Source of the DNA: Candidatus Heteroclostridium caecigallinarum
GTDB taxonomy: Bacteria; Bacillota; Clostridia; Christensenellales; CAG-314
NCBI GenBank assembly: GCA_904419725.1
Contig: CAJFSP010000001.1
Coordinates: forward strand, 1-64,000
Direction: 5' to 3'
DNA length: 64,000 bases
The notes beneath the pieces were generated by a model. The model saw only the letters and a program-made list of their open reading frames with translations. It had not been told where the DNA came from and ran no database searches. Shown in pieces: positions 1 to 64,000 of this stretch. The translations under genes and the position numbers were made by a program. How positions within the stretch are numbered: the first letter of the stretch is position 1; each line of letters begins with the position of its first letter.

Positions 1-228
1 AAATCAAAGGTCGTTTTTTGTTAGATTCAGATTTTTTATATACTGCCCGTTTGTGTTGATATACTTTTAGAATAGTGTCCATAAAAATATGTCACAGTGT
101 GGAAACGCCACCAGTCGGCGTCGAAGGCTTTTTTAAAGTTTATCGAATTCATTAAAAAACACGTCGGCGGCGACGGATTGCTTTAACTTCGCCGCCGTCA
201 CGCGCGGCGCTTCTCGTCCGCATATAAA

Positions 229-257
229 TTGACAGATGTCTGTTTTGTTGCTATATT
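229..257 (+). promoter_or_regulatory. Sigma-A promoter of the site-2 protease/scpAB run
   Basis: TTGACA, a 17-bp spacer and TATATT lie just upstream of the first gene, followed by AGGTGA as its Shine-Dalgarno. The preceding bases of the window hold no gene I can support. A GC-rich imperfect inverted repeat at about 163-200 (CGGCGGCGA against TCGCCGCCG) has no T-tract, so I do not call it a terminator. Confidence 0.75.
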
Positions 258-275
258 TACATAACAGGTGAAATA

Positions 276-1007
276 ATGATTTTTGATTATATGTTCAATC
301 CGCCCGGTCTCGCAGGCGTTCAGACAACAATGGCGGAAGGCATTTTGTGCATGTTCGCGTTTGTGTTCGCTTTGCTGTTCGCTCTGTCGATGCACGAATA
401 CGCTCATGCTTTTGTCGCTTATAAGTGCGGCGACAACACGGCGGCGCTGTACGGCAGGCTGACAGTCAATCCGCTTAAACACATCGATTATTTCGGCGCG
501 CTCATGCTGTTTCTCGTCGGGTTCGGCTGGGCAAAGCCCGTCCCCGTAAATTTCAACAATTTAAAACACAGAAAGAGAGATTCTGTATTTGTTTCGCTTG
601 CCGGCATATTTGCGAATATTTTACTCGCTTTCGTCTTTACGGGATTATGGATGCTCATAACGACGTTTGTGCCAGCGGGTTTCCTTGCCGAAAACAGGTT
701 TGTTTATATGCTGGTTTATCTGGTGTATTATTTCCTGCTGTTTTCAATATTGCTCAATATCGGTCTCGCGCTGTTTAATATTCTGCCGCTTTATCCTTTG
801 GACGGTTACCGCGTGCTGGAAGTGTTTTTCGGCGGAGAAAACAAGGTTACGGCGTTTTTGCGGCAATACAGTTTTATTATTTTTGTCGTCATAATCATCT
901 GGAATTACATTCCGATTTTTTCGCCGTTCGACTGGTATATCACGACTCTCAGAGATTTGCTGCTTAACGTCTTTACCGGGTTCTGGGGGCTGTTCGGACT
1001 TGTGTGA
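276..1007 (+). CDS. Site-2 protease family (M50) membrane metalloprotease
   Basis: Predicted intramembrane zinc protease of the short M50B group. The zinc motif HEYAH is at residues 40-44 inside the first long hydrophobic segment. The second metal-site motif appears as LYPLDG near residues 171-176, in place of the usual NPxDG. Several hydrophobic segments span the 243 residues, and no PDZ domain is present. In Clostridia this small form commonly sits directly upstream of scpA, as it does here with a gap of 8 bp. The substrate is unknown; the family cleaves membrane-bound regulators or signal-peptide remnants. The ATG start is supported by AGGTGA upstream. Confidence 0.88.
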   Translation: MIFDYMFNPPGLAGVQTTMAEGILCMFAFVFALLFALSMHEYAHAFVAYKCGDNTAALYGRLTVNPLKHIDYFGALMLFLVGFGWAKPVPVNFNNLKHRKRDSVFVSLAGIFANILLAFVFTGLWMLITTFVPAGFLAENRFVYMLVYLVYYFLLFSILLNIGLALFNILPLYPLDGYRVLEVFFGGENKVTAFLRQYSFIIFVVIIIWNYIPIFSPFDWYITTLRDLLLNVFTGFWGLFGLV

Positions 1008-1015
1008 GGTGAACG

Positions 1016-1801
1016 GTGGAAGAGCAACAGATTTACAAATCAGATGAACTCGAACTGAAGCTGGATAATTTTGAAGGGCCGCTTGATTTGCTTTTGCATC
1101 TGGTCAAAGAGGCGAAAATCGAAATCAAAGATATTTTCGTGTCGCAGGTCACTGACCAGTTTTTGATGTATGTCGAGCATATTTCCTCGATTGACGTCGA
1201 TAAAGCAAGCGAATATATGGCTATCGCCGCCACGCTGATGGAAATCAAGTCGCATTCGCTGCTGCCCGTGATTCCCGACGAAGACGAGGAAAATACGCCT
1301 GAAAAAGAGTTTATCCGCAACCTGGAGGAGTATAAGCGGTTCAAAGAAATTTCCGAACAACTTAAAGAGCAGGAAACCGTCAACAGGCTGTATAAGCCCG
1401 CCGATGAAAGCGGCCAAAACGTGCGTTATGTCGCTAAAGACATGTCGCTCGACAATCTGCTGGACGCTTTCGCCAAACTTCTGCATAAAGTCAGCGCCAG
1501 GGAAAACGACGAGGGGACAAAACAGATACAAAAGGATGAGTTCAGCGTTGCCGACAAGATTATTTATATCCAGGACGCGCTCAACAAAAAAAGTCAGGTC
1601 GCGTTTTCCGATTTGTTTGACGACAGCGTCACAAAAATGGAAGTCGTCGTCACTTTTTCGGCGATGTTGGAATTGTTGAAATTTCAGTATATTTTTGTCA
1701 GCCAGAAAGACGCTTTCGAAGAAATATATATAGAGAAAAATCCCGATTATGTCGATGTTTTCATTCCGTCGGAAGAAGAAGGTGAATCTGTAAATGGATA
1801 A
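1016..1801 (+). CDS. scpA: Segregation and condensation protein A
   Basis: Kleisin subunit of the SMC-ScpAB condensin, which compacts and segregates the chromosome. The N-terminus carries the SMC-head-binding region, with the hallmark FEGPLDLLLHLVKEAKI near residue 20. The middle is acidic and the C-terminus forms a winged helix. At 261 residues it has family length. The start is GTG, supported by GAGGTGAAC that overlaps the stop of the protease gene. It overlaps scpB by 8 bp, so the two are translationally coupled, which fits a complex with fixed stoichiometry. Confidence 0.95.
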   Translation: MEEQQIYKSDELELKLDNFEGPLDLLLHLVKEAKIEIKDIFVSQVTDQFLMYVEHISSIDVDKASEYMAIAATLMEIKSHSLLPVIPDEDEENTPEKEFIRNLEEYKRFKEISEQLKEQETVNRLYKPADESGQNVRYVAKDMSLDNLLDAFAKLLHKVSARENDEGTKQIQKDEFSVADKIIYIQDALNKKSQVAFSDLFDDSVTKMEVVVTFSAMLELLKFQYIFVSQKDAFEEIYIEKNPDYVDVFIPSEEEGESVNG

Positions 1802-2450
1802 GGAAAAACTTATAAATGTGCTCGAAGCGATTTTGTTCGCGTCGGGGAAGGAAGTCGAAATAGATTTTCTGCTTGAAAAACTCCAGATTTCCAGAGTCGC
1901 GTTTGAAAAGGCGCTTAAATCGTTGCAGGACAAGTACTCCGGCGATTGCGGTATAAATGTTATAAAATTCAAAAACAAACTGCAATTCGCGACCAATCCG
2001 AAATATATCGACGATGTGGCGGAAGTTCTGAACCCGATAAGGGAAAAAGAACTCACGAAAGCCATGCTCGAAACGTTGTCAATCATCGCGTATAAACAAC
2101 CGATAACAAGGCTTGAAATAGAAGAAATCAGGGGCGTCGATTGCACTTATGCCGTGCAAACGCTGTCAAAAATGAATATGATTGAGGTTGTCGGAAAAAA
2201 AGACGCGGTAGGCAAACCGCTTCTGTTCGGCACGACGGACGAGTTTTTGAAAAGATTTTCGCTCAGCGACCTCAGCGACCTGCCGAGTTTCGAGTCGCTG
2301 ACAGACAGAATACAGACAATCGCCACACCGGGCGGCGACAGTCAGTTGTTTGACATGAAGTCGAACGAAAACATCAATTTCGAAGAAACGTCCCCAAAGG
2401 AAGAAATTCCAGAGTTTCTGCGGGGCGAGGACGTGGATGTCATTGAATAA
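1794..2450 (+). CDS. scpB: Segregation and condensation protein B
   Basis: Second accessory subunit of the SMC condensin. It has two winged-helix domains, with the conserved stretch ALETLSIIAYKQPITR in the middle and the IRGVD sequence after it. The final 40 residues are acidic and look disordered. At 218 residues it is slightly longer than the Bacillus protein because of this tail. It begins inside the end of scpA and is followed by an AT-rich hairpin with a T-run, so part of the transcription may end here. Confidence 0.95.
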   Translation: MDKEKLINVLEAILFASGKEVEIDFLLEKLQISRVAFEKALKSLQDKYSGDCGINVIKFKNKLQFATNPKYIDDVAEVLNPIREKELTKAMLETLSIIAYKQPITRLEIEEIRGVDCTYAVQTLSKMNMIEVVGKKDAVGKPLLFGTTDEFLKRFSLSDLSDLPSFESLTDRIQTIATPGGDSQLFDMKSNENINFEETSPKEEIPEFLRGEDVDVIE

Positions 2451-2464
2451 AAGAAGCAATTCCT

Positions 2465-2500
2465 AACAATGCTAACAATATGTTGGCATTGTTATTTTTT
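2465..2500 (+). terminator. Hairpin with T-run covering the start of the next gene
   Basis: AACAATGC, T, AACA pair with TGTT, G, GCATTGTT around a 3-nt loop, giving 13 pairs including one U-G, followed by ATTTTTTT. The shape is that of an intrinsic terminator, but the ATG of the DUF2953 gene lies at the edge of the loop. It may therefore act as an attenuator or a translation lock rather than a plain terminator. Confidence 0.55.
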
Positions 2501-2971
2501 TGCGCCGCGGTTTTGTTTTTTCCGCTTAAATTCACCGCCGGAGTAACGGCGGATTTTTCGGCGAAAACCTTGTCGTGGAAAATGAAGTTTTATAACTTTT
2601 TGCCGGTGGCTGATAAAAACTACGCTTTGCGAGGACTATCGGTCGAATGCGACGGCAAAAAAATTGCTTTGAAAAAGAAGAAAAAACTGATAAGCGTCAA
2701 AAAGGCCTTGAAACTTACCCGCCTCAGCGTCATGTTGATATTCGGATTCGAAGCGGCGGGTTTTTCCGTATATCCTTTCGCCGCGGTGGCTGAAAGCATG
2801 CAAAATGCGCGTAAGGACAAATACCGGTTATATTTCAGAAATGCGCCGCAACACAAAATCATTGCCGCGGAAGGCATAATTTATACCTGTTTGGCAAACA
2901 TTATATTTGAAATTATCAAGTCACTCGGGGTATCGTTATGGAATCTGCTCAAAACAAAATCAAAGAAATAG
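2480..2971 (+). CDS. DUF2953 family membrane-anchored protein (YtfI-like)
   Basis: Small protein of 163 residues with an N-terminal hydrophobic anchor, a basic KKKKK stretch near residue 66 and a second hydrophobic segment. It resembles the DUF2953 family (Bacillus YtfI), which is found directly upstream of ytfJ, the same arrangement as here. It overlaps gerW by 34 bp. Function is not known; the context suggests a sporulation or germination role. There is no clear Shine-Dalgarno, and the ATG lies within a terminator-like hairpin, so the exact start is uncertain. Confidence 0.6.
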   Translation: MLALLFFCAAVLFFPLKFTAGVTADFSAKTLSWKMKFYNFLPVADKNYALRGLSVECDGKKIALKKKKKLISVKKALKLTRLSVMLIFGFEAAGFSVYPFAAVAESMQNARKDKYRLYFRNAPQHKIIAAEGIIYTCLANIIFEIIKSLGVSLWNLLKTKSKK

Positions 2972-3318
2972 TCGACGGACTCACCTGTCATATGAAGGCG
3001 CTCACCGATGTCGACGGTATTATCGGAAAGCCGTATGTTACCATGGACGGCTGCACTATACTGCCCGTGTCGCAGGTGACTTTCGGTTTCGCCGCGGGCG
3101 GCGGGGAATACGGCGGCAAAAAGCCAGGCTTTATTTCGGGCGGAACGCTCAATAATTTCGCCGGGGCCAGCGGCGGCGGCGCGACGATTACGCCGGTGGC
3201 GTTTCTTATTGTGATGGGCGACAGCGTGAAACTTGTGAGCGCCGACGGAAACAATACTTATGCCGACAAAATCGCCGATATGGCGAAAGATATATTCATC
3301 GGACTGAACAGGGGCTGA
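2938..3318 (+). CDS. ytfJ: GerW family sporulation protein (YtfJ)
   Basis: Protein of 126 residues with the typical YtfJ pattern: an N-terminal helix, the block GKPYVTMDGCTILPVSQV, a glycine-rich centre (GGGEYGGKK and ASGGGATITP) and the end PVAFLIV. In Bacillus GerW is needed for germination of spores, probably through the lytic enzyme SleB. The start codon lies within the end of the DUF2953 gene, and a DD-carboxypeptidase gene follows after 2 bp. This agrees with a spore-wall or germination cluster. Confidence 0.9.
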   Translation: MESAQNKIKEIVDGLTCHMKALTDVDGIIGKPYVTMDGCTILPVSQVTFGFAAGGGEYGGKKPGFISGGTLNNFAGASGGGATITPVAFLIVMGDSVKLVSADGNNTYADKIADMAKDIFIGLNRG

Positions 3319-3320
3319 AA

Positions 3321-4460
3321 GTGAAAAAAGTTTTAAAGATATTTCTTACGGCGGCGCTGGCGCTTTCCGTATACTTTTCATCCTCTCTGACAGTTTCGGC
3401 CGCTGGTACGTCCGCCAAAGCCTGTGTGGTAATGGAAGCGGGCAGCGGCAGGATACTTTATTCAAAAAATCCCGATGAACGTCTGCCCGAAGCCAGCACC
3501 ACAAAAATAATGACCGCTCTTGTGGTGGCGGAAAACGCCGATGCCGATACCGTCGTCCAGGTGCCGGAGCAGGCGCAGGGCATCGAGGGATCTTCGGTTT
3601 ACCTCAGGGCGGGCGAGCATCTCACCGTTAAAGAATTGCTTTACGGACTGATGCTGCAAAGCGGCAATGACTGCGCCGTGGCGCTGGCGCTGACTGTCGG
3701 CGGAAGCATTGAGAATTTTGCCGCCATGATGAACGATAAGGCCGCTGCTCTGGGGTGCGGAAACACGAATTTTGTCAATCCGCACGGTCTGCCTGATGAC
3801 AATCATTATACGTCGGCGCGTGACCTGGCGGTAATCAGCGCCGCCGCGATGAACAATCCTTTGGTCAAGGAAATCGTGTCCACGAAAAAAATAAATATTT
3901 CAAACGAAGGGTACGGTTATGACAGGGTAATCGTCAACAAAAACAAAATTCTTTCGTCTTTCGAGGGCGCGAACGGCGTCAAAACGGGATACACGAAAAA
4001 AGCGGGGCGCTGTTTTGTCGGCGCAGCGGAGAGAAACGGAATGCAGCTTATCGCCGTTGTGCTTAATTGCGGCCCGATGTTTGAAGAAAGCATGAGTCTT
4101 ATGGACGAAATGTTTGAGAAATACGAAATGAAAAATCTTACGGAGGGCGTCACCATTCCCAAGTGTGTCGCGGTGAAAAAAGGTCGCAGCGGCTCCGTGG
4201 AAGTCGCCTGCGAAAGTGAAATGCGTTTTCCGCTTAAAAAAGACGGCAGTGAAAACGGAAAAATCCGCCGTACTCTCAGCATGACGGACGTGCTGAAAGC
4301 CCCCGTCGGAAAGGGCGACAAAGCCGGAGAACTGAAAGTTTCCTTCGATAATCGGTTGATTTTTTCTTCGAATATAGTTACACTGAATAAAGTAGAAAAA
4401 GCGGGGATATTCTCGCGGTTATTCGGTTCGGAGAAAAACTCAAATGATAAGACTCAATAA
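3321..4460 (+). CDS. D-alanyl-D-alanine carboxypeptidase, S11 family (DacF/DacB-like)
   Basis: Penicillin-binding DD-carboxypeptidase that trims the terminal D-Ala of peptidoglycan stem peptides outside the membrane. A Sec signal peptide occupies about residues 1-27. The active-site motifs are all present: STTK at 59-62, SGN at 114-116 and KTG at 221-223. A PBP5-type C-terminal domain follows, and the protein ends without an obvious strong amphipathic anchor. Its position after gerW suggests a sporulation-linked enzyme, as with DacB or DacF. In Bacillus spmA and spmB follow dacB; they are absent here. It overlaps rluB by 17 bp. Confidence 0.92.
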   Translation: MKKVLKIFLTAALALSVYFSSSLTVSAAGTSAKACVVMEAGSGRILYSKNPDERLPEASTTKIMTALVVAENADADTVVQVPEQAQGIEGSSVYLRAGEHLTVKELLYGLMLQSGNDCAVALALTVGGSIENFAAMMNDKAAALGCGNTNFVNPHGLPDDNHYTSARDLAVISAAAMNNPLVKEIVSTKKINISNEGYGYDRVIVNKNKILSSFEGANGVKTGYTKKAGRCFVGAAERNGMQLIAVVLNCGPMFEESMSLMDEMFEKYEMKNLTEGVTIPKCVAVKKGRSGSVEVACESEMRFPLKKDGSENGKIRRTLSMTDVLKAPVGKGDKAGELKVSFDNRLIFSSNIVTLNKVEKAGIFSRLFGSEKNSNDKTQ

Positions 4461-5151
4461 ATATATGGCTGACTGCGGTGTGGGCAGCAGAAGAAGCTGC
4501 GATAAAATAATTGCCGAAAACAGGGTCAAAGTAAACAGGAAACCCGTTTCGGAACTCGGTTACATGATAAACGAGTTTAACGACACCGTAACCGTCGACG
4601 GCAAAAAAATCACGCCTAAAAATAAAAACGTATATATTATTCTTCACAAACCGAAAGGATATGTGACGACAGTTAAAGACGAAAAGGGCAGAAAGACCGT
4701 CATGGAACTTGTTGACGTCAAAACAAGGGTATATCCCGTAGGCAGGCTGGACTATGACACGGAAGGTCTGCTGATAATGACAAACGACGGCGATTTAACT
4801 TATAAACTCACTCATCCGAAGTATGAAGTGACGAAAAAATATATCGCCCGTGTGGAAGGAGATATCACAGACAGTCAACTGGACGAGCTGCGCCGCGGTG
4901 TTGTCATTGACGGCAAAAAAACAGCGCCCGCAGGCGTCACTTTACTTGAAAAAAACGACGAAGGCTGCAAAATCGAACTTGCCATACACGAAGGTCGCAA
5001 TCATCAGGTCAAGAAAATGTTCGAGGCAATAGGCAAACAGGTCGTCTTTTTGAAACGCACAGAAATGGGCGAAATCAGGCTCGGAGGACTGTCGCGCGGC
5101 AAATGGCGGTATCTGAATGAAAAGGAACTCAATTATTTGAAAAATATTTGA
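4444..5151 (+). CDS. rluB: rRNA pseudouridine synthase, RluB/RsuA family
   Basis: Converts a uridine in ribosomal RNA to pseudouridine; the RluB group acts on 23S rRNA near the peptidyl transferase centre. An S4 RNA-binding domain fills residues 1-60 (MIRLNKYMADCGVGSRR). The catalytic motif GRLDYDTEGLLIMTNDG supplies the aspartate nucleophile. The C-terminal EGRNHQVKKM motif is also typical. At 235 residues it has family length. The gene starts within the carboxypeptidase gene and is closed by a strong terminator. Confidence 0.93.
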   Translation: MIRLNKYMADCGVGSRRSCDKIIAENRVKVNRKPVSELGYMINEFNDTVTVDGKKITPKNKNVYIILHKPKGYVTTVKDEKGRKTVMELVDVKTRVYPVGRLDYDTEGLLIMTNDGDLTYKLTHPKYEVTKKYIARVEGDITDSQLDELRRGVVIDGKKTAPAGVTLLEKNDEGCKIELAIHEGRNHQVKKMFEAIGKQVVFLKRTEMGEIRLGGLSRGKWRYLNEKELNYLKNI

Positions 5152-5168
5152 AAATCGGTGTTTACGCC

Positions 5169-5193
5169 AAATCGGCGTTTACGCCGATTTTTG
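5169..5193 (+). terminator. Terminator after rluB
   Basis: AATCGGCG and CGCCGATT pair around TTTA, followed by TTTTG. A near-copy of the left half (CGGTGTTTACGCC) lies directly upstream, so the sequence is partly a tandem repeat. Confidence 0.8.
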
Positions 5194-5227
5194 TTTGGCG
5201 TCTTTAACTCTGACGGCGGTAAAATTA

Positions 5228-5256
5228 TTTACAAAACACCCGCCTGCAATTATACT
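5228..5256 (+). promoter_or_regulatory. Sigma-A promoter of the surE operon
   Basis: TTTACA, 17 bp and TATACT, located between the rluB terminator and surE. GGAGG sits 6 nt before the surE start. Confidence 0.7.
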
Positions 5257-5284
5257 TAATTAAAAACGGAATTCGGAGGTATCC

Positions 5285-6019
5285 ATGAAAATTCTGCTTG
5301 TAAACGACGACGGTATTTTTGCCGCTGGAATAAACGTGCTTACCCGCACTTTGCTGAAATACGGACATGATATAACCGTTGTCGCTCCGAGATTCGAAAT
5401 GTCTTCGGTCGGGCATCATCTCTCGATGCGCACGCCGCTTAAAATGGAACAGCTGAAAAATTACGGCACAAAAGCCATCGCGGTGGACGGCACCCCGGTT
5501 GACTGTGTAAAATTTGCCGTGCATTATCTGAACGTAGATGTCGATTTGGTGATTTCCGGCATAAATAAAGGCGCCAACGTCGGGTCAGACGTGGTATATT
5601 CCGGCACGGTCAGCGCGGCCGTCGAGGCGAACATTCTCGGCTTGCCTTCCGTGGCGGTGTCGTCCGTGTCTTATGACGAAGATGACTATGAAAACTGCGC
5701 CGAGTTTATAGCCGCAAATCTCGACAAGTTGTATGCCGCGGCGCAGCCGAACAAAGTTATTAACGTAAACCTTCCGAACAGCAACGTAACCGACATCAGA
5801 GGGGTTAAAGTCGCGGGGCAGGGCGTGAGAGATTACGGCGACCACTACGTTAAAGTCGGCGACAATTATTTTATAAAGGGCACGCCGAAATCATACGCCG
5901 ATATTCCCGAAGAAACCGACGTTAAATTTTTGGATATGGGCTATATAACCGTCACGCCGCTTACCTTTTCGATGACCGATTACGAATCGCTAAGCGCGAC
6001 GGAGGAAATTTTCAAATGA
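5285..6019 (+). CDS. surE: 5'/3'-nucleotidase SurE
   Basis: Metal-dependent phosphatase that removes phosphate from nucleoside monophosphates, and in some species from short polyphosphates. The N-terminal NDDGI holds the metal-binding aspartates. Other family motifs are AVDGTPVDCVKF and SGINKGANVGSDVVYSGT. At 244 residues it has normal length. A strong Shine-Dalgarno (CGGAGGTATCC) supports the ATG. The stop overlaps the start of the flavoprotein gene by 4 bp, so this is the first gene of the surE-cmk-plsC-ispH operon. Confidence 0.95.
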   Translation: MKILLVNDDGIFAAGINVLTRTLLKYGHDITVVAPRFEMSSVGHHLSMRTPLKMEQLKNYGTKAIAVDGTPVDCVKFAVHYLNVDVDLVISGINKGANVGSDVVYSGTVSAAVEANILGLPSVAVSSVSYDEDDYENCAEFIAANLDKLYAAAQPNKVINVNLPNSNVTDIRGVKVAGQGVRDYGDHYVKVGDNYFIKGTPKSYADIPEETDVKFLDMGYITVTPLTFSMTDYESLSATEEIFK

Positions 6020-7242
6020 AAACCGTCGTCATCGGCGGCGGCGCCGCCGGAATGATGGCGGCCGTGACCGCTGCCCGTTACGGCAGCGACGTTACGCTGC
6101 TTGAAAGAAACGAGAAACTAGGCAAGAAAATTTATATCACCGGCAAAGGCAGGTGCAACGTTACCAATAATTGCGATATCGACGTTTTTTTGAAAAATAT
6201 CGTTTCAAACCCGAAGTTCATGATGAGCGCGCTTCACACTTTTTCTCCGGCCGATTTAATGGGTTTTCTGGAAAGCGGCGGTCTGGCGCTGAAAACCGAA
6301 AGGGGAAACAGGGTTTTTCCCGCGTCCGACAAGGCTAGCGATGTCACCAAAGTTTTTGAAAAACTTTTGCGCAAATACAATGTCGAAGTGGTCTTTAATT
6401 GCGTCGCCACATCGTTTGAGGCCGAAAACGGCGTTATAACGGGCGTTGTGACAAACCTGGGCAAATATACCGCCGACAGATTTGTGCTTTGCAGCGGCGG
6501 CGTGAGTTATCCTTCCACCGGCAGCGACGGATTGGGGCTTAAACTCGCAGGGGCTTTGGGGCATAAAATAATCGAGCCGAAAGCGGCGCTGTCGGCTCTC
6601 GTCGCGGATACGCCGCCATCGCTGGCGGGGCTGTCGTTAAAGAATGTCAGGGCCTCCGTTACGGAAAACGGCAGGGTTTTGTGCGGCGAATTCGGCGAAA
6701 TGCTTTTTACGCACAGGGGCGTTTCGGGGCCTATAATTCTCACGCTTTCCAGCAAAATCGCTGGAAGGGATTTTTCAAAACTCAGACTGTCGGTTGACCT
6801 GAAACCCGCGCTAGGCGAGAAAGAACTGGACGCCAGAGTGCTCAGGGATTTTTCCGCCGTTTCAAACAAGTGTTTTTCCAATTCGCTTGACAATCTGTTG
6901 CCACACAGTCTTATTTCGGTTATACTTGAAAAATCGGGTATTGCTCCCGACACCAAAGTACATCAGATAACGTCGGCTCAGCGCAAAGGGCTTGTCGGTC
7001 TGCTTAAAAACCTTACTTTCAACCTGATTTCCGCGGAAGATATTTCCGCGGCGGTAGTAACGAAAGGCGGGGTTGACGTAAAGCAGATAAATCCGTCGAC
7101 CATGCGCAGCAAATTATTAAGCAACCTTTATTTCGCTGGCGAAATGATTGACGTCGACGCGCTGACCGGCGGTTTTAATTTACAGTGCGCTTTTTCCACG
7201 GGATTTCTTGCGGGGAAAAGCTGCGCGCAGGATAATCAGTGA
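6016..7242 (+). CDS. NAD(P)/FAD-dependent oxidoreductase, HI0933/YhiN family
   Basis: Flavoprotein of 408 residues with an N-terminal dinucleotide-binding motif, VVIGGGAAGMMAAVTAA, and the family signature GKKIYITGKGRCNVTNN. The C-terminus carries TKGGVDVKQINPSTM and FAGEMIDVDALTGGFNLQCA, which complete the FAD site. The substrate is not established for this family. The gene commonly precedes cmk in Clostridia, as here. It overlaps surE by 4 bp and is separated from cmk by 6 bp. Confidence 0.9.
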   Translation: MKTVVIGGGAAGMMAAVTAARYGSDVTLLERNEKLGKKIYITGKGRCNVTNNCDIDVFLKNIVSNPKFMMSALHTFSPADLMGFLESGGLALKTERGNRVFPASDKASDVTKVFEKLLRKYNVEVVFNCVATSFEAENGVITGVVTNLGKYTADRFVLCSGGVSYPSTGSDGLGLKLAGALGHKIIEPKAALSALVADTPPSLAGLSLKNVRASVTENGRVLCGEFGEMLFTHRGVSGPIILTLSSKIAGRDFSKLRLSVDLKPALGEKELDARVLRDFSAVSNKCFSNSLDNLLPHSLISVILEKSGIAPDTKVHQITSAQRKGLVGLLKNLTFNLISAEDISAAVVTKGGVDVKQINPSTMRSKLLSNLYFAGEMIDVDALTGGFNLQCAFSTGFLAGKSCAQDNQ

Positions 7243-7248
7243 GGAATT

Positions 7249-7911
7249 ATGTTGAATATTGCAATCGACGGGCCTGCCGGCGCTGGGAAAAGCACGGCGG
7301 CGAAAATCATCGCCGAAAAACTCGGTATTCTGTATCTTGACACGGGCGCGATGTACCGCGCTATAGGACTCAAAGCGCTCCGCCTCGGTATAGATACCCG
7401 CGACGCTGAAAGAATCGCGGCAATGCTGCCGGATACCGCCGTGACGATAAAATACATCGACGGCTCGCAAAATATTTTTCTCGACGGTGAAAACGTCACG
7501 CCTTATATCAGGGAAAACAAAGTTTCCATGGCGGCGAGCGACGTGTCGGCGATTCCGGCGGTGCGCGTCAAACTGGTAGAACTGCAAAGAGACATCGCCA
7601 GAAACAACGACTGCATTTTGGACGGCAGGGATATAGGGACTTATGTTTTGCCATCGGCCGAATACAAGTTTTATATCACTGCCACGGCGGAAGAAAGGGC
7701 GAAACGCCGCCATAAAGAACTTACGGATAAAGGCGTCGACATCAGTTATGAAAGCGTTTTGAAAGATATCGCCGAAAGAGACAAAAACGATTCCACCAGG
7801 GCGTTCGCTCCCCTCAAAAAGGCTGACGACGCTTTTGAATTCGACACGACTACCATGTCCATCGACGAAGTCGTCAAACGGCTTCTCGCTCGGATAAATT
7901 GTGAATTATGA
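7249..7911 (+). CDS. cmk: Cytidylate kinase
   Basis: Phosphorylates CMP and dCMP with ATP, supplying CDP for nucleotide and phospholipid synthesis. The P-loop is GPAGAGKST near residue 8, followed by the conserved LDTGAMYRA. Further family motifs are DGRDIGTYVLP and the lid region RAKRRHKEL. At 220 residues it has family length. Start ATG is preceded by GAGGAATT. Its last 4 bp overlap plsC. Confidence 0.95.
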   Translation: MLNIAIDGPAGAGKSTAAKIIAEKLGILYLDTGAMYRAIGLKALRLGIDTRDAERIAAMLPDTAVTIKYIDGSQNIFLDGENVTPYIRENKVSMAASDVSAIPAVRVKLVELQRDIARNNDCILDGRDIGTYVLPSAEYKFYITATAEERAKRRHKELTDKGVDISYESVLKDIAERDKNDSTRAFAPLKKADDAFEFDTTTMSIDEVVKRLLARINCEL

Positions 7912-8558
7912 CCAAATTCTATCGATTTATAAGATTTCTGGTTTCGCTGGTTATAAAACCGCTGTATCCCGTCAAAGTTTTCGGGCAGCGCAAACTTGAC
8001 GAAAAAAAGACTCTGCTGGCGATAAACCATCTGTCAAATCTCGACCCTGTGCTTGCGGGCTGTTATCTTAAACCGCAGCTGCATTTCTGGGCGAAACGCG
8101 AATTGTTCAAAAACAAGTTTTTCGGTTCCGTTTTGCGCAAACTCGGCGCCGTGCCGATTAACAGGGGCGAAGCGGATATCGCGTCGATAAAATCAGCGCT
8201 TACGCTGCTCAAAGACGACAAAATTTTCACGCTGTTTCCTGAAGGAACACGCAATAAAGCGGGTGAAACCGACGCCGACATGCTGCAAATCAAAAACGGC
8301 CTGGCTCTGCTGGCAATCAAGTCGCAGTCACCGATAAGGGCGGCGCTGTTTTACAGAAAACCCAAGGTTTTCCGCAGAAACTATCTCATTATCGGCGACG
8401 AGTTTTCACTGGAAACTTTTTACGGGCAAAAGATTTCGGCGGACGTGCTGTCGGAAGCGTCGAAAATCATCGAACAGAAATTTGATGAACTCCGTGAGAA
8501 ATTCGACGCGTTATTGACAGAAAAAGGGGTTAAAAAAATTGAAAATCCTTCAGCCTGA
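7908..8558 (+). CDS. plsC: 1-acyl-sn-glycerol-3-phosphate acyltransferase
   Basis: Adds the second acyl chain to lysophosphatidic acid at the inner face of the membrane to give phosphatidic acid. The catalytic motif appears as NHLSNLD (H-x4-D), and the phosphate-binding motif as FPEGTRNK. An N-terminal hydrophobic segment serves as the membrane anchor. At 216 residues it is of usual size. The cmk-plsC-ispH order is common in Clostridia. It overlaps ispH by 20 bp. Confidence 0.93.
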   Translation: MTKFYRFIRFLVSLVIKPLYPVKVFGQRKLDEKKTLLAINHLSNLDPVLAGCYLKPQLHFWAKRELFKNKFFGSVLRKLGAVPINRGEADIASIKSALTLLKDDKIFTLFPEGTRNKAGETDADMLQIKNGLALLAIKSQSPIRAALFYRKPKVFRRNYLIIGDEFSLETFYGQKISADVLSEASKIIEQKFDELREKFDALLTEKGVKKIENPSA

Positions 8559-10482
8559 CAACAACGGTTTTTGTTCCGGCGTAAAGCGCGCCGTCGACAT
8601 GGCGTTTGCCGCGGCCGGTCCCGACGTTTACTGTTTCGGTGAAATAGTGCACAATCCGAAAGTGGTGGCAGCGCTGGCCGAAAGGGGCGTGACAATCCAA
8701 AAAGACATCACGAAACTCAAACGCGGCGACACGCTGATAATCACAGCCCACGGCGCCTCCAAAAAGGTTTTTGAGTACTGCGGGCGTAGCGGAATAAAGA
8801 TAATCGACACAACATGCCCGTTTGTAAGAGTGCTGCACGAAAAAGCGGCTCGATATCACGAGAAAGGATATAAAATCGTGCTTATCGGCAATAAAAACCA
8901 CCCCGAAATTATCGGCGTGAACGGCTGGTGCGATGACGACGCTTTGATAACGGACGGGCAAATCTCTGTCGATATCAACGGTTTCGACAAGGTTTTTGTC
9001 ATGTTTCAGACCACTTATAACGTGGAAAACGTCGACTCCGCGCTGGAAAATCTTAAGGCGGATAACGTCAAAACACTTGAAATTTTCAATACTATTTGCT
9101 ATACTACAACGGAAAGGCAAAAGAATGCCGCCGATATATCTTCGCGATGTGATTCTGTCATCGTGGTCGGCGGAAAAAACAGTTCCAATACCGGCAGATT
9201 GTTGGAAATATGCAAAAAAAATTGTCCGCATACCGTGGCGATAGAGTCGCCGGACGAATTGTTTGATTTTGATTTTTCGAATACAGAAAATTTAGGAATC
9301 ATAGCAGGTGCGTCAACTCCGAGCGAGTTGATTGAGGAGGTCGTAGCAAAAATGGCTGAACAAACGAAAGACAACATCATTGAAACCAACGCCGAAAACG
9401 AAATGTTTAAAAACGCCGTTGAAAACTTTCACAGAAAATCGCTGAGAAAGGGTCAGAAACTCAAGGGCAGAATCGCCCACATCGACAACAGCGGCATAAT
9501 AATCAATTTCGATTTCCAGAAAAAAGAAGGTTTCATCCCTAACGAAGAAATCACGCTTGACGAAGACTACAATCAGGCAAAGGCAAACCTCAAAGTCGGC
9601 GATACGCTGGAAGTAATCGTTTTGTTGGCTGACAAAGACATCATACTTTCCCACAAAGCCATTGAAGAGCTGTATAAAGACGACGCTTTGGTTGAAGGCA
9701 TCAAACAAGGCAACGAATTTTCCGTTACGGCAACGAAAGAAGTCAAAGGCGGCCTGCTTTCAAAACTCGGAAGTTACACGGTGTTTATTCCCGCTTCGCA
9801 AATCAGAAGCGGTTATGTAAAAGACCTGTCTAAATACGTCGGCAAAAAACTCCGCCTGGTGGCTCTGCCTGACGGCGTCGACGACAGCAAGAAAAAGATA
9901 GTCGCGAGCCAGAAATCCGTTCTCGAAGCTGAAAAGAAAGCAAGAGAAGACAATTTCTGGGAAAATATCGAAGTAGGCGAAATCGTCGAAGGGCAGGTTG
10001 TGAGATTCGCTTCCTTCGGCGCCTTTGTAAACGTGAGGGGTTTCGACTGTCTCGCCCATATAAGCGATTTGTCATGGACGCCTATCAAAGAACCTTCGGA
10101 AGTGCTTGAACTCAACAAAACATATGAGTTTGTCGTGCTTAAACTCGACAGAGAAGCCAACAGGGTTTCTATCGGTTACAAACAGCTGTTGCCTGACCCT
10201 TGGCAAGTCGCGTTTGAAAAACATCCTGTGGGCAGCGTTACCAAAGGCAAAGTCGCAAGAATTCTTCCTTTCGGCGCCTTTGTTGAAATCGAACCTGGCG
10301 TTGACGGTCTGCTGCATGTTTCCAATGTATCGTGGGAATGGGTTGACGATATCAAAAAGGTTCTCAAAGTCGGCGACGAAATCGATGTCGCTATTACGGA
10401 GTTTAATCCTGAAAGCAAACGCGTGACTCTTTCCAGAAAAGCCACGATGGAACAGCCTCAGGACGCGTCTGAAAATAAATAA
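8539..10482 (+). CDS. ispH: IspH (HMBPP reductase) fused to four S1 domains
   Basis: The N-terminal 280 residues form 4-hydroxy-3-methylbut-2-enyl diphosphate reductase, the last step of the MEP isoprenoid pathway. Three cysteines for the [4Fe-4S] cluster are visible in NNGFCSGVK, DTTCPFV and NTICYTTTE. The rest, to residue 647, holds four S1 RNA-binding repeats, the last two canonical (GQVVRFASFGAFV and GKVARILPFGAFVEI). This fusion is known in Clostridia, where it supplies the ribosomal S1-like protein. The start is TTG within plsC. A terminator follows. Confidence 0.94.
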   Translation: MKILQPDNNGFCSGVKRAVDMAFAAAGPDVYCFGEIVHNPKVVAALAERGVTIQKDITKLKRGDTLIITAHGASKKVFEYCGRSGIKIIDTTCPFVRVLHEKAARYHEKGYKIVLIGNKNHPEIIGVNGWCDDDALITDGQISVDINGFDKVFVMFQTTYNVENVDSALENLKADNVKTLEIFNTICYTTTERQKNAADISSRCDSVIVVGGKNSSNTGRLLEICKKNCPHTVAIESPDELFDFDFSNTENLGIIAGASTPSELIEEVVAKMAEQTKDNIIETNAENEMFKNAVENFHRKSLRKGQKLKGRIAHIDNSGIIINFDFQKKEGFIPNEEITLDEDYNQAKANLKVGDTLEVIVLLADKDIILSHKAIEELYKDDALVEGIKQGNEFSVTATKEVKGGLLSKLGSYTVFIPASQIRSGYVKDLSKYVGKKLRLVALPDGVDDSKKKIVASQKSVLEAEKKAREDNFWENIEVGEIVEGQVVRFASFGAFVNVRGFDCLAHISDLSWTPIKEPSEVLELNKTYEFVVLKLDREANRVSIGYKQLLPDPWQVAFEKHPVGSVTKGKVARILPFGAFVEIEPGVDGLLHVSNVSWEWVDDIKKVLKVGDEIDVAITEFNPESKRVTLSRKATMEQPQDASENK

Positions 10483-10484
10483 TC

Positions 10485-10514
10485 AAAAAAGCCTCTCTTC
10501 AAAGAGGCTTTTAT
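10485..10514 (+). terminator. Terminator after ispH-S1
   Basis: AAGCCTCT and AGAGGCTT pair around a short loop, followed by TTATATT. It separates the operon from the mgtE promoter. Confidence 0.85.
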
Positions 10515-10558
10515 ATTGTAAATATTGTGTAAACGCGGTGTTTTTGTTTTTCAAATCG

Positions 10559-10587
10559 TTGACAAATCACCGCTTTTTTCATATAAC
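10559..10587 (+). promoter_or_regulatory. Sigma-A promoter of the mgtE leader
   Basis: Perfect TTGACA, 17 bp and TATAAC. The expected transcription start, near 10594, lies just before the M-box. Confidence 0.85.
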
Positions 10588-10599
10588 AATAATATAAGA

Positions 10600-10765
10600 A
10601 TACATTCGGTAGGTAAGGCTACCACAGGGATACGGATTGCTGCCGCGTAGAAGTGGAGACACTTCGGGTTGGTCAGCAGGCTATGTCGAAATCAAGGCAT
10701 AACTTAACGCAATTTCATTGCCCTGTGATGCTAAAGCTTGAACGATGAATCGGAATCTGTTTTTA
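10600..10765 (+). ncRNA. M-box (ykoK) Mg2+ riboswitch
   Basis: The leader carries the conserved blocks of the M-box class: GGTAGGTAAGGCTACCAC, the ACAGGGATACGG block, CTGCCG, the GGTCAGCAGGC block, and the 3' ATGCTAAAGCTTGAACGATG block. These are the known signature of the Mg2+-sensing riboswitch that controls mgtE in Bacillota. Mg2+ binding is expected to lower mgtE expression. The ends are approximate because the P1 helix was not folded. Confidence 0.92.
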
Positions 10766-10782
10766 CCCTTGTCATGTTCACG

Positions 10783-10817
10783 CTTTGGCAAGGTCTTTTT
10801 ATTGCCCGCCAAAGGAG
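10783..10817 (+). promoter_or_regulatory. Candidate expression platform covering the mgtE ribosome site
   Basis: CTTTGGC pairs with GCCAAAG, and the second arm includes the first half of the Shine-Dalgarno AAAGGAG. A competing pairing, GGCAA with TTGCC, lies inside the loop. Just upstream, CCTTG could pair with CAAGG before TCTTTTT, a weak terminator option. Either translational or transcriptional control is possible. Confidence 0.45.
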
Positions 10818-10823
10818 AATCTG

Positions 10824-12350
10824 ATGCGAGAATTGCTTGCTTTACTTGAAAATAATCAGATTGAAGAACTCAGAAAAATTCTGAGCGATGAGTCGCCTGA
10901 AAATGTGGCGGAGTTTCTCAGATTGGTTCCGAAAGATTCCGTTGCCGATGTATTCCGATTACTGCCGAAAAATCTCGCTCTGCAGACGTTCATTGAAATG
11001 GAAATAGAGGACAGGGAAACGCTTGCCGAAGAACTTTTCGATGAAAAGCATTTTCTCGATTTAAAGCCGCTGCTTGCCGAAATGGAGCCGACTGACCTTG
11101 CCGTGTTTTTCAAAGACATTCCGCACGAGCAGTTGCCTTTTGTTTTTCGTCTGCTGCCGCGCGCCGTCGCCGCCGATACCTTTGTCGAACTTGACAGCGA
11201 CATGCAGGAAACGCTTATAAAAGCCTTCAGCGACAAAGAACTTCAGGTCATGATGGACGAACTCTTTGTCGATGACGCCGTCGATATCATAGAAGACATG
11301 CCTGTCAATATAGCGATTCGTATGCTGGAACAGGCGGATAAAGAGACGAGAGACAATATAAACCAGATTCTTAAATATCCTAAAGACAGCGCCGGAAGCA
11401 TAATGACGGTGGAATACGTCAGTTTCAAAAAAGACGCCACCGTGGCGGAAGCGTTTGCCAAGATACGCCGCACGGGCGTTGACAGCGAAACGGTTTACAC
11501 CTGTTTTGTCACGGATGAAAGAAGGGAACTGCTGGGCGTCGTAAGCGCGAAAACATTGATGCTCAGCGATATGGACACGAAAATCGCCGATATAATGGAA
11601 ACAAACATCGTGTCCGTCGAAACCGATACAGACAAAGAAATCGTCGCGAATCAGTTCGACAAATACGACTTTCTTGCTCTGCCTGTCGTCGATAAAGAAA
11701 ACCGCCTTGTCGGTATAATCACCATCGACGACGCGATGGATATCCTGCAACAGGAAACAACCGAGGATATTTCCATAATGACGGCAGTCACGCCGACCGA
11801 TAAGCCGTATCTCAAAACAAGTGTATGGCGTCTGTGGCTCAACCGTGTTCCATGGTTGCTGATCCTCATGATTTCGGCCACTTTCACCGGGTGGATTATA
11901 GAGGCAAACGAAGCGACTCTCGCTTTTTCCATTTCGCTCACGGCGTCCATACCGATGATTACAGGCACGGGCGGTAACGCCGGCAGCCAGGCTTCGGTAA
12001 CAATCATAAGGAGTCTGGCGCTGAATGAAGTGCAATTCAAGGATATATTCAAAATACTTTGGAAAGAAATCAGGGTTTCGGTGCTTTTGGGCGGCACTCT
12101 CGCCGTGGCGTGCTTCGTAAAACTGCTGGTGCTCAACCAGATGTACGACGAAATAATGGTCGCTGTAGTTATCTGCGTCGCCATGTTTCTTACCGTTGTT
12201 CTGGCGAAAGTGGTGGGCTGTCTCATGCCGCTGTTCGCGAAAAAACTGCATCTTGACCCTGCCGTCGTGGCAAGCCCGTTTATCAGCACAGTAATAGACG
12301 CGCTGTCGCTGATTATCTATTGCAACGTCGCAATCGCCATTTTGGCTTAA
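10824..12350 (+). CDS. mgtE: Magnesium transporter MgtE
   Basis: Mg2+ channel of the inner membrane. The N-terminal superhelical MgtE_N domain fills about residues 15-140, two CBS domains (KDSAGSIMTVEYVSF onward) fill about 145-270, and the C-terminal third has five membrane segments. The pore motif TGTGGNAGSQAS is present. The ATG chosen here follows AAAGGAG by 6 nt and gives 508 residues; an in-frame ATG 39 bases upstream lies inside the leader and lacks a ribosome site. The gene is controlled by the M-box upstream. Confidence 0.95.
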   Translation: MRELLALLENNQIEELRKILSDESPENVAEFLRLVPKDSVADVFRLLPKNLALQTFIEMEIEDRETLAEELFDEKHFLDLKPLLAEMEPTDLAVFFKDIPHEQLPFVFRLLPRAVAADTFVELDSDMQETLIKAFSDKELQVMMDELFVDDAVDIIEDMPVNIAIRMLEQADKETRDNINQILKYPKDSAGSIMTVEYVSFKKDATVAEAFAKIRRTGVDSETVYTCFVTDERRELLGVVSAKTLMLSDMDTKIADIMETNIVSVETDTDKEIVANQFDKYDFLALPVVDKENRLVGIITIDDAMDILQQETTEDISIMTAVTPTDKPYLKTSVWRLWLNRVPWLLILMISATFTGWIIEANEATLAFSISLTASIPMITGTGGNAGSQASVTIIRSLALNEVQFKDIFKILWKEIRVSVLLGGTLAVACFVKLLVLNQMYDEIMVAVVICVAMFLTVVLAKVVGCLMPLFAKKLHLDPAVVASPFISTVIDALSLIIYCNVAIAILA

Positions 12351-12374
12351 AACCGCTTTACAGCGGTTTTTTTC
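12350..12374 (+). terminator. Terminator after mgtE
   Basis: AAACCGCT and AGCGGTTT pair around TTAC, followed by TTTTCTT. The T-run touches the -35 box of the next promoter. Confidence 0.85.
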
Positions 12375-12403
12375 TTGAAAAATAATATTATTTCATATAT
12401 AAT
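12375..12403 (+). promoter_or_regulatory. Sigma-A promoter of the FHA-ABC gene, predicted leaderless
   Basis: TTGAAA, 17 bp and a perfect TATAAT. The -10 box ends 8 nt before the ATG, so the predicted transcription start (12410-12412) falls at or just before the start codon. No Shine-Dalgarno is present. Confidence 0.8.
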
Positions 12404-12411
12404 ACTATACA

Positions 12412-13920
12412 ATGATTCATTTAAAAATAATCGACAAAGACGGCTATACTTTCTACGGAAGCGCCGACAAACAGGAGTTTTTCTTCGGCAAAAAAAAGAC
12501 CAACGATATTGTTTCAAAAATGCGTTTCATTGCCCAGGAACAGCTCAGATTTCTGAAACAGCCTAAATTCTGGACGGTGGAGAATCTGAACGATAGCGAC
12601 AAAACCACTGTGTCGCTTAACGGCAAACAACTTTGCGCCGGCACGGTCAGGCGGCTTTCCTCGGGTGACGTCATAATGATTTTTCAGAATGACGACAAAG
12701 AAAATTCGCTTTTTATTGAAGTGCTGCGCGAAATAAAATCGCAGACCGTTTCAAACGATAAACGCCGTACGATACAGCTGACATCCAAAAACGAGTTTTT
12801 AATCGGGCGCGACGCTAATTGCGACATAATTCTCGACAATCCGCAGGCGGAGCGCATACACGCCAGAATCATTTACGACGGTGAGAATCACTATATCGAA
12901 GATTTGAAATCGTCAAACGGTACATATCTGAACAATAAAAAAATCAAGAGGGCAATGCTGCGCGATAACGACAGAATAGAAGTTCCGTCGGCGGCGTACA
13001 TTTATATCGACAAAAAACTGCTTTTCAGTAGATGTGAACACGGCATCGAAGTCGATGTTGTGGAAGTTTCGAAAGACGTTCAGGACAGGGTCAACAAACA
13101 CGGCAAAGTGCGTCTTGTAGACGATGTTTCAATGCGAATCGAAATGGGCAGTTTTGTGGGCATTGTCGGCGGCAGCGGCGCAGGCAAAAGCACTCTGCTC
13201 GACTGCATAAACGGCCGCAGGCCGGGGACCGGCGGTTATGTTTATTACGATACAAACGATTTTTATCAGAATATGAACTGTTATCAGTATGTTGTGGGCT
13301 ATGTGCCGCAAAAGGATATTCTGCATGAAAATCTCTCGGTATTCAACTCTCTGTGCTACACGGCGACAATGCGCATCCGCAACGATATCACCAAAGCGGA
13401 AATCGAGGAAATCGTCAGAAAAGTCATCGGTGAGGTTAAACTTGAAGGCAAAGAGCACCTTAAAATTTCCACGCTGAGCGGTGGACAGAAAAAGCGCGTC
13501 AGCATCGCCATGGAACTGCTGTCCAACCCGAAAATTATTTTTCTCGATGAGCCAACCAGCGGACTGAGCCCGGATCTGGACTTGGAAATAATGTCTTTGC
13601 TGAAAGAACTCAGCAAGCAGGGCAGAACAATCGTCATCATAACCCACGCCATGGAAAACATCAATCAGTGCGATAAGATAGCGTTTTTGGGGCGCGGCGG
13701 AAAACTGTGTTTTTACGATTCGCCTAAAAACATCAGGACTTATTTCGGCACGAAGGATTTTTCAAAAATTTTCAATATGCTCAGCGAAGAAGAATACGCT
13801 TTGCGTTATGAGGCGAAATATCGCGCTTCCGACTATTATCGGCGCCTTATGGATGTTTTCAAAAAGACGTACAATTTCACTCCTAAACCGAAAAACATTC
13901 CGTCTGAACAGGAAGTATGA
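12412..13920 (+). CDS. FHA-domain ABC transporter ATP-binding protein
   Basis: Cytoplasmic ATPase of an ABC-2 exporter with regulatory domains in front. Residues 1-110 look like a diverged FHA domain (FFFGKKKTNDIV, then SLNGKQL and LSSGDVIMI). Residues 120-205 form a canonical FHA domain (FLIGRDANCDI, ERIHARI, SSNGTYLNN), which would bind phosphothreonine. The ABC domain has Walker A GGSGAGKST at about 253, signature LSGGQKKR, and Walker B IIFLDEPTSGL, of ABCG-like type. The permease gene follows with a 4-bp overlap. The architecture recalls mycobacterial Rv1747, but split over two genes. No Ser/Thr kinase gene is in the window. The substrate is unknown. Confidence 0.88.
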   Translation: MIHLKIIDKDGYTFYGSADKQEFFFGKKKTNDIVSKMRFIAQEQLRFLKQPKFWTVENLNDSDKTTVSLNGKQLCAGTVRRLSSGDVIMIFQNDDKENSLFIEVLREIKSQTVSNDKRRTIQLTSKNEFLIGRDANCDIILDNPQAERIHARIIYDGENHYIEDLKSSNGTYLNNKKIKRAMLRDNDRIEVPSAAYIYIDKKLLFSRCEHGIEVDVVEVSKDVQDRVNKHGKVRLVDDVSMRIEMGSFVGIVGGSGAGKSTLLDCINGRRPGTGGYVYYDTNDFYQNMNCYQYVVGYVPQKDILHENLSVFNSLCYTATMRIRNDITKAEIEEIVRKVIGEVKLEGKEHLKISTLSGGQKKRVSIAMELLSNPKIIFLDEPTSGLSPDLDLEIMSLLKELSKQGRTIVIITHAMENINQCDKIAFLGRGGKLCFYDSPKNIRTYFGTKDFSKIFNMLSEEEYALRYEAKYRASDYYRRLMDVFKKTYNFTPKPKNIPSEQEV

Positions 13921-14747
13921 AAAACGGCAAATTTAAAATGAATTTCACGCATTTCAGAGTTTGCGTGCGAAGGTATTTCGAACTTATTCTCAACGACAGG
14001 GTCAGCGCCGTAACGCTTATGTTGCAGGCGCCGATTATGTTGTTGCTCATTTCTTTTATTTGCCCTTACGACAGTTTCGCCACGCCGCAGGGGATTTGGA
14101 ACGCCGACAACGCCTTGTTTATCATCACTGTTGTCGCGGCGATGATGGGCATACTCAACTCGTATCGTGAAGTCTGCAAGGAAAGAGAAATTTTCGCGAG
14201 AGAATATGACGCGGGGCTGGACGTAACGGCCTATATCCTTTCAAAGGTATTTGTGCTCGGCTGTGTATGCCTTATACAGAGTTTTATGCTGTTTGCCGGA
14301 AGTTACATAATAATCGACTTCCCGTCGCCGCAGCCGGTGTTTACCGAACTTGGATATTGGCTTACGCTGTTTCTGGTTATGTTTTCATCAAGCGTCACCG
14401 GCATTTTTATTTCATGCGTGCTCAAAAGTTCCGACAGCGCCGTTCTGCCCGTACTGCTCATTCTTATCATGCAGGTCGTGCTGGCGGGCAACACCGTTGA
14501 CCTTGAAGGCACTCTGGGCGTAATAAGCACCGTCTGCGTAAGCAGGTGGGGGTTAAGCGCGCTGGGGCAGGTATTTGACAGAAACAATATGTTTCCTGCG
14601 CTGGCCGCCACTCAGAGAGATTATTACAACGAATCGTTATTGGTATGCTATCTTGTGATTATCCTTATGTGCGTCGTCCTGACGGTGCTGTCGATAATCT
14701 GGCTCAAATTGTCTTTCAAAAAACGGCAGAAAAAAATGAAAAATTAA
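13917..14747 (+). CDS. ABC-2 type transporter permease
   Basis: Membrane half-transporter of 276 residues with six predicted helices and short loops, of the ABCG/ABC-2 fold. It presumably dimerises and pairs with the FHA-ABC ATPase, whose stop codon overlaps its start. A basic N-terminus (FRVCVRRYFELILNDR) matches the cytoplasmic connecting helix of ABCG-type permeases. The substrate cannot be inferred. A bidirectional terminator follows. Confidence 0.82.
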   Translation: MKNGKFKMNFTHFRVCVRRYFELILNDRVSAVTLMLQAPIMLLLISFICPYDSFATPQGIWNADNALFIITVVAAMMGILNSYREVCKEREIFAREYDAGLDVTAYILSKVFVLGCVCLIQSFMLFAGSYIIIDFPSPQPVFTELGYWLTLFLVMFSSSVTGIFISCVLKSSDSAVLPVLLILIMQVVLAGNTVDLEGTLGVISTVCVSRWGLSALGQVFDRNNMFPALAATQRDYYNESLLVCYLVIILMCVVLTVLSIIWLKLSFKKRQKKMKN

Positions 14748-14773
14748 AACGCCCGCTCAGGGGCGTTTTTTTA
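14746..14773. terminator. Bidirectional terminator between the ABC permease and the anti-sigma gene
   Basis: AAACGCCC and GGGCGTTT pair around GCTCA, with T-runs on the plus strand and A-runs (T on the minus) on the other side. The two flanking genes converge here. Confidence 0.8.
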
Positions 14774-14784
14774 CGCGGATTATT

Positions 14785-15912
14785 TCAGTCATCGTCATCG
14801 TCGTAATGCGAAGGGCGGTTGTGATCGGAAGAGGTACCGTCGTCAAAAACATAGTGATAATTTCCTTCGCGCACATAGATTTTGAAACGCACTTCTTTGC
14901 CGTCCAGTTCGCCGCGCACCGAAATAACTTGCTTGCCGTCTTCCGTTTCGCCGGTGAAGAGCAGAACGTCTTCTCTGCCGTTCTTTTCAACGGTCAGCCG
15001 CAATTCGAGTTCGCCTTCTTCCGATTCATAGTCCACGGAAGTTTTTTCCACAACTTCGCCGTTGGCGACAACGGTGTAGACATATTTCTTTTCCACTTCG
15101 CTCTCGCCGTCTTCCGTTTCGCTCTCTTCTTCCTGTTCAACTTTGATGAAAGAGCGGGCGTCTCTGTCCACAAAGGCGGTGAAAGACAGTTCGCTTTCTT
15201 CTTCGTTTTCTTCCGTTTCTATTTCATAGGTTCCCTGCACCGGATACCTGTTTTCGCCTACGACCAAAACACCTTCGATGGAATAGTTTTCTTCTGTTTC
15301 ATCGCCGTCAATTTCGCCGTCGCGAAAAATTTTGTTATAAAAGAGATTATATGACGTGCTGTCGCCCAGCATATCCACAAACGTGACTTTCATTCCGAAC
15401 TCAAATTCGTCGTCGCCGCCGATCGCGGTCTGCGAAAGTTTGCCGTCGCCGACGAGTCCTTCGATGAGCGTCATATATTTGTTGACAAAGTCTATCCGGT
15501 CGTCACGGCTTTCCGACATGGCGACAGCCGAGACGGGCACGACAGCGCCGAGAGACTGCGGAGCGGCGTCGGTAGAATCAAGAAGCGAACCGACGGACGC
15601 GGCGCCATAGGCATAAAATGAATCGGCGTCTGTAATTTCCGCAAATTTATCCGTCAAACCGCCGGAGGCGCCTTTTTTAAAAAATATCGGCAAAAACACC
15701 GCCAGGAAGACTGCGATGACGGCAACGACAACCGCGAGCGTCATCAGATACGTTTTTCTGCCGCCTTGCGCGGATTCGCCGCCTGTCGCGTATGCGGCGG
15801 AACGGCTCACCTGCCTGTCAAAGCCCAGTTCCCGCTTGACTTTTTCTTTGACATCATTATCGGGAAGAACGTCGCGCGACTGTTCCGACAGTATTTTTTT
15901 TATGTCTTTCAT
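14785..15912 (-). CDS. Membrane anti-sigma factor candidate with extracytoplasmic sensor domain
   Basis: Protein of 375 residues translated from an ATGA overlap with the ECF sigma gene, the usual place of an anti-sigma gene. The cytoplasmic part is only about 54 residues and lacks the zinc-binding anti-sigma motif. One membrane helix lies at about 55-78. The outer 295 residues are very rich in Glu and Asp and end in a DDDDD tail. This domain aligns through its length with the divergently encoded lipoprotein: FYAYGAASVG with VYAFSAASAG, EENYSIEGVLVV with EENYAIDGILII, and further blocks. I infer that the pair shares a ligand or stress signal. No named family is recognised. Confidence 0.7.
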   Translation of the reverse strand: MKDIKKILSEQSRDVLPDNDVKEKVKRELGFDRQVSRSAAYATGGESAQGGRKTYLMTLAVVVAVIAVFLAVFLPIFFKKGASGGLTDKFAEITDADSFYAYGAASVGSLLDSTDAAPQSLGAVVPVSAVAMSESRDDRIDFVNKYMTLIEGLVGDGKLSQTAIGGDDEFEFGMKVTFVDMLGDSTSYNLFYNKIFRDGEIDGDETEENYSIEGVLVVGENRYPVQGTYEIETEENEEESELSFTAFVDRDARSFIKVEQEEESETEDGESEVEKKYVYTVVANGEVVEKTSVDYESEEGELELRLTVEKNGREDVLLFTGETEDGKQVISVRGELDGKEVRFKIYVREGNYHYVFDDGTSSDHNRPSHYDDDDD

Positions 15913-16433
15913 GCTTCGTCCTCCTTTAAAGCCTTTCTTAGTTTTTTCAGCGCCTCGTTGTTTTTCCATGTAACGGTTCCGATTGGCAGATTCATCGCCG
16001 CGGCGACTTCGCGTCTTTTGTATCCCGCCACCTGACACAGCATAACTATTTTATACTCATCCTCCGAAAGGATTTTTGCCGCCAGGTCAAAAACATAGGG
16101 CACTTTTGTTTCAGCCGACCCGTATTTATACGCTTCCGCGTCAAAATCCGTGGCTATCTCGCGTTTGTATTTTTTCAGATGGTTGAGCGCCAGGGATTTA
16201 GCGATTGCGCACAGCCAGCCGATGAAATTTGTGCCGACGGAATACCGGTATAAATACGACACCGCTTTTACAAAAGTTTCCTGCAAAATGTCTTCGGCGT
16301 GCTGTTTGTCTTTGACAATATAAAGTATCGTAAAATACGCCGTTTTGTAAGTGCGCTCATAAACATAGTCAAATGCCGATGAGTCGCCGCTTTTCAGGGC
16401 TTCTATTTTTTGTTCCAACTTGTGGTCTTTCAT
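15909..16433 (-). CDS. ECF-type RNA polymerase sigma factor
   Basis: Extracytoplasmic-function sigma factor of 174 residues. Region 2 is clear (AEDILQETFVKAVSYLYRY, then GWLCAIAKSLALNHLKK), and region 4 carries the helix-turn-helix YKRREVAAAMNLPIGTV. The chosen ATG follows AAGGAAAGGGA; an upstream in-frame ATG has no ribosome site. It is the first gene of a two-gene operon with the anti-sigma candidate. Its own promoter carries a CAACAAAA/GTTAT motif found again before the divergent lipoprotein gene, which suggests positive autoregulation. Confidence 0.92.
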   Translation of the reverse strand: MKDHKLEQKIEALKSGDSSAFDYVYERTYKTAYFTILYIVKDKQHAEDILQETFVKAVSYLYRYSVGTNFIGWLCAIAKSLALNHLKKYKREIATDFDAEAYKYGSAETKVPYVFDLAAKILSEDEYKIVMLCQVAGYKRREVAAAMNLPIGTVTWKNNEALKKLRKALKEDEA

Positions 16434-16450
16434 TTCCCTTTCCTTATTAT

Positions 16451-16478
16451 ATAACAATTCCTGAAAGCAATTTTGTTG
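16451..16478 (-). promoter_or_regulatory. ECF-type promoter of the sigma/anti-sigma operon
   Basis: On the minus strand CAACAAAA (-35, with the AAC core usual for ECF sigma factors), 15 bp, then GTTAT (-10). The same motif with the same spacing precedes the lipoprotein gene. I found no other copy with the right spacing in the window by eye. Confidence 0.65.
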
Positions 16479-16586
16479 AAATTTTATAAAAATTTATCTA
16501 CTTAAATGTAACAATACACGGCGGCATAGTCAAGAGCGAAATTAAAAATGCGGCAAAAAAATTTTTTGAAAAATTTTGTTTTTTTC

Positions 16587-16614
16587 CAACAAAAGGCGTC
16601 TCTGCCGTTGTTTT
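16587..16614 (+). promoter_or_regulatory. ECF-type promoter of the lipoprotein gene
   Basis: CAACAAAA, 15 bp and GTTTT, matching the divergent sigma operon promoter in sequence and spacing while the spacer sequences differ. The predicted transcript starts about 50 nt before the lipoprotein ATG. Confidence 0.65.
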
Positions 16615-16672
16615 AGAAGTGGATAGGGAAATCCGGAACCCGCCCGAACGAAAAATAAAGGAGAGTACGAAA

Positions 16673-17572
16673 ATGAAAAAGAGATTTTTGATTTGCATTT
16701 TGACCGCTTTCGCGCTCGTGCTGACGCTCGGGCTGGCAGCGTGCTCAGACCCCGAATCGCCAAGCGGCGTCTTCGGAAAACTTGAAACAACGCAGGAAGT
16801 ATATGCGTTTAGCGCGGCGTCCGCAGGCGTCATCATCGACGACATGCAGGGCGGCATAACAGGCGAAAGCGATGTCGCCGATACCGAACAGCAGCCGTCG
16901 CAGCCTGAGCAGCAGCCATCGGAAGAACTTTCGGGGCTTGACCGCTACATGGCCGTGGTCGGCGGTTTGCTGGCAGACAACGGCTTTGGCATGAGTGAAC
17001 AGCCTTCCGACAGAGAAGGGTTTGAAAAAAAGATGACGCTGAGCTACAAGGACGTTGCCGGAGACAGTCGTGTATATGAAATGTACTTCAACGAGTTTAT
17101 GCTTGAAGCGGAATATGACGACGATGATGAAATCGAAGAAAACTACGCCATTGACGGCATTCTTATCATCAACGGTGAGGAGTACGCGGTGCACGGCGAA
17201 CGTGAAATCGAATCCGAGCAAGGCGAATCCGAAAGCGAAACGGAGTTCTTTGTGGATCTCGGTGAAAACCGCCGTATATACGTTGAGCAAAGCATAGAGG
17301 AAGAACACGACGAATTTGAACAGGAGTTCAGCTACTCCGTCAGAGAAAACGGCAGGGAAGTGGAACGCAGCACTTTCTCTTATGAAGCCGAAGACGGCGA
17401 AACCGAAATTAAAATGGTGACCCGCAAAGATGGCAAAACCAACGTTCTCTATTTCGAAAGGGAAGTGGAGCACGGCAGAGAACGCCTGATTTTGAGAGTG
17501 GACGACAATAGTTACATTGTCACCGAAAATGCCGATGGCGGATACGATTATCAGCCAATCAGCCGCCGCTGA
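16673..17572 (+). CDS. Acidic lipoprotein homologous to the anti-sigma sensor domain
   Basis: Protein of 299 residues. The signal peptide ends in a lipobox LAAC (Cys24), so it should be anchored to the outer face of the membrane. After a Gln/Pro linker (QQPSQPEQQPSEE) the mature part is strongly acidic and matches the ectodomain of the divergent anti-sigma protein block by block, ending with EENYAIDGILII and a strand-rich region. It has AAAGGAGAG before the ATG. I infer it is the direct target of the ECF sigma factor and may act as co-sensor, decoy or effector. No named family is recognised. Confidence 0.75.
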   Translation: MKKRFLICILTAFALVLTLGLAACSDPESPSGVFGKLETTQEVYAFSAASAGVIIDDMQGGITGESDVADTEQQPSQPEQQPSEELSGLDRYMAVVGGLLADNGFGMSEQPSDREGFEKKMTLSYKDVAGDSRVYEMYFNEFMLEAEYDDDDEIEENYAIDGILIINGEEYAVHGEREIESEQGESESETEFFVDLGENRRIYVEQSIEEEHDEFEQEFSYSVRENGREVERSTFSYEAEDGETEIKMVTRKDGKTNVLYFEREVEHGRERLILRVDDNSYIVTENADGGYDYQPISRR

Positions 17573-17589
17573 CAGACAGCAAAGCGAGC

Positions 17590-17616
17590 AAAAGCCCCGC
17601 CAAAAGCGGGGCTTTT
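17590..17616 (+). terminator. Terminator after the lipoprotein gene
   Basis: AAAGCCCCGC and GCGGGGCTTTT pair around CAAAA, followed by a short T-run. Confidence 0.85.
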
Positions 17617-17667
17617 CTCATGCGTGTCAACAAAAACTGCAGCATCGCCGAATCAAAAGTCAAAATG

Positions 17668-17693
17668 AAAACCGCACTTGTTTGTGCGGTTTT
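17668..17693 (-). terminator. Terminator of the tRNA cluster
   Basis: AAAACCGCAC and GTGCGGTTTT form a perfect 10-bp stem with a 6-nt loop, directly after tRNA-Tyr on the minus strand. Confidence 0.8.
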
Positions 17694-17695
17694 CT

Positions 17696-17781
<86 letters not shown>

Positions 17782-17810
17782 AAATATTGATGACTTGTAA
17801 AAAGTCAAAA

Positions 17811-17887
17811 TGGAGCTGGTGATCGGAATCGAACCAACAACCTACTGATTACAAGTCAGTTGCTCTGCCTAGTTGAGCTACACCAGC
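17811..17887 (-). tRNA. tRNA-Thr (TGT)
   Basis: Acceptor GCTGGTG pairs with CACCAGC, the anticodon loop is CTTGTAA, the T-loop GGTTCGATTCC is present, and CCA is encoded. The discriminator is T, as usual for tRNA-Thr. Confidence 0.95.
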
Positions 17888-17918
17888 GTGTAAATAATAA
17901 AATAAAAAGCCAACTTAC

Positions 17919-17994
17919 TGGTGCCTCGGGGCGGAATTGAACCACCGACACGAAGATTTTCAGTCTTCTGCTCTACCGACTGAGCTACCGAGGC
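17919..17994 (-). tRNA. tRNA-Phe (GAA)
   Basis: Acceptor GCCTCGG, anticodon loop CTGAAAA, T-loop GGTTCAATTCC and an encoded CCA. The Phe T-box of pheST in this window would read a tRNA-Phe such as this one. Confidence 0.95.
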
Positions 17995-18001
17995 AAAATG
18001 T

Positions 18002-18078
18002 TGGCGACCCGGAAGGGGCTCGAACCCTCGACCTCTAGCGTGACAGGCTAGCGTTCTAACCAACTGAACTACCGGGCC
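18002..18078 (-). tRNA. tRNA-Asp (GTC)
   Basis: Acceptor GGCCCGG pairs with CCGGGTC (with a G-U pair), the anticodon loop is CTGTCAC, the T-loop GGTTCGAGCCC is present, and CCA is encoded. Confidence 0.95.
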
Positions 18079-18094
18079 AGATATAAAATTAAAG

Positions 18095-18171
18095 TGGTGG
18101 GCCTTCAGGGACTCGAACCCCGGACCAATCGGTTATGAGCCGACCGCTCTGACCAACTGAGCTAAAGGCCC
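18095..18171 (-). tRNA. tRNA with CAT anticodon (Met elongator or Ile2)
   Basis: Acceptor GGGCCTT pairs with AAGGCCC, the anticodon loop is CTCATAA, and CCA is encoded. It lacks the initiator features. It may be elongator Met, or Ile2 if the anticodon C is modified to lysidine; the sequence alone does not settle it. Confidence 0.88.
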
Positions 18172-18177
18172 TGAAAA

Positions 18178-18254
18178 TGGTCGGGGTGAAGAGACTCGAA
18201 CTCCCGGCCCCATGGTCCCAAACCACGTGCGCTACCAAACTGCGCTACACCCCG
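18178..18254 (-). tRNA. tRNA-Pro (TGG)
   Basis: Acceptor CGGGGTG pairs with CACCCCG, the anticodon loop is TTTGGGA, the T-loop AGTTCGAGTCT is present, and CCA is encoded. It is the first tRNA behind the cluster promoter. Confidence 0.95.
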
Positions 18255-18287
18255 ACGTGCGTCTTGAAGTCAATCAATAGCTTATTT

Positions 18288-18316
18288 AAGATACGATATT
18301 TTGTTAAAATTGTCAA
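18288..18316 (-). promoter_or_regulatory. Sigma-A promoter of the tRNA cluster
   Basis: On the minus strand TTGACA, 17 bp and TATCTT, about 34 nt before tRNA-Pro. The rest of the gap up to spoIIAA is AT-rich; I found no convincing sigma-H promoter for spoIIAA there. Confidence 0.8.
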
Positions 18317-18485
18317 TAAAAAAATCGCTTTATTCGGCAAAAATTTTATTTATTTTTTAATTGTTTTTTCAGGCGGAACGGCGGGTATTTCCGACACGCC
18401 TTTTTTACACGCTTTGCGCTAATTCGACAAATCAACAAAAAATAACTTATCCCCGTCAAGTTAATATATGCGTTGCGAGGTGAAT

Positions 18486-18794
18486 ATGCAAATCAGAATT
18501 CAGCACGGCAAACATACGCTGACAATATATCTGCAAGGCGAACTCGATGAATGCACGGCAGAGGCGGCGCGCGCGAAGATTGACGACGCCACGTCACAGC
18601 CCGGCATATCCGGAGTGATTTTCGATTTGTCTGGTCTGACTTTCATGGACAGCACTGGAATAGGCGTGCTCATAGGCAGATATAAAAGGCTGAAAGCGCG
18701 CAACATCGTTTTGTGTGTACGCAATCCGTCATCAGCCGCCGACAGAATTTTCAAAATGGCGGGGCTGTATGAAATTATGCCCAAAGTCAAATAA
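18486..18794 (+). CDS. spoIIAA: Anti-sigma F factor antagonist SpoIIAA
   Basis: STAS-domain protein of 102 residues. The phosphorylatable serine lies in FMDSTGIGVLIGRY (Ser56). Unphosphorylated SpoIIAA binds SpoIIAB and frees sigma F in the forespore; SpoIIAB kinase activity turns it off. The ATG with GCGAGGTGAAT before it is preferred over an in-frame ATG 18 bases upstream. spoIIAB and sigF follow, the standard order of the operon. Confidence 0.95.
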   Translation: MQIRIQHGKHTLTIYLQGELDECTAEAARAKIDDATSQPGISGVIFDLSGLTFMDSTGIGVLIGRYKRLKARNIVLCVRNPSSAADRIFKMAGLYEIMPKVK

Positions 18795-18807
18795 TCACGA
18801 GGTAATT

Positions 18808-19257
18808 ATGAACTTTCTAAATGAAATGTATTTAAAAATACCGGCCGTGTCAGTCAATGAATCTTTCGCCAGGGGCACGGTGGCGGCGTTCTGCGTTTCG
18901 GCGAATCCGACGCTGGAAGAAATCAACGATATTAAGACAGCGGTGAGCGAGGCGGTTACAAATTGCGTTGTGCATGGGTACAGAAACAAAAACGGTGACA
19001 TTGAAATCCGCGCCGTTCTGTATGACGCGGCTCTGGAAATCGAAATCAAAGACAGGGGCGTCGGCATAGAAAACACGCAGGAAGCGATGCAACCTTTTTT
19101 CACGACAAAACCAGAAGAAGAAAGGTCTGGCATGGGGTTCACGGTGATGCAGGCGTTTATGGACGAAGTGGATATTGTGTCATCGCCAGGCAAAGGCACC
19201 GCGGTCAGGATGAAAAAGTATTTCGCAGCAGGCGAGGGTGCCGAATCCGATGCTTGA
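18808..19257 (+). CDS. spoIIAB: Anti-sigma F factor SpoIIAB
   Basis: Serine kinase and anti-sigma factor of the GHKL fold, 149 residues. The N box is AVSEAVTNCVVHGY, the G1 box is IKDRGVGIENT, and the G2 region is ERSGMGFTVMQAF. It holds sigma F inactive in the mother cell and predivisional cell. CACGAGGTAATT precedes the ATG. The stop overlaps the sigF start (ATGCTTGA). Confidence 0.95.
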   Translation: MNFLNEMYLKIPAVSVNESFARGTVAAFCVSANPTLEEINDIKTAVSEAVTNCVVHGYRNKNGDIEIRAVLYDAALEIEIKDRGVGIENTQEAMQPFFTTKPEEERSGMGFTVMQAFMDEVDIVSSPGKGTAVRMKKYFAAGEGAESDA

Positions 19258-19975
19258 ACACGCCGAAACAATGGCTCTCATTGAAAAAGCGCAGCGCGGC
19301 GACGAATCAGCCAAAGAATCGCTGTTACGGCATAACACGCCGTTGCTTAAAAGCATTATGCGGCATTACAGCGGCAAAAACGTCGAATACGACGATTTAT
19401 TTCAAATCGCTTGCGTCGGTTTTCTGAAAGCCATCAACAACTTCAAGACGGAATATAACGTCAGATTTTCCACCTACGCGGTGCCGATGATAGTGGGTGA
19501 ACTCAAACGTTATATGCGCGATGACGGATATATCAAAGTTTCCAGGGCGGTAAAAACACTTTCCGCAAAAATTGCCGCTTTTGTCGAGACTTACAAGAAA
19601 GACAACCTTTCCGAGCCATCTGTCGAAGAAATAGCCGTTAATTTCGGCATTGACGCCCAGGATGTCGTTTTTGCCATGGAATCGGCTCAGACGCCCGTTT
19701 CGCTTTACGAAAAAGTCGATGAAAACGACGAGAAATCACAGTGTCTGCTGGACAAGGTCGGTACCGACGACAACACCGACGATATCATAGATAAAGTGAT
19801 GCTGCGCTCGGTAATCAATCAGTTGACTCCGCGGGAAAAGAAGATAATCGTGCTGCGGTATTTCAGGGACAAAACTCAAAGCGAAATTGCCGCGCATCTG
19901 GGTGTGTCGCAAGTTCAGGTTTCAAGGCTCGAAAGCAAAATTCTGGAAAAAATCAGAAAAAAATTCAATGATTGA
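19250..19975 (+). CDS. sigF: RNA polymerase sporulation sigma factor F
   Basis: First forespore-specific sigma factor, 241 residues. Region 2 reads YDDLFQIACVGFLKAINNF and FSTYAVPMIVGELKRYMRDDG; region 4 carries the helix-turn-helix SEIAAHLGVSQVQVSRLE. The absence of a long N-terminal extension and the place after spoIIAB identify it as SigF rather than SigG. An upstream GTG 12 bases earlier is also possible. A terminator sits directly behind the stop. Confidence 0.95.
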   Translation: MLEHAETMALIEKAQRGDESAKESLLRHNTPLLKSIMRHYSGKNVEYDDLFQIACVGFLKAINNFKTEYNVRFSTYAVPMIVGELKRYMRDDGYIKVSRAVKTLSAKIAAFVETYKKDNLSEPSVEEIAVNFGIDAQDVVFAMESAQTPVSLYEKVDENDEKSQCLLDKVGTDDNTDDIIDKVMLRSVINQLTPREKKIIVLRYFRDKTQSEIAAHLGVSQVQVSRLESKILEKIRKKFND

Positions 19976-20003
19976 CCTCAAACAGACGTTTGAGGTTTTT
20001 TTT
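19975..20003 (+). terminator. Terminator after sigF
   Basis: ACCTCAAAC and GTTTGAGGT pair around AGAC, followed by eight T. It begins at the last base of sigF and separates spoIIA from spoVA. Confidence 0.8.
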
Positions 20004-20010
20004 CGCCGCC

Positions 20011-20039
20011 GTATAAAAAACCGCCTTATGTCGATAATG
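20011..20039 (+). promoter_or_regulatory. Possible sigma-F/G promoter of spoVA
   Basis: GTATA, 17 bp and GATAATG weakly resemble the GYATA and CATNNTA boxes used by forespore sigma factors. Its position between the sigF terminator and the spoVA genes suits it, since spoVA is a sigma-G operon in Bacillus. The -10 match is poor. Confidence 0.3.
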
Positions 20040-20054
20040 GCTTTGAGGTGAATA

Positions 20055-20141
20055 ATGAAAACTACACAGATAAGGGAATTCGGGAAAAATATGGATGAAA
20101 AAGAAACTTTCGTCAAGGAGCCAAAGGAGAAAAAGCGCTGA
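20055..20141 (+). CDS. Small ORF of 28 codons before spoVAC
   Basis: Opens with GAGGTGAATA before its ATG and encodes a basic, highly charged peptide rich in Lys and Glu (EKETFVKEPKEKKR at its end). Its TGA is followed after one base by the spoVAC start. The ribosome site is as good as those of the neighbours, so translation is likely. It could be a leader ORF coupling translation into spoVAC, a small forespore protein, or the remnant of a lost gene. I do not recognise a family. Confidence 0.4.
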   Translation: MKTTQIREFGKNMDEKETFVKEPKEKKR

Positions 20142-20142
20142 C

Positions 20143-20655
20143 ATGAAAAAAGAAAACGAACGGAATCTTTCCGTAAAAGACATTCAGGAACAAAGCAGAA
20201 TCAAAAAATACGCCAACGACGTCAAAAAAACGCCGTATATGGATTTTGTTTTTCAGCGCTCGCCAAAGTCAACCCACTGGAAAAATATGTTTTGGGCGTT
20301 TGTCGTCGGCGGACTTATTTGCGCCGTCGGCCAGGTGATTATAGAATTATTTGTTCAGAACGGCGTGGAGCAAAAACAGGCAAGCGTATACGCGTCATGC
20401 ATTCTCGTGGCGCTGGCGGCCTGCGCTACCGGTTTGGGAATATATGACAATCTCGGCAGATTTGCCGGGGCGGGCTCCACGATACCTATAACGGGGTTCT
20501 CAAACGCGGTGGTTGCGCCGGCCATAGAATTCAGGTCGGAAGGGATGATTTACGGACTTGCGGCAAAAATGTTCACCGTAGCGGGTCCCGTGCTTGTCAA
20601 CGGCATATTCGTCTCGAGTTTTATAGCCGTTGTTTATCTGATTTTCGGGGTGTGA
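20143..20655 (+). CDS. spoVAC: Stage V sporulation protein AC
   Basis: Membrane protein of 170 residues in the channel that loads Ca-dipicolinate into the forespore and releases it on germination. After a hydrophilic N-terminus there are several helices, with the family stretches MFWAFVVGGLICAVGQ and GAGSTIPITGFSNAVVAPA. AAAGGAG lies before the ATG. spoVAD and spoVAE follow. The spoVAA and spoVAB genes of Bacillus are missing, as in many Clostridia. Confidence 0.94.
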   Translation: MKKENERNLSVKDIQEQSRIKKYANDVKKTPYMDFVFQRSPKSTHWKNMFWAFVVGGLICAVGQVIIELFVQNGVEQKQASVYASCILVALAACATGLGIYDNLGRFAGAGSTIPITGFSNAVVAPAIEFRSEGMIYGLAAKMFTVAGPVLVNGIFVSSFIAVVYLIFGV

Positions 20656-20656
20656 T

Positions 20657-21670
20657 ATGTCCAATACGACAGGCAGACAGACAATGATATTCAACAACGT
20701 TTATGTCAAAAACGGTTTTTCGGTAGTCGGTCCCAAAGAAAAAGAGGGTAACCTCGGAAAGTTTTTCGACATGTGTCTTGAAAACGATAAATTCGGCGAA
20801 AAATCTTTTGAAAAAGCCGAATGTAAAATGTTCAAAACCGCTATTGACGGAGTTTTGAAAAAAAGCGGGACGCCGCCGAGCGACATCGATACGGTGCTGG
20901 GCGGAGATTTGCTGAATCAGATAGTATCGGCGTCATTCGCAATGAGAGAATACGATTCGTCTTTTCTGGGACTATACAACGCCTGCGGCACTTTTGCCGA
21001 AAGCCTGCTGCTTGGCTCATGCCTGATAGGCGGCGAATTCAAACACAAAGTCGTGTGCATCAGCGGCAGCCACTTTTCCACGGCGGAACGGCAGTACCGT
21101 TATCCTCTTGAACTTGGCGTGCTCCGTTCTCCGGTTTCACAGTGGACGGCGACCGGCAGCGGGGCGACTTTGCTTACCGACAATCCGAAAGACGCCGAAT
21201 GCAGAATCACGCGCGGCACCGCCGGCAGGGTGACTGATTTCGGCATAAAGGACGTAAACAATATGGGCGCCGCCATGGCTCCCGCGGCGTGCGACACTCT
21301 TATGCAGTTTTTTTATGATACCGGCGCTTTGCCGTGTGACTATGACAGAATTTTTACCGGAGACCTCGGCAAACTCGGAAAACGGTTGCTTGCTGAACTA
21401 ATGGACGGCAACGGAATGAATATCGACGATAAACTCCACGACTGCGGCGCAATGTTATATAAAGACAGGCAGCAGACTTATCAGGGGGGCAGCGGCGCCG
21501 CGTGCAGCGCCGTGGTATTTAACTCTTACATTCTGGACGCTTTGCGCAACGGAAAATTCAAAAAAATATTGCTTGTCGGCACAGGCGCGCTGCTCAGCAC
21601 TCTGACTTCTTTTCAGGGGGAGAGCGTTCCGTCGATAGCGCATTGTCTGGAGGTAGTCGCATGTGGCTGA
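20657..21670 (+). CDS. spoVAD: Stage V sporulation protein AD
   Basis: Soluble dipicolinate-binding subunit of the SpoVA system, 337 residues, with a thiolase/ketoacyl-synthase-like fold. The conserved stretches LYNACGTFAESLLLG and PVSQWTATGSGATLL are visible, with the cysteine of the thiolase-like nucleophile position. The start follows the spoVAC stop by one base. Its last 10 bases overlap spoVAE. Confidence 0.95.
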   Translation: MSNTTGRQTMIFNNVYVKNGFSVVGPKEKEGNLGKFFDMCLENDKFGEKSFEKAECKMFKTAIDGVLKKSGTPPSDIDTVLGGDLLNQIVSASFAMREYDSSFLGLYNACGTFAESLLLGSCLIGGEFKHKVVCISGSHFSTAERQYRYPLELGVLRSPVSQWTATGSGATLLTDNPKDAECRITRGTAGRVTDFGIKDVNNMGAAMAPAACDTLMQFFYDTGALPCDYDRIFTGDLGKLGKRLLAELMDGNGMNIDDKLHDCGAMLYKDRQQTYQGGSGAACSAVVFNSYILDALRNGKFKKILLVGTGALLSTLTSFQGESVPSIAHCLEVVACG

Positions 21671-22026
21671 ATGTTTTGAAAGCTTTTCTGATGGGCGGCG
21701 TGATTTGCACGCTAGGGCAGATTCTCATAAACCTTACGCACCTGACAAACGGCAAAATTCTCGTAACTTTTTTGGTGGCGGGAGCGGTTTTGCAGGCGTT
21801 CAATCTCTATCAGCCGCTCATCGATATGTTCGGCGCGGGCGCGAGCGTGCCGATATCCGGTTTCGGATGTTCTCTCGTTAACGGCGCGGTCGAAGGAGCG
21901 AAAGCGGAAGGACTTTTAGGAGCGATAAAAGGAGGGCTCGAAGCCACGGCACCCGGAATCGCGACGGCGGTAATTTTCGGTTATATAAACGCTGTGCTGT
22001 TCAAGCCGCGCACAAAGAAAAAATAA
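21661..22026 (+). CDS. spoVAE: Stage V sporulation protein AE
   Basis: Small membrane protein of 121 residues, the SpoVAEb form. It shows the same fold pattern as SpoVAC: AFLMGGVICTLGQILIN at the N-terminus and GAGASVPISGFGCSLVNGA in the middle. The ATG has CTGGAGGTAG before it and lies inside spoVAD, so translation is coupled. It closes the three-gene spoVA set. Confidence 0.94.
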   Translation: MWLNVLKAFLMGGVICTLGQILINLTHLTNGKILVTFLVAGAVLQAFNLYQPLIDMFGAGASVPISGFGCSLVNGAVEGAKAEGLLGAIKGGLEATAPGIATAVIFGYINAVLFKPRTKKK

Positions 22027-22057
22027 TTGTAACTTTGCGGCGTATCCGGCATATTAT
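22027..22057 (+). promoter_or_regulatory. Putative promoter of yunB (sigma-E or sigma-A)
   Basis: TATTAT ends 5 nt before the ATG with TTGTAA 19 bp upstream. Alternatively CATATTAT resembles a sigma-E -10 box, which would suit YunB, a sigma-E gene in Bacillus. In both cases the leader is almost nil and no Shine-Dalgarno is seen. Confidence 0.4.
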
Positions 22058-22062
22058 TTAGC

Positions 22063-22755
22063 ATGACTGACAGCGTTTTTGCGATATCGCCTAAAACAAA
22101 ACATAAAAAAAAGAAAAGACTGAAAAAGGCGTTGGTTCTGCCGCTTGTCATAGCCGCGGCGCTGGCTTTTTGTGTTGTGGCGTTTTTAAACCATGTATCG
22201 GCGGTCATCGTGTCTGTTTGCGGGGCAAAAGTCAAGTCGATATCGATGGAAGCGATTAACAATGCCGTGATAGACGTAATGTCGCAGTCTATAAGTTATT
22301 CGGATTTGATAACTGTCGAAAAAGACTCAGCGGGAGATATCGCGCTTATCGAAACCAATTCTGTCCTGGTAAACAGACTCGCCAGAAATACCGCTTCCGC
22401 CACGGCGGAAAATCTTAAAAAATTCGGCGATTTTACAATCGATATTCCGATAGGGCAGCTGACAAACATTGCCTTTCTGGCTAACAGCGGCCCCGCCATA
22501 AAAGTGCGGCTTGTGCCCGAAGAAGCGGTAAACTGCACTTTTGTTTCGGAATTTGAAGAAGCGGGCATAAACCAGACAAGGCATAAAATCTTTTTGAACG
22601 TCGCCGCGGCGGTGGAACTCATTATGCCGACTTCGGCTTCCGTCGTGCAGACCGAGGCGGAGGTTTTGGTGTGCGAAAGTCTGCTTGTCGGCAAAGTGCC
22701 GGAAATATATCTTGATTTTGGCAATTTCGGCGGCAAATTGAATCTTACGCCGTGA
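22063..22755 (+). CDS. yunB: Sporulation protein YunB
   Basis: Membrane-anchored protein of 230 residues. A basic stretch (KTKHKKKKRLKK) precedes one membrane helix at about 25-46, followed by an extracytoplasmic domain. The pattern ISMEAINNAVIDVM, YSDLITVEKD and GDFTIDIPIGQLTN matches the YunB family. In Bacillus yunB is made in the mother cell and is needed for normal sporulation efficiency; its biochemical role is unknown. No ribosome site is seen. Confidence 0.88.
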   Translation: MTDSVFAISPKTKHKKKKRLKKALVLPLVIAAALAFCVVAFLNHVSAVIVSVCGAKVKSISMEAINNAVIDVMSQSISYSDLITVEKDSAGDIALIETNSVLVNRLARNTASATAENLKKFGDFTIDIPIGQLTNIAFLANSGPAIKVRLVPEEAVNCTFVSEFEEAGINQTRHKIFLNVAAAVELIMPTSASVVQTEAEVLVCESLLVGKVPEIYLDFGNFGGKLNLTP

Positions 22756-22761
22756 AAACAG

Positions 22762-22790
22762 TTGAAAGAAATCGGCGGCTGTGCTATAAT
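22762..22790 (+). promoter_or_regulatory. Sigma-A promoter of the pheST leader
   Basis: TTGAAA, 17 bp and a perfect TATAAT. The predicted start near 22797 is the 5' end of the T-box leader. Confidence 0.85.
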
Positions 22791-22796
22791 TCAGCA

Positions 22797-23017
22797 AAAC
22801 GTTGACAAAGCATAAGAGTTTGCCGGACAGGATTTTACAGAGAGCGGATGGCGGTGGAAATTCGCATTCCTCGGCAAAAAGATATTCACTTTGTAGTTCG
22901 GTCGGTGAAATGTAGTCGACCGCGGTTTAAGACCGTTATCTCTTCAATGAGGCGCTCATGCGCGAATTTGGGTGGTACCACGACAATTTCGTCCCGATGT
23001 TTTCATCGGGGCTTTTT
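22797..23017 (+). ncRNA. T-box riboswitch, Phe-specific, of pheST
   Basis: The invariant T-box GGGTGGTACCACG is at 22970-22982, followed by a terminator, CCCGATG and CATCGGG around TTTT with TTTTTT behind. The base of stem I pairs AGAGAGCGG with CCGTTATCTCT. In the 3' side of the presumed specifier loop TTT (22926-22928) stands before a purine, fitting a Phe codon. Uncharged tRNA-Phe should stabilise the antiterminator and turn on pheST. The specifier needs a folded model to confirm. Confidence 0.92.
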
Positions 23018-23032
23018 TATTAAGGAGAAACT

Positions 23033-24064
23033 ATGAACGACAAAATCAGGGAATTAGTCGAAAACTGCAAATCAAGAATAAGCGACCTGTCAAACATGGC
23101 GGCCGCTGAATTGCAGAAAATCAAATCCGAAAGTCTCGGCAAAAACAGCGAACTTACAAATCTGCTGAAATCGATGCGGGATATTCCCGCGGAAGAACGT
23201 CCGCGGTTCGGGCAGATGGTCAACGAAGCGCGCAAGCTGATTGAAGAAGCGTTTGCCGACGCCGAAAGAAAAATGAAAGAAAAAACGCTGCGCGACAAAC
23301 TCGAAAAAGAGCGTGTCGATATCACGCTGCCGTGTGACAATGCCGTTCAGGGCAGAGGACATCTGCATCCGATTACGCTTGTCGCCGACGAAATAATGGA
23401 TATATTCAAGGGGCTTGGGTTTGAAGTGTTGGAAGGGCCTGAAATCGAAACGGATTATTATTGTTTTGAGGCGCTGAATATACCGAAAAACCATCCGGCG
23501 AGAGATATGCAGGATACGTTTTATATTACAGACAATATCCTTCTGCGCACGCACACTTCGCCAAACCAGGTGCGCGTCATGGAAAAGAAGCAGCCGCCTA
23601 TAAAAATGCTTTGTCCCGGCAAAGTTTATCGCTCCGATGACGACGCGAGCCACTCGCCGATGTTTCACCAGATAGAGGGGCTTGTCGTTGATAAACATAT
23701 TACGCTTTGCGATTTGCAGGGCACTTTGGAAGCGTTCGCGCAGGCGTTGTTTGACGAAAAAACAAAAACACGTTTCAGACCGTCGTTTTTCCCGTTTACA
23801 GAGCCGAGCGTCGAAGTTGACCTCACCTGCTCCAACTGCGGCGGAAAAGGTTGTAAACTTTGCAAAGGCACGGGATGGATTGAAGTTCTCGGCGCGGGCA
23901 TGGTGCATCCTAAAGTGCTTGAAAACTGCGGTATTTCTTCTGAAAAATACACGGGATACGCTTTCGGCATGGGGCTGGAAAGAATCGCCATGATAAAATA
24001 CGGCATACCTAACATAAAATTGTTCTTTGAAAACGACGCGCGTTTTCTGAAACAGTTCAGATAA
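23033..24064 (+). CDS. pheS: Phenylalanine-tRNA ligase alpha subunit
   Basis: Catalytic subunit of the (alpha-beta)2 PheRS that charges tRNA-Phe. An N-terminal coiled-coil arm of about 85 residues precedes the class II core, with motif 2 (KVYRSDDDASHSPMFHQIEG) and motif 3 (GYAFGMGLERIAMIKYGI). CSNCGGKGCKLCKGTGW is the four-cysteine insert seen in many PheS proteins. AAGGAGAAACT precedes the ATG. At 343 residues it has family length. pheT follows after 10 bp. Confidence 0.97.
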   Translation: MNDKIRELVENCKSRISDLSNMAAAELQKIKSESLGKNSELTNLLKSMRDIPAEERPRFGQMVNEARKLIEEAFADAERKMKEKTLRDKLEKERVDITLPCDNAVQGRGHLHPITLVADEIMDIFKGLGFEVLEGPEIETDYYCFEALNIPKNHPARDMQDTFYITDNILLRTHTSPNQVRVMEKKQPPIKMLCPGKVYRSDDDASHSPMFHQIEGLVVDKHITLCDLQGTLEAFAQALFDEKTKTRFRPSFFPFTEPSVEVDLTCSNCGGKGCKLCKGTGWIEVLGAGMVHPKVLENCGISSEKYTGYAFGMGLERIAMIKYGIPNIKLFFENDARFLKQFR

Positions 24065-24074
24065 GGGGAAGATT

Positions 24075-26462
24075 ATGAAAGCATTACTCAGTTGGTTGAA
24101 AGATTTCGTCGATATAGATATCGACGTAAATACGTTATGCGATAAATTGGTTTCAATCGGTTTTGAGGTTGAAGATGTCGAATATCGCGGCAAAAACATA
24201 GAAAACGTCGTGACAGGCAAAATTCTGAAAATCGAAAAGCATCCCGACGCCGACAAACTTGTTGTTTGCGACATCGATGTCGGCGATGAAACATTACAGA
24301 TTGTCACCGGCGCGAACAATATTAAAGAAGGCGATGTCGTTCCTGTCGCCAAACACGGCGCCAGACTTCCGGATGGAACGGTTATCAAAAAGGGTAAATT
24401 GCGCGGTGTCGAGTCAAACGGTATGTTGTGCTCCGGCGAAGAACTCGGCGTGACGGAAGACGACTATCCGGGGGCGAGCGTTTACGGCATACTTATTCTT
24501 GACGCCGCCACGCCGCTCGGCATGGATATTAAACCCGTTCTGGGGCTGGACGATTATGTCCTGGACATCGGCGTGACGTCTAACAGGCCTGACTGCCAGA
24601 GCATTCTGGGGATAGCCAGGGAAGTTGCGGTCGCGCTCGGTAAAAAGGTTAAAATCCCTGAGTTCTCATACACCTCCGATTCATCTGACGACATCGGAAA
24701 CTATGTTTCAGCCGATGTTCAGGCTCCCGATTTGTGTCCGGTTTATCTCATGGGCGCCGTCAAAAACGTTAAAATCGCTCCGTCGCCGTTATGGATGAGA
24801 AGGCGTCTCAGGGCGGTAGGGCTCAGAGGCATTTCCAATATGGTTGATATCACCAACTATATTTTGTGGGAACTCGGCCAGCCGATGCACGCGTTTGATT
24901 ACAAAGACATCAGGGATAAAAGCATAATTGTCCGCCGCGCGAAAGACGGTGAAACAATTATTCCGCTTGACAACAAGACCTACACGCTTGACAATGACGT
25001 TCTGGTAATCGCCGATAAGGAAAGAGCCGTCGGTCTCGCCGGAATTATGGGCGGCAGCAATTCGGGAATCAAAGACGACACGACTATGGTCGTTTTTGAA
25101 GCCGCGAAATTCAGCAGAGAAAACATACGCAAAAACTCCCGTAAGCTGGGCATACGCTCGGATTCTTCGGCAAGGTTTGAAAAAGGCGTAAACAGCTTCA
25201 CAACGAGGTTGGCGCTCAAAAGAGCCATGCAACTTTCACAGCAGATGGGGTGCGGGGTTTGCGTCGGCGGCATGATTGACATCACGTCGGAAACGGCTCA
25301 CGCCGATACGATAGCGTTCAGGTTTTCCAAAATAAAACGTCTGCTCGGTATATCCGTGCCAAAGGCAAAAGTAATTGCCATTCTCGACACGCTCGGCATT
25401 CACGCCAAAGCGGAAGACGGAATGCTTGTATGCGATGTTCCGGAATACAGAGATGACCTTGAACGCGATTGCGATATCATTGAAGAAATAATAAGGGTAT
25501 ACGGTTATGACCACATCAAGCCGACTTTGCTTGAAAACGCCAGCATAACGCACGGCGGCAGGACAAAAGAAAAGATTTACGTCGACAAGGCTAAAAATAT
25601 CCTTGTAGGACTCGGCTGCGATGAAATTATTACTTACGGGTTTTTCGGCAAATCATCCGTAGATAAACTCGGCGTATCTGCCGATGACGAGATGTATCGG
25701 CTCATACGCATTAAAAATCCGCTCGGTGAAGAAGTCAGCTGTATGCGCAGTACTCTCATTCCGGGCATGCTCAATACGCTTTCCCTCAATCAAAGCAGGG
25801 CAAACCGCGCCGCCTGTCTGTTTGAATTCGGCAAAGTTTTCAAACCCATGTCAATTCCGCTTGAAGACTTGCCTTATGAAAACGAAAGACTGTGCGTCGG
25901 GTTTTACGGCGGGGGCAATTTCTTCAGACTCAAAGGAATCATCACGGCTCTGCTCGGCGAATTCGGCTGCGACCTTGAAGTGAAGCGCTCCGACAGACCG
26001 TACTTACATCCCGGTGTTTCCGCCGATATTGTCGTAGACGGTGAAGTCGTCGGATGTTTCGGCGCCGTGCACCCGAACGCGGCTGAAAAATATCAGCTTA
26101 CGGAAGAGACTTTCATTGCCGACATAGACTTTGACAGGCTGTCGGCGCACTTTAACGAAACCGTCAAATTCAAAGCGATTCCGAAATTCCCGGCGGTTGA
26201 AAGAGATTTATCTGTCGTCGTTGACGAAAGCGTTCCGGTCGGTGAACTTATCGCTGCGGCAAAACAGAACATCCCGGTGCTCGAAGAAGTATCTCTGTTT
26301 GATATTTATCAGGGCAATCAGGTGGAAAAAGGGAAAAAGAGCGTTTCGCTCTCTTTCAGATTCAGGTCCGAAAGCAAAACTCTTACAGACGATGAAATCG
26401 AAAAACATATGAAAAAAATACTCGGCGCTTTGCAGCATGGATTCGATGCGAAACTGCGCTGA
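24075..26462 (+). CDS. pheT: Phenylalanine-tRNA ligase beta subunit
   Basis: Large subunit of PheRS, 795 residues. It has an N-terminal OB-fold tRNA-binding domain (about 40-150, with EKHPDADKLVVCDID), the B3/B4 editing domain in the middle, the B5 domain, the catalytic-like domain, and a C-terminal ferredoxin-fold anticodon-binding domain (KFPAVERDLSVVVDESVP). AGGGGAAGATT precedes the ATG. A terminator follows. Confidence 0.97.
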   Translation: MKALLSWLKDFVDIDIDVNTLCDKLVSIGFEVEDVEYRGKNIENVVTGKILKIEKHPDADKLVVCDIDVGDETLQIVTGANNIKEGDVVPVAKHGARLPDGTVIKKGKLRGVESNGMLCSGEELGVTEDDYPGASVYGILILDAATPLGMDIKPVLGLDDYVLDIGVTSNRPDCQSILGIAREVAVALGKKVKIPEFSYTSDSSDDIGNYVSADVQAPDLCPVYLMGAVKNVKIAPSPLWMRRRLRAVGLRGISNMVDITNYILWELGQPMHAFDYKDIRDKSIIVRRAKDGETIIPLDNKTYTLDNDVLVIADKERAVGLAGIMGGSNSGIKDDTTMVVFEAAKFSRENIRKNSRKLGIRSDSSARFEKGVNSFTTRLALKRAMQLSQQMGCGVCVGGMIDITSETAHADTIAFRFSKIKRLLGISVPKAKVIAILDTLGIHAKAEDGMLVCDVPEYRDDLERDCDIIEEIIRVYGYDHIKPTLLENASITHGGRTKEKIYVDKAKNILVGLGCDEIITYGFFGKSSVDKLGVSADDEMYRLIRIKNPLGEEVSCMRSTLIPGMLNTLSLNQSRANRAACLFEFGKVFKPMSIPLEDLPYENERLCVGFYGGGNFFRLKGIITALLGEFGCDLEVKRSDRPYLHPGVSADIVVDGEVVGCFGAVHPNAAEKYQLTEETFIADIDFDRLSAHFNETVKFKAIPKFPAVERDLSVVVDESVPVGELIAAAKQNIPVLEEVSLFDIYQGNQVEKGKKSVSLSFRFRSESKTLTDDEIEKHMKKILGALQHGFDAKLR

Positions 26463-26471
26463 ACCAAAACA

Positions 26472-26503
26472 ACAAGGACGGCTCACCGCCGTCTTTTTTG
26501 TTG
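26472..26503 (+). terminator. Terminator after pheT
   Basis: AACAAGGACGGC pairs with GCCGTC, TTTTTT and GTT around TCACC. Confidence 0.85.
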
Positions 26504-26513
26504 TATGTTTGAA

Positions 26514-26542
26514 TTGCTAAATCGCCGTCAAAATGTTATTAT
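26514..26542 (+). promoter_or_regulatory. Sigma-A promoter of the U32 gene, predicted leaderless
   Basis: TTGCTA, 17 bp and TATTAT. The -10 box ends 8 nt before the ATG, the same gap as at the FHA-ABC gene. No Shine-Dalgarno is present. Confidence 0.65.
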
Positions 26543-26550
26543 ATATTTGT

Positions 26551-28830
26551 ATGGAGATTTTTGCGCCGGCAGGCAATTTTGACAGTATGCTGCAGGCCGT
26601 TGAAAACGGAGCCGACTGCGTATATCTGGGGATGGACGTTTTTAACGCCAGAATGAAAGCCGATAATTTCAATCCGGATAATTTTTCGGAAGCCGTTGGC
26701 ATATGCCATCTGTTCGGGGTCAAAGTTTATCTTACCCTTAATATCCTGATAAAACCAAAAGAGTTTTCAGAAGCGCTCAATGTTGCCGCCTTCGCCTATA
26801 ACAACGGAGCAGACGGCATAATATGCGCCGATTACGGTCTTACCGCCTTTTTGGCGGCGAATCTGCCCGCCGACTGCGATATAACGTTCAGCACGCAGGC
26901 AAATATTCAAAACGCCGAAGGTTGCCTTGAAGCGAAATCGCTCGGCGTTAACAGTGTGGTTGTCTCGCGGGAAGTTGACAGGGAAACCATCCGCGACATT
27001 AAAACCCGCTGTCCCGGCACGTCGCTTGAATACTTTGTGCAAGGAGCGCTCTGCGTGTGCGTCTCGGGACAATGTCAGTTGTCAAGCGCCGTGGATGTAT
27101 ACAGCGGAAACAGGGGGCAATGCAAACAGCCTTGCAGGCAGTATTACTCGGCTTTTGAGAACGGTAAAAAACTTGCCGAAGGGTATCTGCTTTCACCTAA
27201 AGACCTTTCACTCGCGGATAAAATCGACGAACTGAAAAATCTCGGGATAAACCGCATAAAAATCGAAGGGCGTAACCGCCGTAAAGAATATGTAGGCGAA
27301 TCTGTCAGAATTTACCGGAAGGCAGTAAACGGCGGAAAAATCACCGACAACGATAAAATCAGGCTAAAAAAAATGTTTAACCGCGGTGACTATACCCGTG
27401 GATATCTTTATGAAGGAAATTCCCCGTCGTTGATGTCGACCTCAATTCAAGGTCACAAAGGTGTAAAGTGCGGCGTCGTCGCAAAAATAACGGATAAATT
27501 TTGCCTGATAAACGCCGACTACACCGCCACTAAAGGGGACGCGTATAAGATTATCCGTCTGGGAAAAGAAGTCGGCAGCGCCGTATGCGTCGAAATTTTA
27601 GGTAATAATACTGTCAAAGCTGCATTTAACGGAAAAGTCAAAGCAGGCGACGCGGCGCACATTACCAGCGATAACAAATTGCTTTCGGAATTCGATAAAT
27701 TCACAAGAAAAGTGCCTTTGGAAATGATAGTGGAAGCGCGCGTCGGAAATAAAATGCTGTGCCGCTGCCGCTGTGACTCCGTTGAAAAAACAGTCGAAAG
27801 CGATTTTGTATGCGAAAAAGCGGTTAAAAGCCCGCTGTCATCCGCTGAAATCGCGAATCAATTATCAAAACTCGGCGATACTTACTTTACTATTACAAAC
27901 ATAGTAGTAAATTCCGATGACATTTTTGTCGCAAAATCACAATTAAACGAGTTCAGGCGCAAAATAGTATCACGGATGTATTCCGAACTGACCGCCAGCC
28001 GCCGGCAAAAAATCCTGCTGACGACTAAGGAGAGCGCGGCAACCGCCACGGACAACGCGGGGCGCGTTGCAGCCGTCATATCTGAAAGCGCGCAGGTCGA
28101 GGCGGCTCGGCTTTGCGACATAATCATTGTCAGCCCCGACGTTTACGACAGCCAAAATATAGCGCGATTCGATATCGACGCATTTTATCTCGATATTCCG
28201 AATTTTCTGCTTAAAAAAGATGTTGACGTCATTAAGCAAATTTTATCCGCCGACAAACGTATTATCGGCGTTTGCGCCAACAGCCTCGGCGGTGTATATC
28301 TGGCAAAAGAGTTTTCAAAAAAACTCCTGCTTGGTCCAGGAATGAACATTTTCAACGATTATTCTGTGGGACTATGGAAAGATTACGGCTGCGACTTTGT
28401 TTATTCAAACGAACTCTCGCTGAACGAAATCAACGATTTTCGAAACAAAGACGGATTCGTTTACGCCGAGGGCAACATTTGTTGCATGACTTTGGCTCAT
28501 TGCCCGATAAAGTTGGTCAAAAACTGCTCGTGCGATAAATGCAAATATCATGGCGACATAACTTACAAAGACAGACTGAATAACGAATTTTTGATAAAAC
28601 GAAAAGTTGTTTCCAAATGTTATTTTGAATTAATAAACACTCACCGCCTTTCAACATACGGCAAAATCGACTCACGGAGAAACTTTTACCTCAACTTGCG
28701 CGGAATGTCGGTAGAAGAAAGCAAAAAAACTATCGATTCGTATTTATCTTTGGTGGGCGGCGGCAATAATAACGAAATTTCGATATTAAAAAACACAACA
28801 AACGGACATTTATTTAAAAAAGTGAAATGA
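26551..28830 (+). CDS. Peptidase U32 family protein (RlhA/TrhP-like, with DUF3656)
   Basis: Protein of 759 residues. The N-terminal U32 domain starts MEIFAPAGNFDSMLQAV and holds YLGMDVFNAR and the cysteine motif CVSGQCQ..RGQCKQPCRQ, which in this family binds an iron-sulfur cluster. A DUF3656-like and a second U32-like half follow, ending with a cysteine-rich stretch (NICCMTLAHCP, NCSCDKCKYHGD). U32 proteins such as RlhA and TrhP hydroxylate rRNA or tRNA bases rather than cut protein, so an RNA-modification role is likely. An in-frame ATG 18 bases upstream lies inside the promoter and is less likely the start. It overlaps mutS2 by 4 bp. Confidence 0.88.
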   Translation: MEIFAPAGNFDSMLQAVENGADCVYLGMDVFNARMKADNFNPDNFSEAVGICHLFGVKVYLTLNILIKPKEFSEALNVAAFAYNNGADGIICADYGLTAFLAANLPADCDITFSTQANIQNAEGCLEAKSLGVNSVVVSREVDRETIRDIKTRCPGTSLEYFVQGALCVCVSGQCQLSSAVDVYSGNRGQCKQPCRQYYSAFENGKKLAEGYLLSPKDLSLADKIDELKNLGINRIKIEGRNRRKEYVGESVRIYRKAVNGGKITDNDKIRLKKMFNRGDYTRGYLYEGNSPSLMSTSIQGHKGVKCGVVAKITDKFCLINADYTATKGDAYKIIRLGKEVGSAVCVEILGNNTVKAAFNGKVKAGDAAHITSDNKLLSEFDKFTRKVPLEMIVEARVGNKMLCRCRCDSVEKTVESDFVCEKAVKSPLSSAEIANQLSKLGDTYFTITNIVVNSDDIFVAKSQLNEFRRKIVSRMYSELTASRRQKILLTTKESAATATDNAGRVAAVISESAQVEAARLCDIIIVSPDVYDSQNIARFDIDAFYLDIPNFLLKKDVDVIKQILSADKRIIGVCANSLGGVYLAKEFSKKLLLGPGMNIFNDYSVGLWKDYGCDFVYSNELSLNEINDFRNKDGFVYAEGNICCMTLAHCPIKLVKNCSCDKCKYHGDITYKDRLNNEFLIKRKVVSKCYFELINTHRLSTYGKIDSRRNFYLNLRGMSVEESKKTIDSYLSLVGGGNNNEISILKNTTNGHLFKKVK

Positions 28831-31190
28831 AAAAAGTATATAAAAAGCTTGAATTAGACGCCATTCTGACTTCCGTAGCGGCGCACGCGGTAAGCGATGT
28901 CGCAAAACGGCAAATAATCAATACAGAACCTTCGAACGATATCGCCGCCGTGCGCCGTCTGCTCGAGGAGACAAGCGAAGCGTGCCGGAATATTTCCGTC
29001 TACAACATTATTCCCGAATTTTCATTTGACAGCGTTGCTGTCATTGCGGATAAAGCAAAAATTCTTTCAACGCTTTCCATGGCCGAGCTGCTTTGCGTAA
29101 TGCGGCTGCTCAGAGTCTCTCGTCTGGTGATGTCAGCGCTGACGTCCGTCGACGATGAATCGATTACTATTTTGCCATGCTTGGCAAGGGGGATTTTTTG
29201 CGACAGAAAACTTGAAGACGACATTGATTTCGCGATTCTGAGTGAAGATATGATGAACGACAGGGCGTCGTCGCACCTGTATTCAATCAGACAATCGATA
29301 AAACGCGCCAATGAAGAGGTAAAAAATAAATTACAGCAATATATAAAATCGGCGCAATACCAAAAATATTTGCAGGACGCCATAATCACGGTCAGGGAGG
29401 ACAGATACGTTATTCCAGTAAAACAAGAATACAGGGGCTATATAAAAGGACTGGTTCATGATGTTTCCGGTTCCGGGGCGACTCTTTTTGTCGAACCGGT
29501 TGAAATCGTTAATTTAAACAACCAGATTAAAATTCTGCTAAAAGAAGAAGCCGCCGAAATAGACAGAATTTTGCGCGAATTCACCGCCAGAGTCGGTGAA
29601 ATCAGCGGCGCGCTTGTTGAAAATGAAAAAATAGTCGCTAGTCTTGACGCTATTTACGCGCGGGCTCATTACGCCGACGAAATACGCGGCACGGTGCCTA
29701 AAATCAACGCGAGAGGATATATAAACATCAAAAAAGGACGGCATCCTCTTATAGATAAAAGCAAAGTCGTGCCTGTAAGCATATCTCTCGGCAAAACTTT
29801 TGATATCCTGGTCGTCACCGGCCCAAATACGGGCGGAAAAACCGTGTCGCTAAAAAGCGTGGGGCTTTTTGTTCTGATGGCGGGTTGCGGTCTGTTTTTG
29901 CCGTGCGAAGAAGAAAGTGAAATTTCTTTGTTTGATAAAATTTACTGCGATATCGGCGACGAGCAAAGCATTGAACAAAGTCTCAGCACTTTTTCAGGAC
30001 ATATGACCAATATCGCCGATATTCTAAAAAACATAACGCCAAACAGTCTTATTCTGTTTGACGAACTCGGCGCCGGCACGGAGCCTAACGAAGGAGCGGC
30101 GCTGGCGCTGGCAATTACCGAATATATTTTGTCTGTCAAAGCAAAAGCGATTATAACCACGCATTACACCCAGCTCAAAGAATTTTCGCTTGTAACTGAC
30201 AGAGTGGAAAACGCGTCCATGGAGTTTGACCTGACGACATTCGCTCCGACTTATAAACTTGTCGTCGGGGTTCCTGGCAGCAGTAACGCGATACAGATAG
30301 CAAAAAGACTGGGAATCGGGGACGATATAATAGAAAACGCCAAAAGCAAACTTTCGGCTGAAAAAATATCATTTGAAAATGTTCTGCAACGAGCTGAAAA
30401 ACTTCGGCAGCAATATGAAAATACTAACGAAGAAATCGCGGAAATGAAAAGGAGTCTTGCCAAAGAACTGGAAGCGGCCAAAAACCAAAATAAAATACTG
30501 GCTTCGGAACGCGAACAATTATTAAAAAACTCAAAGGCGGAAGCCAAGAGGATTGTGCAGGAAACCACCGAAGAGTCAAAACGCTTGCTTGACGAACTGA
30601 AAAAAATAATACGTCGATATAATGCAGATGAAAGCATTTTGTTTGAATTAAGAAGCAAAATTAAAAAATTCGGCGACAAGAAATATGAAAATGATGAAAA
30701 CATTCCCAATTTTTCAAGACCGATAGAATTTGACTCAATCAAAGTCGGCGACTATGTGTTTGTAAAAAAACTTAACGCCACCGGAAAGGTTCTCTCTAAA
30801 AACGAATCCAAGAAAAAACTGGAAGTCGCTGTCGGAGCCATGAAAATCTCCGCCTCGGCAAACGACCTTGCGGAAGCGTTAAAAACCGCTGAAGATATCG
30901 GTCAGGCAAAAACCGTCAGCGTCAAAACAAATATCGCGGCAAAAACATTGACAAACGAAATCAATCTCATAGGCCAGACAGTCGATGAAGCGCTTGTCAA
31001 CCTCGATGCTTTTATTGACTCATGTCTGGTGGCGTCTATAAACGAAATCCGCATTATACACGGACGAGGCACGGGCGCGTTGATGAAAGGCGTGCAAGAC
31101 CACCTGAAAAAACACGCGCATGTAGCGGAATTCCGCCTCGGCGCTTACGGCGAAGGAGACAGAGGGGTTACAATAGCAAAATTAAAATGA
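28827..31190 (+). CDS. mutS2: Endonuclease MutS2
   Basis: MutS-like ATPase without the mismatch-recognition domain, 787 residues. Walker A is VVTGPNTGGKTVSLKSVG and Walker B is LILFDELGAGTEP. A coiled coil lies at about 510-600, and the C-terminal Smr nuclease domain contains LIGQTVDEALVNLD and IIHGRGTGALMKG. In Bacillota it splits collided ribosomes or acts on recombination intermediates. It starts within the U32 gene and its TGA overlaps the ATG of the cysteine desulfurase gene. Confidence 0.96.
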   Translation: MKKVYKKLELDAILTSVAAHAVSDVAKRQIINTEPSNDIAAVRRLLEETSEACRNISVYNIIPEFSFDSVAVIADKAKILSTLSMAELLCVMRLLRVSRLVMSALTSVDDESITILPCLARGIFCDRKLEDDIDFAILSEDMMNDRASSHLYSIRQSIKRANEEVKNKLQQYIKSAQYQKYLQDAIITVREDRYVIPVKQEYRGYIKGLVHDVSGSGATLFVEPVEIVNLNNQIKILLKEEAAEIDRILREFTARVGEISGALVENEKIVASLDAIYARAHYADEIRGTVPKINARGYINIKKGRHPLIDKSKVVPVSISLGKTFDILVVTGPNTGGKTVSLKSVGLFVLMAGCGLFLPCEEESEISLFDKIYCDIGDEQSIEQSLSTFSGHMTNIADILKNITPNSLILFDELGAGTEPNEGAALALAITEYILSVKAKAIITTHYTQLKEFSLVTDRVENASMEFDLTTFAPTYKLVVGVPGSSNAIQIAKRLGIGDDIIENAKSKLSAEKISFENVLQRAEKLRQQYENTNEEIAEMKRSLAKELEAAKNQNKILASEREQLLKNSKAEAKRIVQETTEESKRLLDELKKIIRRYNADESILFELRSKIKKFGDKKYENDENIPNFSRPIEFDSIKVGDYVFVKKLNATGKVLSKNESKKKLEVAVGAMKISASANDLAEALKTAEDIGQAKTVSVKTNIAAKTLTNEINLIGQTVDEALVNLDAFIDSCLVASINEIRIIHGRGTGALMKGVQDHLKKHAHVAEFRLGAYGEGDRGVTIAKLK

Positions 31191-32338
31191 ACACGATAAA
31201 ATATTTTGACAACTGCGCTACAAGCAAAATATCCGACTCCGTGCTTGACTGCATGCATCAAGCGGAACGCGATTGTTATTTTAATCCTTCCGCTCTATAT
31301 AACGCCGCGGCGTCGGTCAGCGCGAAAAAAGAAGCCGCGCGCGCAACGGTCGCGAAATTCATGGGCGCCGACCCTGCTGAGATTTATTTCACTTCCGGCG
31401 GCACGGAATCAAACAACACGGCTTTGTTCGGAGCCGCAAAAGGGAAAAGAGGCAATATCATAACCACAAAAGTAGAACACGCATCGGTTTATTATCCCGT
31501 TGCTGAGTTGAAAAACAGGGGATTTGACGTAAAATACGCGCCCGTTCGCTCTGACGGAACGGTATCGGAGGAAACAATCTCCGCGCTTACGGATTCCGAA
31601 ACCGCTATGGTGGCGCTTATGCATGTCAATAACGAAACCGGCGGAATAAACGACATAAAGAAACTTTGCGCAGCGGCAAAAAAAATAAACCCGAAGTGTT
31701 TGTTTGTTTGCGATGGCGTTCAGGCTTTCGGAAAAATTCCTGTTAACGTCAAAAATCTTGGTGTCGATTTTTATTCCGTAAGCGCCCACAAAATATACGG
31801 GCCGAAGGGCGTCGGCGCTTTGTATGTTAAAAAGGGCGTCGGAATATCGCCTTTGATTTACGGCGGCGGGCAGGAAAGCAAATTACGTTCCGGCACCGAA
31901 AACATCGTCGGAATTCTTGGGTTTGCGGCGGCTGTTGACGGCGTTAAAGATCGGATGAAAGACTACGCTGACAGATATATTTATTTCAAGCGGATTCTGA
32001 ATAATATTATTACAGACAAAGTAACTGATTTTGTGGTTTTTCCCACGGAAACAACGGCTCCAAACATTTTTACCGTTATTTTTCGTGATATTAAAGCGGA
32101 AGTTATACTGCATATGCTTGAAGATAAAAACATAATTGTTGGCAACGGCTCGGCATGCAGCTCGAAATCCATGGTCAGCAGAGTGGCGGAAGGCATAGGT
32201 TTGCCGAGAAATTACGCCGAGGGCATGATAAGAATAAGCTTTGGTTCAGACAATACGGACGCAGATGTCGCATTGCTCGGTGAAAGTCTTTGCGAAGCGG
32301 TAAACACATTAAGAAAACTTACACGGAGAAGTAAATAA
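31187..32338 (+). CDS. Cysteine desulfurase, NifS/IscS family, paired with ThiI
   Basis: Pyridoxal-phosphate enzyme of 383 residues that takes sulfur from cysteine as a persulfide. The PLP lysine lies in SVSAHKIYGPKG, and the catalytic cysteine in GSACSSKSMVS. TSGGTESNN binds the cofactor. The gene ends 1 bp before thiI, as in Bacillus nifZ-thiI, so the sulfur should go to ThiI for 4-thiouridine in tRNA. The start is the ATG overlapping the mutS2 stop; an upstream extension would lie wholly in mutS2 and has no family sequence. Confidence 0.93.
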   Translation: MNTIKYFDNCATSKISDSVLDCMHQAERDCYFNPSALYNAAASVSAKKEAARATVAKFMGADPAEIYFTSGGTESNNTALFGAAKGKRGNIITTKVEHASVYYPVAELKNRGFDVKYAPVRSDGTVSEETISALTDSETAMVALMHVNNETGGINDIKKLCAAAKKINPKCLFVCDGVQAFGKIPVNVKNLGVDFYSVSAHKIYGPKGVGALYVKKGVGISPLIYGGGQESKLRSGTENIVGILGFAAAVDGVKDRMKDYADRYIYFKRILNNIITDKVTDFVVFPTETTAPNIFTVIFRDIKAEVILHMLEDKNIIVGNGSACSSKSMVSRVAEGIGLPRNYAEGMIRISFGSDNTDADVALLGESLCEAVNTLRKLTRRSK

Positions 32339-32339
32339 T

Positions 32340-33491
32340 ATGGATAAGGCAATTATTTTACGCTACGCGGAAATTCATCTGAAAGGCAATAATCGCGGGT
32401 ATTTTGAAAACACGTTGATTGAAAACATAAAAAAAGCCTTAAAAGATTTCAGATATGAATTTCAAAAAACTCACGGTCGCTATGTAATAAGCGGATTTCA
32501 CGAAAATGACGAAACTTACATTGTTTCGTCACTGGAAAAAGTTTTTGGAATTCACTCGCTCAGCGTATGTTATGTTGTTGACAGTAATATTGACGATATT
32601 GCGGACGCGGCGGCAGAACTCGGCGTTACTTCCGGGACGTTTAAGGTCGAGTGCAACCGCGCCGACAAAACTTTCCCGATGAAATCATATGAAACGGCGG
32701 CGGAACTCGGCGGAAGAATGCTTGACCGATTCGCCGACCTGAAAGTGGATATCCATAATCCCGACAACATAATTTATATCGACATCAGAGAAAACAAAAA
32801 AACGTTCGTATTCACGTCAAGTCTGCCGATGGCGGGCGGACTTCCTGTCGGCTGCGGCGGAAAAGGGCTGCTCCTGCTGTCAGGCGGCATCGACAGCCCT
32901 GTCGCCGGTTATATGATGGCAAGGCGCGGCATGAAAGTTTCTGCGGTACATTTCCACAGTTATCCTTTTACCGGAGTTAAGGCAAAAGAAAAAGTTTTGA
33001 CACTCGCGCAAAAACTTTCCGGATATACCTGCGGAATAAAGGTTTTTATTGTGCCTTTTACCGATATACAAGTTAAAATTCATGAAAATTGCCCTGAAGA
33101 ATTCATGATTACAATAATGCGGCGTTTTATGATGAGAATCGCGCAGAAGATCGCCCAACAAAACGGAATGGGCGCGCTCATTACAGGCGAAAGCCTGGGA
33201 CAGGTGGCAAGCCAGACAATTGAAAGCATAAATACAACAAACAGTGTTGTGGATATCCCGGTTCTACGCCCTGTGATAGGCTTCGATAAAGAGGATATTA
33301 TTAAAATATCTCAAAAAATCGATACTTATGAAACTTCAATACTGCCTTATGAAGATTGCTGTACGGTATTTTTGCCGAAACATCCGGTGATTCATCCCAA
33401 AAAAGAAATAATAGAGCGAGCGGAAAAGAAGCTTGATATCGATTCTCTTGTCAGTGAAGCCGTGAAAAACATTGAAACAATAATTTATTAA
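32340..33491 (+). CDS. thiI: tRNA 4-thiouridine synthase ThiI
   Basis: Adenylates U8 of tRNA and transfers sulfur to give s4U. An N-terminal ferredoxin-like domain and a THUMP domain fill residues 1-165, and the PP-loop motif LLLSGGIDSPVAGYMMARRG starts the ATPase domain. At 383 residues there is no C-terminal rhodanese domain, so this is the short type that takes sulfur directly from its partner desulfurase, encoded 1 bp upstream. Thiamine thiazole synthesis is therefore less likely. GGAGAAG lies before the ATG. Confidence 0.95.
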   Translation: MDKAIILRYAEIHLKGNNRGYFENTLIENIKKALKDFRYEFQKTHGRYVISGFHENDETYIVSSLEKVFGIHSLSVCYVVDSNIDDIADAAAELGVTSGTFKVECNRADKTFPMKSYETAAELGGRMLDRFADLKVDIHNPDNIIYIDIRENKKTFVFTSSLPMAGGLPVGCGGKGLLLLSGGIDSPVAGYMMARRGMKVSAVHFHSYPFTGVKAKEKVLTLAQKLSGYTCGIKVFIVPFTDIQVKIHENCPEEFMITIMRRFMMRIAQKIAQQNGMGALITGESLGQVASQTIESINTTNSVVDIPVLRPVIGFDKEDIIKISQKIDTYETSILPYEDCCTVFLPKHPVIHPKKEIIERAEKKLDIDSLVSEAVKNIETIIY

Positions 33492-33495
33492 CCGA

Positions 33496-33526
33496 TTAAA
33501 AAGCGCCCGTCAGTGGGCGCTTTAAC
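33496..33526. terminator. Bidirectional terminator inside the end of the PBP gene
   Basis: AAAGCGCCC and GGGCGCTTT pair around GTCAGT. The stem codes for the last residues of the PBP gene on the minus strand, and its stop codon lies within the T-run. It also ends the thiI transcript from the plus side. Confidence 0.8.
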
Positions 33527-35559
33527 ATATCTAAAAGTTTTTGCCAGAAATCAGCTTTCCTGTTAGTTGTATTTTTTGAATCCGATGTTACGCGATGTTC
33601 CGCCGAATATGCCGCAGGGCGGTTGTAAATCGAAAATATTTCGGAAACGGTTTCTTTTTTATCCGCAAAAGGTGACGCGGCAATGATTTTTCCGTCTTCC
33701 TCAAGCGCTTTTTTGTCAATATCCATGCGTATTACCGAACGCGGCATTTTAAATCCGCCCATATATTTGGTATAAACGGCATTGTAATAATTTTTCGCGC
33801 ACGCCACCGGTACGTTGGAACCGCTGACGCCGCTTTCAAGCAAATCCTCATAATCAGAATAAACCCAAAATACGGTGGTATCACACGGCGAATAAGAACA
33901 AAATATTGCGTCACTGTTATTCGGCGAACCCGCCTTTCCCACAGTACCTGTTTTCCCTGCCACTTCAGCATTTATCACGCCGAGATTTTTTCCGGTGCCG
34001 TCAGACACTACATCTTTTAATATATCGGTAGTCAAAAACGCCGAATCGTCCCTCAGCAAACGGACTCCATGATTTTGCCTTGTATACAACACCCTGCCGT
34101 CGGCATCCTCGATTTTTCTGACAAACGCCGCGGAGCGAAATTCTCCGCCGTTGGCGAGCATCATATATCCTTCCGACAATTGCATTATCGATAAACCTTT
34201 GTCAAAGCCGCCAAGCGCCATTCTCAGGTCAACGTCATCGTCCGCTGAAAGATATCCGAGTTTCATAAGATAGTTTTTTACGGCGGCTTTATCAAGGGAA
34301 TTGAGCAGTTTGACAGCGGGGACATTTTTGCTCGTCGCGATAGCGCTGCGCACGGTAATCCAGCCGTCATATCTGTCGTTGATATTCTTCGGGCTATATC
34401 CGCCGAAATTTGTTTTTTCATCCAGAATCATCGTCGACGGAGTTATGGCTTTTTGCTCAAACGCCGGGGCGAGCGCGACGAGCGGTTTCGCCGTTGAGCC
34501 GACGCCGCGTTTTACATAATAAGGATTTTCATTGGTATACGAAAAAAACGCTTGAATTCCGCCGTCTGAATTATTAACGGATATTCCCATTTTTTGCGCA
34601 TCGGCGCCGCCTGCGGTCAAAACAGTCTCGGCATCCAACGCTTTTTTCATTTCACGCTGTTTATCTCTGTCAAGATAAGTAAAAATCTTAAATCCGGAGT
34701 GTTTCAGCTGGGATTTTGTAATTCCGAGTATTTCACACGCCTCCGTTACCGCCATATCCGCGTAGTTTTTTTGTGGCGATTTTTTACCCGCATCGGCAGT
34801 ATTCAAAGGGGTGCCGACGGCCGTCTCATATTCTTGCCGCGTGATTTTGTTGTTTTCCAATAGGGCCGCAAGAACCAGATTTCTCCGCGCGACGCATTTG
34901 TCGGCGTTTTTATTTGGCGCGTAGGCGTTCGGCGCGTTGATAATACCGGCAAGCGCGGCGCTTTCCGCAAGCGTAAGACCGACCACATCTTTATTAAAAT
35001 AATATTCCGCCGCTTTAACGATCCCGTAAACATTGTTTCCGAAATAAACAGAATTCAGATACATTTCCAGAATTTTCTCTTTTGAATATTGCCTTTCAAG
35101 TTCAGTTGCCAGCCGTATTTCGGCAAATTTTCTTGTCATACTTTTTTCGTTTGTCAAGTGGGTGTTTTTAATCAGCTGCTGTGTAATTGTCGAAGCGCCT
35201 TCTTTGAAGCGCATTGATTTGATATTTTCAAGCATAGCGCCGCCGATTCTGTAAATATCAACCCCGTTGTGGTCGTAAAAACGCTTATCCTCAATAAACA
35301 CAAAACAGTCCTTAACCGCGCGGGGGATGTCTTCACTGACTATATAATCTCCGCTGGAAAAAATGTCAGAATTGGCGACCTTTTTATCCTCGTTGTCATA
35401 TAGCGAAAGATTGACTGTCTCATCTGTCAATTTTCCGTAGTCCAGCTTGATTTTTAACGACGGAATAAAAAAATACAAAAACAGCGCCGACAATGAGATT
35501 ACTGCCGTCAACATGATACTTAATATAATTTTAACCGCAGCGGATTTCTTCTTTTCCAT
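33496..35559 (-). CDS. Class A penicillin-binding protein (PBP1A-like)
   Basis: Bifunctional peptidoglycan synthase of 687 residues. One N-terminal membrane helix is followed by a GT51 glycosyltransferase domain (EDKRFYDHNGVD, then KEGASTITQQLIKN and ELERQYSKEKILEMYLN). The transpeptidase domain has the serine motif STAKPL, SKN (TSKNVPAVKLL) and KTGT (VAGKTGTVGK). ATG starts 6 and 18 bases upstream are possible; no Shine-Dalgarno is clear for any. It lies divergent from miaB and convergent with thiI. Confidence 0.94.
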   Translation of the reverse strand: MEKKKSAAVKIILSIMLTAVISLSALFLYFFIPSLKIKLDYGKLTDETVNLSLYDNEDKKVANSDIFSSGDYIVSEDIPRAVKDCFVFIEDKRFYDHNGVDIYRIGGAMLENIKSMRFKEGASTITQQLIKNTHLTNEKSMTRKFAEIRLATELERQYSKEKILEMYLNSVYFGNNVYGIVKAAEYYFNKDVVGLTLAESAALAGIINAPNAYAPNKNADKCVARRNLVLAALLENNKITRQEYETAVGTPLNTADAGKKSPQKNYADMAVTEACEILGITKSQLKHSGFKIFTYLDRDKQREMKKALDAETVLTAGGADAQKMGISVNNSDGGIQAFFSYTNENPYYVKRGVGSTAKPLVALAPAFEQKAITPSTMILDEKTNFGGYSPKNINDRYDGWITVRSAIATSKNVPAVKLLNSLDKAAVKNYLMKLGYLSADDDVDLRMALGGFDKGLSIMQLSEGYMMLANGGEFRSAAFVRKIEDADGRVLYTRQNHGVRLLRDDSAFLTTDILKDVVSDGTGKNLGVINAEVAGKTGTVGKAGSPNNSDAIFCSYSPCDTTVFWVYSDYEDLLESGVSGSNVPVACAKNYYNAVYTKYMGGFKMPRSVIRMDIDKKALEEDGKIIAASPFADKKETVSEIFSIYNRPAAYSAEHRVTSDSKNTTNRKADFWQKLLDMLKRPLTGAF

Positions 35560-35615
35560 ATACATTAGTTTTAGCAAATGGTGTCTTATTTATTTGCATT
35601 AAAAATCGTCAACGA

Positions 35616-35644
35616 TTGTCAAATTTCATCAGAAATGATAAAAT
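35616..35644 (+). promoter_or_regulatory. Sigma-A promoter of miaB-mutSL, predicted leaderless
   Basis: TTGTCA, 17 bp and TAAAAT. The -10 box ends 8 nt before the second of two tandem ATG codons. No Shine-Dalgarno is present. The PBP gene is transcribed from the other side of the same 90-bp gap. Confidence 0.65.
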
Positions 35645-35652
35645 CATTCATG

Positions 35653-36969
35653 ATGGACAAATATTACTTTATTATGACTTACGGATGTCAAATGAACATT
35701 CATGAATCGGAAAAACTCGCGGGCATACTCGAAGAAACAGGGTATCTGCCAGCTCAAAGCGTCGCAGACGCCGATATCATTGTGCTTAATACATGCTGCA
35801 TCCGTGAAACGGCCGAACAAAAAATCATCGGTCATATAGGTTCGTTGAAGAAACTTAAAAAAAACAAACCCGCTCTCAAAATCATTCTTTGCGGCTGCAT
35901 GACGCAACAAAACGGAAAAGGGCTGGAAATTAAAGAAAAATTTCCTTTTGTCGACTATATTCTCGGCACACACAACATAGGAGATTTGCGCTCGCTGTTA
36001 TCTGGCGGCGCCGGCGGCGTTTTTGTGGAGGATACCGACGGCTATATAAACGATGATTTGCCCGTAACGCGCACCAGCATGCCGAACGCGTGGGTAAACA
36101 TCATCTACGGCTGCAATAATTTCTGCACATATTGCATTGTTCCTTACGTCCGCGGCAGAGAGCGCAGCCGCACGATGGATTCAGTCAAAGCCGAAGTAGA
36201 GCGGTTGGTTAAAGAGGGCTACAAAGAAATTACGCTGCTCGGCCAAAACGTAAATTCTTACGGACATGACCTCAATGACGGAACGACTTTCGCGAAACTA
36301 TTGAATCTGCTTGCAGATATTCCGGGTAAATTCCGCCTGCGTTTTATGACGTCGCACCCGAAAGACTTTACAGACGACGTGATAGACGCAATCGCTTCCC
36401 ATGACAAAATTTGCAAACATATTCATCTGCCGGTTCAGTCAGGGGCAACCGCCATACTGAAAGCGATGAACAGAAAGTATTCCAGAGAAGACTATCTGGC
36501 ACTTGTCGCTAAAATAAAAGACAGGATTCCTTCTGTCGGAATCACAACGGATATTATGGTGGGGTTCAACGGCGAAAGCGAACGCGATTTTGAAGACACG
36601 CTTGACCTTGTTGAAAAATGCCGGTTTTCAGGCGCTTTTTGCTTCATATATTCCAAAAGAAAAGGCACTGCGGGATATAATATGACAAACATAGTACAAT
36701 ATGAAGTCAAAAAAGAGCGCATCAAACGTCTTTTGGCGCTTCAAAACAAGATAACGCGCGAAGAAAACAAAAAATACATCGGCAATGTTTTTGAAATTCT
36801 TGTGGAAGACATAAACGACAGATTTGAAAACACTTACTGCGGGCGAACCGACTGCGGACGTCTTGTTAATTTCAAGAGCGACGCCGACATACGCAACAAG
36901 TTTGTTAAAGTCAGGGTCACGCGCGGCGCCACCGCCACATTGTGGGGCGAAGTTACAGAGGTTGAATAA
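35653..36969 (+). CDS. miaB: tRNA-2-methylthio-N6-dimethylallyladenosine synthase
   Basis: Radical-SAM methylthiotransferase that adds a methylthio group to i6A37 of tRNA. The N-terminal UPF0004 domain has the three cysteines YGCQMN, NTCCIRE and CGCM. The radical SAM motif is CNNFCTYCIVPYVRGRERSR. A TRAM domain closes the protein at 438 residues. Its substrate is made by MiaA, encoded three genes downstream. The start chosen is the second of two adjacent ATGs, which fits the promoter spacing; the TAA overlaps the mutS start. Confidence 0.96.
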   Translation: MDKYYFIMTYGCQMNIHESEKLAGILEETGYLPAQSVADADIIVLNTCCIRETAEQKIIGHIGSLKKLKKNKPALKIILCGCMTQQNGKGLEIKEKFPFVDYILGTHNIGDLRSLLSGGAGGVFVEDTDGYINDDLPVTRTSMPNAWVNIIYGCNNFCTYCIVPYVRGRERSRTMDSVKAEVERLVKEGYKEITLLGQNVNSYGHDLNDGTTFAKLLNLLADIPGKFRLRFMTSHPKDFTDDVIDAIASHDKICKHIHLPVQSGATAILKAMNRKYSREDYLALVAKIKDRIPSVGITTDIMVGFNGESERDFEDTLDLVEKCRFSGAFCFIYSKRKGTAGYNMTNIVQYEVKKERIKRLLALQNKITREENKKYIGNVFEILVEDINDRFENTYCGRTDCGRLVNFKSDADIRNKFVKVRVTRGATATLWGEVTEVE

Positions 36970-39542
36970 TGGCATTATCACCTATGATGAGACAATATCT
37001 CATTACCAAAGAACAATATAAAGACTGCATTTTGCTTTACCGCCTGGGTGATTTTTACGAAATGTTTTACGAAGACGCCGAAAAAGCAAGCGATGTTCTG
37101 GGGCTGGTTCTTACCGGCAAAAATTGCGGCGAAGCGGAAAGAGCGCCGATGTGCGGCATTCCTTACCACGCCGCCGAAGGCTATATTGCAAAATTGATAA
37201 ACGCAGGATTCAAGGTTGCAATATGCGAGCAACTGACAGACCCGCAGGCATCCAAAGGGCTTGTGGAGCGAGGCGTAATCCGCGTTATAACGCCGGGCAC
37301 AGTTACCGAAAGCGAAATGCTTGAAGAAGAAAAAAACAACTATATTGCCAGCGTTTTTCTTTCGGGCGAAGACTGCGCGGTTACATGGGCGGATATTTCG
37401 ACCGGCGATATTTTTACAACTCTTTTTTGCGGTGAAACTTGCATTGCGAACGCGCTCGAGCATTTGATGACAATAAACGCGACGGAAATTTTATGCAATA
37501 AGCACGGAGAAAAACTCAACGAATGCTCATTTGTCAAGCAAAATATTTTGCCGAGATTTTCCAGAGCCGAAAAATATGATTTGAAATTTGCGCAAGCGGA
37601 GAAGATTTTCAGGCAACATTTCTCGCAAAATAACAGTTCCGCCGTTTTTTCCAACAAATCAATAGTTTGCTCTGTCGGCAATCTTTTGAAATACATTGAC
37701 GAAACGCAAAAAATCGCCACAATACACCTGAAAGATGCCGTTTATGTCGACACGACAAAATACATGCAGCTCGACGCAAACGCCAAAGCCCATCTTGAAA
37801 TTTTTATTTCATCGCATGACAGAAAAAAACGCGGCTCATTGCTGTGGCTTCTTGACAAAACAAAAACGGCAATGGGCGGAAGGATGCTCACAAGATGGAT
37901 GGAGCAACCTTTGCAGGATAAAACAGAAATCGAAAAAAGGCTGGACGCGGTCGAAGAACTCGTCGGCAATTTTATGCTGAGGGATAATTTGCGCGAAAAT
38001 CTCAGACTTGTGAAAGATATTGAGCGCATAACGACAAAAATCGCTTACGGCAGCATCACGCCGCGCGATTGCCTGGCGTTGAAGCAATCTCTCGACATTT
38101 TACCCGAAATCAAAAACAGTTTGTCAGTGTCTGAAAATCGCTATCTCTCGGCGCTCGCCGAAGAAATTCCGTATTTAAACGACATTTTTCTGCTGCTGCG
38201 CAACGCCATTGATGAAGGAGCGCCGGCAAACACGCGCGACGGCGGATACATAAAAGCCGGATATGACAAACAACTGGATTTGTGCAGGGATATGTCGGCA
38301 AACGGCGTTAAACTCATCAACGAACTTGAAGCAAAAGAAAGAGAAAAAACCGGCATTAAAAATCTCAAAATCGGCTTCAACCGTGTTTTCGGATATTATT
38401 ACGAAGTCACAAATTCTTTCAAAGAGTTTGTGCCGCTGGATTATGTCCGCAAGCAAACGGTATCAAATGCCGAAAGATATATCAATGACGAACTTAAAAA
38501 GCTTGAGTCCGACATACTTACGTCGTCGGACAGGGCGCTTAAAATCGAAAAAGAACTTTATGCCCAGCTGATAAACATACTGAAAGAATATATCAGACCT
38601 TTCCAAAAAGCGGCCGATGTCCTGGCGCAGCTTGATTGCCTGGCTTCTTTCTCCGCCGTTTCGGTTGACCGGAACTACCGAAAACCGACTATTGTCACCA
38701 ACGACAGGTTGTACATAGAGGAGGGTCGCCACCCGGTTGTCGAGGCGTTCAGTAAAGAAGAAAAATTCGTTCCAAACGACACACTTCTCGACAACGGTGA
38801 AAACCGCACGATGGTTATAACAGGTCCTAACATGGCGGGCAAGAGCACATTTATGCGTCAGGTCGCTCTCATTACTTACATGGCGCATATAGGTTGCTTT
38901 GTTCCGGCTAAACAAGCGCAAATTCCCATTACGGACAAAATATTCACTCGAGTCGGCGCGAATGACGACCTTACTTTCAGGCAAAGCACGTTTATGGTAG
39001 AAATGTCCGAAGTCGCGTCAATCCTCAACAACGCGACGCAAAAAAGCCTGCTGGTGCTGGACGAAGTCGGCAGAGGCACCGCCACATTTGACGGTTTGAG
39101 CATTGCGTGGGCGGTTCTGGAGTATATTTCCACAAAAATCAAAGCTAAAACGTTATTCGCTACGCATTTTCATGAATTAACGGAACTTGAAGGTAAAATC
39201 GAAGGCGTTAAAAACTATAAAATCTGCGTAAAAGAATACAACAATTCCATCATCTTTTTAAGAAAAATAGCACGAGGCGGCGCCAATAAGAGCTTCGGCA
39301 TAGAAGTAGCCGCTCTCGCCGGAGTAAACACGGAAGTTGTAGAAAACGCCAGCGCGATTCTGCAAAAGCTGGAAAACGCCGATATAACTTTCAACATAAA
39401 CAAAACTGAGGAAATCCGCCCCGAAGCAGACGTTAAAAGCAGAAAAATCAAAAAGATGCTGAATGAAATCGACATAAACAAATGCACTCCGCTTGAAGCG
39501 TTCAGCCTGTTGTCGGATTTGGTCGAAATGGCAAAGGATTGA
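36969..39542 (+). CDS. mutS: DNA mismatch repair protein MutS
   Basis: Mismatch-recognition ATPase of 857 residues. The N-terminal mismatch-binding motif is GDFYEMFYEDA, with the Phe-X-Glu wedge. Walker A is VITGPNMAGKSTFMRQ and Walker B is LLVLDEVGRGTATFDG. The C-terminal tail carries a conserved ECTPLEAF-like motif (NKCTPLEAFSLLSDLV). It starts within the miaB stop and is followed by mutL after 4 bp, the standard order. Confidence 0.97.
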   Translation: MALSPMMRQYLITKEQYKDCILLYRLGDFYEMFYEDAEKASDVLGLVLTGKNCGEAERAPMCGIPYHAAEGYIAKLINAGFKVAICEQLTDPQASKGLVERGVIRVITPGTVTESEMLEEEKNNYIASVFLSGEDCAVTWADISTGDIFTTLFCGETCIANALEHLMTINATEILCNKHGEKLNECSFVKQNILPRFSRAEKYDLKFAQAEKIFRQHFSQNNSSAVFSNKSIVCSVGNLLKYIDETQKIATIHLKDAVYVDTTKYMQLDANAKAHLEIFISSHDRKKRGSLLWLLDKTKTAMGGRMLTRWMEQPLQDKTEIEKRLDAVEELVGNFMLRDNLRENLRLVKDIERITTKIAYGSITPRDCLALKQSLDILPEIKNSLSVSENRYLSALAEEIPYLNDIFLLLRNAIDEGAPANTRDGGYIKAGYDKQLDLCRDMSANGVKLINELEAKEREKTGIKNLKIGFNRVFGYYYEVTNSFKEFVPLDYVRKQTVSNAERYINDELKKLESDILTSSDRALKIEKELYAQLINILKEYIRPFQKAADVLAQLDCLASFSAVSVDRNYRKPTIVTNDRLYIEEGRHPVVEAFSKEEKFVPNDTLLDNGENRTMVITGPNMAGKSTFMRQVALITYMAHIGCFVPAKQAQIPITDKIFTRVGANDDLTFRQSTFMVEMSEVASILNNATQKSLLVLDEVGRGTATFDGLSIAWAVLEYISTKIKAKTLFATHFHELTELEGKIEGVKNYKICVKEYNNSIIFLRKIARGGANKSFGIEVAALAGVNTEVVENASAILQKLENADITFNINKTEEIRPEADVKSRKIKKMLNEIDINKCTPLEAFSLLSDLVEMAKD

Positions 39543-39546
39543 AATA

Positions 39547-41400
39547 ATGGCAAAAATCAATATTCTCGACAGCGGAATTTATAACAAAATCGCGGCGGGT
39601 GAAGTTGTTGAGCGTCCGGCGTCAATAGTCAAAGAACTGGTGGAGAATTCCATTGACGCTGGCGCCAATAAAATTGAAATAGAAATCGAAAACGGCGGTC
39701 TGACATCCATAACCGTTACCGACAACGGTTGCGGCATTGAAAAAGATAGCGTTGAAACCGCGTTTTTGAATCACGCGACAAGCAAAATCACTCACGAAAA
39801 AGACCTTGAAAGCATTCATACGCTCGGTTTCAGGGGCGAGGCGCTTGCCAGCATCGCAGCGGTAACAAAACTTGAAATTACAACCAAAACGGTTGACGAC
39901 GATTTCGGAACGAAACTGACGATAGAGGGCGGTAAAAGACTTTCAAAAACAGAAATCGGCTCGCCTGTCGGCACGCGCATTAAAGTAGACGATTTGTTTT
40001 TCAACACGCCTGCCAGAAAAAAATTTCTCAAAAAGTCGGCGGGCGAAACAGCCGAAATAACAAATCTGTTGCAACGGCTTGCTCTCGCAAACCCGAAAAT
40101 CGCTTTCAGATACACGGCCAACGGAAATACAATCCTTAACTCACAGGGCGCCGGGTTAGAATCGGCGATTTATGCCGTGTACGGCAAAGATACTTTGTCA
40201 AACTGCAAAAAAATAAACTGGTTTTACAAAGACATAGAGGTCAGCGGATATGTAGGCAACAGAAACTACACAAAACCAAACAGAACTTATCAGACTGTGA
40301 TGGTGAATGGCAGATATGTTTCAAACAACACTGTCTGCATGGCCGCGCAACGCGCCTTTGAGAGATACCTGACAACCCGCTCTTACCCGTTTTTTGTGCT
40401 GAATATAAATATTCCCTTTGAAAAAGTCGACGTTAACGTTCATCCGAATAAGATGGAAGTCAAATTCGAAGACCCGCAAAGCGTTTTTTACTCGGTATAC
40501 ATCCCGATTAAAGAAATGTTAAATGAGGTTGACGAAGCGGCGGTTCCTGTCATTAAAGACGTTTCCGTTCAGCTTAAAATAGGGGACGGCGCCGCGGTTA
40601 AGCAAGTTGATAATAAGCCCGGTATTGTCGCCAATGAAAGCGCGGGCGGACAAAAAACTCTTCCGACAACGGAAGACAAAGAATTGTTCAAATCACTCGC
40701 GGCTTGTAAAAAACCTTTTCAATCTGTCAATTACGGTGACTTTGGCGTTGCCGCGCCGGAAATGAGTCTTGTTCAAAACGATTATTCGTCAAATAACCCG
40801 GATACCTCGGCGCACGGCGCTCTTGACCTGGACGAAAGCGTTAAGGTGGGCGTGGCTTTTGATACATATGTAATTCTGCAAAAAAACGACGACTTGTATT
40901 TCATCGACCAGCATGCCGCACATGAAATGCTGCTGTATGACAGATTTATGGAGGAATACGGCGAAAAGAAAAATATAAAACAGCAGCTCCTTGTTCCGTT
41001 CGCTTTCACTGTTAAACAAGACGAAGCGGTTTTTATAAATGAAAATCTTGAAAAAATCAACGAATGCGGTTTTTCAATAGAAGAATTCGGAGAAAACTCA
41101 TTCAAAATAACCGAAGTTCCGCTGATGTTTTCCGACATTGATTTCAGGCATTTTGTAAACGGACTGATTGAAGAGCCGTCGGATTTACGCTCAAACGACG
41201 TTAAATACATAAAAGAAAAACTTGCACGGGCGGCATGCAAAGCGGCAGTCAAAGGCGGCGACAAACTGACCGACGGCGATATAGAATATCTAAAAAAACA
41301 TCTGGATAAATCCTCGGCACTGCGTTGCCCACACGGCAGACCGGTCATGGTAAAAATAACCAGATATGAAATTGAAAAATGGTTTAAACGAGTTGTATGA
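39547..41400 (+). CDS. mutL: DNA mismatch repair protein MutL
   Basis: GHKL ATPase of 617 residues that links mismatch recognition to strand cutting. The N-terminus has GEVVERPASIVKELVENSID, TDNGCGI and GFRGEALASI. The C-terminal domain carries the endonuclease metal motif as DQHAAHEMLLYD; the last position of the consensus is Glu and here Asp, a conservative change. This matches the nuclease-type MutL of species without MutH. It overlaps miaA by 4 bp. Confidence 0.96.
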   Translation: MAKINILDSGIYNKIAAGEVVERPASIVKELVENSIDAGANKIEIEIENGGLTSITVTDNGCGIEKDSVETAFLNHATSKITHEKDLESIHTLGFRGEALASIAAVTKLEITTKTVDDDFGTKLTIEGGKRLSKTEIGSPVGTRIKVDDLFFNTPARKKFLKKSAGETAEITNLLQRLALANPKIAFRYTANGNTILNSQGAGLESAIYAVYGKDTLSNCKKINWFYKDIEVSGYVGNRNYTKPNRTYQTVMVNGRYVSNNTVCMAAQRAFERYLTTRSYPFFVLNINIPFEKVDVNVHPNKMEVKFEDPQSVFYSVYIPIKEMLNEVDEAAVPVIKDVSVQLKIGDGAAVKQVDNKPGIVANESAGGQKTLPTTEDKELFKSLAACKKPFQSVNYGDFGVAAPEMSLVQNDYSSNNPDTSAHGALDLDESVKVGVAFDTYVILQKNDDLYFIDQHAAHEMLLYDRFMEEYGEKKNIKQQLLVPFAFTVKQDEAVFINENLEKINECGFSIEEFGENSFKITEVPLMFSDIDFRHFVNGLIEEPSDLRSNDVKYIKEKLARAACKAAVKGGDKLTDGDIEYLKKHLDKSSALRCPHGRPVMVKITRYEIEKWFKRVV

Positions 41401-42323
41401 AACCTATCATAGGAATTTTGGGGCCGACGGCTGTCGGCAAAAGCAGTCTCGCGTTGCGGCTGGCAAAAGAGATTAACACTGAAATTATTTCGGCTGATTC
41501 AATGCAAATCTACAAAGGGTTTGATATAGGAACAGCAAAGCCCACGCCTGAGGAAATGGGGCTCGTCAGACATCATCTGATAGATATAATCGAGCCGAAC
41601 GATAATTTCAGCAGCTATCTTTTTAAAGAAGCAACGGATAAAGTACTTGAAGATTTCGCCGAAAGAAACCTTGTTCCGCTGATTGTTGGAGGCACCGGAT
41701 TCTTTTTCAAAAATCTCCTGTTTGAATTTGACTTCGAGGAAGGGCGTGACTTTTTATCGATAAGAGAAAAGTTGCGCCGTGACTATGAAGAGTTCGGAAG
41801 CGGCTATATACATTCACTGCTTGAAAAAATTGATCCCGATTCGGCCGAAATTATTCACCCTAACGATGTTAAAAAAGCCATCAGGGCAATTGAAATATAT
41901 TATTCCACCGGAAAAAGAAAATCCGAGGGGAAAAACGCTCAAATGTTGAGATATCAAAATATCCTGTTTGTATTATACCGCGACAGAAAAAAGTTGTACG
42001 ACGATATAAACAGGAGAGTCGACAAGATGGTGGAAGACGGGCTTTTTGAAGAAGTTGAAAAACTTTCGAAAGTTTTCCGGCAGGATTGCCCGGCGTTCAA
42101 CGGAATAGGGTATAAAGAAATTATTCGCTATATAAACGGAGAATACGATAAAAATACCGCCATAGAACTTGTCAAACAACACAGCAGAAACTACGCGAAA
42201 AGGCAAATTACCTTTTATAAAAAAATGGACGCGATATGGCTCAATGCGGATGAGCATTCGTCCGCAGAGCTTATCGACATTATTAAAACCGTTTATTTTG
42301 ATAGGTTTAATATCAAAATATAA
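41397..42323 (+). CDS. miaA: tRNA dimethylallyltransferase
   Basis: Transfers the dimethylallyl group from DMAPP to A37 of tRNAs reading UNN codons. The P-loop is LGPTAVGKSSLALRLA, followed by ISADSMQIYKGFDIGTAKP and LIVGGTGFFFKNLL. At 308 residues it has family length. Its DMAPP would come from the MEP pathway ending in IspH, also in this window. The gene starts within mutL. hfq, usually next to miaA in Bacillota, is absent here. Confidence 0.96.
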   Translation: MKPIIGILGPTAVGKSSLALRLAKEINTEIISADSMQIYKGFDIGTAKPTPEEMGLVRHHLIDIIEPNDNFSSYLFKEATDKVLEDFAERNLVPLIVGGTGFFFKNLLFEFDFEEGRDFLSIREKLRRDYEEFGSGYIHSLLEKIDPDSAEIIHPNDVKKAIRAIEIYYSTGKRKSEGKNAQMLRYQNILFVLYRDRKKLYDDINRRVDKMVEDGLFEEVEKLSKVFRQDCPAFNGIGYKEIIRYINGEYDKNTAIELVKQHSRNYAKRQITFYKKMDAIWLNADEHSSAELIDIIKTVYFDRFNIKI

Positions 42324-42370
42324 TAAACACACAATAGTATTTCAGTAATAATATTATAAAAAGAGGAAGC

Positions 42371-43600
42371 ATGAGTAACATAAATGATTTTTTGAGCGAA
42401 TGCGAAGATTCGCTCGCAAAAAGTTTCAAGCTGGTCGACGAAACAGCGTTTGCGAACTTTAAGAGAATTCACGCGGCTTTTCAAAATAACAGGGTGGCAC
42501 TGAGACATTTCGCCGGAACGACCGGCTACGGCTATGACGACGTCGGCAGGGAAACTCTCTGTAAAATTTTCGCCGAGATATTCGGCTGCGAAAAAGCGAT
42601 TTTTTCTCCGAATATTGTTTCCGGGACTCACGCCATAAGCATCGCGCTGTTCGGTATATTGCGCCCGGGAGACACTCTACTCAGCATATCCGGAGATATT
42701 TACGACACGCTGCAATCAGTTGTGTGCGGTGAAAATATCGGTTCATTGAAAGATTTCGGCGTAAATTTTGAGCAGATAGAACTGCGAGAAAATAATTTTG
42801 ACGTACAGGCGATTGAAAACACGTTAAAAAGCAAAAATATCAAAATGGTTATTATACAGCGTTCTCGCGGATATTGCAGCCGCGCGCCGCTGACCATAGC
42901 CCAGATAAGCGAAATCTGCGCAAAAATCAAATCGCTCAGCCCGGGCACAATTGTGTTTGTGGACAACTGCTACGGAGAATTTGTTGACACAAAAGAACCG
43001 ACGCATGTCGGAGCGGATTTGATTGCCGGCTCACTGATTAAAAATCCGGGCGGCGGACTCGCTCCGACAGGCGGTTATATCGCGGGAAAAGAATATCTGA
43101 TTAATCTTGCGGCAGGAAGACTCACCGCTCCGTCCATCGGCACGGAAGTCGGCTCTTATCAGAGCGGATATCAGTATTTCTATCAGGGTCTTTATCAGGC
43201 GCCGCACACAGTTGCGCAGGCAATAAAGGGCGGAATGCTTTTTTCTTACGCACTGTCTGAACTCGGATTAAACACACTGCCGAAAGCGAACGAACCGTTC
43301 CATGACATCATTTGCTCTGTGGTGTTCAAAAACGCCGAACAATTAATCGAGTTTTGCCAGACCATACAGTACGCTTCTCCTGTCGACAGCTATGCGACGC
43401 CGATGCCGTGGGACATGCCGGGATACAACGAGCAGGTAATAATGGCCGCGGGGTGTTTTGTTCAGGGCGCCTCGATAGAACTCAGCTGCGATTCTCCTAT
43501 AAAAGCGCCTTATACAGCTTATTTGCAGGGCGGTTTGAGTTATGAACACGCAAAACTCGCGCTGGCATTTTGTATAGAAAAACTCAATTTGCTCAAATAA
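42371..43600 (+). CDS. ynbB: Methionine gamma-lyase family / aluminum resistance protein (YnbB)
   Basis: PLP-dependent enzyme of the Cys/Met-metabolism fold, 409 residues. Typical stretches are LRHFAGTTGYGYDDVGRETL, VSGTHAISIALFGILRPGD and the lysine-bearing AGSLIKNPGGGLAPTGGYI. The family is annotated as aluminum resistance protein; its true substrate is not established. In Bacillus ynbB stands beside hflX (ynbA), and here hflX lies close by in opposite direction. AAGAGGAAGC precedes the ATG. Confidence 0.9.
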   Translation: MSNINDFLSECEDSLAKSFKLVDETAFANFKRIHAAFQNNRVALRHFAGTTGYGYDDVGRETLCKIFAEIFGCEKAIFSPNIVSGTHAISIALFGILRPGDTLLSISGDIYDTLQSVVCGENIGSLKDFGVNFEQIELRENNFDVQAIENTLKSKNIKMVIIQRSRGYCSRAPLTIAQISEICAKIKSLSPGTIVFVDNCYGEFVDTKEPTHVGADLIAGSLIKNPGGGLAPTGGYIAGKEYLINLAAGRLTAPSIGTEVGSYQSGYQYFYQGLYQAPHTVAQAIKGGMLFSYALSELGLNTLPKANEPFHDIICSVVFKNAEQLIEFCQTIQYASPVDSYATPMPWDMPGYNEQVIMAAGCFVQGASIELSCDSPIKAPYTAYLQGGLSYEHAKLALAFCIEKLNLLK

Positions 43601-43628
43601 AAAAGACGGATTTTTCCGTCTTTCTTTT
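43601..43628. terminator. Bidirectional terminator between ynbB and lexA
   Basis: AAAGACGGA and TCCGTCTTT pair around TTTT, with CTTTTT behind on the plus strand and A-runs on the other side. It marks the point where the long plus-strand run meets the long minus-strand run. Confidence 0.85.
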
Positions 43629-44245
43629 TATCTGAATTTTCTTATCAGTCCGATCACCACACCCAAAATATCCAGTTTGCATACGATAATATCGTTATAT
43701 TCTTTATTTTCAGGATGCAACAAAAAACAGTTGCTTCGCTTGAAAAATCTTTTCACGGTCGCTTCGTCATTGACAAGCGCGACAACAATATCGCCGTTAT
43801 TCGCGACAGGCTGCTTTTTTACGACAACCATATCGCCGTCGTTGATTCCCGCTTCAATCATACTGTCGCCCGTGACCGTCAGCATGAATAAATCGTCAGA
43901 GCCGAACAAGTTGTTTGAGAAAGAAAAAGTATCGTCGAGATTTTCTTCCGCAAGCGACAACGCGCCGGCGTGAACACGACCGACAAGGGGGACAGTCTGA
44001 AAACGATTGTCGATACGCTGCAGATCCTTAACTTCCAGCGCGCGGTTTTTCTGCCGTGATTTGGTAATGTCTCCGCGTTGCTGCAATTTATTGACGTAAT
44101 AATACGCCGTAGCGGTCGAACTGATGTTCAATTCACAGCAAATTTCTCTGATAGACGGGGGAAATCCGTTATCGACGGAATAATTTTTAATAAACTCAAG
44201 CACGGCGTCAAGTTTATTTTTCATCTCGAGTTTCTTGTCTGTCAT
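43628..44245 (-). CDS. lexA: LexA repressor
   Basis: SOS repressor of 205 residues. The N-terminal winged helix-turn-helix contains GFPPSIREICCELNISS. The self-cleavage site is Ala93-Gly94 in VGRVHAGALSL. The catalytic dyad is Ser128 in TGDSMIEAG and Lys165 in EATVKRFF. RecA, encoded 15 kb away, would trigger the cleavage. The start chosen fits a promoter whose -10 box ends 6 nt upstream; an in-frame ATG 21 bases downstream is possible but shortens the domain. Confidence 0.95.
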   Translation of the reverse strand: MTDKKLEMKNKLDAVLEFIKNYSVDNGFPPSIREICCELNISSTATAYYYVNKLQQRGDITKSRQKNRALEVKDLQRIDNRFQTVPLVGRVHAGALSLAEENLDDTFSFSNNLFGSDDLFMLTVTGDSMIEAGINDGDMVVVKKQPVANNGDIVVALVNDEATVKRFFKRSNCFLLHPENKEYNDIIVCKLDILGVVIGLIRKFR

Positions 44246-44251
44246 ATAGAA

Positions 44252-44280
44252 ATTATAAAATAAAAAACAAAAAAATGCAA
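44252..44280 (-). promoter_or_regulatory. Sigma-A promoter of lexA, predicted leaderless
   Basis: On the minus strand TTGCAT, 17 bp and a perfect TATAAT. The predicted transcription start coincides with the A of the ATG. The -35 box lies inside the palindrome next to it. Confidence 0.75.
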
Positions 44281-44297
44281 ACATTTGTTTGCATTTT
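44272..44297. promoter_or_regulatory. Palindrome before lexA: operator or hflX terminator
   Basis: AAAATGCAAAC and GTTTGCATTTT form a perfect 11-bp inverted repeat around ATTT. The core AAAC-N4-GTTT recalls the Gram-positive LexA box GAAC-N4-GTTC, and it covers the lexA -35 box, where a LexA operator would act. On the minus strand it is followed by TTTGTTTTTT, so it may also terminate hflX. Confidence 0.55.
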
Positions 44298-44303
44298 AAT
44301 AGG

Positions 44304-45545
44304 CTAAATTAAATATTTTTTCCACAGGTTCAAGTATCTGTTGTCCGCGGAAACTTTTAAAGTCAAAACAGCGCCGACATCGGTGTTTTCAATCTTAATA
44401 ATTTCGTCTTTTTTGACCGTTGCAAGCAGACTCTGCTCATCCCATGGAAACAATACGTTTATTTCCAGAAAACGCTCTTCAAAAAAACGTTCTATTTTTT
44501 CTTTCAGCGCCGCAAGTCCGAAGCCCGTTTTAGCCGAAATAAACAAAAAGTTTTCTCCGTCGGCAACACGTTTGTCAGTCTTGTCTGTTTTATTGTAAAC
44601 CACAATCCGCCGCGCGGTCGCGCCAATTTCTTCAAGAGTCGCTTCCGTAACGCCGATTTTCTCTTCGCACCCGGGGTCGGAAACATCGGCAACAATCAAA
44701 ATCAAATCGGCGATAACGGCTTCTTCCAAAGTGGACTTGAACGCGTCGACAATTTCATGCGGTAAATCACGAATAAAACCAACGGTATCTGTAATTAATA
44801 TATTTTTCCCGGACGGCAACATAAGACGTCTGGTCGTCGGGTCAAGCGTGGCAAACAGTTTATCCGCCTCAAAAACGTCGGACGCCGTCAGCGCGTTAAG
44901 CAAAGTGGACTTACCCGCATTGGTATATCCGACTATCGCGACGGTTTTTTCCTGGTTTTTTAAACGCCTACGCCGCAAAATATTACGGTTTTTTTCAAGC
45001 CGTTTTATTTCTTCTTCCAGTTTTTGCAGCCGCGTTCTTATATAACGCCTGTCTGTTTCCAATTTTGTCTCACCCGGGCCACGGGTTCCGATTCCGCCGG
45101 CCAATCTCGACAAATCGGAACGCCGCCCGACAAGCCGCGGCATAAGATATTTCAATTGCGCCGCCTCAACCTGAAGTTTTCCTTCGGCCGTCTTTGCGCG
45201 CTGGGCAAAAATGTCCAAAATCAGCATTGTCCGGTCTATAACCCTGCAATCCAAAACCTTTTCAAGATTCGTGATTTGCGACGGCGACAGGTTATTGTTG
45301 AAAATGACAAGGTCCGCCGATTTGTTTGAAATCAACTCCTTGATTTCCGCGAGTTTTCCCGCGCCAAAGATATAATTTTTATCAATCGAATGGCGTTTTT
45401 GCGTAACTGAAGCCAAAATATCGCCGCCAGCCGTTTTGGCAAGTTCTTGCAGCTCGGCAAATGAATCTTCAAAATCATTTTCCGACAAATCCACGCCGGC
45501 CAAAATCACTTTTGAAATTTCAATTTTGTTTTCCGCTGTCATCAT
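44304..45545 (-). CDS. hflX: GTPase HflX
   Basis: Ribosome-associated GTPase that splits stalled ribosomes. The N-terminal HflX domain contains the family's GAGKLAEI and DLVIFNNNLSPSQ stretches and GGIGTRGPGETKLETDRR. The G domain has G1 GYTNAGKSTLLNAL, G3 DTVGFIRDLP and G4 NKTD. At 413 residues it is normal. Two tandem ATGs open the gene, inside the end of the recombinase gene, so the two are probably co-transcribed. Confidence 0.95.
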   Translation of the reverse strand: MMTAENKIEISKVILAGVDLSENDFEDSFAELQELAKTAGGDILASVTQKRHSIDKNYIFGAGKLAEIKELISNKSADLVIFNNNLSPSQITNLEKVLDCRVIDRTMLILDIFAQRAKTAEGKLQVEAAQLKYLMPRLVGRRSDLSRLAGGIGTRGPGETKLETDRRYIRTRLQKLEEEIKRLEKNRNILRRRRLKNQEKTVAIVGYTNAGKSTLLNALTASDVFEADKLFATLDPTTRRLMLPSGKNILITDTVGFIRDLPHEIVDAFKSTLEEAVIADLILIVADVSDPGCEEKIGVTEATLEEIGATARRIVVYNKTDKTDKRVADGENFLFISAKTGFGLAALKEKIERFFEERFLEINVLFPWDEQSLLATVKKDEIIKIENTDVGAVLTLKVSADNRYLNLWKKYLI

Positions 45546-46617
45546 CTTTATGCAATTTCACCTTTGTTGACGCGTCCCGTCTAATGTCTTCGCTGATTGC
45601 CGCGTAATGCTTCCGTGTAGTGTTGACGTCTTTATGCCCCAAAACATTGGCGACCATATAAATGTCGCCGGTAGCCCGGTACAATTCAGTGCCAAAAGTG
45701 GATCTCAGCTTGTGGGGCGTGATTTTTTTCAATGGCGTTACCTGCAACGCGTATTTTTTAATTATATTTTCAACCGCGCGGACTGTAATGCGCTTCTTTT
45801 GCAATGAAAGAAAAAGGGCGCGCTCTCCTGGCGGGATTTTGTCATCCATACAACGCGATTCGAGATAAGCGCAAAGCGGTTCGGCGACTTCATCGGAAAA
45901 ATAGAGGACTACACGGTTTCCGCCTTTGCGGGTGACCACAAAACTGTTATTTTTCAAATCGATATCATCGACATTCAGCCCGACGCATTCGCTGATACGG
46001 ATTCCCGTGCCTAAAAAAAGCGCAATCATCGCGTAGTCGCGCAGCTGAGTTTTTTCTTTGAAAAGATTCTGGCGCTTTGACGCAAACGAACCGTTCTCAA
46101 CCATGTCAAGCAAGTCGGAAACTTCATTGTTTTCCAGCCTGATAATTTCCTTGTCGTGAATTTTCGGGGTATCGACATTCGCGGCGACATTGCTTGATAT
46201 ACGGTTTTTTTTGAAAAAATATTTGAAAAACGCTCGCACAGACGACAATTTCCTGGCTTTGCCGCGCTCAGAATTCTTATAAATATCGTCATCGTCACGT
46301 TTTGGCGGTATATAATATGTCAAATAATTCAAATAATTTTCAATATCTCTTGTCGTCAATTTGTCAACATCCGCCAGAGTAATTTGTTTCACTGAAGTAT
46401 ACTGCATGCATGACGGAATTTCTTTTATCATAAAATCAAAGAAAATCCGCAGGTCGTAAGCATAATTCAGCCTGGTTAGCGGAGTTGTGCGATTCTCGAC
46501 GCCGATAAAAAACTCACCGGCAAATTCCGGCAAATCTTCGAAAATTATTTTATTAAGCTTCTGAACGTTATTGTAATTACGCTCGGAAAAATAATCTTTT
46601 GAAATGTTTTTTGCCAT
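45520..46617 (-). CDS. Xer-type tyrosine recombinase
   Basis: Site-specific recombinase of 365 residues. An N-terminal core-binding domain (about 35-145) is followed by the catalytic domain with Arg207 (GTGIRISE), Lys231, His302-x-x-Arg305 (HKLRS), His328 (LGHKD) and the nucleophile Tyr338 (RKHYAA). All catalytic residues are present. It is longer than XerC or XerD (about 300) and closer in length to streptococcal XerS (356). A dif-like palindrome lies about 115 bp upstream, as difSL does near xerS. No Shine-Dalgarno is seen. It may be the single chromosome dimer resolvase here, but an alternative is one of several Xer paralogues. Confidence 0.88.
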   Translation of the reverse strand: MAKNISKDYFSERNYNNVQKLNKIIFEDLPEFAGEFFIGVENRTTPLTRLNYAYDLRIFFDFMIKEIPSCMQYTSVKQITLADVDKLTTRDIENYLNYLTYYIPPKRDDDDIYKNSERGKARKLSSVRAFFKYFFKKNRISSNVAANVDTPKIHDKEIIRLENNEVSDLLDMVENGSFASKRQNLFKEKTQLRDYAMIALFLGTGIRISECVGLNVDDIDLKNNSFVVTRKGGNRVVLYFSDEVAEPLCAYLESRCMDDKIPPGERALFLSLQKKRITVRAVENIIKKYALQVTPLKKITPHKLRSTFGTELYRATGDIYMVANVLGHKDVNTTRKHYAAISEDIRRDASTKVKLHKDDDSGKQN

Positions 46618-46732
46618 AATATAAGCTTATCACATTTTATCTGATTTTGAAAGGCGCAAATGCTAAAAAACTATTATTACTGACATAAAATAACAATAAT
46701 CGCAAAATAAGCGTTCGGTTCCCGGCTTTTTG

Positions 46733-46774
46733 ACATATTTATTCGCAAAACTATTCTTTTGCGAATAAATATGT
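46733..46774. repeat. 18-bp perfect inverted repeat with 6-bp centre, dif-like site
   Basis: ACATATTTATTCGCAAAA (46733-46750), CTATTC, then TTTTGCGAATAAATATGT (46757-46774). The two arms are exactly complementary. The layout of two recombinase arms around a 6-bp centre is that of a dif site, and the core AAAACTAT-N2-TTTT resembles what I recall of streptococcal difSL. It stands between a Xer gene and an unrelated metalloprotease gene. No T-run follows on either strand, so a terminator is less likely. Confidence 0.6.
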
Positions 46775-46830
46775 TTTCCATTTGCTCCATAAATTCGCCC
46801 TTTATTCCAACAATTTTAGACAAACCCGCG

Positions 46831-47496
46831 TCAAAACAGAGATATCAGATAGTTATACTGTTTAAGATTCTTTCTGCATTTTTCAGAATCACAAAACAAA
46901 TTCACGTTCTGCCAGAATTTTTGAGAATGATTGAGTTCAATCATATGGCACAATTCATGAATCACAACATACTCCATCAAGTCACGAGGCAGCATGACCA
47001 GCTTTGCGTTGAGGCGGATTTCTTTTTTAGTGTTGCACGAACCCCATACACTTTTTTGCTGTAATATAATGATTTTTGTCGGACATTTACCGATTTTTTC
47101 CGCAAAAAACGATACGCATTGCGGCAGAATATCATTGGCAGCGTTTTTTATGTATTTTTTGAGATATTCACGCTTTTTTTCCGGGCTTTTTTCCGCGTCA
47201 ATGGGCATGAGAAGCGCTTTTTCAGTTAAAACCGGGTTAACAACACCCTTTTCGTACATCAAAACAACCCGTTTCCCGAGAAGCAATATTGTGTTCAACT
47301 CAAAAATATCATCGTTCCTTGCCCTGTTTTTCAATATTTCATCCCTCTTCCTGTCAATCCAGAGAGATTTTTCCCGAACAAACGCCTCCGCTCGCTCCTT
47401 CGGACAATATTTCGGATAATATACAACAACAGCACCGTCAAGCCGGACTTCTATTTTAACTGTTTTTCGCTCCGCTTTTTTATAGATGATTTCCAT
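46831..47496 (-). CDS. YgjP/SprT-like metallopeptidase (M48/DUF45 family)
   Basis: Protein of 221 residues with a zinc motif HELCHMIELNHSQKFW (HExxH, then a downstream His). The pattern KSVWGSCNTKKEIRLNAKLVMLP before it is typical of the DUF45/YgjP family. The biological role is not established. The ATG lies 6 nt behind TAAAAT, again without Shine-Dalgarno, but with a poor -35 box. Confidence 0.85.
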   Translation of the reverse strand: MEIIYKKAERKTVKIEVRLDGAVVVYYPKYCPKERAEAFVREKSLWIDRKRDEILKNRARNDDIFELNTILLLGKRVVLMYEKGVVNPVLTEKALLMPIDAEKSPEKKREYLKKYIKNAANDILPQCVSFFAEKIGKCPTKIIILQQKSVWGSCNTKKEIRLNAKLVMLPRDLMEYVVIHELCHMIELNHSQKFWQNVNLFCDSEKCRKNLKQYNYLISLF

Positions 47497-47502
47497 AAAA
47501 TG

Positions 47503-47508
47503 ATTTTA
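47503..47508 (-). promoter_or_regulatory. Possible -10 box of the YgjP-like gene
   Basis: TAAAAT on the minus strand ends 6 nt before the ATG. No good -35 is seen at 17 bp, so the promoter is uncertain. Confidence 0.35.
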
Positions 47509-47611
47509 GCACTGACGTTTTTAAAAGAACAGCGAATTTTAAATTATTTTGCATTTATAATGTATTATGATAAGAATAGTATTATTTAATGCTAAAAAAA
47601 TCCATAAGATA

Positions 47612-47640
47612 TTGACGTTTTATAGCTATTTTGGTATTAT
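47612..47640 (+). promoter_or_regulatory. Sigma-A promoter of the PadR gene, predicted leaderless
   Basis: TTGACG, 17 bp and TATTAT. The predicted transcription start coincides with the A of the ATG, 6 nt behind the -10 box. Confidence 0.75.
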
Positions 47641-47646
47641 TTTAAT

Positions 47647-49173
47647 ATGAATAGTGATTTCAAATTTCTCAAAGGAAATATCGAAACAATCATACTCAAC
47701 GCCCTATATAACGGCGATAAGTACGGCTATGAAATTTCCAAAGAAATCAAAGAAAAAACCGATAATAAATATGAAATCAAGCAGCCCACTTTGTACGGCT
47801 ATTTGAAACGGCTTGAAGAGCAGGACTTAATTGAAGCGTATTGGGGCGAAGAATCTTTCGGCGGAAGACGAAAATATTACAGGCTGACAGACGAAGGCAA
47901 GTCCACTTGCGAGCAGTTTATGTCGGAGTGGAATTTTCACCGCGACATTCTTGACAGTCTTGTCGCTGAGCCGACAGAAGAACTGCCGGAATACACCCCC
48001 CATGAAAATCTTTTTCTGGGGTCAAAAGGTCACAGAAGAAAGCGCCACAAAAAAGACTATAAAGACGAAGAAGCGAACAAACAACTGTTTGACGAACTCA
48101 TGAAATTATCCGCTTCCGAGAATGATGAAACTGCGCGCGACGCCGACGATATAATTACGAACGATGTCTCGCCCGCGATTCATGATGACGAAAGTTCAGC
48201 AGAATCTTCATCGACGGGCATTCAGCAGCAAATTGATTTTTCGTCGGAGATATATCCCGCCGAACGGCAAAATACCGACATCCAACAGGAAGCCGCCAGC
48301 GGCGGTCTTGACACCGCAGCTTCCGACAGCCGCAACGCCCAGGAACCCCCTGAGCCTAAGCCTGAACTGATTCGTATTACAAACTGCGACGAAAAATTCA
48401 CCCCTACCTACACCAGCTATCATTTTTCCGCAGCGGACACTAATACCGATATTATAGAACGAAATCCGCAGCAGCAAGCGGAAATACCGGCGGCGGCTCC
48501 GGTTTACCAGCAGGAAGAGCCTCATGAAAATGAGCAGGAGAAGCAGTACAAAAACATACTTACACATCTTTTGGGAGAACAGATTTCCGATACGGACGAA
48601 AAAGTCGCGCATATAGCGCCCCAGCTCGCCAATTACCAGAGCGAAAGCAACGCAGACAATCTTTCGCTGGCTGAAACAGCGGACGTCATTTCAAAAGAAG
48701 GTTATCGGATAAGGTTTTACAATACTGCCGCGGCACAATACAAAGCCGTCCCGATGCTTGTGAAAAACAAGCTGAATTGTGTGACGGCATGGATAACTTT
48801 GTGCGTATTCTATGTCCTCACCGCTCTGTCTCTTATCATCGGCGGCAGCGGCGTTGATTGGATAATAATAACTTTGTTCGCAATCGGCATGCTGGTTGTG
48901 GCGCTGTTTTATACATATGCGTATCTGACAAAGCCAAACATTCGGGTAAAGCCGACGCATGACTTCAAGCGGTCGTTAATCAACAAAATAATCATCTTCA
49001 TATTTATATCGCTTATAATGATTGCCGTTGATTTGTTGATTTTCCGAATAGATTTCAGCAACGGCGCCGAGCTTGTTCACGCCTTCCTGCTGCCGGAGCT
49101 TTTCGCCGCGATGTTGCCTGTTTCCGAACTGATTTACAGATACTTTTCGACATTCAAAACATTTTATAATTAA
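47647..49173 (+). CDS. Membrane-tethered PadR family regulator
   Basis: Protein of 508 residues in three parts. Residues 1-110 are a PadR winged helix (GNIETIILNALYNGDKYGYEIS, PTLYGYLKRLEEQDLI, then GGRRKYYRLTDEG). Residues 110-375 are a long low-complexity linker rich in Glu, Gln, Ser and Ala, probably unfolded. Residues 377-508 hold four predicted membrane helices. PadR proteins are usually soluble, of 110-180 residues. The protein may act from the membrane or be released by proteolysis. No target operon is next to it; its own promoter lies directly at the start codon. Confidence 0.8.
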   Translation: MNSDFKFLKGNIETIILNALYNGDKYGYEISKEIKEKTDNKYEIKQPTLYGYLKRLEEQDLIEAYWGEESFGGRRKYYRLTDEGKSTCEQFMSEWNFHRDILDSLVAEPTEELPEYTPHENLFLGSKGHRRKRHKKDYKDEEANKQLFDELMKLSASENDETARDADDIITNDVSPAIHDDESSAESSSTGIQQQIDFSSEIYPAERQNTDIQQEAASGGLDTAASDSRNAQEPPEPKPELIRITNCDEKFTPTYTSYHFSAADTNTDIIERNPQQQAEIPAAAPVYQQEEPHENEQEKQYKNILTHLLGEQISDTDEKVAHIAPQLANYQSESNADNLSLAETADVISKEGYRIRFYNTAAAQYKAVPMLVKNKLNCVTAWITLCVFYVLTALSLIIGGSGVDWIIITLFAIGMLVVALFYTYAYLTKPNIRVKPTHDFKRSLINKIIIFIFISLIMIAVDLLIFRIDFSNGAELVHAFLLPELFAAMLPVSELIYRYFSTFKTFYN

Positions 49174-49176
49174 TTA

Positions 49177-49211
49177 AAAAAGAATCAGCCGATATCCGGC
49201 TGATTCTTTTT
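49177..49211. terminator. Bidirectional terminator inside the end of rnhA
   Basis: AAAAAGAATCAGCCG and CGGCTGATTCTTTTT form a perfect 15-bp stem with a 5-nt loop. On the minus strand the stem codes for the last residues of RNase H and includes its stop codon. On the plus strand it ends the PadR transcript. Confidence 0.9.
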
Positions 49212-49643
49212 ACATAAATCGATTTGTCCCCGCGCTATGCGGTCGCATCTGTTGTTATACTCGTTATCTGAATGCCCCTTTACTTTGACAAAAACCACCT
49301 GATGTTTTTCTTTTTCCATAAGCAGCGCTTTCCATAAATCCTGGTTCTTAACTTCGTTCTTGCCCGAAGTTTTCCATTCAGCCGCCTCCCACTGGGTAAT
49401 CCAGTTTTTGTTAAAAGCGTCAGCCACATAGGCTGAATCTGTATATATTTCAACGTCGCACGGTTCTCTCAATTGTCTCAGCGCCATAATGACGGCAAAC
49501 AATTCCATTCGGTTATTTGTTGTCTGCTTGTCATAACCGCCGCATTCTTTTTCATGACCGTTAAACATCAGAATGGCGCCCCAGCCGCCGACGCCGGGAT
49601 TTCCCGAACAAGCACCGTCAGTATAAATCGTGACTTTTTTCAT
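49185..49643 (-). CDS. rnhA: Ribonuclease HI
   Basis: Cuts the RNA strand of RNA-DNA hybrids, 152 residues. The active-site acidic residues are in YTDGACSGNPG, NRMELFAVIMAL and IYTDSAYV, with the last in NNRCDRIARG. Basic-protrusion sequence WKTSGKNEVKNQDLW is present. GGAG precedes the ATG. The start directly follows the proC stop, so it is in one operon with proC. Confidence 0.95.
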   Translation of the reverse strand: MKKVTIYTDGACSGNPGVGGWGAILMFNGHEKECGGYDKQTTNNRMELFAVIMALRQLREPCDVEIYTDSAYVADAFNKNWITQWEAAEWKTSGKNEVKNQDLWKALLMEKEKHQVVFVKVKGHSDNEYNNRCDRIARGQIDLCKKNQPDIG

Positions 49644-50450
49644 TCAGGCGTTCTCCAATTCATCGTTGCGTTTTTTGCTTGCGGCCAAAGTTTCAGACAC
49701 TATTTTTTCCAAATCCGACTTTTGCATGACCTTGACGCCCTCTATCGTAGAACCGCCCTTCGAACACACGTTAGCAATAAGTTTGTCAAAGGTTTCCTGC
49801 GAGTTCAACGCCAGCTCCGCCGCGCCGCCCGCCGTCTGCAAAACCATCTTTCGGGCAATGTCCTCATTCATGCCGCTTTTTACGCATTCATTGAAAAAAT
49901 GCTTATAATACTCAAAGAAAAACGCGGGGCCGCAGCCGCTTACTGCCGAGCGGAAGTTAAAATCCTTTTCCTCCGTTTCAACAAGCAGCCCCAGCGCGGA
50001 AAGCAGTTTTTCAACACGCTCTTTTTTCGTATTGTCAAGTTCAGACATATCGGCAAGCGTCACGCCCTTGCCATAGCGACACGCCAGATTAGGCATCAAC
50101 CTCACCACGGCGCCGTCAATATGGCCGATGACTTCTTTTATTGAGGCAATCTTTTTGCCCGCCAGAATCGAAATTACAACCTCTGAACAGATTTTATCTT
50201 TCAATTCTTCCTTTAAGCTAAAAAATGCTTGCGGTTTTATTGCCAAAAAGGTAATTTCGGCATCGGTAATGACGTCCGCGATTTTGTCGGTGACAGCGCA
50301 ACCTTTTGCCGCGAAGACATCCAACTTTTCGCGGTTTGTGTCGCAAATTATCACGCTGCCCGCCGCTGCGGCGCCGGATTCGATAAATCTTAATGCCATG
50401 GCGGAACCCATATTTCCGCCGCCTATAAAGCCGATTTTGTAGTTAAACAT
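49644..50450 (-). CDS. proC: Pyrroline-5-carboxylate reductase
   Basis: Last step of proline synthesis, reducing pyrroline-5-carboxylate with NAD(P)H. The N-terminal nucleotide-binding motif is GFIGGGNMGSAMALRFI. The C-terminal dimerisation domain shows AVSGCGPAFFFEYY and VCSKGGSTIEGV, both family signatures. At 268 residues it has normal length. proA and proB are not in the window. Confidence 0.95.
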   Translation of the reverse strand: MFNYKIGFIGGGNMGSAMALRFIESGAAAAGSVIICDTNREKLDVFAAKGCAVTDKIADVITDAEITFLAIKPQAFFSLKEELKDKICSEVVISILAGKKIASIKEVIGHIDGAVVRLMPNLACRYGKGVTLADMSELDNTKKERVEKLLSALGLLVETEEKDFNFRSAVSGCGPAFFFEYYKHFFNECVKSGMNEDIARKMVLQTAGGAAELALNSQETFDKLIANVCSKGGSTIEGVKVMQKSDLEKIVSETLAASKKRNDELENA

Positions 50451-50474
50451 TTTGCATCAACCTCGCTATTTGAT

Positions 50475-50503
50475 TTGACTATTTCAATTTGTTTGTATAT
50501 AAT
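50475..50503 (+). promoter_or_regulatory. Sigma-A promoter of tRNA-Trp
   Basis: TTGACT, 17 bp and a perfect TATAAT; the predicted start is about 8 nt before the tRNA. Confidence 0.85.
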
Positions 50504-50517
50504 ATCACTGTTGCTTT

Positions 50518-50592
50518 AGGGGAGTGGCTCAACGGTAGAGTAGCGGTCTCCAAAACCGTAGGTTGCGTGTTCGAATCGCGTCTCCCCTGCCA
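50518..50592 (+). tRNA. tRNA-Trp (CCA)
   Basis: Acceptor AGGGGAG pairs with CTCCCCT, the anticodon loop is CTCCAAA, the T-loop GTTCGAATC is present, discriminator G, and CCA is encoded. It stands alone with its own promoter and terminator. Confidence 0.95.
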
Positions 50593-50595
50593 CAA

Positions 50596-50627
50596 ACGTC
50601 TTGCTGACGCAAGGCGTTTTTCTTTTT
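50596..50627 (+). terminator. Terminator after tRNA-Trp
   Basis: CGTCTTGC and GCAAGGCG (with one G-U pair) form a stem around TGAC, followed by TTTTTCTTTTT. Confidence 0.8.
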
Positions 50628-50867
50628 CACACGGAAGTTGCCGCAAAACATTCAAGTCTTTTACGCGAACCGCCCTTCGTGCCTTACCGCACTCGCCCGG
50701 GTAGCAGTCAAACTTTTTCCTGCTTCAAATCAGCAAAAACCGGCATGGAAACACGCGTTTTTACACCGCAAACCGCTTGCCTCACCGGATAATTTATTGT
50801 ATATCAGCGTTTGGCAAATGTCAAATCAAACAGCGGCAGGCCGGCGCAAAGCGGTACGTCAGCGCGA
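50628..50867. other. Unexplained intergenic stretch of about 240 bp
   Basis: No gene, RNA family or repeat is recognised here. Three overlapping reading frames of 60-180 codons run over it but lack ribosome sites and family sequence. It is C-rich and less AT-rich than other gaps of the window. It may be the remains of a lost gene. Confidence 0.4.
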
Positions 50868-50897
50868 TTGACAAGCCCCCCTTCTTTGCTTTATACT
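50868..50897 (+). promoter_or_regulatory. Sigma-A promoter of marR
   Basis: TTGACA, 18 bp and TATACT, 33 bp before the ATG; AAGAGG is the ribosome site. Confidence 0.75.
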
Positions 50898-50930
50898 TTT
50901 AATAAAGATAACTGTTTCAAGAGGTTTGAC

Positions 50931-51362
50931 ATGAAAAAATCAAAGAAAAAACAACTCATAATGACCATGTTGTTTCAAGCCGCAAATTTATGGCAAAAAA
51001 AATGCAACGATACCGCAAACGGGCTTACGTTGAGACAGTTCATGCTTCTTTCCGCGATAAAAAACAGCGAATATCAATTCATAAGCTTTGCCGGTCTTTC
51101 AAAAATATTCGGCGGCACACGGCAAAACATAAAACAGCTGGTTGACGCACTTGTAAAAAAAGAATATCTTTCGTGCTCGCCGTCGGAAACAGATAAGCGC
51201 GAAACCCTGGTTTGCCTGACAGAAAAAGCGCAAAAGTATTTGGAAGATGAAACTTCCGCCGAAAATTTTGTCCAGGCGGCGCTGAAAGGTGTAGGTGAAA
51301 AATCTCTCGACGGAACGCTCGACTGCCTGGACATGATTATTGAAAATCTTTCGGAAAAATAA
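50931..51362 (+). CDS. MarR family transcriptional regulator
   Basis: Winged-helix regulator of 143 residues. A Lys-rich N-terminus (MKKSKKKQ) precedes the dimerisation helix. The DNA-binding part reads TLRQFMLLSAI, GLSKIFGGTRQNIKQLVDAL and a wing SETDKRETLVCLTEKA, which is the MarR signature. The ligand and target are unknown. The ATG with AAGAGGTTTGAC is preferred over a longer upstream frame that covers the promoter. It is convergent with ppk. Confidence 0.9.
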   Translation: MKKSKKKQLIMTMLFQAANLWQKKCNDTANGLTLRQFMLLSAIKNSEYQFISFAGLSKIFGGTRQNIKQLVDALVKKEYLSCSPSETDKRETLVCLTEKAQKYLEDETSAENFVQAALKGVGEKSLDGTLDCLDMIIENLSEK

Positions 51363-51386
51363 AAGCGCGGATTTCCGCGCTTTTTG
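51361..51386. terminator. Bidirectional terminator between marR and ppk
   Basis: AAAGCGCGG and CCGCGCTTT pair around ATTT, with TTGTTT behind. Confidence 0.85.
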
Positions 51387-51387
51387 T

Positions 51388-53445
51388 TTACAAATCTTTT
51401 TTCAGCAGTTTTGCCTGCGCGTCCACCATTTCGCCGAGCGTTTCCACACGTCTGTAAACGCAGTCAGCGCACAGTTTTTTCGCTTTGACGTTGTCCGCAA
51501 GCATAAGTTCGAGTATTTTCAGAATTTCATCGGCGATTTTCGGGTCATAAACGGGCGCCGCAATTTCAACCCTTTTATCCGTGTTTCTGGTCATCAGGTC
51601 GGCGCTGGAAATATACATGACCCTGTCTTTCTTCCTGCCAAAGCAATAAACGCGGGAGTGCTCCAAAAATCTTCCGACGATACTGATAACGCGGATGTTT
51701 TCCGTTTTGCCCGGCACTTCAGGAAGCAAACAGCATATTCCGCGAATTATAAGTTCGAGTTTGACGCCCGCCTTACTCGCCTCCACAAACTTGTCAATAA
51801 TGCTCTTGTCCGTCAGACTGTTCATTTTGGCCAGAATATAACCTTCCTTGCCTTCTTTTGCCTTTTCGATTTCTCTGTCAATGAGTTTTATAAGACCCGC
51901 TTTTAATGTCTTCGGCGCCACCAAAAGGCACGAATAATCAAAATCGGTATTGCATATTGCAATGTTGTTGAAAAACGCCGACGCGTCTTCACCAATATGC
52001 TGATCCGCCGTGATTATATTCAAATCGGTGTATTGCTTGCTTGTGGATTCATTATAATTACCAGTACCGAGGTGGGTTATGTAACGGATTTTTTCACCGT
52101 CTTTAAGCACAATCGAAATAATTTTCGAATGGACTTTATAGTTTTCCATTCCGTAAATAATTGTGCACCCCGCCTCCTGCAGCTTATTGGCGAAATACAG
52201 ATTGTTTTCTTCGTCGAAACGCGCACAAAGCTCAATAACAACCGTAACCTGCTTTCCGTTTTCGCTGGCCTTGCACAAAACTTCCGCGATTCTAGAATGG
52301 TTCGCAAGACGATATATCGTTATTTTTATGGAAGTGACGCGTTTATCCGTGGCGCATTCGTCCAGCAAATCCACAAGTGGATTCATGCTGTCGAACGGAT
52401 ACGACAAAAAAACATCGTGGTCAAACACGGTATCTATCATCGACGCTCCCAGCAATTCCTGCGCTACCGCCCCTTTAAACGGCGGATATTTCAGCGGCGC
52501 GCTGCGTTCCGCCGGCAAAAACTTATCGAGCGAAAACAAAAACTTATAGTCAAAAAACTGCTCATCCTTAAAACAAAATTTAGGGTTCAGTTTAAGCATT
52601 TTCAGCACAAACGGTTTCAGTCTTGAATCATCGTTGTCTATTTCAAGCCTGACAATATTAAGCCGCGCCCTTGACTCCACCTTTTTTTTCATTATGGCGG
52701 AAAAATCACATTCCAAATCAGCGTCGTCAATCTGGGTGTCGAAATCGGCGTTTCTGGTAACACGCATCATCATTTTTCCGTTTACGGTATATCCTATAAA
52801 AGCGTGATGCCCGAAAGCGCGCACAAGTTCTTCAAGGGCGACCAGTCTGGTATTCTCCCCTCCGCCTATTTTGTACAGTCTGTCAAGCGCCGGATTTATC
52901 GCCATAACGCCCACCATACGCCTGCCGTTTTTTTCAAGGTCAAACAGCATGTAACTGCGCATATTTTCGAACTGCATAAGCGGATGCTTCGCGTCCAGCA
53001 CCATCAAAGACAGCAGCGGCAGGATACGCGACATAAAAATGGCTTTGCATTCCTCTTTTTGCCTCGGTGTAAAATGCGCCGCGCGCAAAAATCTGATGCC
53101 GTTTTTCGACAATTCTTTCGACAGTTGCTTGAAACACGACGAACGATCGGCGTAAAATTCCTTTGTCACATCACAAATTCCGTCCAGCTGTTTCGCCGCC
53201 GTAAGTCCGGTTTTGTTGTCTGTTTCATCTGGATCAGCCAAATTTTCATTATAAAGACTGCCGACTCTGACCATAAAAAACTCATCCAGGTTGGACCCGG
53301 CAATCGAAAGAAATTTGCATCTCTCCAACAAAGGATTGGTAAGGTCTCTCGCCTGGTCAAGCACGCGTTTGTTAAAAAGCAGCCAGCTGTACTCGCGGTT
53401 TACATAAATGCCTTTGACTAATTTATTTTTCGTTTTCTCGTTCAC
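51388..53445 (-). CDS. ppk: Polyphosphate kinase 1
   Basis: Makes long-chain polyphosphate from ATP. It has the four PPK1 parts in 685 residues: N domain (REYSWLLFNKRVLDQA and GSNLDEFFMVRVG), head domain, and two phospholipase-D-like catalytic domains. The histidines of the HKD-type sites lie in ENYKVHSKIISIV (the autophosphorylated region) and RFLEHSRVYCFG. The start is GTG with AAGGAG before it. ppx lies 32 bp upstream, so synthesis and breakdown of polyphosphate are in one operon. Confidence 0.95.
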   Translation of the reverse strand: MNEKTKNKLVKGIYVNREYSWLLFNKRVLDQARDLTNPLLERCKFLSIAGSNLDEFFMVRVGSLYNENLADPDETDNKTGLTAAKQLDGICDVTKEFYADRSSCFKQLSKELSKNGIRFLRAAHFTPRQKEECKAIFMSRILPLLSLMVLDAKHPLMQFENMRSYMLFDLEKNGRRMVGVMAINPALDRLYKIGGGENTRLVALEELVRAFGHHAFIGYTVNGKMMMRVTRNADFDTQIDDADLECDFSAIMKKKVESRARLNIVRLEIDNDDSRLKPFVLKMLKLNPKFCFKDEQFFDYKFLFSLDKFLPAERSAPLKYPPFKGAVAQELLGASMIDTVFDHDVFLSYPFDSMNPLVDLLDECATDKRVTSIKITIYRLANHSRIAEVLCKASENGKQVTVVIELCARFDEENNLYFANKLQEAGCTIIYGMENYKVHSKIISIVLKDGEKIRYITHLGTGNYNESTSKQYTDLNIITADQHIGEDASAFFNNIAICNTDFDYSCLLVAPKTLKAGLIKLIDREIEKAKEGKEGYILAKMNSLTDKSIIDKFVEASKAGVKLELIIRGICCLLPEVPGKTENIRVISIVGRFLEHSRVYCFGRKKDRVMYISSADLMTRNTDKRVEIAAPVYDPKIADEILKILELMLADNVKAKKLCADCVYRRVETLGEMVDAQAKLLKKDL

Positions 53446-53477
53446 GGGAAACTCCTTGAATTTTTTAATTCCGATGT

Positions 53478-54545
53478 TTATTCCGCCTTATCCGCTTCCG
53501 CGGCGCTTTCGTTTTGCGCCTCGTCACAGATTTTATCGGCTTCGGCGACGTTTTTAGCTTTTTGCGTGTTTTTCACGCTTTTAATGCCCTTTGCTTTCAC
53601 GCTTGTTTCGCCCGAATTTCTGAAATCAAAGGATTTGCCCTGCTCTTTGCCACAAAGAACCAACTGCAAATATCCTTCTTTGACGCCCTTGTCGCTGACA
53701 ATAATATTGTCCACTCCGAAACGTTTGAACAAAACTTTGAGAACAATTGCCGCAGGTCCTATCGCAACAAGTTTTTCAGGCGCATTGTTTATAATAAGCC
53801 CTGAACGGTCGGGACCTGAAATCAGATTTTTTACCAGCTTTTTGAATTTGCCGTAATCGATTGTTTTCACGCCGTCGGCAGCTTTTTCTTTAGCGAACTC
53901 CGAATAAATATCGTACAGCGCGCAGTTGGTGGTACCCACCATAACCGCCGTTGCGTAAGCGTCTTTTTTAGGCAGTTTCTCTTTATCGAAACGCGCTTTT
54001 ACATATTTTTTGATGTCTTCCGCCTCTTCTTCGTCAGGCTGATATTTTTTGACGAATTTCCTATGTAAATCCACAAGCCCGAAATCCAGATAACACATGT
54101 CATCCTTCTCTTTTTTAGACAGGTCACAGATTTCAAGACTTTTTCCGCCCAAATCTATGAGGACGGCTCTGTCGTATGACGCGTAATATTCATTCGCCAC
54201 AAAATCACAATACGCTTCGGTTTTACCGTCTATAAAGTTGACAGGCAAGCCGGTTTTTTCAGCCACATAAGCGCCTATATCCTCATAATTATCGACAAAA
54301 CGCAACGCGGCCGTGGAAATTACATAACAAACGTCCACACCGAGATTTTCGCATTTTTCTTTCATTACCGACAGCGCGTCGGCAAGTTTATCCATGCCGC
54401 GCTGTGAAAGTCTCCTGCCTTCGAGATGCGGCAGCAGATACATTCCCGCCCTGTCTTTGAAAATAATTTCGGTCTTTTTGTTGTCCGTGCTTGCGACAAT
54501 CATGGAAAGACCGCTTGAACTGATATCTATTACCGAATATTTCAT
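53478..54545 (-). CDS. ppx: Ppx/GppA phosphatase family (exopolyphosphatase)
   Basis: Actin-fold phosphatase of 355 residues. Phosphate-binding loops are seen in YSVIDISSSGLSMIV and AVLIDLGGKSLEICD, with the acidic residue in STAALRFVDN. The last 45 residues are a charged Ala/Lys/Glu-rich tail that looks unfolded and is not part of the family. It may split polyphosphate or pppGpp; the adjacent ppk favours polyphosphate. AAGGAGAATTATT precedes the ATG. Confidence 0.88.
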   Translation of the reverse strand: MKYSVIDISSSGLSMIVASTDNKKTEIIFKDRAGMYLLPHLEGRRLSQRGMDKLADALSVMKEKCENLGVDVCYVISTAALRFVDNYEDIGAYVAEKTGLPVNFIDGKTEAYCDFVANEYYASYDRAVLIDLGGKSLEICDLSKKEKDDMCYLDFGLVDLHRKFVKKYQPDEEEAEDIKKYVKARFDKEKLPKKDAYATAVMVGTTNCALYDIYSEFAKEKAADGVKTIDYGKFKKLVKNLISGPDRSGLIINNAPEKLVAIGPAAIVLKVLFKRFGVDNIIVSDKGVKEGYLQLVLCGKEQGKSFDFRNSGETSVKAKGIKSVKNTQKAKNVAEADKICDEAQNESAAEADKAE

Positions 54546-54560
54546 AATAATTCTCCTTGT

Positions 54561-55655
54561 TTATTTGTCGCCGAAAGAAATTCCTATACCGCGAGCCATA
54601 CTGACTCTCTCGCCGTCGGGGTCCACGAGTTTATATTTTCCGGCAATTTCGGCAAGAGCGTTAAATGTGATTTTATCACCGCATACCGCCACGCTGACGC
54701 CGAACGTCCCTTCAGCCGCGAGTTTCGCAGCGTATCCGCCGAGACGGGTAGACAGCATTCTGTCAAACGCGCATGGCGTTCCGCCCCTTTGAAGATAGCC
54801 GAGCACGGTGCTTCTCGTTTCCTCTCCGGTTCTTTCTCCTATCACTTCGGCGAGATGCGGCGTAATTGTTGTTTCGCCTCGCTCCACCCGGACAAATGCT
54901 CTGTCGCGTTTTTTAAATTTATATTCCGACTGCAAAACCGCGCCTTCAGCCGCAACGATAATATTATACGGCTTTTCATAACGCTGACCGTTAGGCTGTG
55001 ATTTTGCCTTTTTCTTACTGATAAAATCGCACACGATATCTTCTGAAAACGGAATTTCCGGCAAAAGAATCATGTCCGCCCCCGCGGCTATTCCCGCGTT
55101 AAGAGCAAGCCAGCCCGCCTTGTTGCCCATAACCTCCACAATAATGGTTCTGCCGTGCCCGGCAGCCGTCGTTCTGATTCTGTCAATACATTCGGTCGCC
55201 GTTTCAACCGCCGTCTGAAAGCCGAATGTAACGTCGGTGCCGAAAATATCGTTGTCTATCGTTTTCGGCAAGCCGATTACATTGCATCCTTCAGAATATA
55301 AAAGCGCCGCGGTTTTATGAGTGCCGGCGCCGCCGAGCGTAAACAGGCAGTCAAGACCCATTTTTTTATAATTCGCGCACATTTCCTGAAGTCTTGTAGG
55401 TCCGTCTTCGGCGACAGTCATCATTTTATACGGCTGTCTCGAAGTTCCGAGAATTGTGCCGCCCCTGTCAATTATTCCGTTCAGGTCGTCGCGTTTCAGT
55501 TGGAAACACTCGCCCGAAATCAAACCGCTGTAACCGTCCGGGATACCAACAATTTCAACATTTTTAATGTTTTCAAACGCGTAAAGACCAATGGCGCGTA
55601 TGACGGCGTTGAGACCTGAACAGTCGCCACCGCTCGTCAGAATACCAAGTTTCAT
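54561..55655 (-). CDS. pfkA: 6-phosphofructokinase, ATP- or PPi-dependent
   Basis: Glycolytic phosphofructokinase of 364 residues. The N-terminal loop is GILTSGGDCSGLNAVIRA, the catalytic motif is PKTIDND (130-136), and MGNKAGWLAL and the FDR motif (AFDRML) bind fructose-6-phosphate. The phosphate-donor loop reads GGAG (108-111), where ATP enzymes usually have GGDG and PPi enzymes GGDD. Lys131 of PKTIDND is common in PPi enzymes; ATP enzymes often have Gly. The donor is therefore uncertain. GGGAGAGAT precedes the ATG. It lies 15 bp before ppx. Confidence 0.9.
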   Translation of the reverse strand: MKLGILTSGGDCSGLNAVIRAIGLYAFENIKNVEIVGIPDGYSGLISGECFQLKRDDLNGIIDRGGTILGTSRQPYKMMTVAEDGPTRLQEMCANYKKMGLDCLFTLGGAGTHKTAALLYSEGCNVIGLPKTIDNDIFGTDVTFGFQTAVETATECIDRIRTTAAGHGRTIIVEVMGNKAGWLALNAGIAAGADMILLPEIPFSEDIVCDFISKKKAKSQPNGQRYEKPYNIIVAAEGAVLQSEYKFKKRDRAFVRVERGETTITPHLAEVIGERTGEETRSTVLGYLQRGGTPCAFDRMLSTRLGGYAAKLAAEGTFGVSVAVCGDKITFNALAEIAGKYKLVDPDGERVSMARGIGISFGDK

Positions 55656-55679
55656 TTTCTGTATCTCTCCCTTTTGGTA

Positions 55680-55709
55680 ATTTTAGCACGCGTATTTCAG
55701 CCTTGTCAA
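55680..55709 (-). promoter_or_regulatory. Sigma-A promoter of pfkA-ppx-ppk
   Basis: On the minus strand TTGACA, 18 bp and TAAAAT, about 25 nt before the pfkA start. Confidence 0.75.
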
Positions 55710-55791
55710 TGAAGAGACCGTACGCATAAAAAAACTTACAAATGTAAATCTATATTCAAGTTTTATCCTTTTTATGACATCTGACATAAAA

Positions 55792-55818
55792 GAAAAACGC
55801 CGTGTAAAACGGCGTTTT
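55792..55818 (-). terminator. Terminator after purB
   Basis: AAAACGCCG and CGGCGTTTT pair around a 7-nt loop, followed by TCTTTT on the minus strand. Confidence 0.85.
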
Positions 55819-55820
55819 GA

Positions 55821-57254
55821 TTATACTTCTATGACGGAATGCTCGCCCAGTATTTCTCTGTTGGCGTCTATGATAGGTCTGACTTCACCGTTGACGAAAT
55901 CAACAACTTGCTCAGGGCTTCTGCCGATAAAATCTTTCGGATTAAGCAAATCGTCGAGTTTGTCTTTTACAGCGGCAAAAACATCGTCATTTTTGATAAG
56001 TTCAATCAGATTGCAAGGTTTTCCTTCCTTTTTTACCGCGTATGACGCCTGCATTGACAGTTCCCTGATTCGCTCATGGAGCTGCTGCCTGTCGCCTCCG
56101 GCTTTTACGCATTCCATTATAATATTTTCAGTGGCCATAAACGGCAACTCTTCTTTTATATGTTTTTCGATAACTTTGTCGTTGACAACGAGATTTTCCG
56201 ACACATTAAGATAAAGATTGAGTATAGCGTCCACAGCAAGAAACGCCTGCGCTATCACTATTCTTCTGTTTGCCGAATCGTCCAGCGTTCTTTCCATCCA
56301 TTGCGTGGCCGCGGTGAACGCCGTGTTGGCCGGCAAACTCATTACATATCTGGCAAGCGCAGTCATCCTTTCGCAGCGCATCGGGTTTCGCTTATAAGCC
56401 ATTGCAGATGAACCAATCTGCGATTTTTCAAACGGCTCTTCGATTTCTTTCATGCTCTGCAATATTCTGATATCGTTGGCGAATTTAGAAGCGCTTTGCG
56501 CAATCGAACTAAGCACGTTAAGCACATTGCTGTCATACTTTCTGGTGTATGTCTGCCCCGTAACCGCAAACGCCGAGTCAAACCCCATCTTGCCGACCAC
56601 GAGTTTTTCAAGTTGTTTTACTTTTTCGTGCGAACCCTCAAACAGATTCAAAAAGCTGGCCTGCGTTCCGGTCGTCCCCTTAACGCCGCGAAGCCTTGTC
56701 TGTGAAATCAAAAATTCAAGGTTATAATAATCCAAAACAAGTTCATACGCCCAAAGAGTCGCTCTTTTGCCCACCGTCGTAAGTTGCGCCGGCTGCAGAT
56801 GCGTAAAACCGAGCGTCGGCATATCTTTATAATTAAACGCGAACGTGGCAAGTTTGTCTATGGCATTTACGAGTTTCTTTTTTACAAGATACAACGCTTC
56901 TCTGATATTGACAATGTCGGCGTTATCCGTCACAAAACAACTTGTCGCGCCGAGATGGATAATAGGCTCGGCCTTAGGGCACTGTTTTCCGAACGCGTAG
57001 ACATGCGCCATAACGTCGTGCCTGACTTCTTTTTCTCTTGCGTTGGCGACGTCGTAATTGATATCGTAAACGTGCGCTTTCATTTCGTCTATCTGTTCCT
57101 GCGTTATGACGTCAAGCCCGAGTTCTTTTTCCGATTCGGCAAGAGCAATCCACAGTTTTCTCCATGTGGAAAACTTTTTGTCGTCTGAAAAAATATGGCT
57201 CATCTCTTTACTTGCATACCTTGTAATAAGCGGATTTTCATATCTGTCTGTCAT
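55821..57254 (-). CDS. purB: Adenylosuccinate lyase
   Basis: Splits SAICAR and adenylosuccinate in purine synthesis, releasing fumarate. It belongs to the fumarase/aspartase superfamily, 477 residues, with the signature GSSAMAYKRNPMRCE that includes the flexible catalytic loop. IHLGATSCFVTDNAD and FTHLQPAQLTTVG are also typical. The chosen ATG follows AAAGGGGTTTGCT and agrees with family length; an upstream ATG would place the start within the promoter. It is monocistronic. Confidence 0.95.
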   Translation of the reverse strand: MTDRYENPLITRYASKEMSHIFSDDKKFSTWRKLWIALAESEKELGLDVITQEQIDEMKAHVYDINYDVANAREKEVRHDVMAHVYAFGKQCPKAEPIIHLGATSCFVTDNADIVNIREALYLVKKKLVNAIDKLATFAFNYKDMPTLGFTHLQPAQLTTVGKRATLWAYELVLDYYNLEFLISQTRLRGVKGTTGTQASFLNLFEGSHEKVKQLEKLVVGKMGFDSAFAVTGQTYTRKYDSNVLNVLSSIAQSASKFANDIRILQSMKEIEEPFEKSQIGSSAMAYKRNPMRCERMTALARYVMSLPANTAFTAATQWMERTLDDSANRRIVIAQAFLAVDAILNLYLNVSENLVVNDKVIEKHIKEELPFMATENIIMECVKAGGDRQQLHERIRELSMQASYAVKKEGKPCNLIELIKNDDVFAAVKDKLDDLLNPKDFIGRSPEQVVDFVNGEVRPIIDANREILGEHSVIEV

Positions 57255-57282
57255 AGCAAACCCCTTTGTTTTTGATAAAATA

Positions 57283-57311
57283 ATGATAACACAACACCGG
57301 TCTTTTTTCAA
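57283..57311 (-). promoter_or_regulatory. Sigma-A promoter of purB
   Basis: On the minus strand TTGAAA, 17 bp and TATCAT. The -35 box touches the T-run of the rny terminator. No PurR box or guanine riboswitch is seen in this short gap. Confidence 0.75.
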
Positions 57312-57312
57312 C

Positions 57313-57341
57313 AAAAAAGGCGGCAAACCCGCCGCCTTTTG
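57313..57341 (-). terminator. Terminator after rny
   Basis: AAGGCGGC and GCCGCCTT pair around GGGTTT, followed by TTTTGTTG on the minus strand. Confidence 0.85.
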
Positions 57342-57349
57342 ATGTTATG

Positions 57350-58915
57350 TTATTTTGCAAATTCAACGCTGCGCGTTTCACGGATAACGTTAACTTTGAT
57401 TTGACCCGGATATTCCATTTCACTTTCGATTTTTCTGGCGATATCCTTGGCAAGCAAAATAGTCGACGCGTCATTGACAACTTCAGGCTTAACAATGACC
57501 CTGATTTCTCTGCCGGCCTGCACCGCGTAAGTTTTGCTTACGCCGTCAAACGAATTGCAGATTTCTTCAAGTTTTTCAAGGCGTTTGACATAAGCCTCGA
57601 TTGTTTCTCTTCTGGCCCCCGGTCTGGCGCCGGAAATCGCGTCGGCGGCAGCGACCAGCACAGCTTCGACTGTAGCGGGTTCGACATCGCCGTGATGCGC
57701 CATTATTGCGTTGACGACTTCCTTGCTTTCCTTGTATTTTTTCGCAAGGTCCGCGCCTATTTCAATATGCGTACCTTCAACTTCATGGTCAACGGCTTTG
57801 CCTATGTCGTGCAGAAGCCCCGCTCTCTTCGCGAGCGTAACGTCAACGCCCAGCTCGGCGGCCAGCATACCCGCGATATGCGCCACTTCGATTGAGTGGT
57901 TGAGCACATTCTGACCGTAACTTGTCCTGAATTTCAGTCTGCCGAGAACTTTTACAAGTTCAGGATGTATACCGAACAGCCCTACGTCATAAACAGCGGC
58001 TTCACCGGCCTCTTTAATGGTCTGGTCAACTTCTTTTTTGACTTTTTCCACTGTTTCTTCGATTCTTGCCGGATGAATTCTGCCGTCATTGATAAGTTTT
58101 TCAATGGCTTTTGACGCGATATAACGTCTTACCGGGTCAAATCCCGACGCTATAACGACTTCCGGCGTATCGTCGATGATGATATCGATGCCGGTTGCGT
58201 TTTCCAACGCGCGGATATTTCTTCCTTCACGGCCGATTATACGACCTTTCATATCGTCGTTAGGCAACGGTATAGTAGTGACCGTCATTTCCGACACCTG
58301 GTCGGCGGCGCAACGCTGAATTACCGTGCTGATAATTTCACGGGCTTTTTTCTCACCGTTTTCTTTCGCGTCGTTTTCTATTTCACGGACGAGCACGGCA
58401 GCGTCCTTTCTCGCGTCGGCAGTGATGGAATCGATGAGAAGCTGCTTCGCTTCTTCTTTCGACATCGCCGAAACCTTTTCAAGTTCCGCCACGACGCGGT
58501 CATTAGCTTTGTCGAGTTCAGCCTGTCTTTTGTTCAACTGCTCCTGCTGTGATTTAAGATTTTTCTGCTGCTGTTCCAGACTTTCCTGCTTTTTGTCAAG
58601 AGCGTCTTCTTTTTTGTCAAGGTTTTCTTCTTTCTGAATCAACCTGACTTCCTGTTTCTGAATTTCGTTTCTTCTTTCCTTGATTTCTCTTTCGGATTCG
58701 GTTTTTAATTTTAAAACCTCTTCCTTTGCCTCGATTATTGCCTCTTTTTTTACTGTTTTTGCTTCAAGTTTCGCTTCTTCAACAATAGTTTGGGCGACGT
58801 TGTTCGCATTGCCGATTTTATTTTTAACAACAAAATGTTTGATGACAAAACCGATAACGCCACCAAGAATAGCACCAATGACTGCTGCTATTAATGCTAC
58901 AATTTCCAGTGCCAT
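57350..58915 (-). CDS. rny: Ribonuclease Y
   Basis: Membrane-anchored endoribonuclease that starts mRNA decay, 521 residues. An N-terminal helix (about 5-27) is followed by a long coiled coil to about 200, a KH domain ([21 protein letters not shown]), and an HD domain with the metal motif [15 protein letters not shown] follows AAGGTGGTG, which lies in the end of an upstream 15-codon ORF. It is monocistronic apart from that leader. Confidence 0.96.
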
Positions 58916-58916
58916 C

Positions 58917-58964
58917 TTACAAACACCACCTTACGAAGCAAGAAGCATAGCGTTTTTCTACCAT
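58917..58964 (-). CDS. Upstream ORF of 15 codons before rny
   Basis: A near-perfect Shine-Dalgarno, TAAGGAGGAAAC, precedes an ATG that opens the peptide [15 protein letters not shown]. Its TAA is followed by one base and the rny ATG. The rny ribosome site AAGGTGGTG lies within its last codons, so ribosomes finishing it would cover or feed that site. The peptide is too short for homology. It may regulate rny through translation, or couple to it. Confidence 0.6.
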
Positions 58965-59048
58965 GTTTCCTCCTTAATTAGGCTTATATATTATATCTTC
59001 GCTTTAATTATAAATTAAAAAATGAAAATATTTATAACACCTTTATTT

Positions 59049-59077
59049 ATTGTAAACAATTTAAATTGTAATGTCAA
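59049..59077 (-). promoter_or_regulatory. Sigma-A promoter of rny
   Basis: On the minus strand TTGACA, 17 bp and TACAAT. A second TATAAT nearer the gene (about 58990) has no good -35. The leader from the main promoter would be about 125 nt and AT-rich. Confidence 0.7.
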
Positions 59078-59101
59078 TATGAAATTTAATTAAAACGGCA
59101 A

Positions 59102-59140
59102 AAAACGCCGCCGCGGACATATTTTTACCCGCGACGGCGC
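59102..59140 (-). terminator. Terminator after recA
   Basis: CGCCGTCGCGG and CCGCGGCGGCG pair (one G-U) around a 12-nt loop, followed by TTTTTTG on the minus strand. Confidence 0.85.
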
Positions 59141-59151
59141 TGATTTTTTCC

Positions 59152-60186
59152 TTATTCGACAGTTTTTTCCGCTGATTCGCCGTCTGGCTCTTCGCCGCCG
59201 ATATGGAGTTTGCGCTTGATTTGAAGTTCTATGTCTGCCATAGTATCCTTGTTATTCAGCAAAAACTGTTTTGCGTTCTCTTTACCCTGACCGATTTTCG
59301 AGTCATTATACGAAAACCACGAACCGCTCTTTTCTATAATTCCGTTTTCCACGGCAAGGTCGAGGATGCACCCCGCCTGGCTTATGCCCTGTCCGTAGAC
59401 AATATCGAATTCGGCAACCTTGAAAGGCGGAGCAAGTTTGTTTTTAACGACTTTGACTCTCGTCCTGTTGCCTATAATATTCGAACCGTCTTTTACCTGG
59501 TCAACCCTCCTTACGTCAAGCCGTATGCTGGCGTAAAATTTGAGCGCCTTGCCGCCCGTTGTGGTTTCAGGCGAACCGAACATAACGCCGACCTTTTCGC
59601 GGAGTTGGTTGATGAAAATAACGCATGTGTTCGATTTGTTTATTATGGCGGTCAGTTTACGCAGCGCCTGCGACATAAGACGCGCCTGCAACCCCACGTG
59701 CGAGTCACCCATTTCGCCGTCGATTTCCGCTTTAGGCGTAAGCGCAGCAACCGAGTCGATGACAATAACGTCTATCGCGGCGCTTCTCACAAGCTGTTCG
59801 GTAATATCAAGCGCCTGCTCTCCCGTGTCCGGCTGGGAAATATACAAACCGTCGAGATTAACTCCGAGTTTTTCGGCGTATGTCGGGTCAAGCGCGTGCT
59901 CCGCGTCGATGAAAGCCACAATTCCGTTTTTCTTTTGCGCTTCGGCGATTATATGCAGCGCGATTGTGGTTTTACCAGATGATTCAGGACCGTAAATCTC
60001 TATGATTCTGCCGCGCGGAACGCCGCCTATTCCAAGAGCGATGTCGAGCGTCAGACAGCCCGTAGGTATCACCTCAACGCTCTTTATCGTGCCCGCGTCC
60101 CCAAGGCGCATTATCGAGCCTTTGCCGAACTGTTTCTCTATTTGTGAAATTGCCTGATCCAAGTTTTTTTGTTTTTGTTCGTTCAT
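59152..60186 (-). CDS. recA: Recombinase RecA
   Basis: Strand-exchange protein and LexA co-protease, 344 residues. Walker A is [13 protein letters not shown], Walker B is [12 protein letters not shown], and the L2 region is [28 protein letters not shown] precedes the ATG. It follows cinA by 10 bp, so it has no promoter of its own and no LexA box directly before it. Regulation by LexA would need a promoter further upstream in the rimO-pgsA-cinA-recA run. Confidence 0.97.
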
Positions 60187-60196
60187 ATTAACCTCT

Positions 60197-61405
60197 TTAT
60201 TTGCGCTTTTTGATAAACTTAATAAGTAAAAACAACGCGTTTTTAGCGGCTTTTTCTCTTACTTCGTTTCGGTCGCCGGCAAACACGAATTTATGAATAT
60301 GTATACCCTTTCCGTCGCCGACGGCAATATATGTAAGCCCCACAGGTTTGGCTGCCGAGCCGCCGCCCGGCCCCGCAATCCCTGTCGTCGATAAAACAAC
60401 GTCGCACCCCGACGTTTTCAGCAATCCTGTGCACATCTGATACGCGGTTTCGCTGCTTACGGCTCCGCACCTTGACAAAGTATCGTGTTTTACCAGCAGT
60501 CTCGCCTGCTTTGCCCCGTTTGAGTATGTCGTGCAGCCTTCATATAAAACATCGCTCGCGCCGGGCACGTCAACTAAATCAGACGTTATTTTCCCGCCCG
60601 TAAGCGATTCCGCCACAGACAACTTCCTGCCATACAGTTTCAGCAAATCAACCGCGACCTGGCTAAGCGAAAAATCATCCACGGAATACAGATTCTCACT
60701 GAATGTTTCCAGCATAAACGCGTTCATCTCGTCTATGTTTGTTTGAGAAACGCGTCCGTTGCATCTTACCGTTATTTCGCTGTCTTCGGCAAAATCGGTT
60801 TTGACACTGATTTTGAAAGACTTCTTTTCAAAAGCCGACAGTTTCTTTTCGACTTCATCCTGTTTCAGTCCGAATACTTTATAGAAAAAAACTTTGTGCT
60901 TCTGACCGTCTTTTTTCTCCAAAAAGTTTTTTAGATAATCATAATACATATGCCGGCATTCGGCAAGGCTGTCAGGCAGCAAAATAATTTCTTTGCCGCA
61001 GAATCTCCCTATGGCCGACATTTCATAGCCGTATTTGCTTTGAAAAACCTCAAACCCCTCCGGAAAACTCAGCAGTTTTTCCTGCACGAATATCGGCGGA
61101 GTGGGCTGTTTGGATTCTTCGATATATTTACGGAAAAACTCCTGCGTTTCTTTTGAGTAAACAAGATTTACGCCGTATCTTTCCGCCAGAACTTCCTTTA
61201 ATATATCATTCATCGACAAACCCTGCCCGCCGACATAAAAAATAATGTCGCTGCTCTTTTCCGCAAGGTCAGATAATTCGCATATTTTTTCTTTAGTTTG
61301 CTCCCCGATAACGCAGTAATCTATGTTTTCATTGCTTTCACGCAGCTTTTCGTAGATAAATTTGACACTGTCGGAATAGTCAAACGATATTATCGATACA
61401 TTCAT
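60197..61405 (-). CDS. cinA: CinA family protein with a degenerate N-terminal domain
   Basis: Competence/damage-inducible protein, 402 residues. The C-terminal CinA domain (nicotinamide-nucleotide amidase type) is canonical: [38 protein letters not shown]. The N-terminal MoCF-like domain is poorly kept: the usual GTELL motif near the start is missing, and the GGLGPT-x-DD motif reads GGQGLSMND. The ADP-ribose pyrophosphatase activity of that domain may be lost. cinA before recA is a common order in Bacillota. The start chosen follows the pgsA stop. Confidence 0.88.
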
Positions 61406-61415
61406 AAATGTTAAT

Positions 61416-62003
61416 TCAATCGGCGTTTTGAGAAAACACCTTTTTGTTCTGCACAAAATAAATGACGCCGGATATCAACGTAAGCAATGTAGCGACAGCC
61501 AAAAGCGTCCAGCATATTATCTGATAAACTTCAAAAAACTCCGCCGAAATCCCGCTTATTATGACTTCTTTCATTTTGAGCAACATAGTCATCGGCAAAG
61601 CGATATCCTGAACAAAAGTTTTGATTTTTCCGTAAATATTGGCCTGAATAATGATACCTTTGCTGGCGGCTATTTGTCTCACGGCGCTGATAAGCAGTTC
61701 CCTGCCTATAATGATGCCTCCGCAAAATGCGCCGAACCCTATCGGGATTAAATTTGCTTCCACAACCAAAAATAAAGCGAAAAGTATAAGCAGTTTGTCG
61801 GCTATCGGGTCAAGAAGTTTGCCGAGGTCCGTCACCATATTATATTTTCTGGCGATATGTCCGTCCAAAAAATCAGTGCACGCGGCAATAATAAATATCG
61901 CCACCGCGACAAGCGGCGCGTACGCCCAGTCAAGCAAAAAAACTATTGCCATTACGGGTACCAAAATTATTCTGAGGCAAGATAATTTATTGGGTAAATT
62001 CAT
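61416..62003 (-). CDS. pgsA: CDP-diacylglycerol-glycerol-3-phosphate 3-phosphatidyltransferase
   Basis: Makes phosphatidylglycerol-phosphate in the membrane. The CDP-alcohol phosphotransferase signature runs DFLDGHIARKYNMVTDLGK and then LLDPIADK, with all the aspartates. Five or six membrane helices fit in 195 residues. It starts at the last base of rimO. The rimO-pgsA-cinA-recA order is common in Clostridia. Confidence 0.95.
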   Translation of the reverse strand: MNLPNKLSCLRIILVPVMAIVFLLDWAYAPLVAVAIFIIAACTDFLDGHIARKYNMVTDLGKLLDPIADKLLILFALFLVVEANLIPIGFGAFCGGIIIGRELLISAVRQIAASKGIIIQANIYGKIKTFVQDIALPMTMLLKMKEVIISGISAEFFEVYQIICWTLLAVATLLTLISGVIYFVQNKKVFSQNAD

Positions 62004-63325
62004 TATTTGGCGTCCCCCTTCAAATCATAATCGGAAAAACCTTTGACAACGATTTCGGTAAATTGCCCCGCTTCCAAAGGCTTGTCCGAACTTACATAAA
62101 CACATCCGTCGATATCGGGCGCGTTATACTGACTCCGCGCCTTATAGAGAAATTTATTTTCAGCGGAGGATATTTCCTCGTCAATTATAACGCGAAGTTT
62201 TTTGCCTTGCATGGCAGCGTTTTGTTCGCGGACGATATCATATTGCAAAGCGGCAAGGTTTGAAAGCCTTTGTTCTTTTACTTTTTCGGGAATCTGGTTT
62301 TTCATTCTTGCGGCCGCGGTTCCGTCCTCCCGCGAATATGTAAAAAAGCCTACGTTATTCATGCGCTGTGTCTTCACAAAATCGCAAAGACCGTTAAAGT
62401 CCTCCTGTGTTTCTCCCGGAAACCCAAGAATAAACGTGGTTCTCAAAGAAATATCCGGTACTTTTGACCTCAATGCGAAAAACAGTTTTTCAAGGCTTTC
62501 GCGGGTGGATTTGCGACCCATGCGTTTCAGAACGGCGTCCTGACTGTGCTGAAGCGGAATATCGAGATACTTTGCGACTTTGTCGTTTGAAGCTATTTCG
62601 TCGATAAGTTCGCCGTCAATCAACTCCGGATAGCAATAAAGCAACCGTATCCAGACAAGACCATCAATTTTAGACAATTCCCTTATCAATCCGACCAAAC
62701 ACGTCTTACCATACAAATCAAACCCGTATTTCGTCAAATCCTGGGCAATAAGTATCAGTTCTTTCGCGCCCGCGGCGACAAGGTCTTTCGCCTCTTCGAC
62801 AATATGTTCAATAGTTCTTGAGCGGTATTTTCCCCTTATCGACGGAATCAGACAATATGTGCAAAAATTATCGCAACCATCGGCCACGCGCAGATAAGCG
62901 TAATGCCCCGGAGTCGTCACAATGCGCCGCCCTTCCTCAATGCGCGATGTGTTAGGCGACACTTTATAGCAACGCTTGTCCAGACCACGGATAAAAGAAA
63001 CGACGTCGGCGTAATCGTTAGTGCCCAAAAAGCCGTCCACTTCGGTAAATTCGTCAAACATCTCTGAAATGAAACGCTGCGGCAAACAACCGGTCATTAT
63101 AAGTTTTTTGCATTTTCCGTGTTTATACCGAGCCATTTCCAGCGTTGTTTCAATGGCTTCCTGACGCGCAGACTCCAAAAAAGCGCAGGTATTCACAATG
63201 ATAATCTCCGCTTCTGACGGGTCGTTAGTTATCTCGAACCCGCCCCTGCGCAGATTATAAAGCATTATTTCGGAATCAACCCTGTTTTTGTCGCAGCCAA
63301 GCGACACTACTCCAACTTTAGCCAT
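62003..63325 (-). CDS. rimO: Ribosomal protein uS12 methylthiotransferase RimO
   Basis: Radical-SAM methylthiotransferase that modifies an Asp of ribosomal protein S12. The N-terminal UPF0004 cysteines are in SLGCDKN, NTCAFLE and TGCLPQR. The radical SAM motif is CDNFCTYCLIPSIRGKYRSR. A TRAM domain ends the protein at 440 residues. It is a paralogue of MiaB, also in this window. The ATG overlaps the stop of the ftsK gene. Confidence 0.96.
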   Translation of the reverse strand: MAKVGVVSLGCDKNRVDSEIMLYNLRRGGFEITNDPSEAEIIIVNTCAFLESARQEAIETTLEMARYKHGKCKKLIMTGCLPQRFISEMFDEFTEVDGFLGTNDYADVVSFIRGLDKRCYKVSPNTSRIEEGRRIVTTPGHYAYLRVADGCDNFCTYCLIPSIRGKYRSRTIEHIVEEAKDLVAAGAKELILIAQDLTKYGFDLYGKTCLVGLIRELSKIDGLVWIRLLYCYPELIDGELIDEIASNDKVAKYLDIPLQHSQDAVLKRMGRKSTRESLEKLFFALRSKVPDISLRTTFILGFPGETQEDFNGLCDFVKTQRMNNVGFFTYSREDGTAAARMKNQIPEKVKEQRLSNLAALQYDIVREQNAAMQGKKLRVIIDEEISSAENKFLYKARSQYNAPDIDGCVYVSSDKPLEAGQFTEIVVKGFSDYDLKGDAK

Positions 63326-64000
63326 CAGTTTCCAAACAATTGATTGTATTCTTCTTCCGTAATCAGTACCTGACGAGGTTTTGCCCCCTCAAACGGCGAA
63401 ACAAAATGTTTCTCTTCCATATCCTGGATAAGCCTGCCCGCCCTGTTGTATCCTATGCTGAAACGCCTTTGCAGCATTGAAATAGACGCCATCCCCGTTT
63501 CTATGACATATTTCAGCGCGTCATAGAACAAATCGTCCAAATCGTCGTCATCACTGCCGCCGCCGGCAGCATTGCCTTTTTTGGCATTAAAAATCGCGTT
63601 TTTGACGTCTTCATCAAAATAACTTTCATTGTTGGCGGCAATAAAATTGACAACTTCCCTGACTTCATCGTCAAGCACCAACGCGCCTTGCAGCCTTATC
63701 GGTTCTGGCATATTGCCGGCCTGGAAAAGCATATCGCCTTTCGCGATAAGTTTTTCAGGTCCGCCCTGTTGCATTATCGTACGCGCGTCCGCCGCGCTGG
63801 TAACTCTCAGCGCTATACGCGCAGGGAAGTTTGCCTTGATTACACCGGTTATAACGTCAACGCTAGGTCTTTGCGTCGCGAGCACGAGATGTATTCCCGC
63901 CGCGCGGGCCTTTTGGGCAAGTTTTTGGATTCTCTGCTCAATCTCGCTTTTGTTGTATTGCATAAGGTCGGCGACCTCATCAACAACCATGACAATTCTA
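63325..64000 (-). CDS. DNA translocase FtsK/SpoIIIE, C-terminal part (cut by window end)
   Basis: Only the last 220 or so residues are inside the window; the frame runs on past its edge. Visible are Walker B (VMVVDEVADLM), the RecA-like segment LVLATQRPSVDVITGVIKANFP, an acidic linker (GGGSDDDDLDDLF) and the C-terminal gamma domain (SISMLQRRFSIGYNRAGRLIQDME), which binds DNA polarity sequences and, in FtsK, activates Xer recombination at dif. In this species it could be the septal or the sporulation translocase. It lies 17 kb from the dif-like site. Confidence 0.93.
   Translation of the reverse strand, partial: RIVMVVDEVADLMQYNKSEIEQRIQKLAQKARAAGIHLVLATQRPSVDVITGVIKANFPARIALRVTSAADARTIMQQGGPEKLIAKGDMLFQAGNMPEPIRLQGALVLDDEVREVVNFIAANNESYFDEDVKNAIFNAKKGNAAGGGSDDDDLDDLFYDALKYVIETGMASISMLQRRFSIGYNRAGRLIQDMEEKHFVSPFEGAKPRQVLITEEEYNQLFGN

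Follow-up and report, generated by a model that had tools for sequence, protein, structure and literature searches.

Introduction

The resolution of chromosome dimers is among the core steps of the cell cycle. Recombinases such as XerH, XerS and the Cre-like enzymes bind each site as a dimer, bring two sites into a tetrameric synapse, cleave through a tyrosine and swap strands, passing through a Holliday junction that is then resolved. XerS/difSL is the system of Streptococcus and Lactococcus (Le Bourgeois 2007; reviewed in PMC5357621), and XerS has been treated for streptococci and lactococci (PMC5357621, PMC2731167, PMC3025954). XerH has been described for epsilonproteobacteria and XerL for Legionellales (PMC9765430), and these were the only single-recombinase bacterial systems found described. 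A survey of dif sites was confined to strains with XerCD orthologues (PMC3025954).

The window analyzed here, a stretch of 64,000 nucleotides, carries a palindrome at 46733-46774 that is very probably (about 0.93, judged from sequence) the dif site of the chromosome, served by one Xer recombinase whose gene begins 115 bp from it. The initial annotation had taken it for the dimer resolution site of a single Xer outside the streptococci, a proposal strongly supported by conservation, single copy, linkage, terminus position and the lack of an XerC/XerD pair. The protein and the site together are a variant of the single-recombinase Xer/dif arrangement, widespread in Clostridia, at which recombination is presumed to take place. 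The features are as follows.

46733-46750, no strand: left arm of the putative dif site, ACATATTTATTCGCAAAA, perfect inverted repeat; its inner 9 bp, TTCGCAAAA, are conserved across the order
46751-46756, no strand: central (putative overlap) region CTATTC, 6 bp, asymmetric, varying between relatives
46757-46774, no strand: right arm of the putative dif site, TTTTGCGAATAAATATGT, perfect inverted repeat; inner 9 bp conserved
46742-46765, no strand: 24-bp conserved core TTCGCAAAA-N6-TTTTGCGAA, single copy in its own genome
45520-46617, minus strand: xer, single tyrosine recombinase of 365 aa, Phage_integrase family, with R207, K231, H302, R305, H328 and Y338
63325-63999, minus strand: 3' part of ftsK, gene running off the window; gamma domain at 63358-63543 (PF09397 95.2 bits, PF01580 41.9 bits)

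Comparison With Described Xer Systems

The locus resembles XerS/difSL in its one recombinase (about 356 aa in XerS), in a site adjoining the gene of that single Xer and in an AAAA-N6-TTTT core. The arms of difSL are imperfect and unequal (TTTCCGAAAA / TTTTCTTGAAA, PMC5357621), whereas those in the window are near-identical TATTCGCAAAA arms, symmetric around TTCGCAAAA. A match of AAAACTAT-N2-TTTT to difSL had been noted earlier, and it holds in part: AAAA-N6-TTTT is truly common to the window site, difSL and difH, but the CTAT portion is coincidental, since it sits in the 6-bp centre, which varies among relatives. Beside true XerS loci (L264-L266), no symmetric AAA-N-TTT repeat was found within 1.5 kb.

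With XerH/difH of Helicobacter and Campylobacter, the locus shares a single recombinase of similar size and inverted repeats around a variable hexanucleotide, and difH is likewise usually gene-linked and near the GC-skew peak (PMC2731167). However, difH has TTTGAAAA-type arms (PMC2731167), unlike the window site, and XerH lies far away in the tree and has its tyrosine at His+9. The XerL/dif system of Legionellales also uses a single recombinase and long, uninterrupted, symmetric arms of 10-12 bp (PMC9765430); compared by its description alone, it differs in belonging to another lineage and in that xerL lies more than 400 kb from dif in L. pneumophila (PMC9765430). The 6-bp centre, the terminus position and the presence of FtsK-gamma are found in XerCD/dif of E. 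coli and Bacillus as well, but that system employs two recombinases and arms that are only partly symmetric, while the family of the window shows no XerD over the cut-off.

Classification of the Recombinase

The initial annotation credited the recombinase with all catalytic residues; the six listed above are in place and are invariant among aligned relatives. Its further assignment to the XerS type could not be upheld. XerS (NF003462) is the top NCBIfam match of the window protein, but at 188 bits against a cut-off of 267; the best of 20 relatives reached E 2.4e-63, whereas loci over the cut-off scored 382-385 bits (E ~1e-114). In the tree, the clostridial proteins (31 rows) form one clade (SH-aLRT 99) and XerS (4 rows) a separate one (98), the two being held in a larger group with a support of 90; XerH is distant on a long branch. 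The phylogenetic comparison with XerS that had been suggested thus places the window clade beside XerS and outside it. The tree contained the clostridial clade, XerS, XerH, XerC, XerD and the 300-aa Xer proteins of the phylum, was obtained by a short search and left out phage integrases. Among the reference sequences, S. pneumoniae XerS and E. coli XerC scored 559.7 and 370.3 bits with their curated models, H. pylori XerH was confirmed against PDB 5jjv, and E. coli XerD was the stretch from PDB 1a0p. An AlphaFold model of the Xer, built with 10 sequences, was too weak for use (mean pLDDT 68, catalytic C-terminus below 50).

The spacing of the active site gives the same division. The catalytic tyrosine lies at His+10 (HKDVNTTRKHY, residues 328-338 in the window protein) in 69 of 69 clade members, and at His+9 in XerS (3 loci checked), XerC/D-type proteins, XerH and a related 340-aa group. 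A diverged but true member of XerS/difSL is the competing classification within the dif reading; its best NCBIfam match and its adjoining position in the tree speak for it, yet we consider it unlikely in view of the sub-threshold score, the well-supported separate clade, the His+10 tyrosine and arms unlike those of difSL. Somewhat less doubtful, though still tentative, is the idea of an undescribed, separate class of single-recombinase dimer resolution, which would have displaced XerCD across much of Clostridia as a distinct clade co-evolving with its own symmetric dif. Such a class possibly came from outside Xer proper, given that its tyrosine has the spacing of phage-type integrases, two of which, in the own genome, likewise have it at His+10.

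A canonical XerCD system was considered and rejected. The window Xer scores 156 bits with the XerC model (TIGR02224), where 335 are needed. The earlier suggestion to look for a pair of ~300-aa XerC/XerD proteins was followed in the family: in a scan with the XerD model alone, none of its 41 genomes has an XerD over the TIGR02225 cut-off, and so none has a pair over both cut-offs. PF00589 has five matches in the own genome, the window Xer among them; the others belong to two full phage-type integrases (L002, L003) and to a split integrase. This genome is 94.6% complete in 19 contigs, which leaves some room for a pair inside a gap. In 11 genomes of the sister genus g3, an extra XerD-like recombinase of ~300 aa occurs (L108-L118; 197-229 bits, below the cut-off), and the five of these proteins placed in the tree form their own clade.

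Architecture and Conservation of the Site

The arms at 46733-46750 and 46757-46774 are complementary at all 18 positions and enclose the 6-nt centre, which bears out the perfect repeat 115 bp upstream of a 365-residue recombinase that had been annotated at these coordinates. It is the sole perfect repeat in the 64-kb window with arms of at least 18 and spacers of 3-10, about 8e-6 being expected by composition. Two inverted half-sites thus surround a centre within the 6-8 bp typical of dif (18-6-18 in the window, with a conserved 9-6-9 core). From 79 distinct sites, the arm consensus is approximately ACTATTCGYAAAA and the whole site approximately ACTATTCGYAAAA-N6-TTTTRCGAATAGT.

The bases flanking the core vary among species, yet match between both arms of each site. 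Across the 79 distinct sites, the two arms agree at position -4 in 89% (51% when shuffled), at -3 in 95% (76%) and at -1 in 94% (71%), a contrast inflated to some degree by the relatedness of the genomes. This covariation across the dyad is what selection for one protein binding both arms would give. The centre occurs in 11 forms in 27 family genomes, for instance CTATTC, GGCAGC and CACAAG; none is palindromic, and the first and last bases are almost always G or C. Fixed arms around a centre that keeps its length but is asymmetric and changes in sequence are the hallmark of a tyrosine-recombinase overlap region.

Even at 3 mismatches, the own assembly of 1.28 Mb contains a single copy of the 24-bp core, so the further copies that would have spoken against the initial annotation are absent. 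Of the 41 genomes in the GTDB family, 27 match TTCGCAAAA-N6-TTTTGCGAA at all 18 fixed bases, once each, where ~1e-4 per genome is expected. Over the order, 207 of 297 genomes match TTCGYAAAA-N6-TTTTRCGAA within 1 mismatch, generally in one copy, while the reversed pattern used as a control matches in 18 genomes of the same set. The roughly 30% of order genomes with no match within 1 mismatch are partly explained by variant arms (e.g. TTCGTTAAA) and contig breaks; in G032, a member of the family, xer is present and no site is recognizable. In Lachnospiraceae, Frisingicoccus caecimuris carries TTCGGAAAA-GCTGTG-TTTAGCGAA 890 bp upstream of xer, and TTCGNNAAA-type sites lie upstream of xer, within the flank examined, in 11 of 29 further loci. 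Conserved copies upstream of orthologues, proposed earlier as a check, are consequently present in the family, the order and Lachnospiraceae.

Relatives nearly always have one copy per chromosome; the exceptions are G074 and a few other genomes, whose additional copies are mostly weaker. Besides the xer-adjacent site, G074 contains dif-like sites at L295:9493, L297:9528 and L294:10681, located on 85-kb and 125-kb contigs and adjoining a terminase gene in a prophage-like stretch. The L294 site looks like a bidirectional terminator as well.

Position at the Replication Terminus

In six of six genomes, the site and the maximum of the cumulative GC skew are 0.1-6.4 kb apart (G000 3.6, G003 3.6, G010 6.4, G016 0.3, G033 0.1 and G020 0.5 kb), with the qualification that some of the six stretches were chosen centred on the site and that the own contig was masked over 66 kb at one end. 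In two complete genomes the site is bracketed by the switch: G070 has a skew of +0.125 at 2,210 kb and -0.189 at 2,340 kb around its site at 2,271 kb, and G092 has +0.158 at 700 kb and -0.115 at 830 kb around its site at 772 kb. Sampled around the circle, both have the other skew switch roughly opposite the site. The palindrome is thus found where a dif site belongs, at the replication terminus.

In the window, the sequence coding for FtsK-gamma is 16.6 kb away from the site; the domain was found in seven of seven genomes tested. The distance from ftsK to dif is 12-17 kb in G000, G003 and G016, and three complete genomes belonging to a different family have 41-57 kb, which indicates that ftsK stays near the terminus. 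Around the site in the same six genomes as above, some octamers strongly favour the strand directed towards it, for example GGAAAAGG (87:10) and TTGACGAA (157:39); these are possible FtsK-orienting motifs (KOPS), a bias confounded by gene orientation.

Linkage to xer and Other Functions of the Palindrome

Among the 48 tabulated genomes in which both coordinates are known, the site is upstream of xer on the same contig in all 48, at 25-7,747 bp (median 193). In G024 the two are on separate contigs, the site being 264 bp from a contig end. The xer of this clade is present in all 27 family genomes with a perfect site, and the seven family genomes in which xer has no strong match all lack such a site; owing to the linkage, a single assembly gap can remove both, so this joint absence is partly explainable. 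Matches to xer occur in 275 of 297 order genomes, including 240 of the 247 good ones.

A palindrome so close to a gene could instead be an operator through which the xer promoter is controlled by a bound regulator, possibly the recombinase, and a degenerate copy near the xer promoter region in a sister-genus subgroup agrees with this. As the only function, however, it was rejected on account of the separation from xer, which exceeds 1 kb in 10 of the 48 genomes and reaches 7.7 kb, and of the tracking of the GC-skew maximum; with a centre of fixed length and varying sequence also against it, we regard the operator as very improbable. Still less probable is that the palindrome is no more than the attachment site of a mobile element whose integrase is the recombinase. 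Element integrases often adjoin their att site, and the His+10 tyrosine is shared with the phage-type integrases of the genome, but xer is nearly universal in the good genomes of the order and has the site next to it, at the terminus, the flanks encode ordinary chromosomal proteins (HflX, LexA, YgjP and PadR) and no element boundaries were seen here. An intrinsic terminator or RNA hairpin is scarcely credible, because the terminator-like call of a scan is on the plus strand and faces no gene, the two adjacent genes are read from the minus strand, on which CAAAAAGCC, with no U-run, comes after the hairpin, and neither inner 9 bases fixed across many families nor a single copy is expected of a terminator.

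Proposed Mechanism and Significance

For the dif site of a single Xer, a mechanism and a role in dimer resolution can be proposed by analogy with XerH, XerS and the Cre-like enzymes. One Xer would bind both near-identical half-sites with their TATTCGCAAAA-type arms, and in a chromosome dimer the two sister dif sites would be brought together in a tetrameric synapse. Y338 would then attack at the presumed cleavage positions, the borders between arm and centre, and exchange of strands across the 6-bp centre would turn the dimer into two monomers. FtsK probably gathers the terminus at the septum and may activate the recombinase; with arms so nearly symmetric, the asymmetric centre and FtsK would set the order of strand exchange.

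The system spans one order of Clostridia, with more than 30 families, and Lachnospiraceae. A full-text search of open-licence literature returned nothing on such a site in Clostridia and no paper on XerS together with Lachnospiraceae, an earlier description elsewhere being possible. The consensus ACTATTCGYAAAA-N6-TTTTRCGAATAGT lets the terminus be placed in draft genomes and marks where FtsK should act. Moreover, the natural variants of arm and centre provide a series for studying the order of strand exchange by one recombinase on a nearly symmetric site.

A subgroup of the sister genus g3 has, besides the perfect site, a degenerate one, TTCGYAAAATATTTGCTTTRCGAA, which is the nearer of the two to xer, at ~75-310 bp upstream (degenerate sites at L157:1404, L165:1394, L166:1167, L167:1380, L174:2654 and L175:453). 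The degenerate site has a conserved centre and one changed inner base, and may be a relic dif or an autoregulatory site. In L166 it stands directly before a TTGTATAAT-like -10 box.
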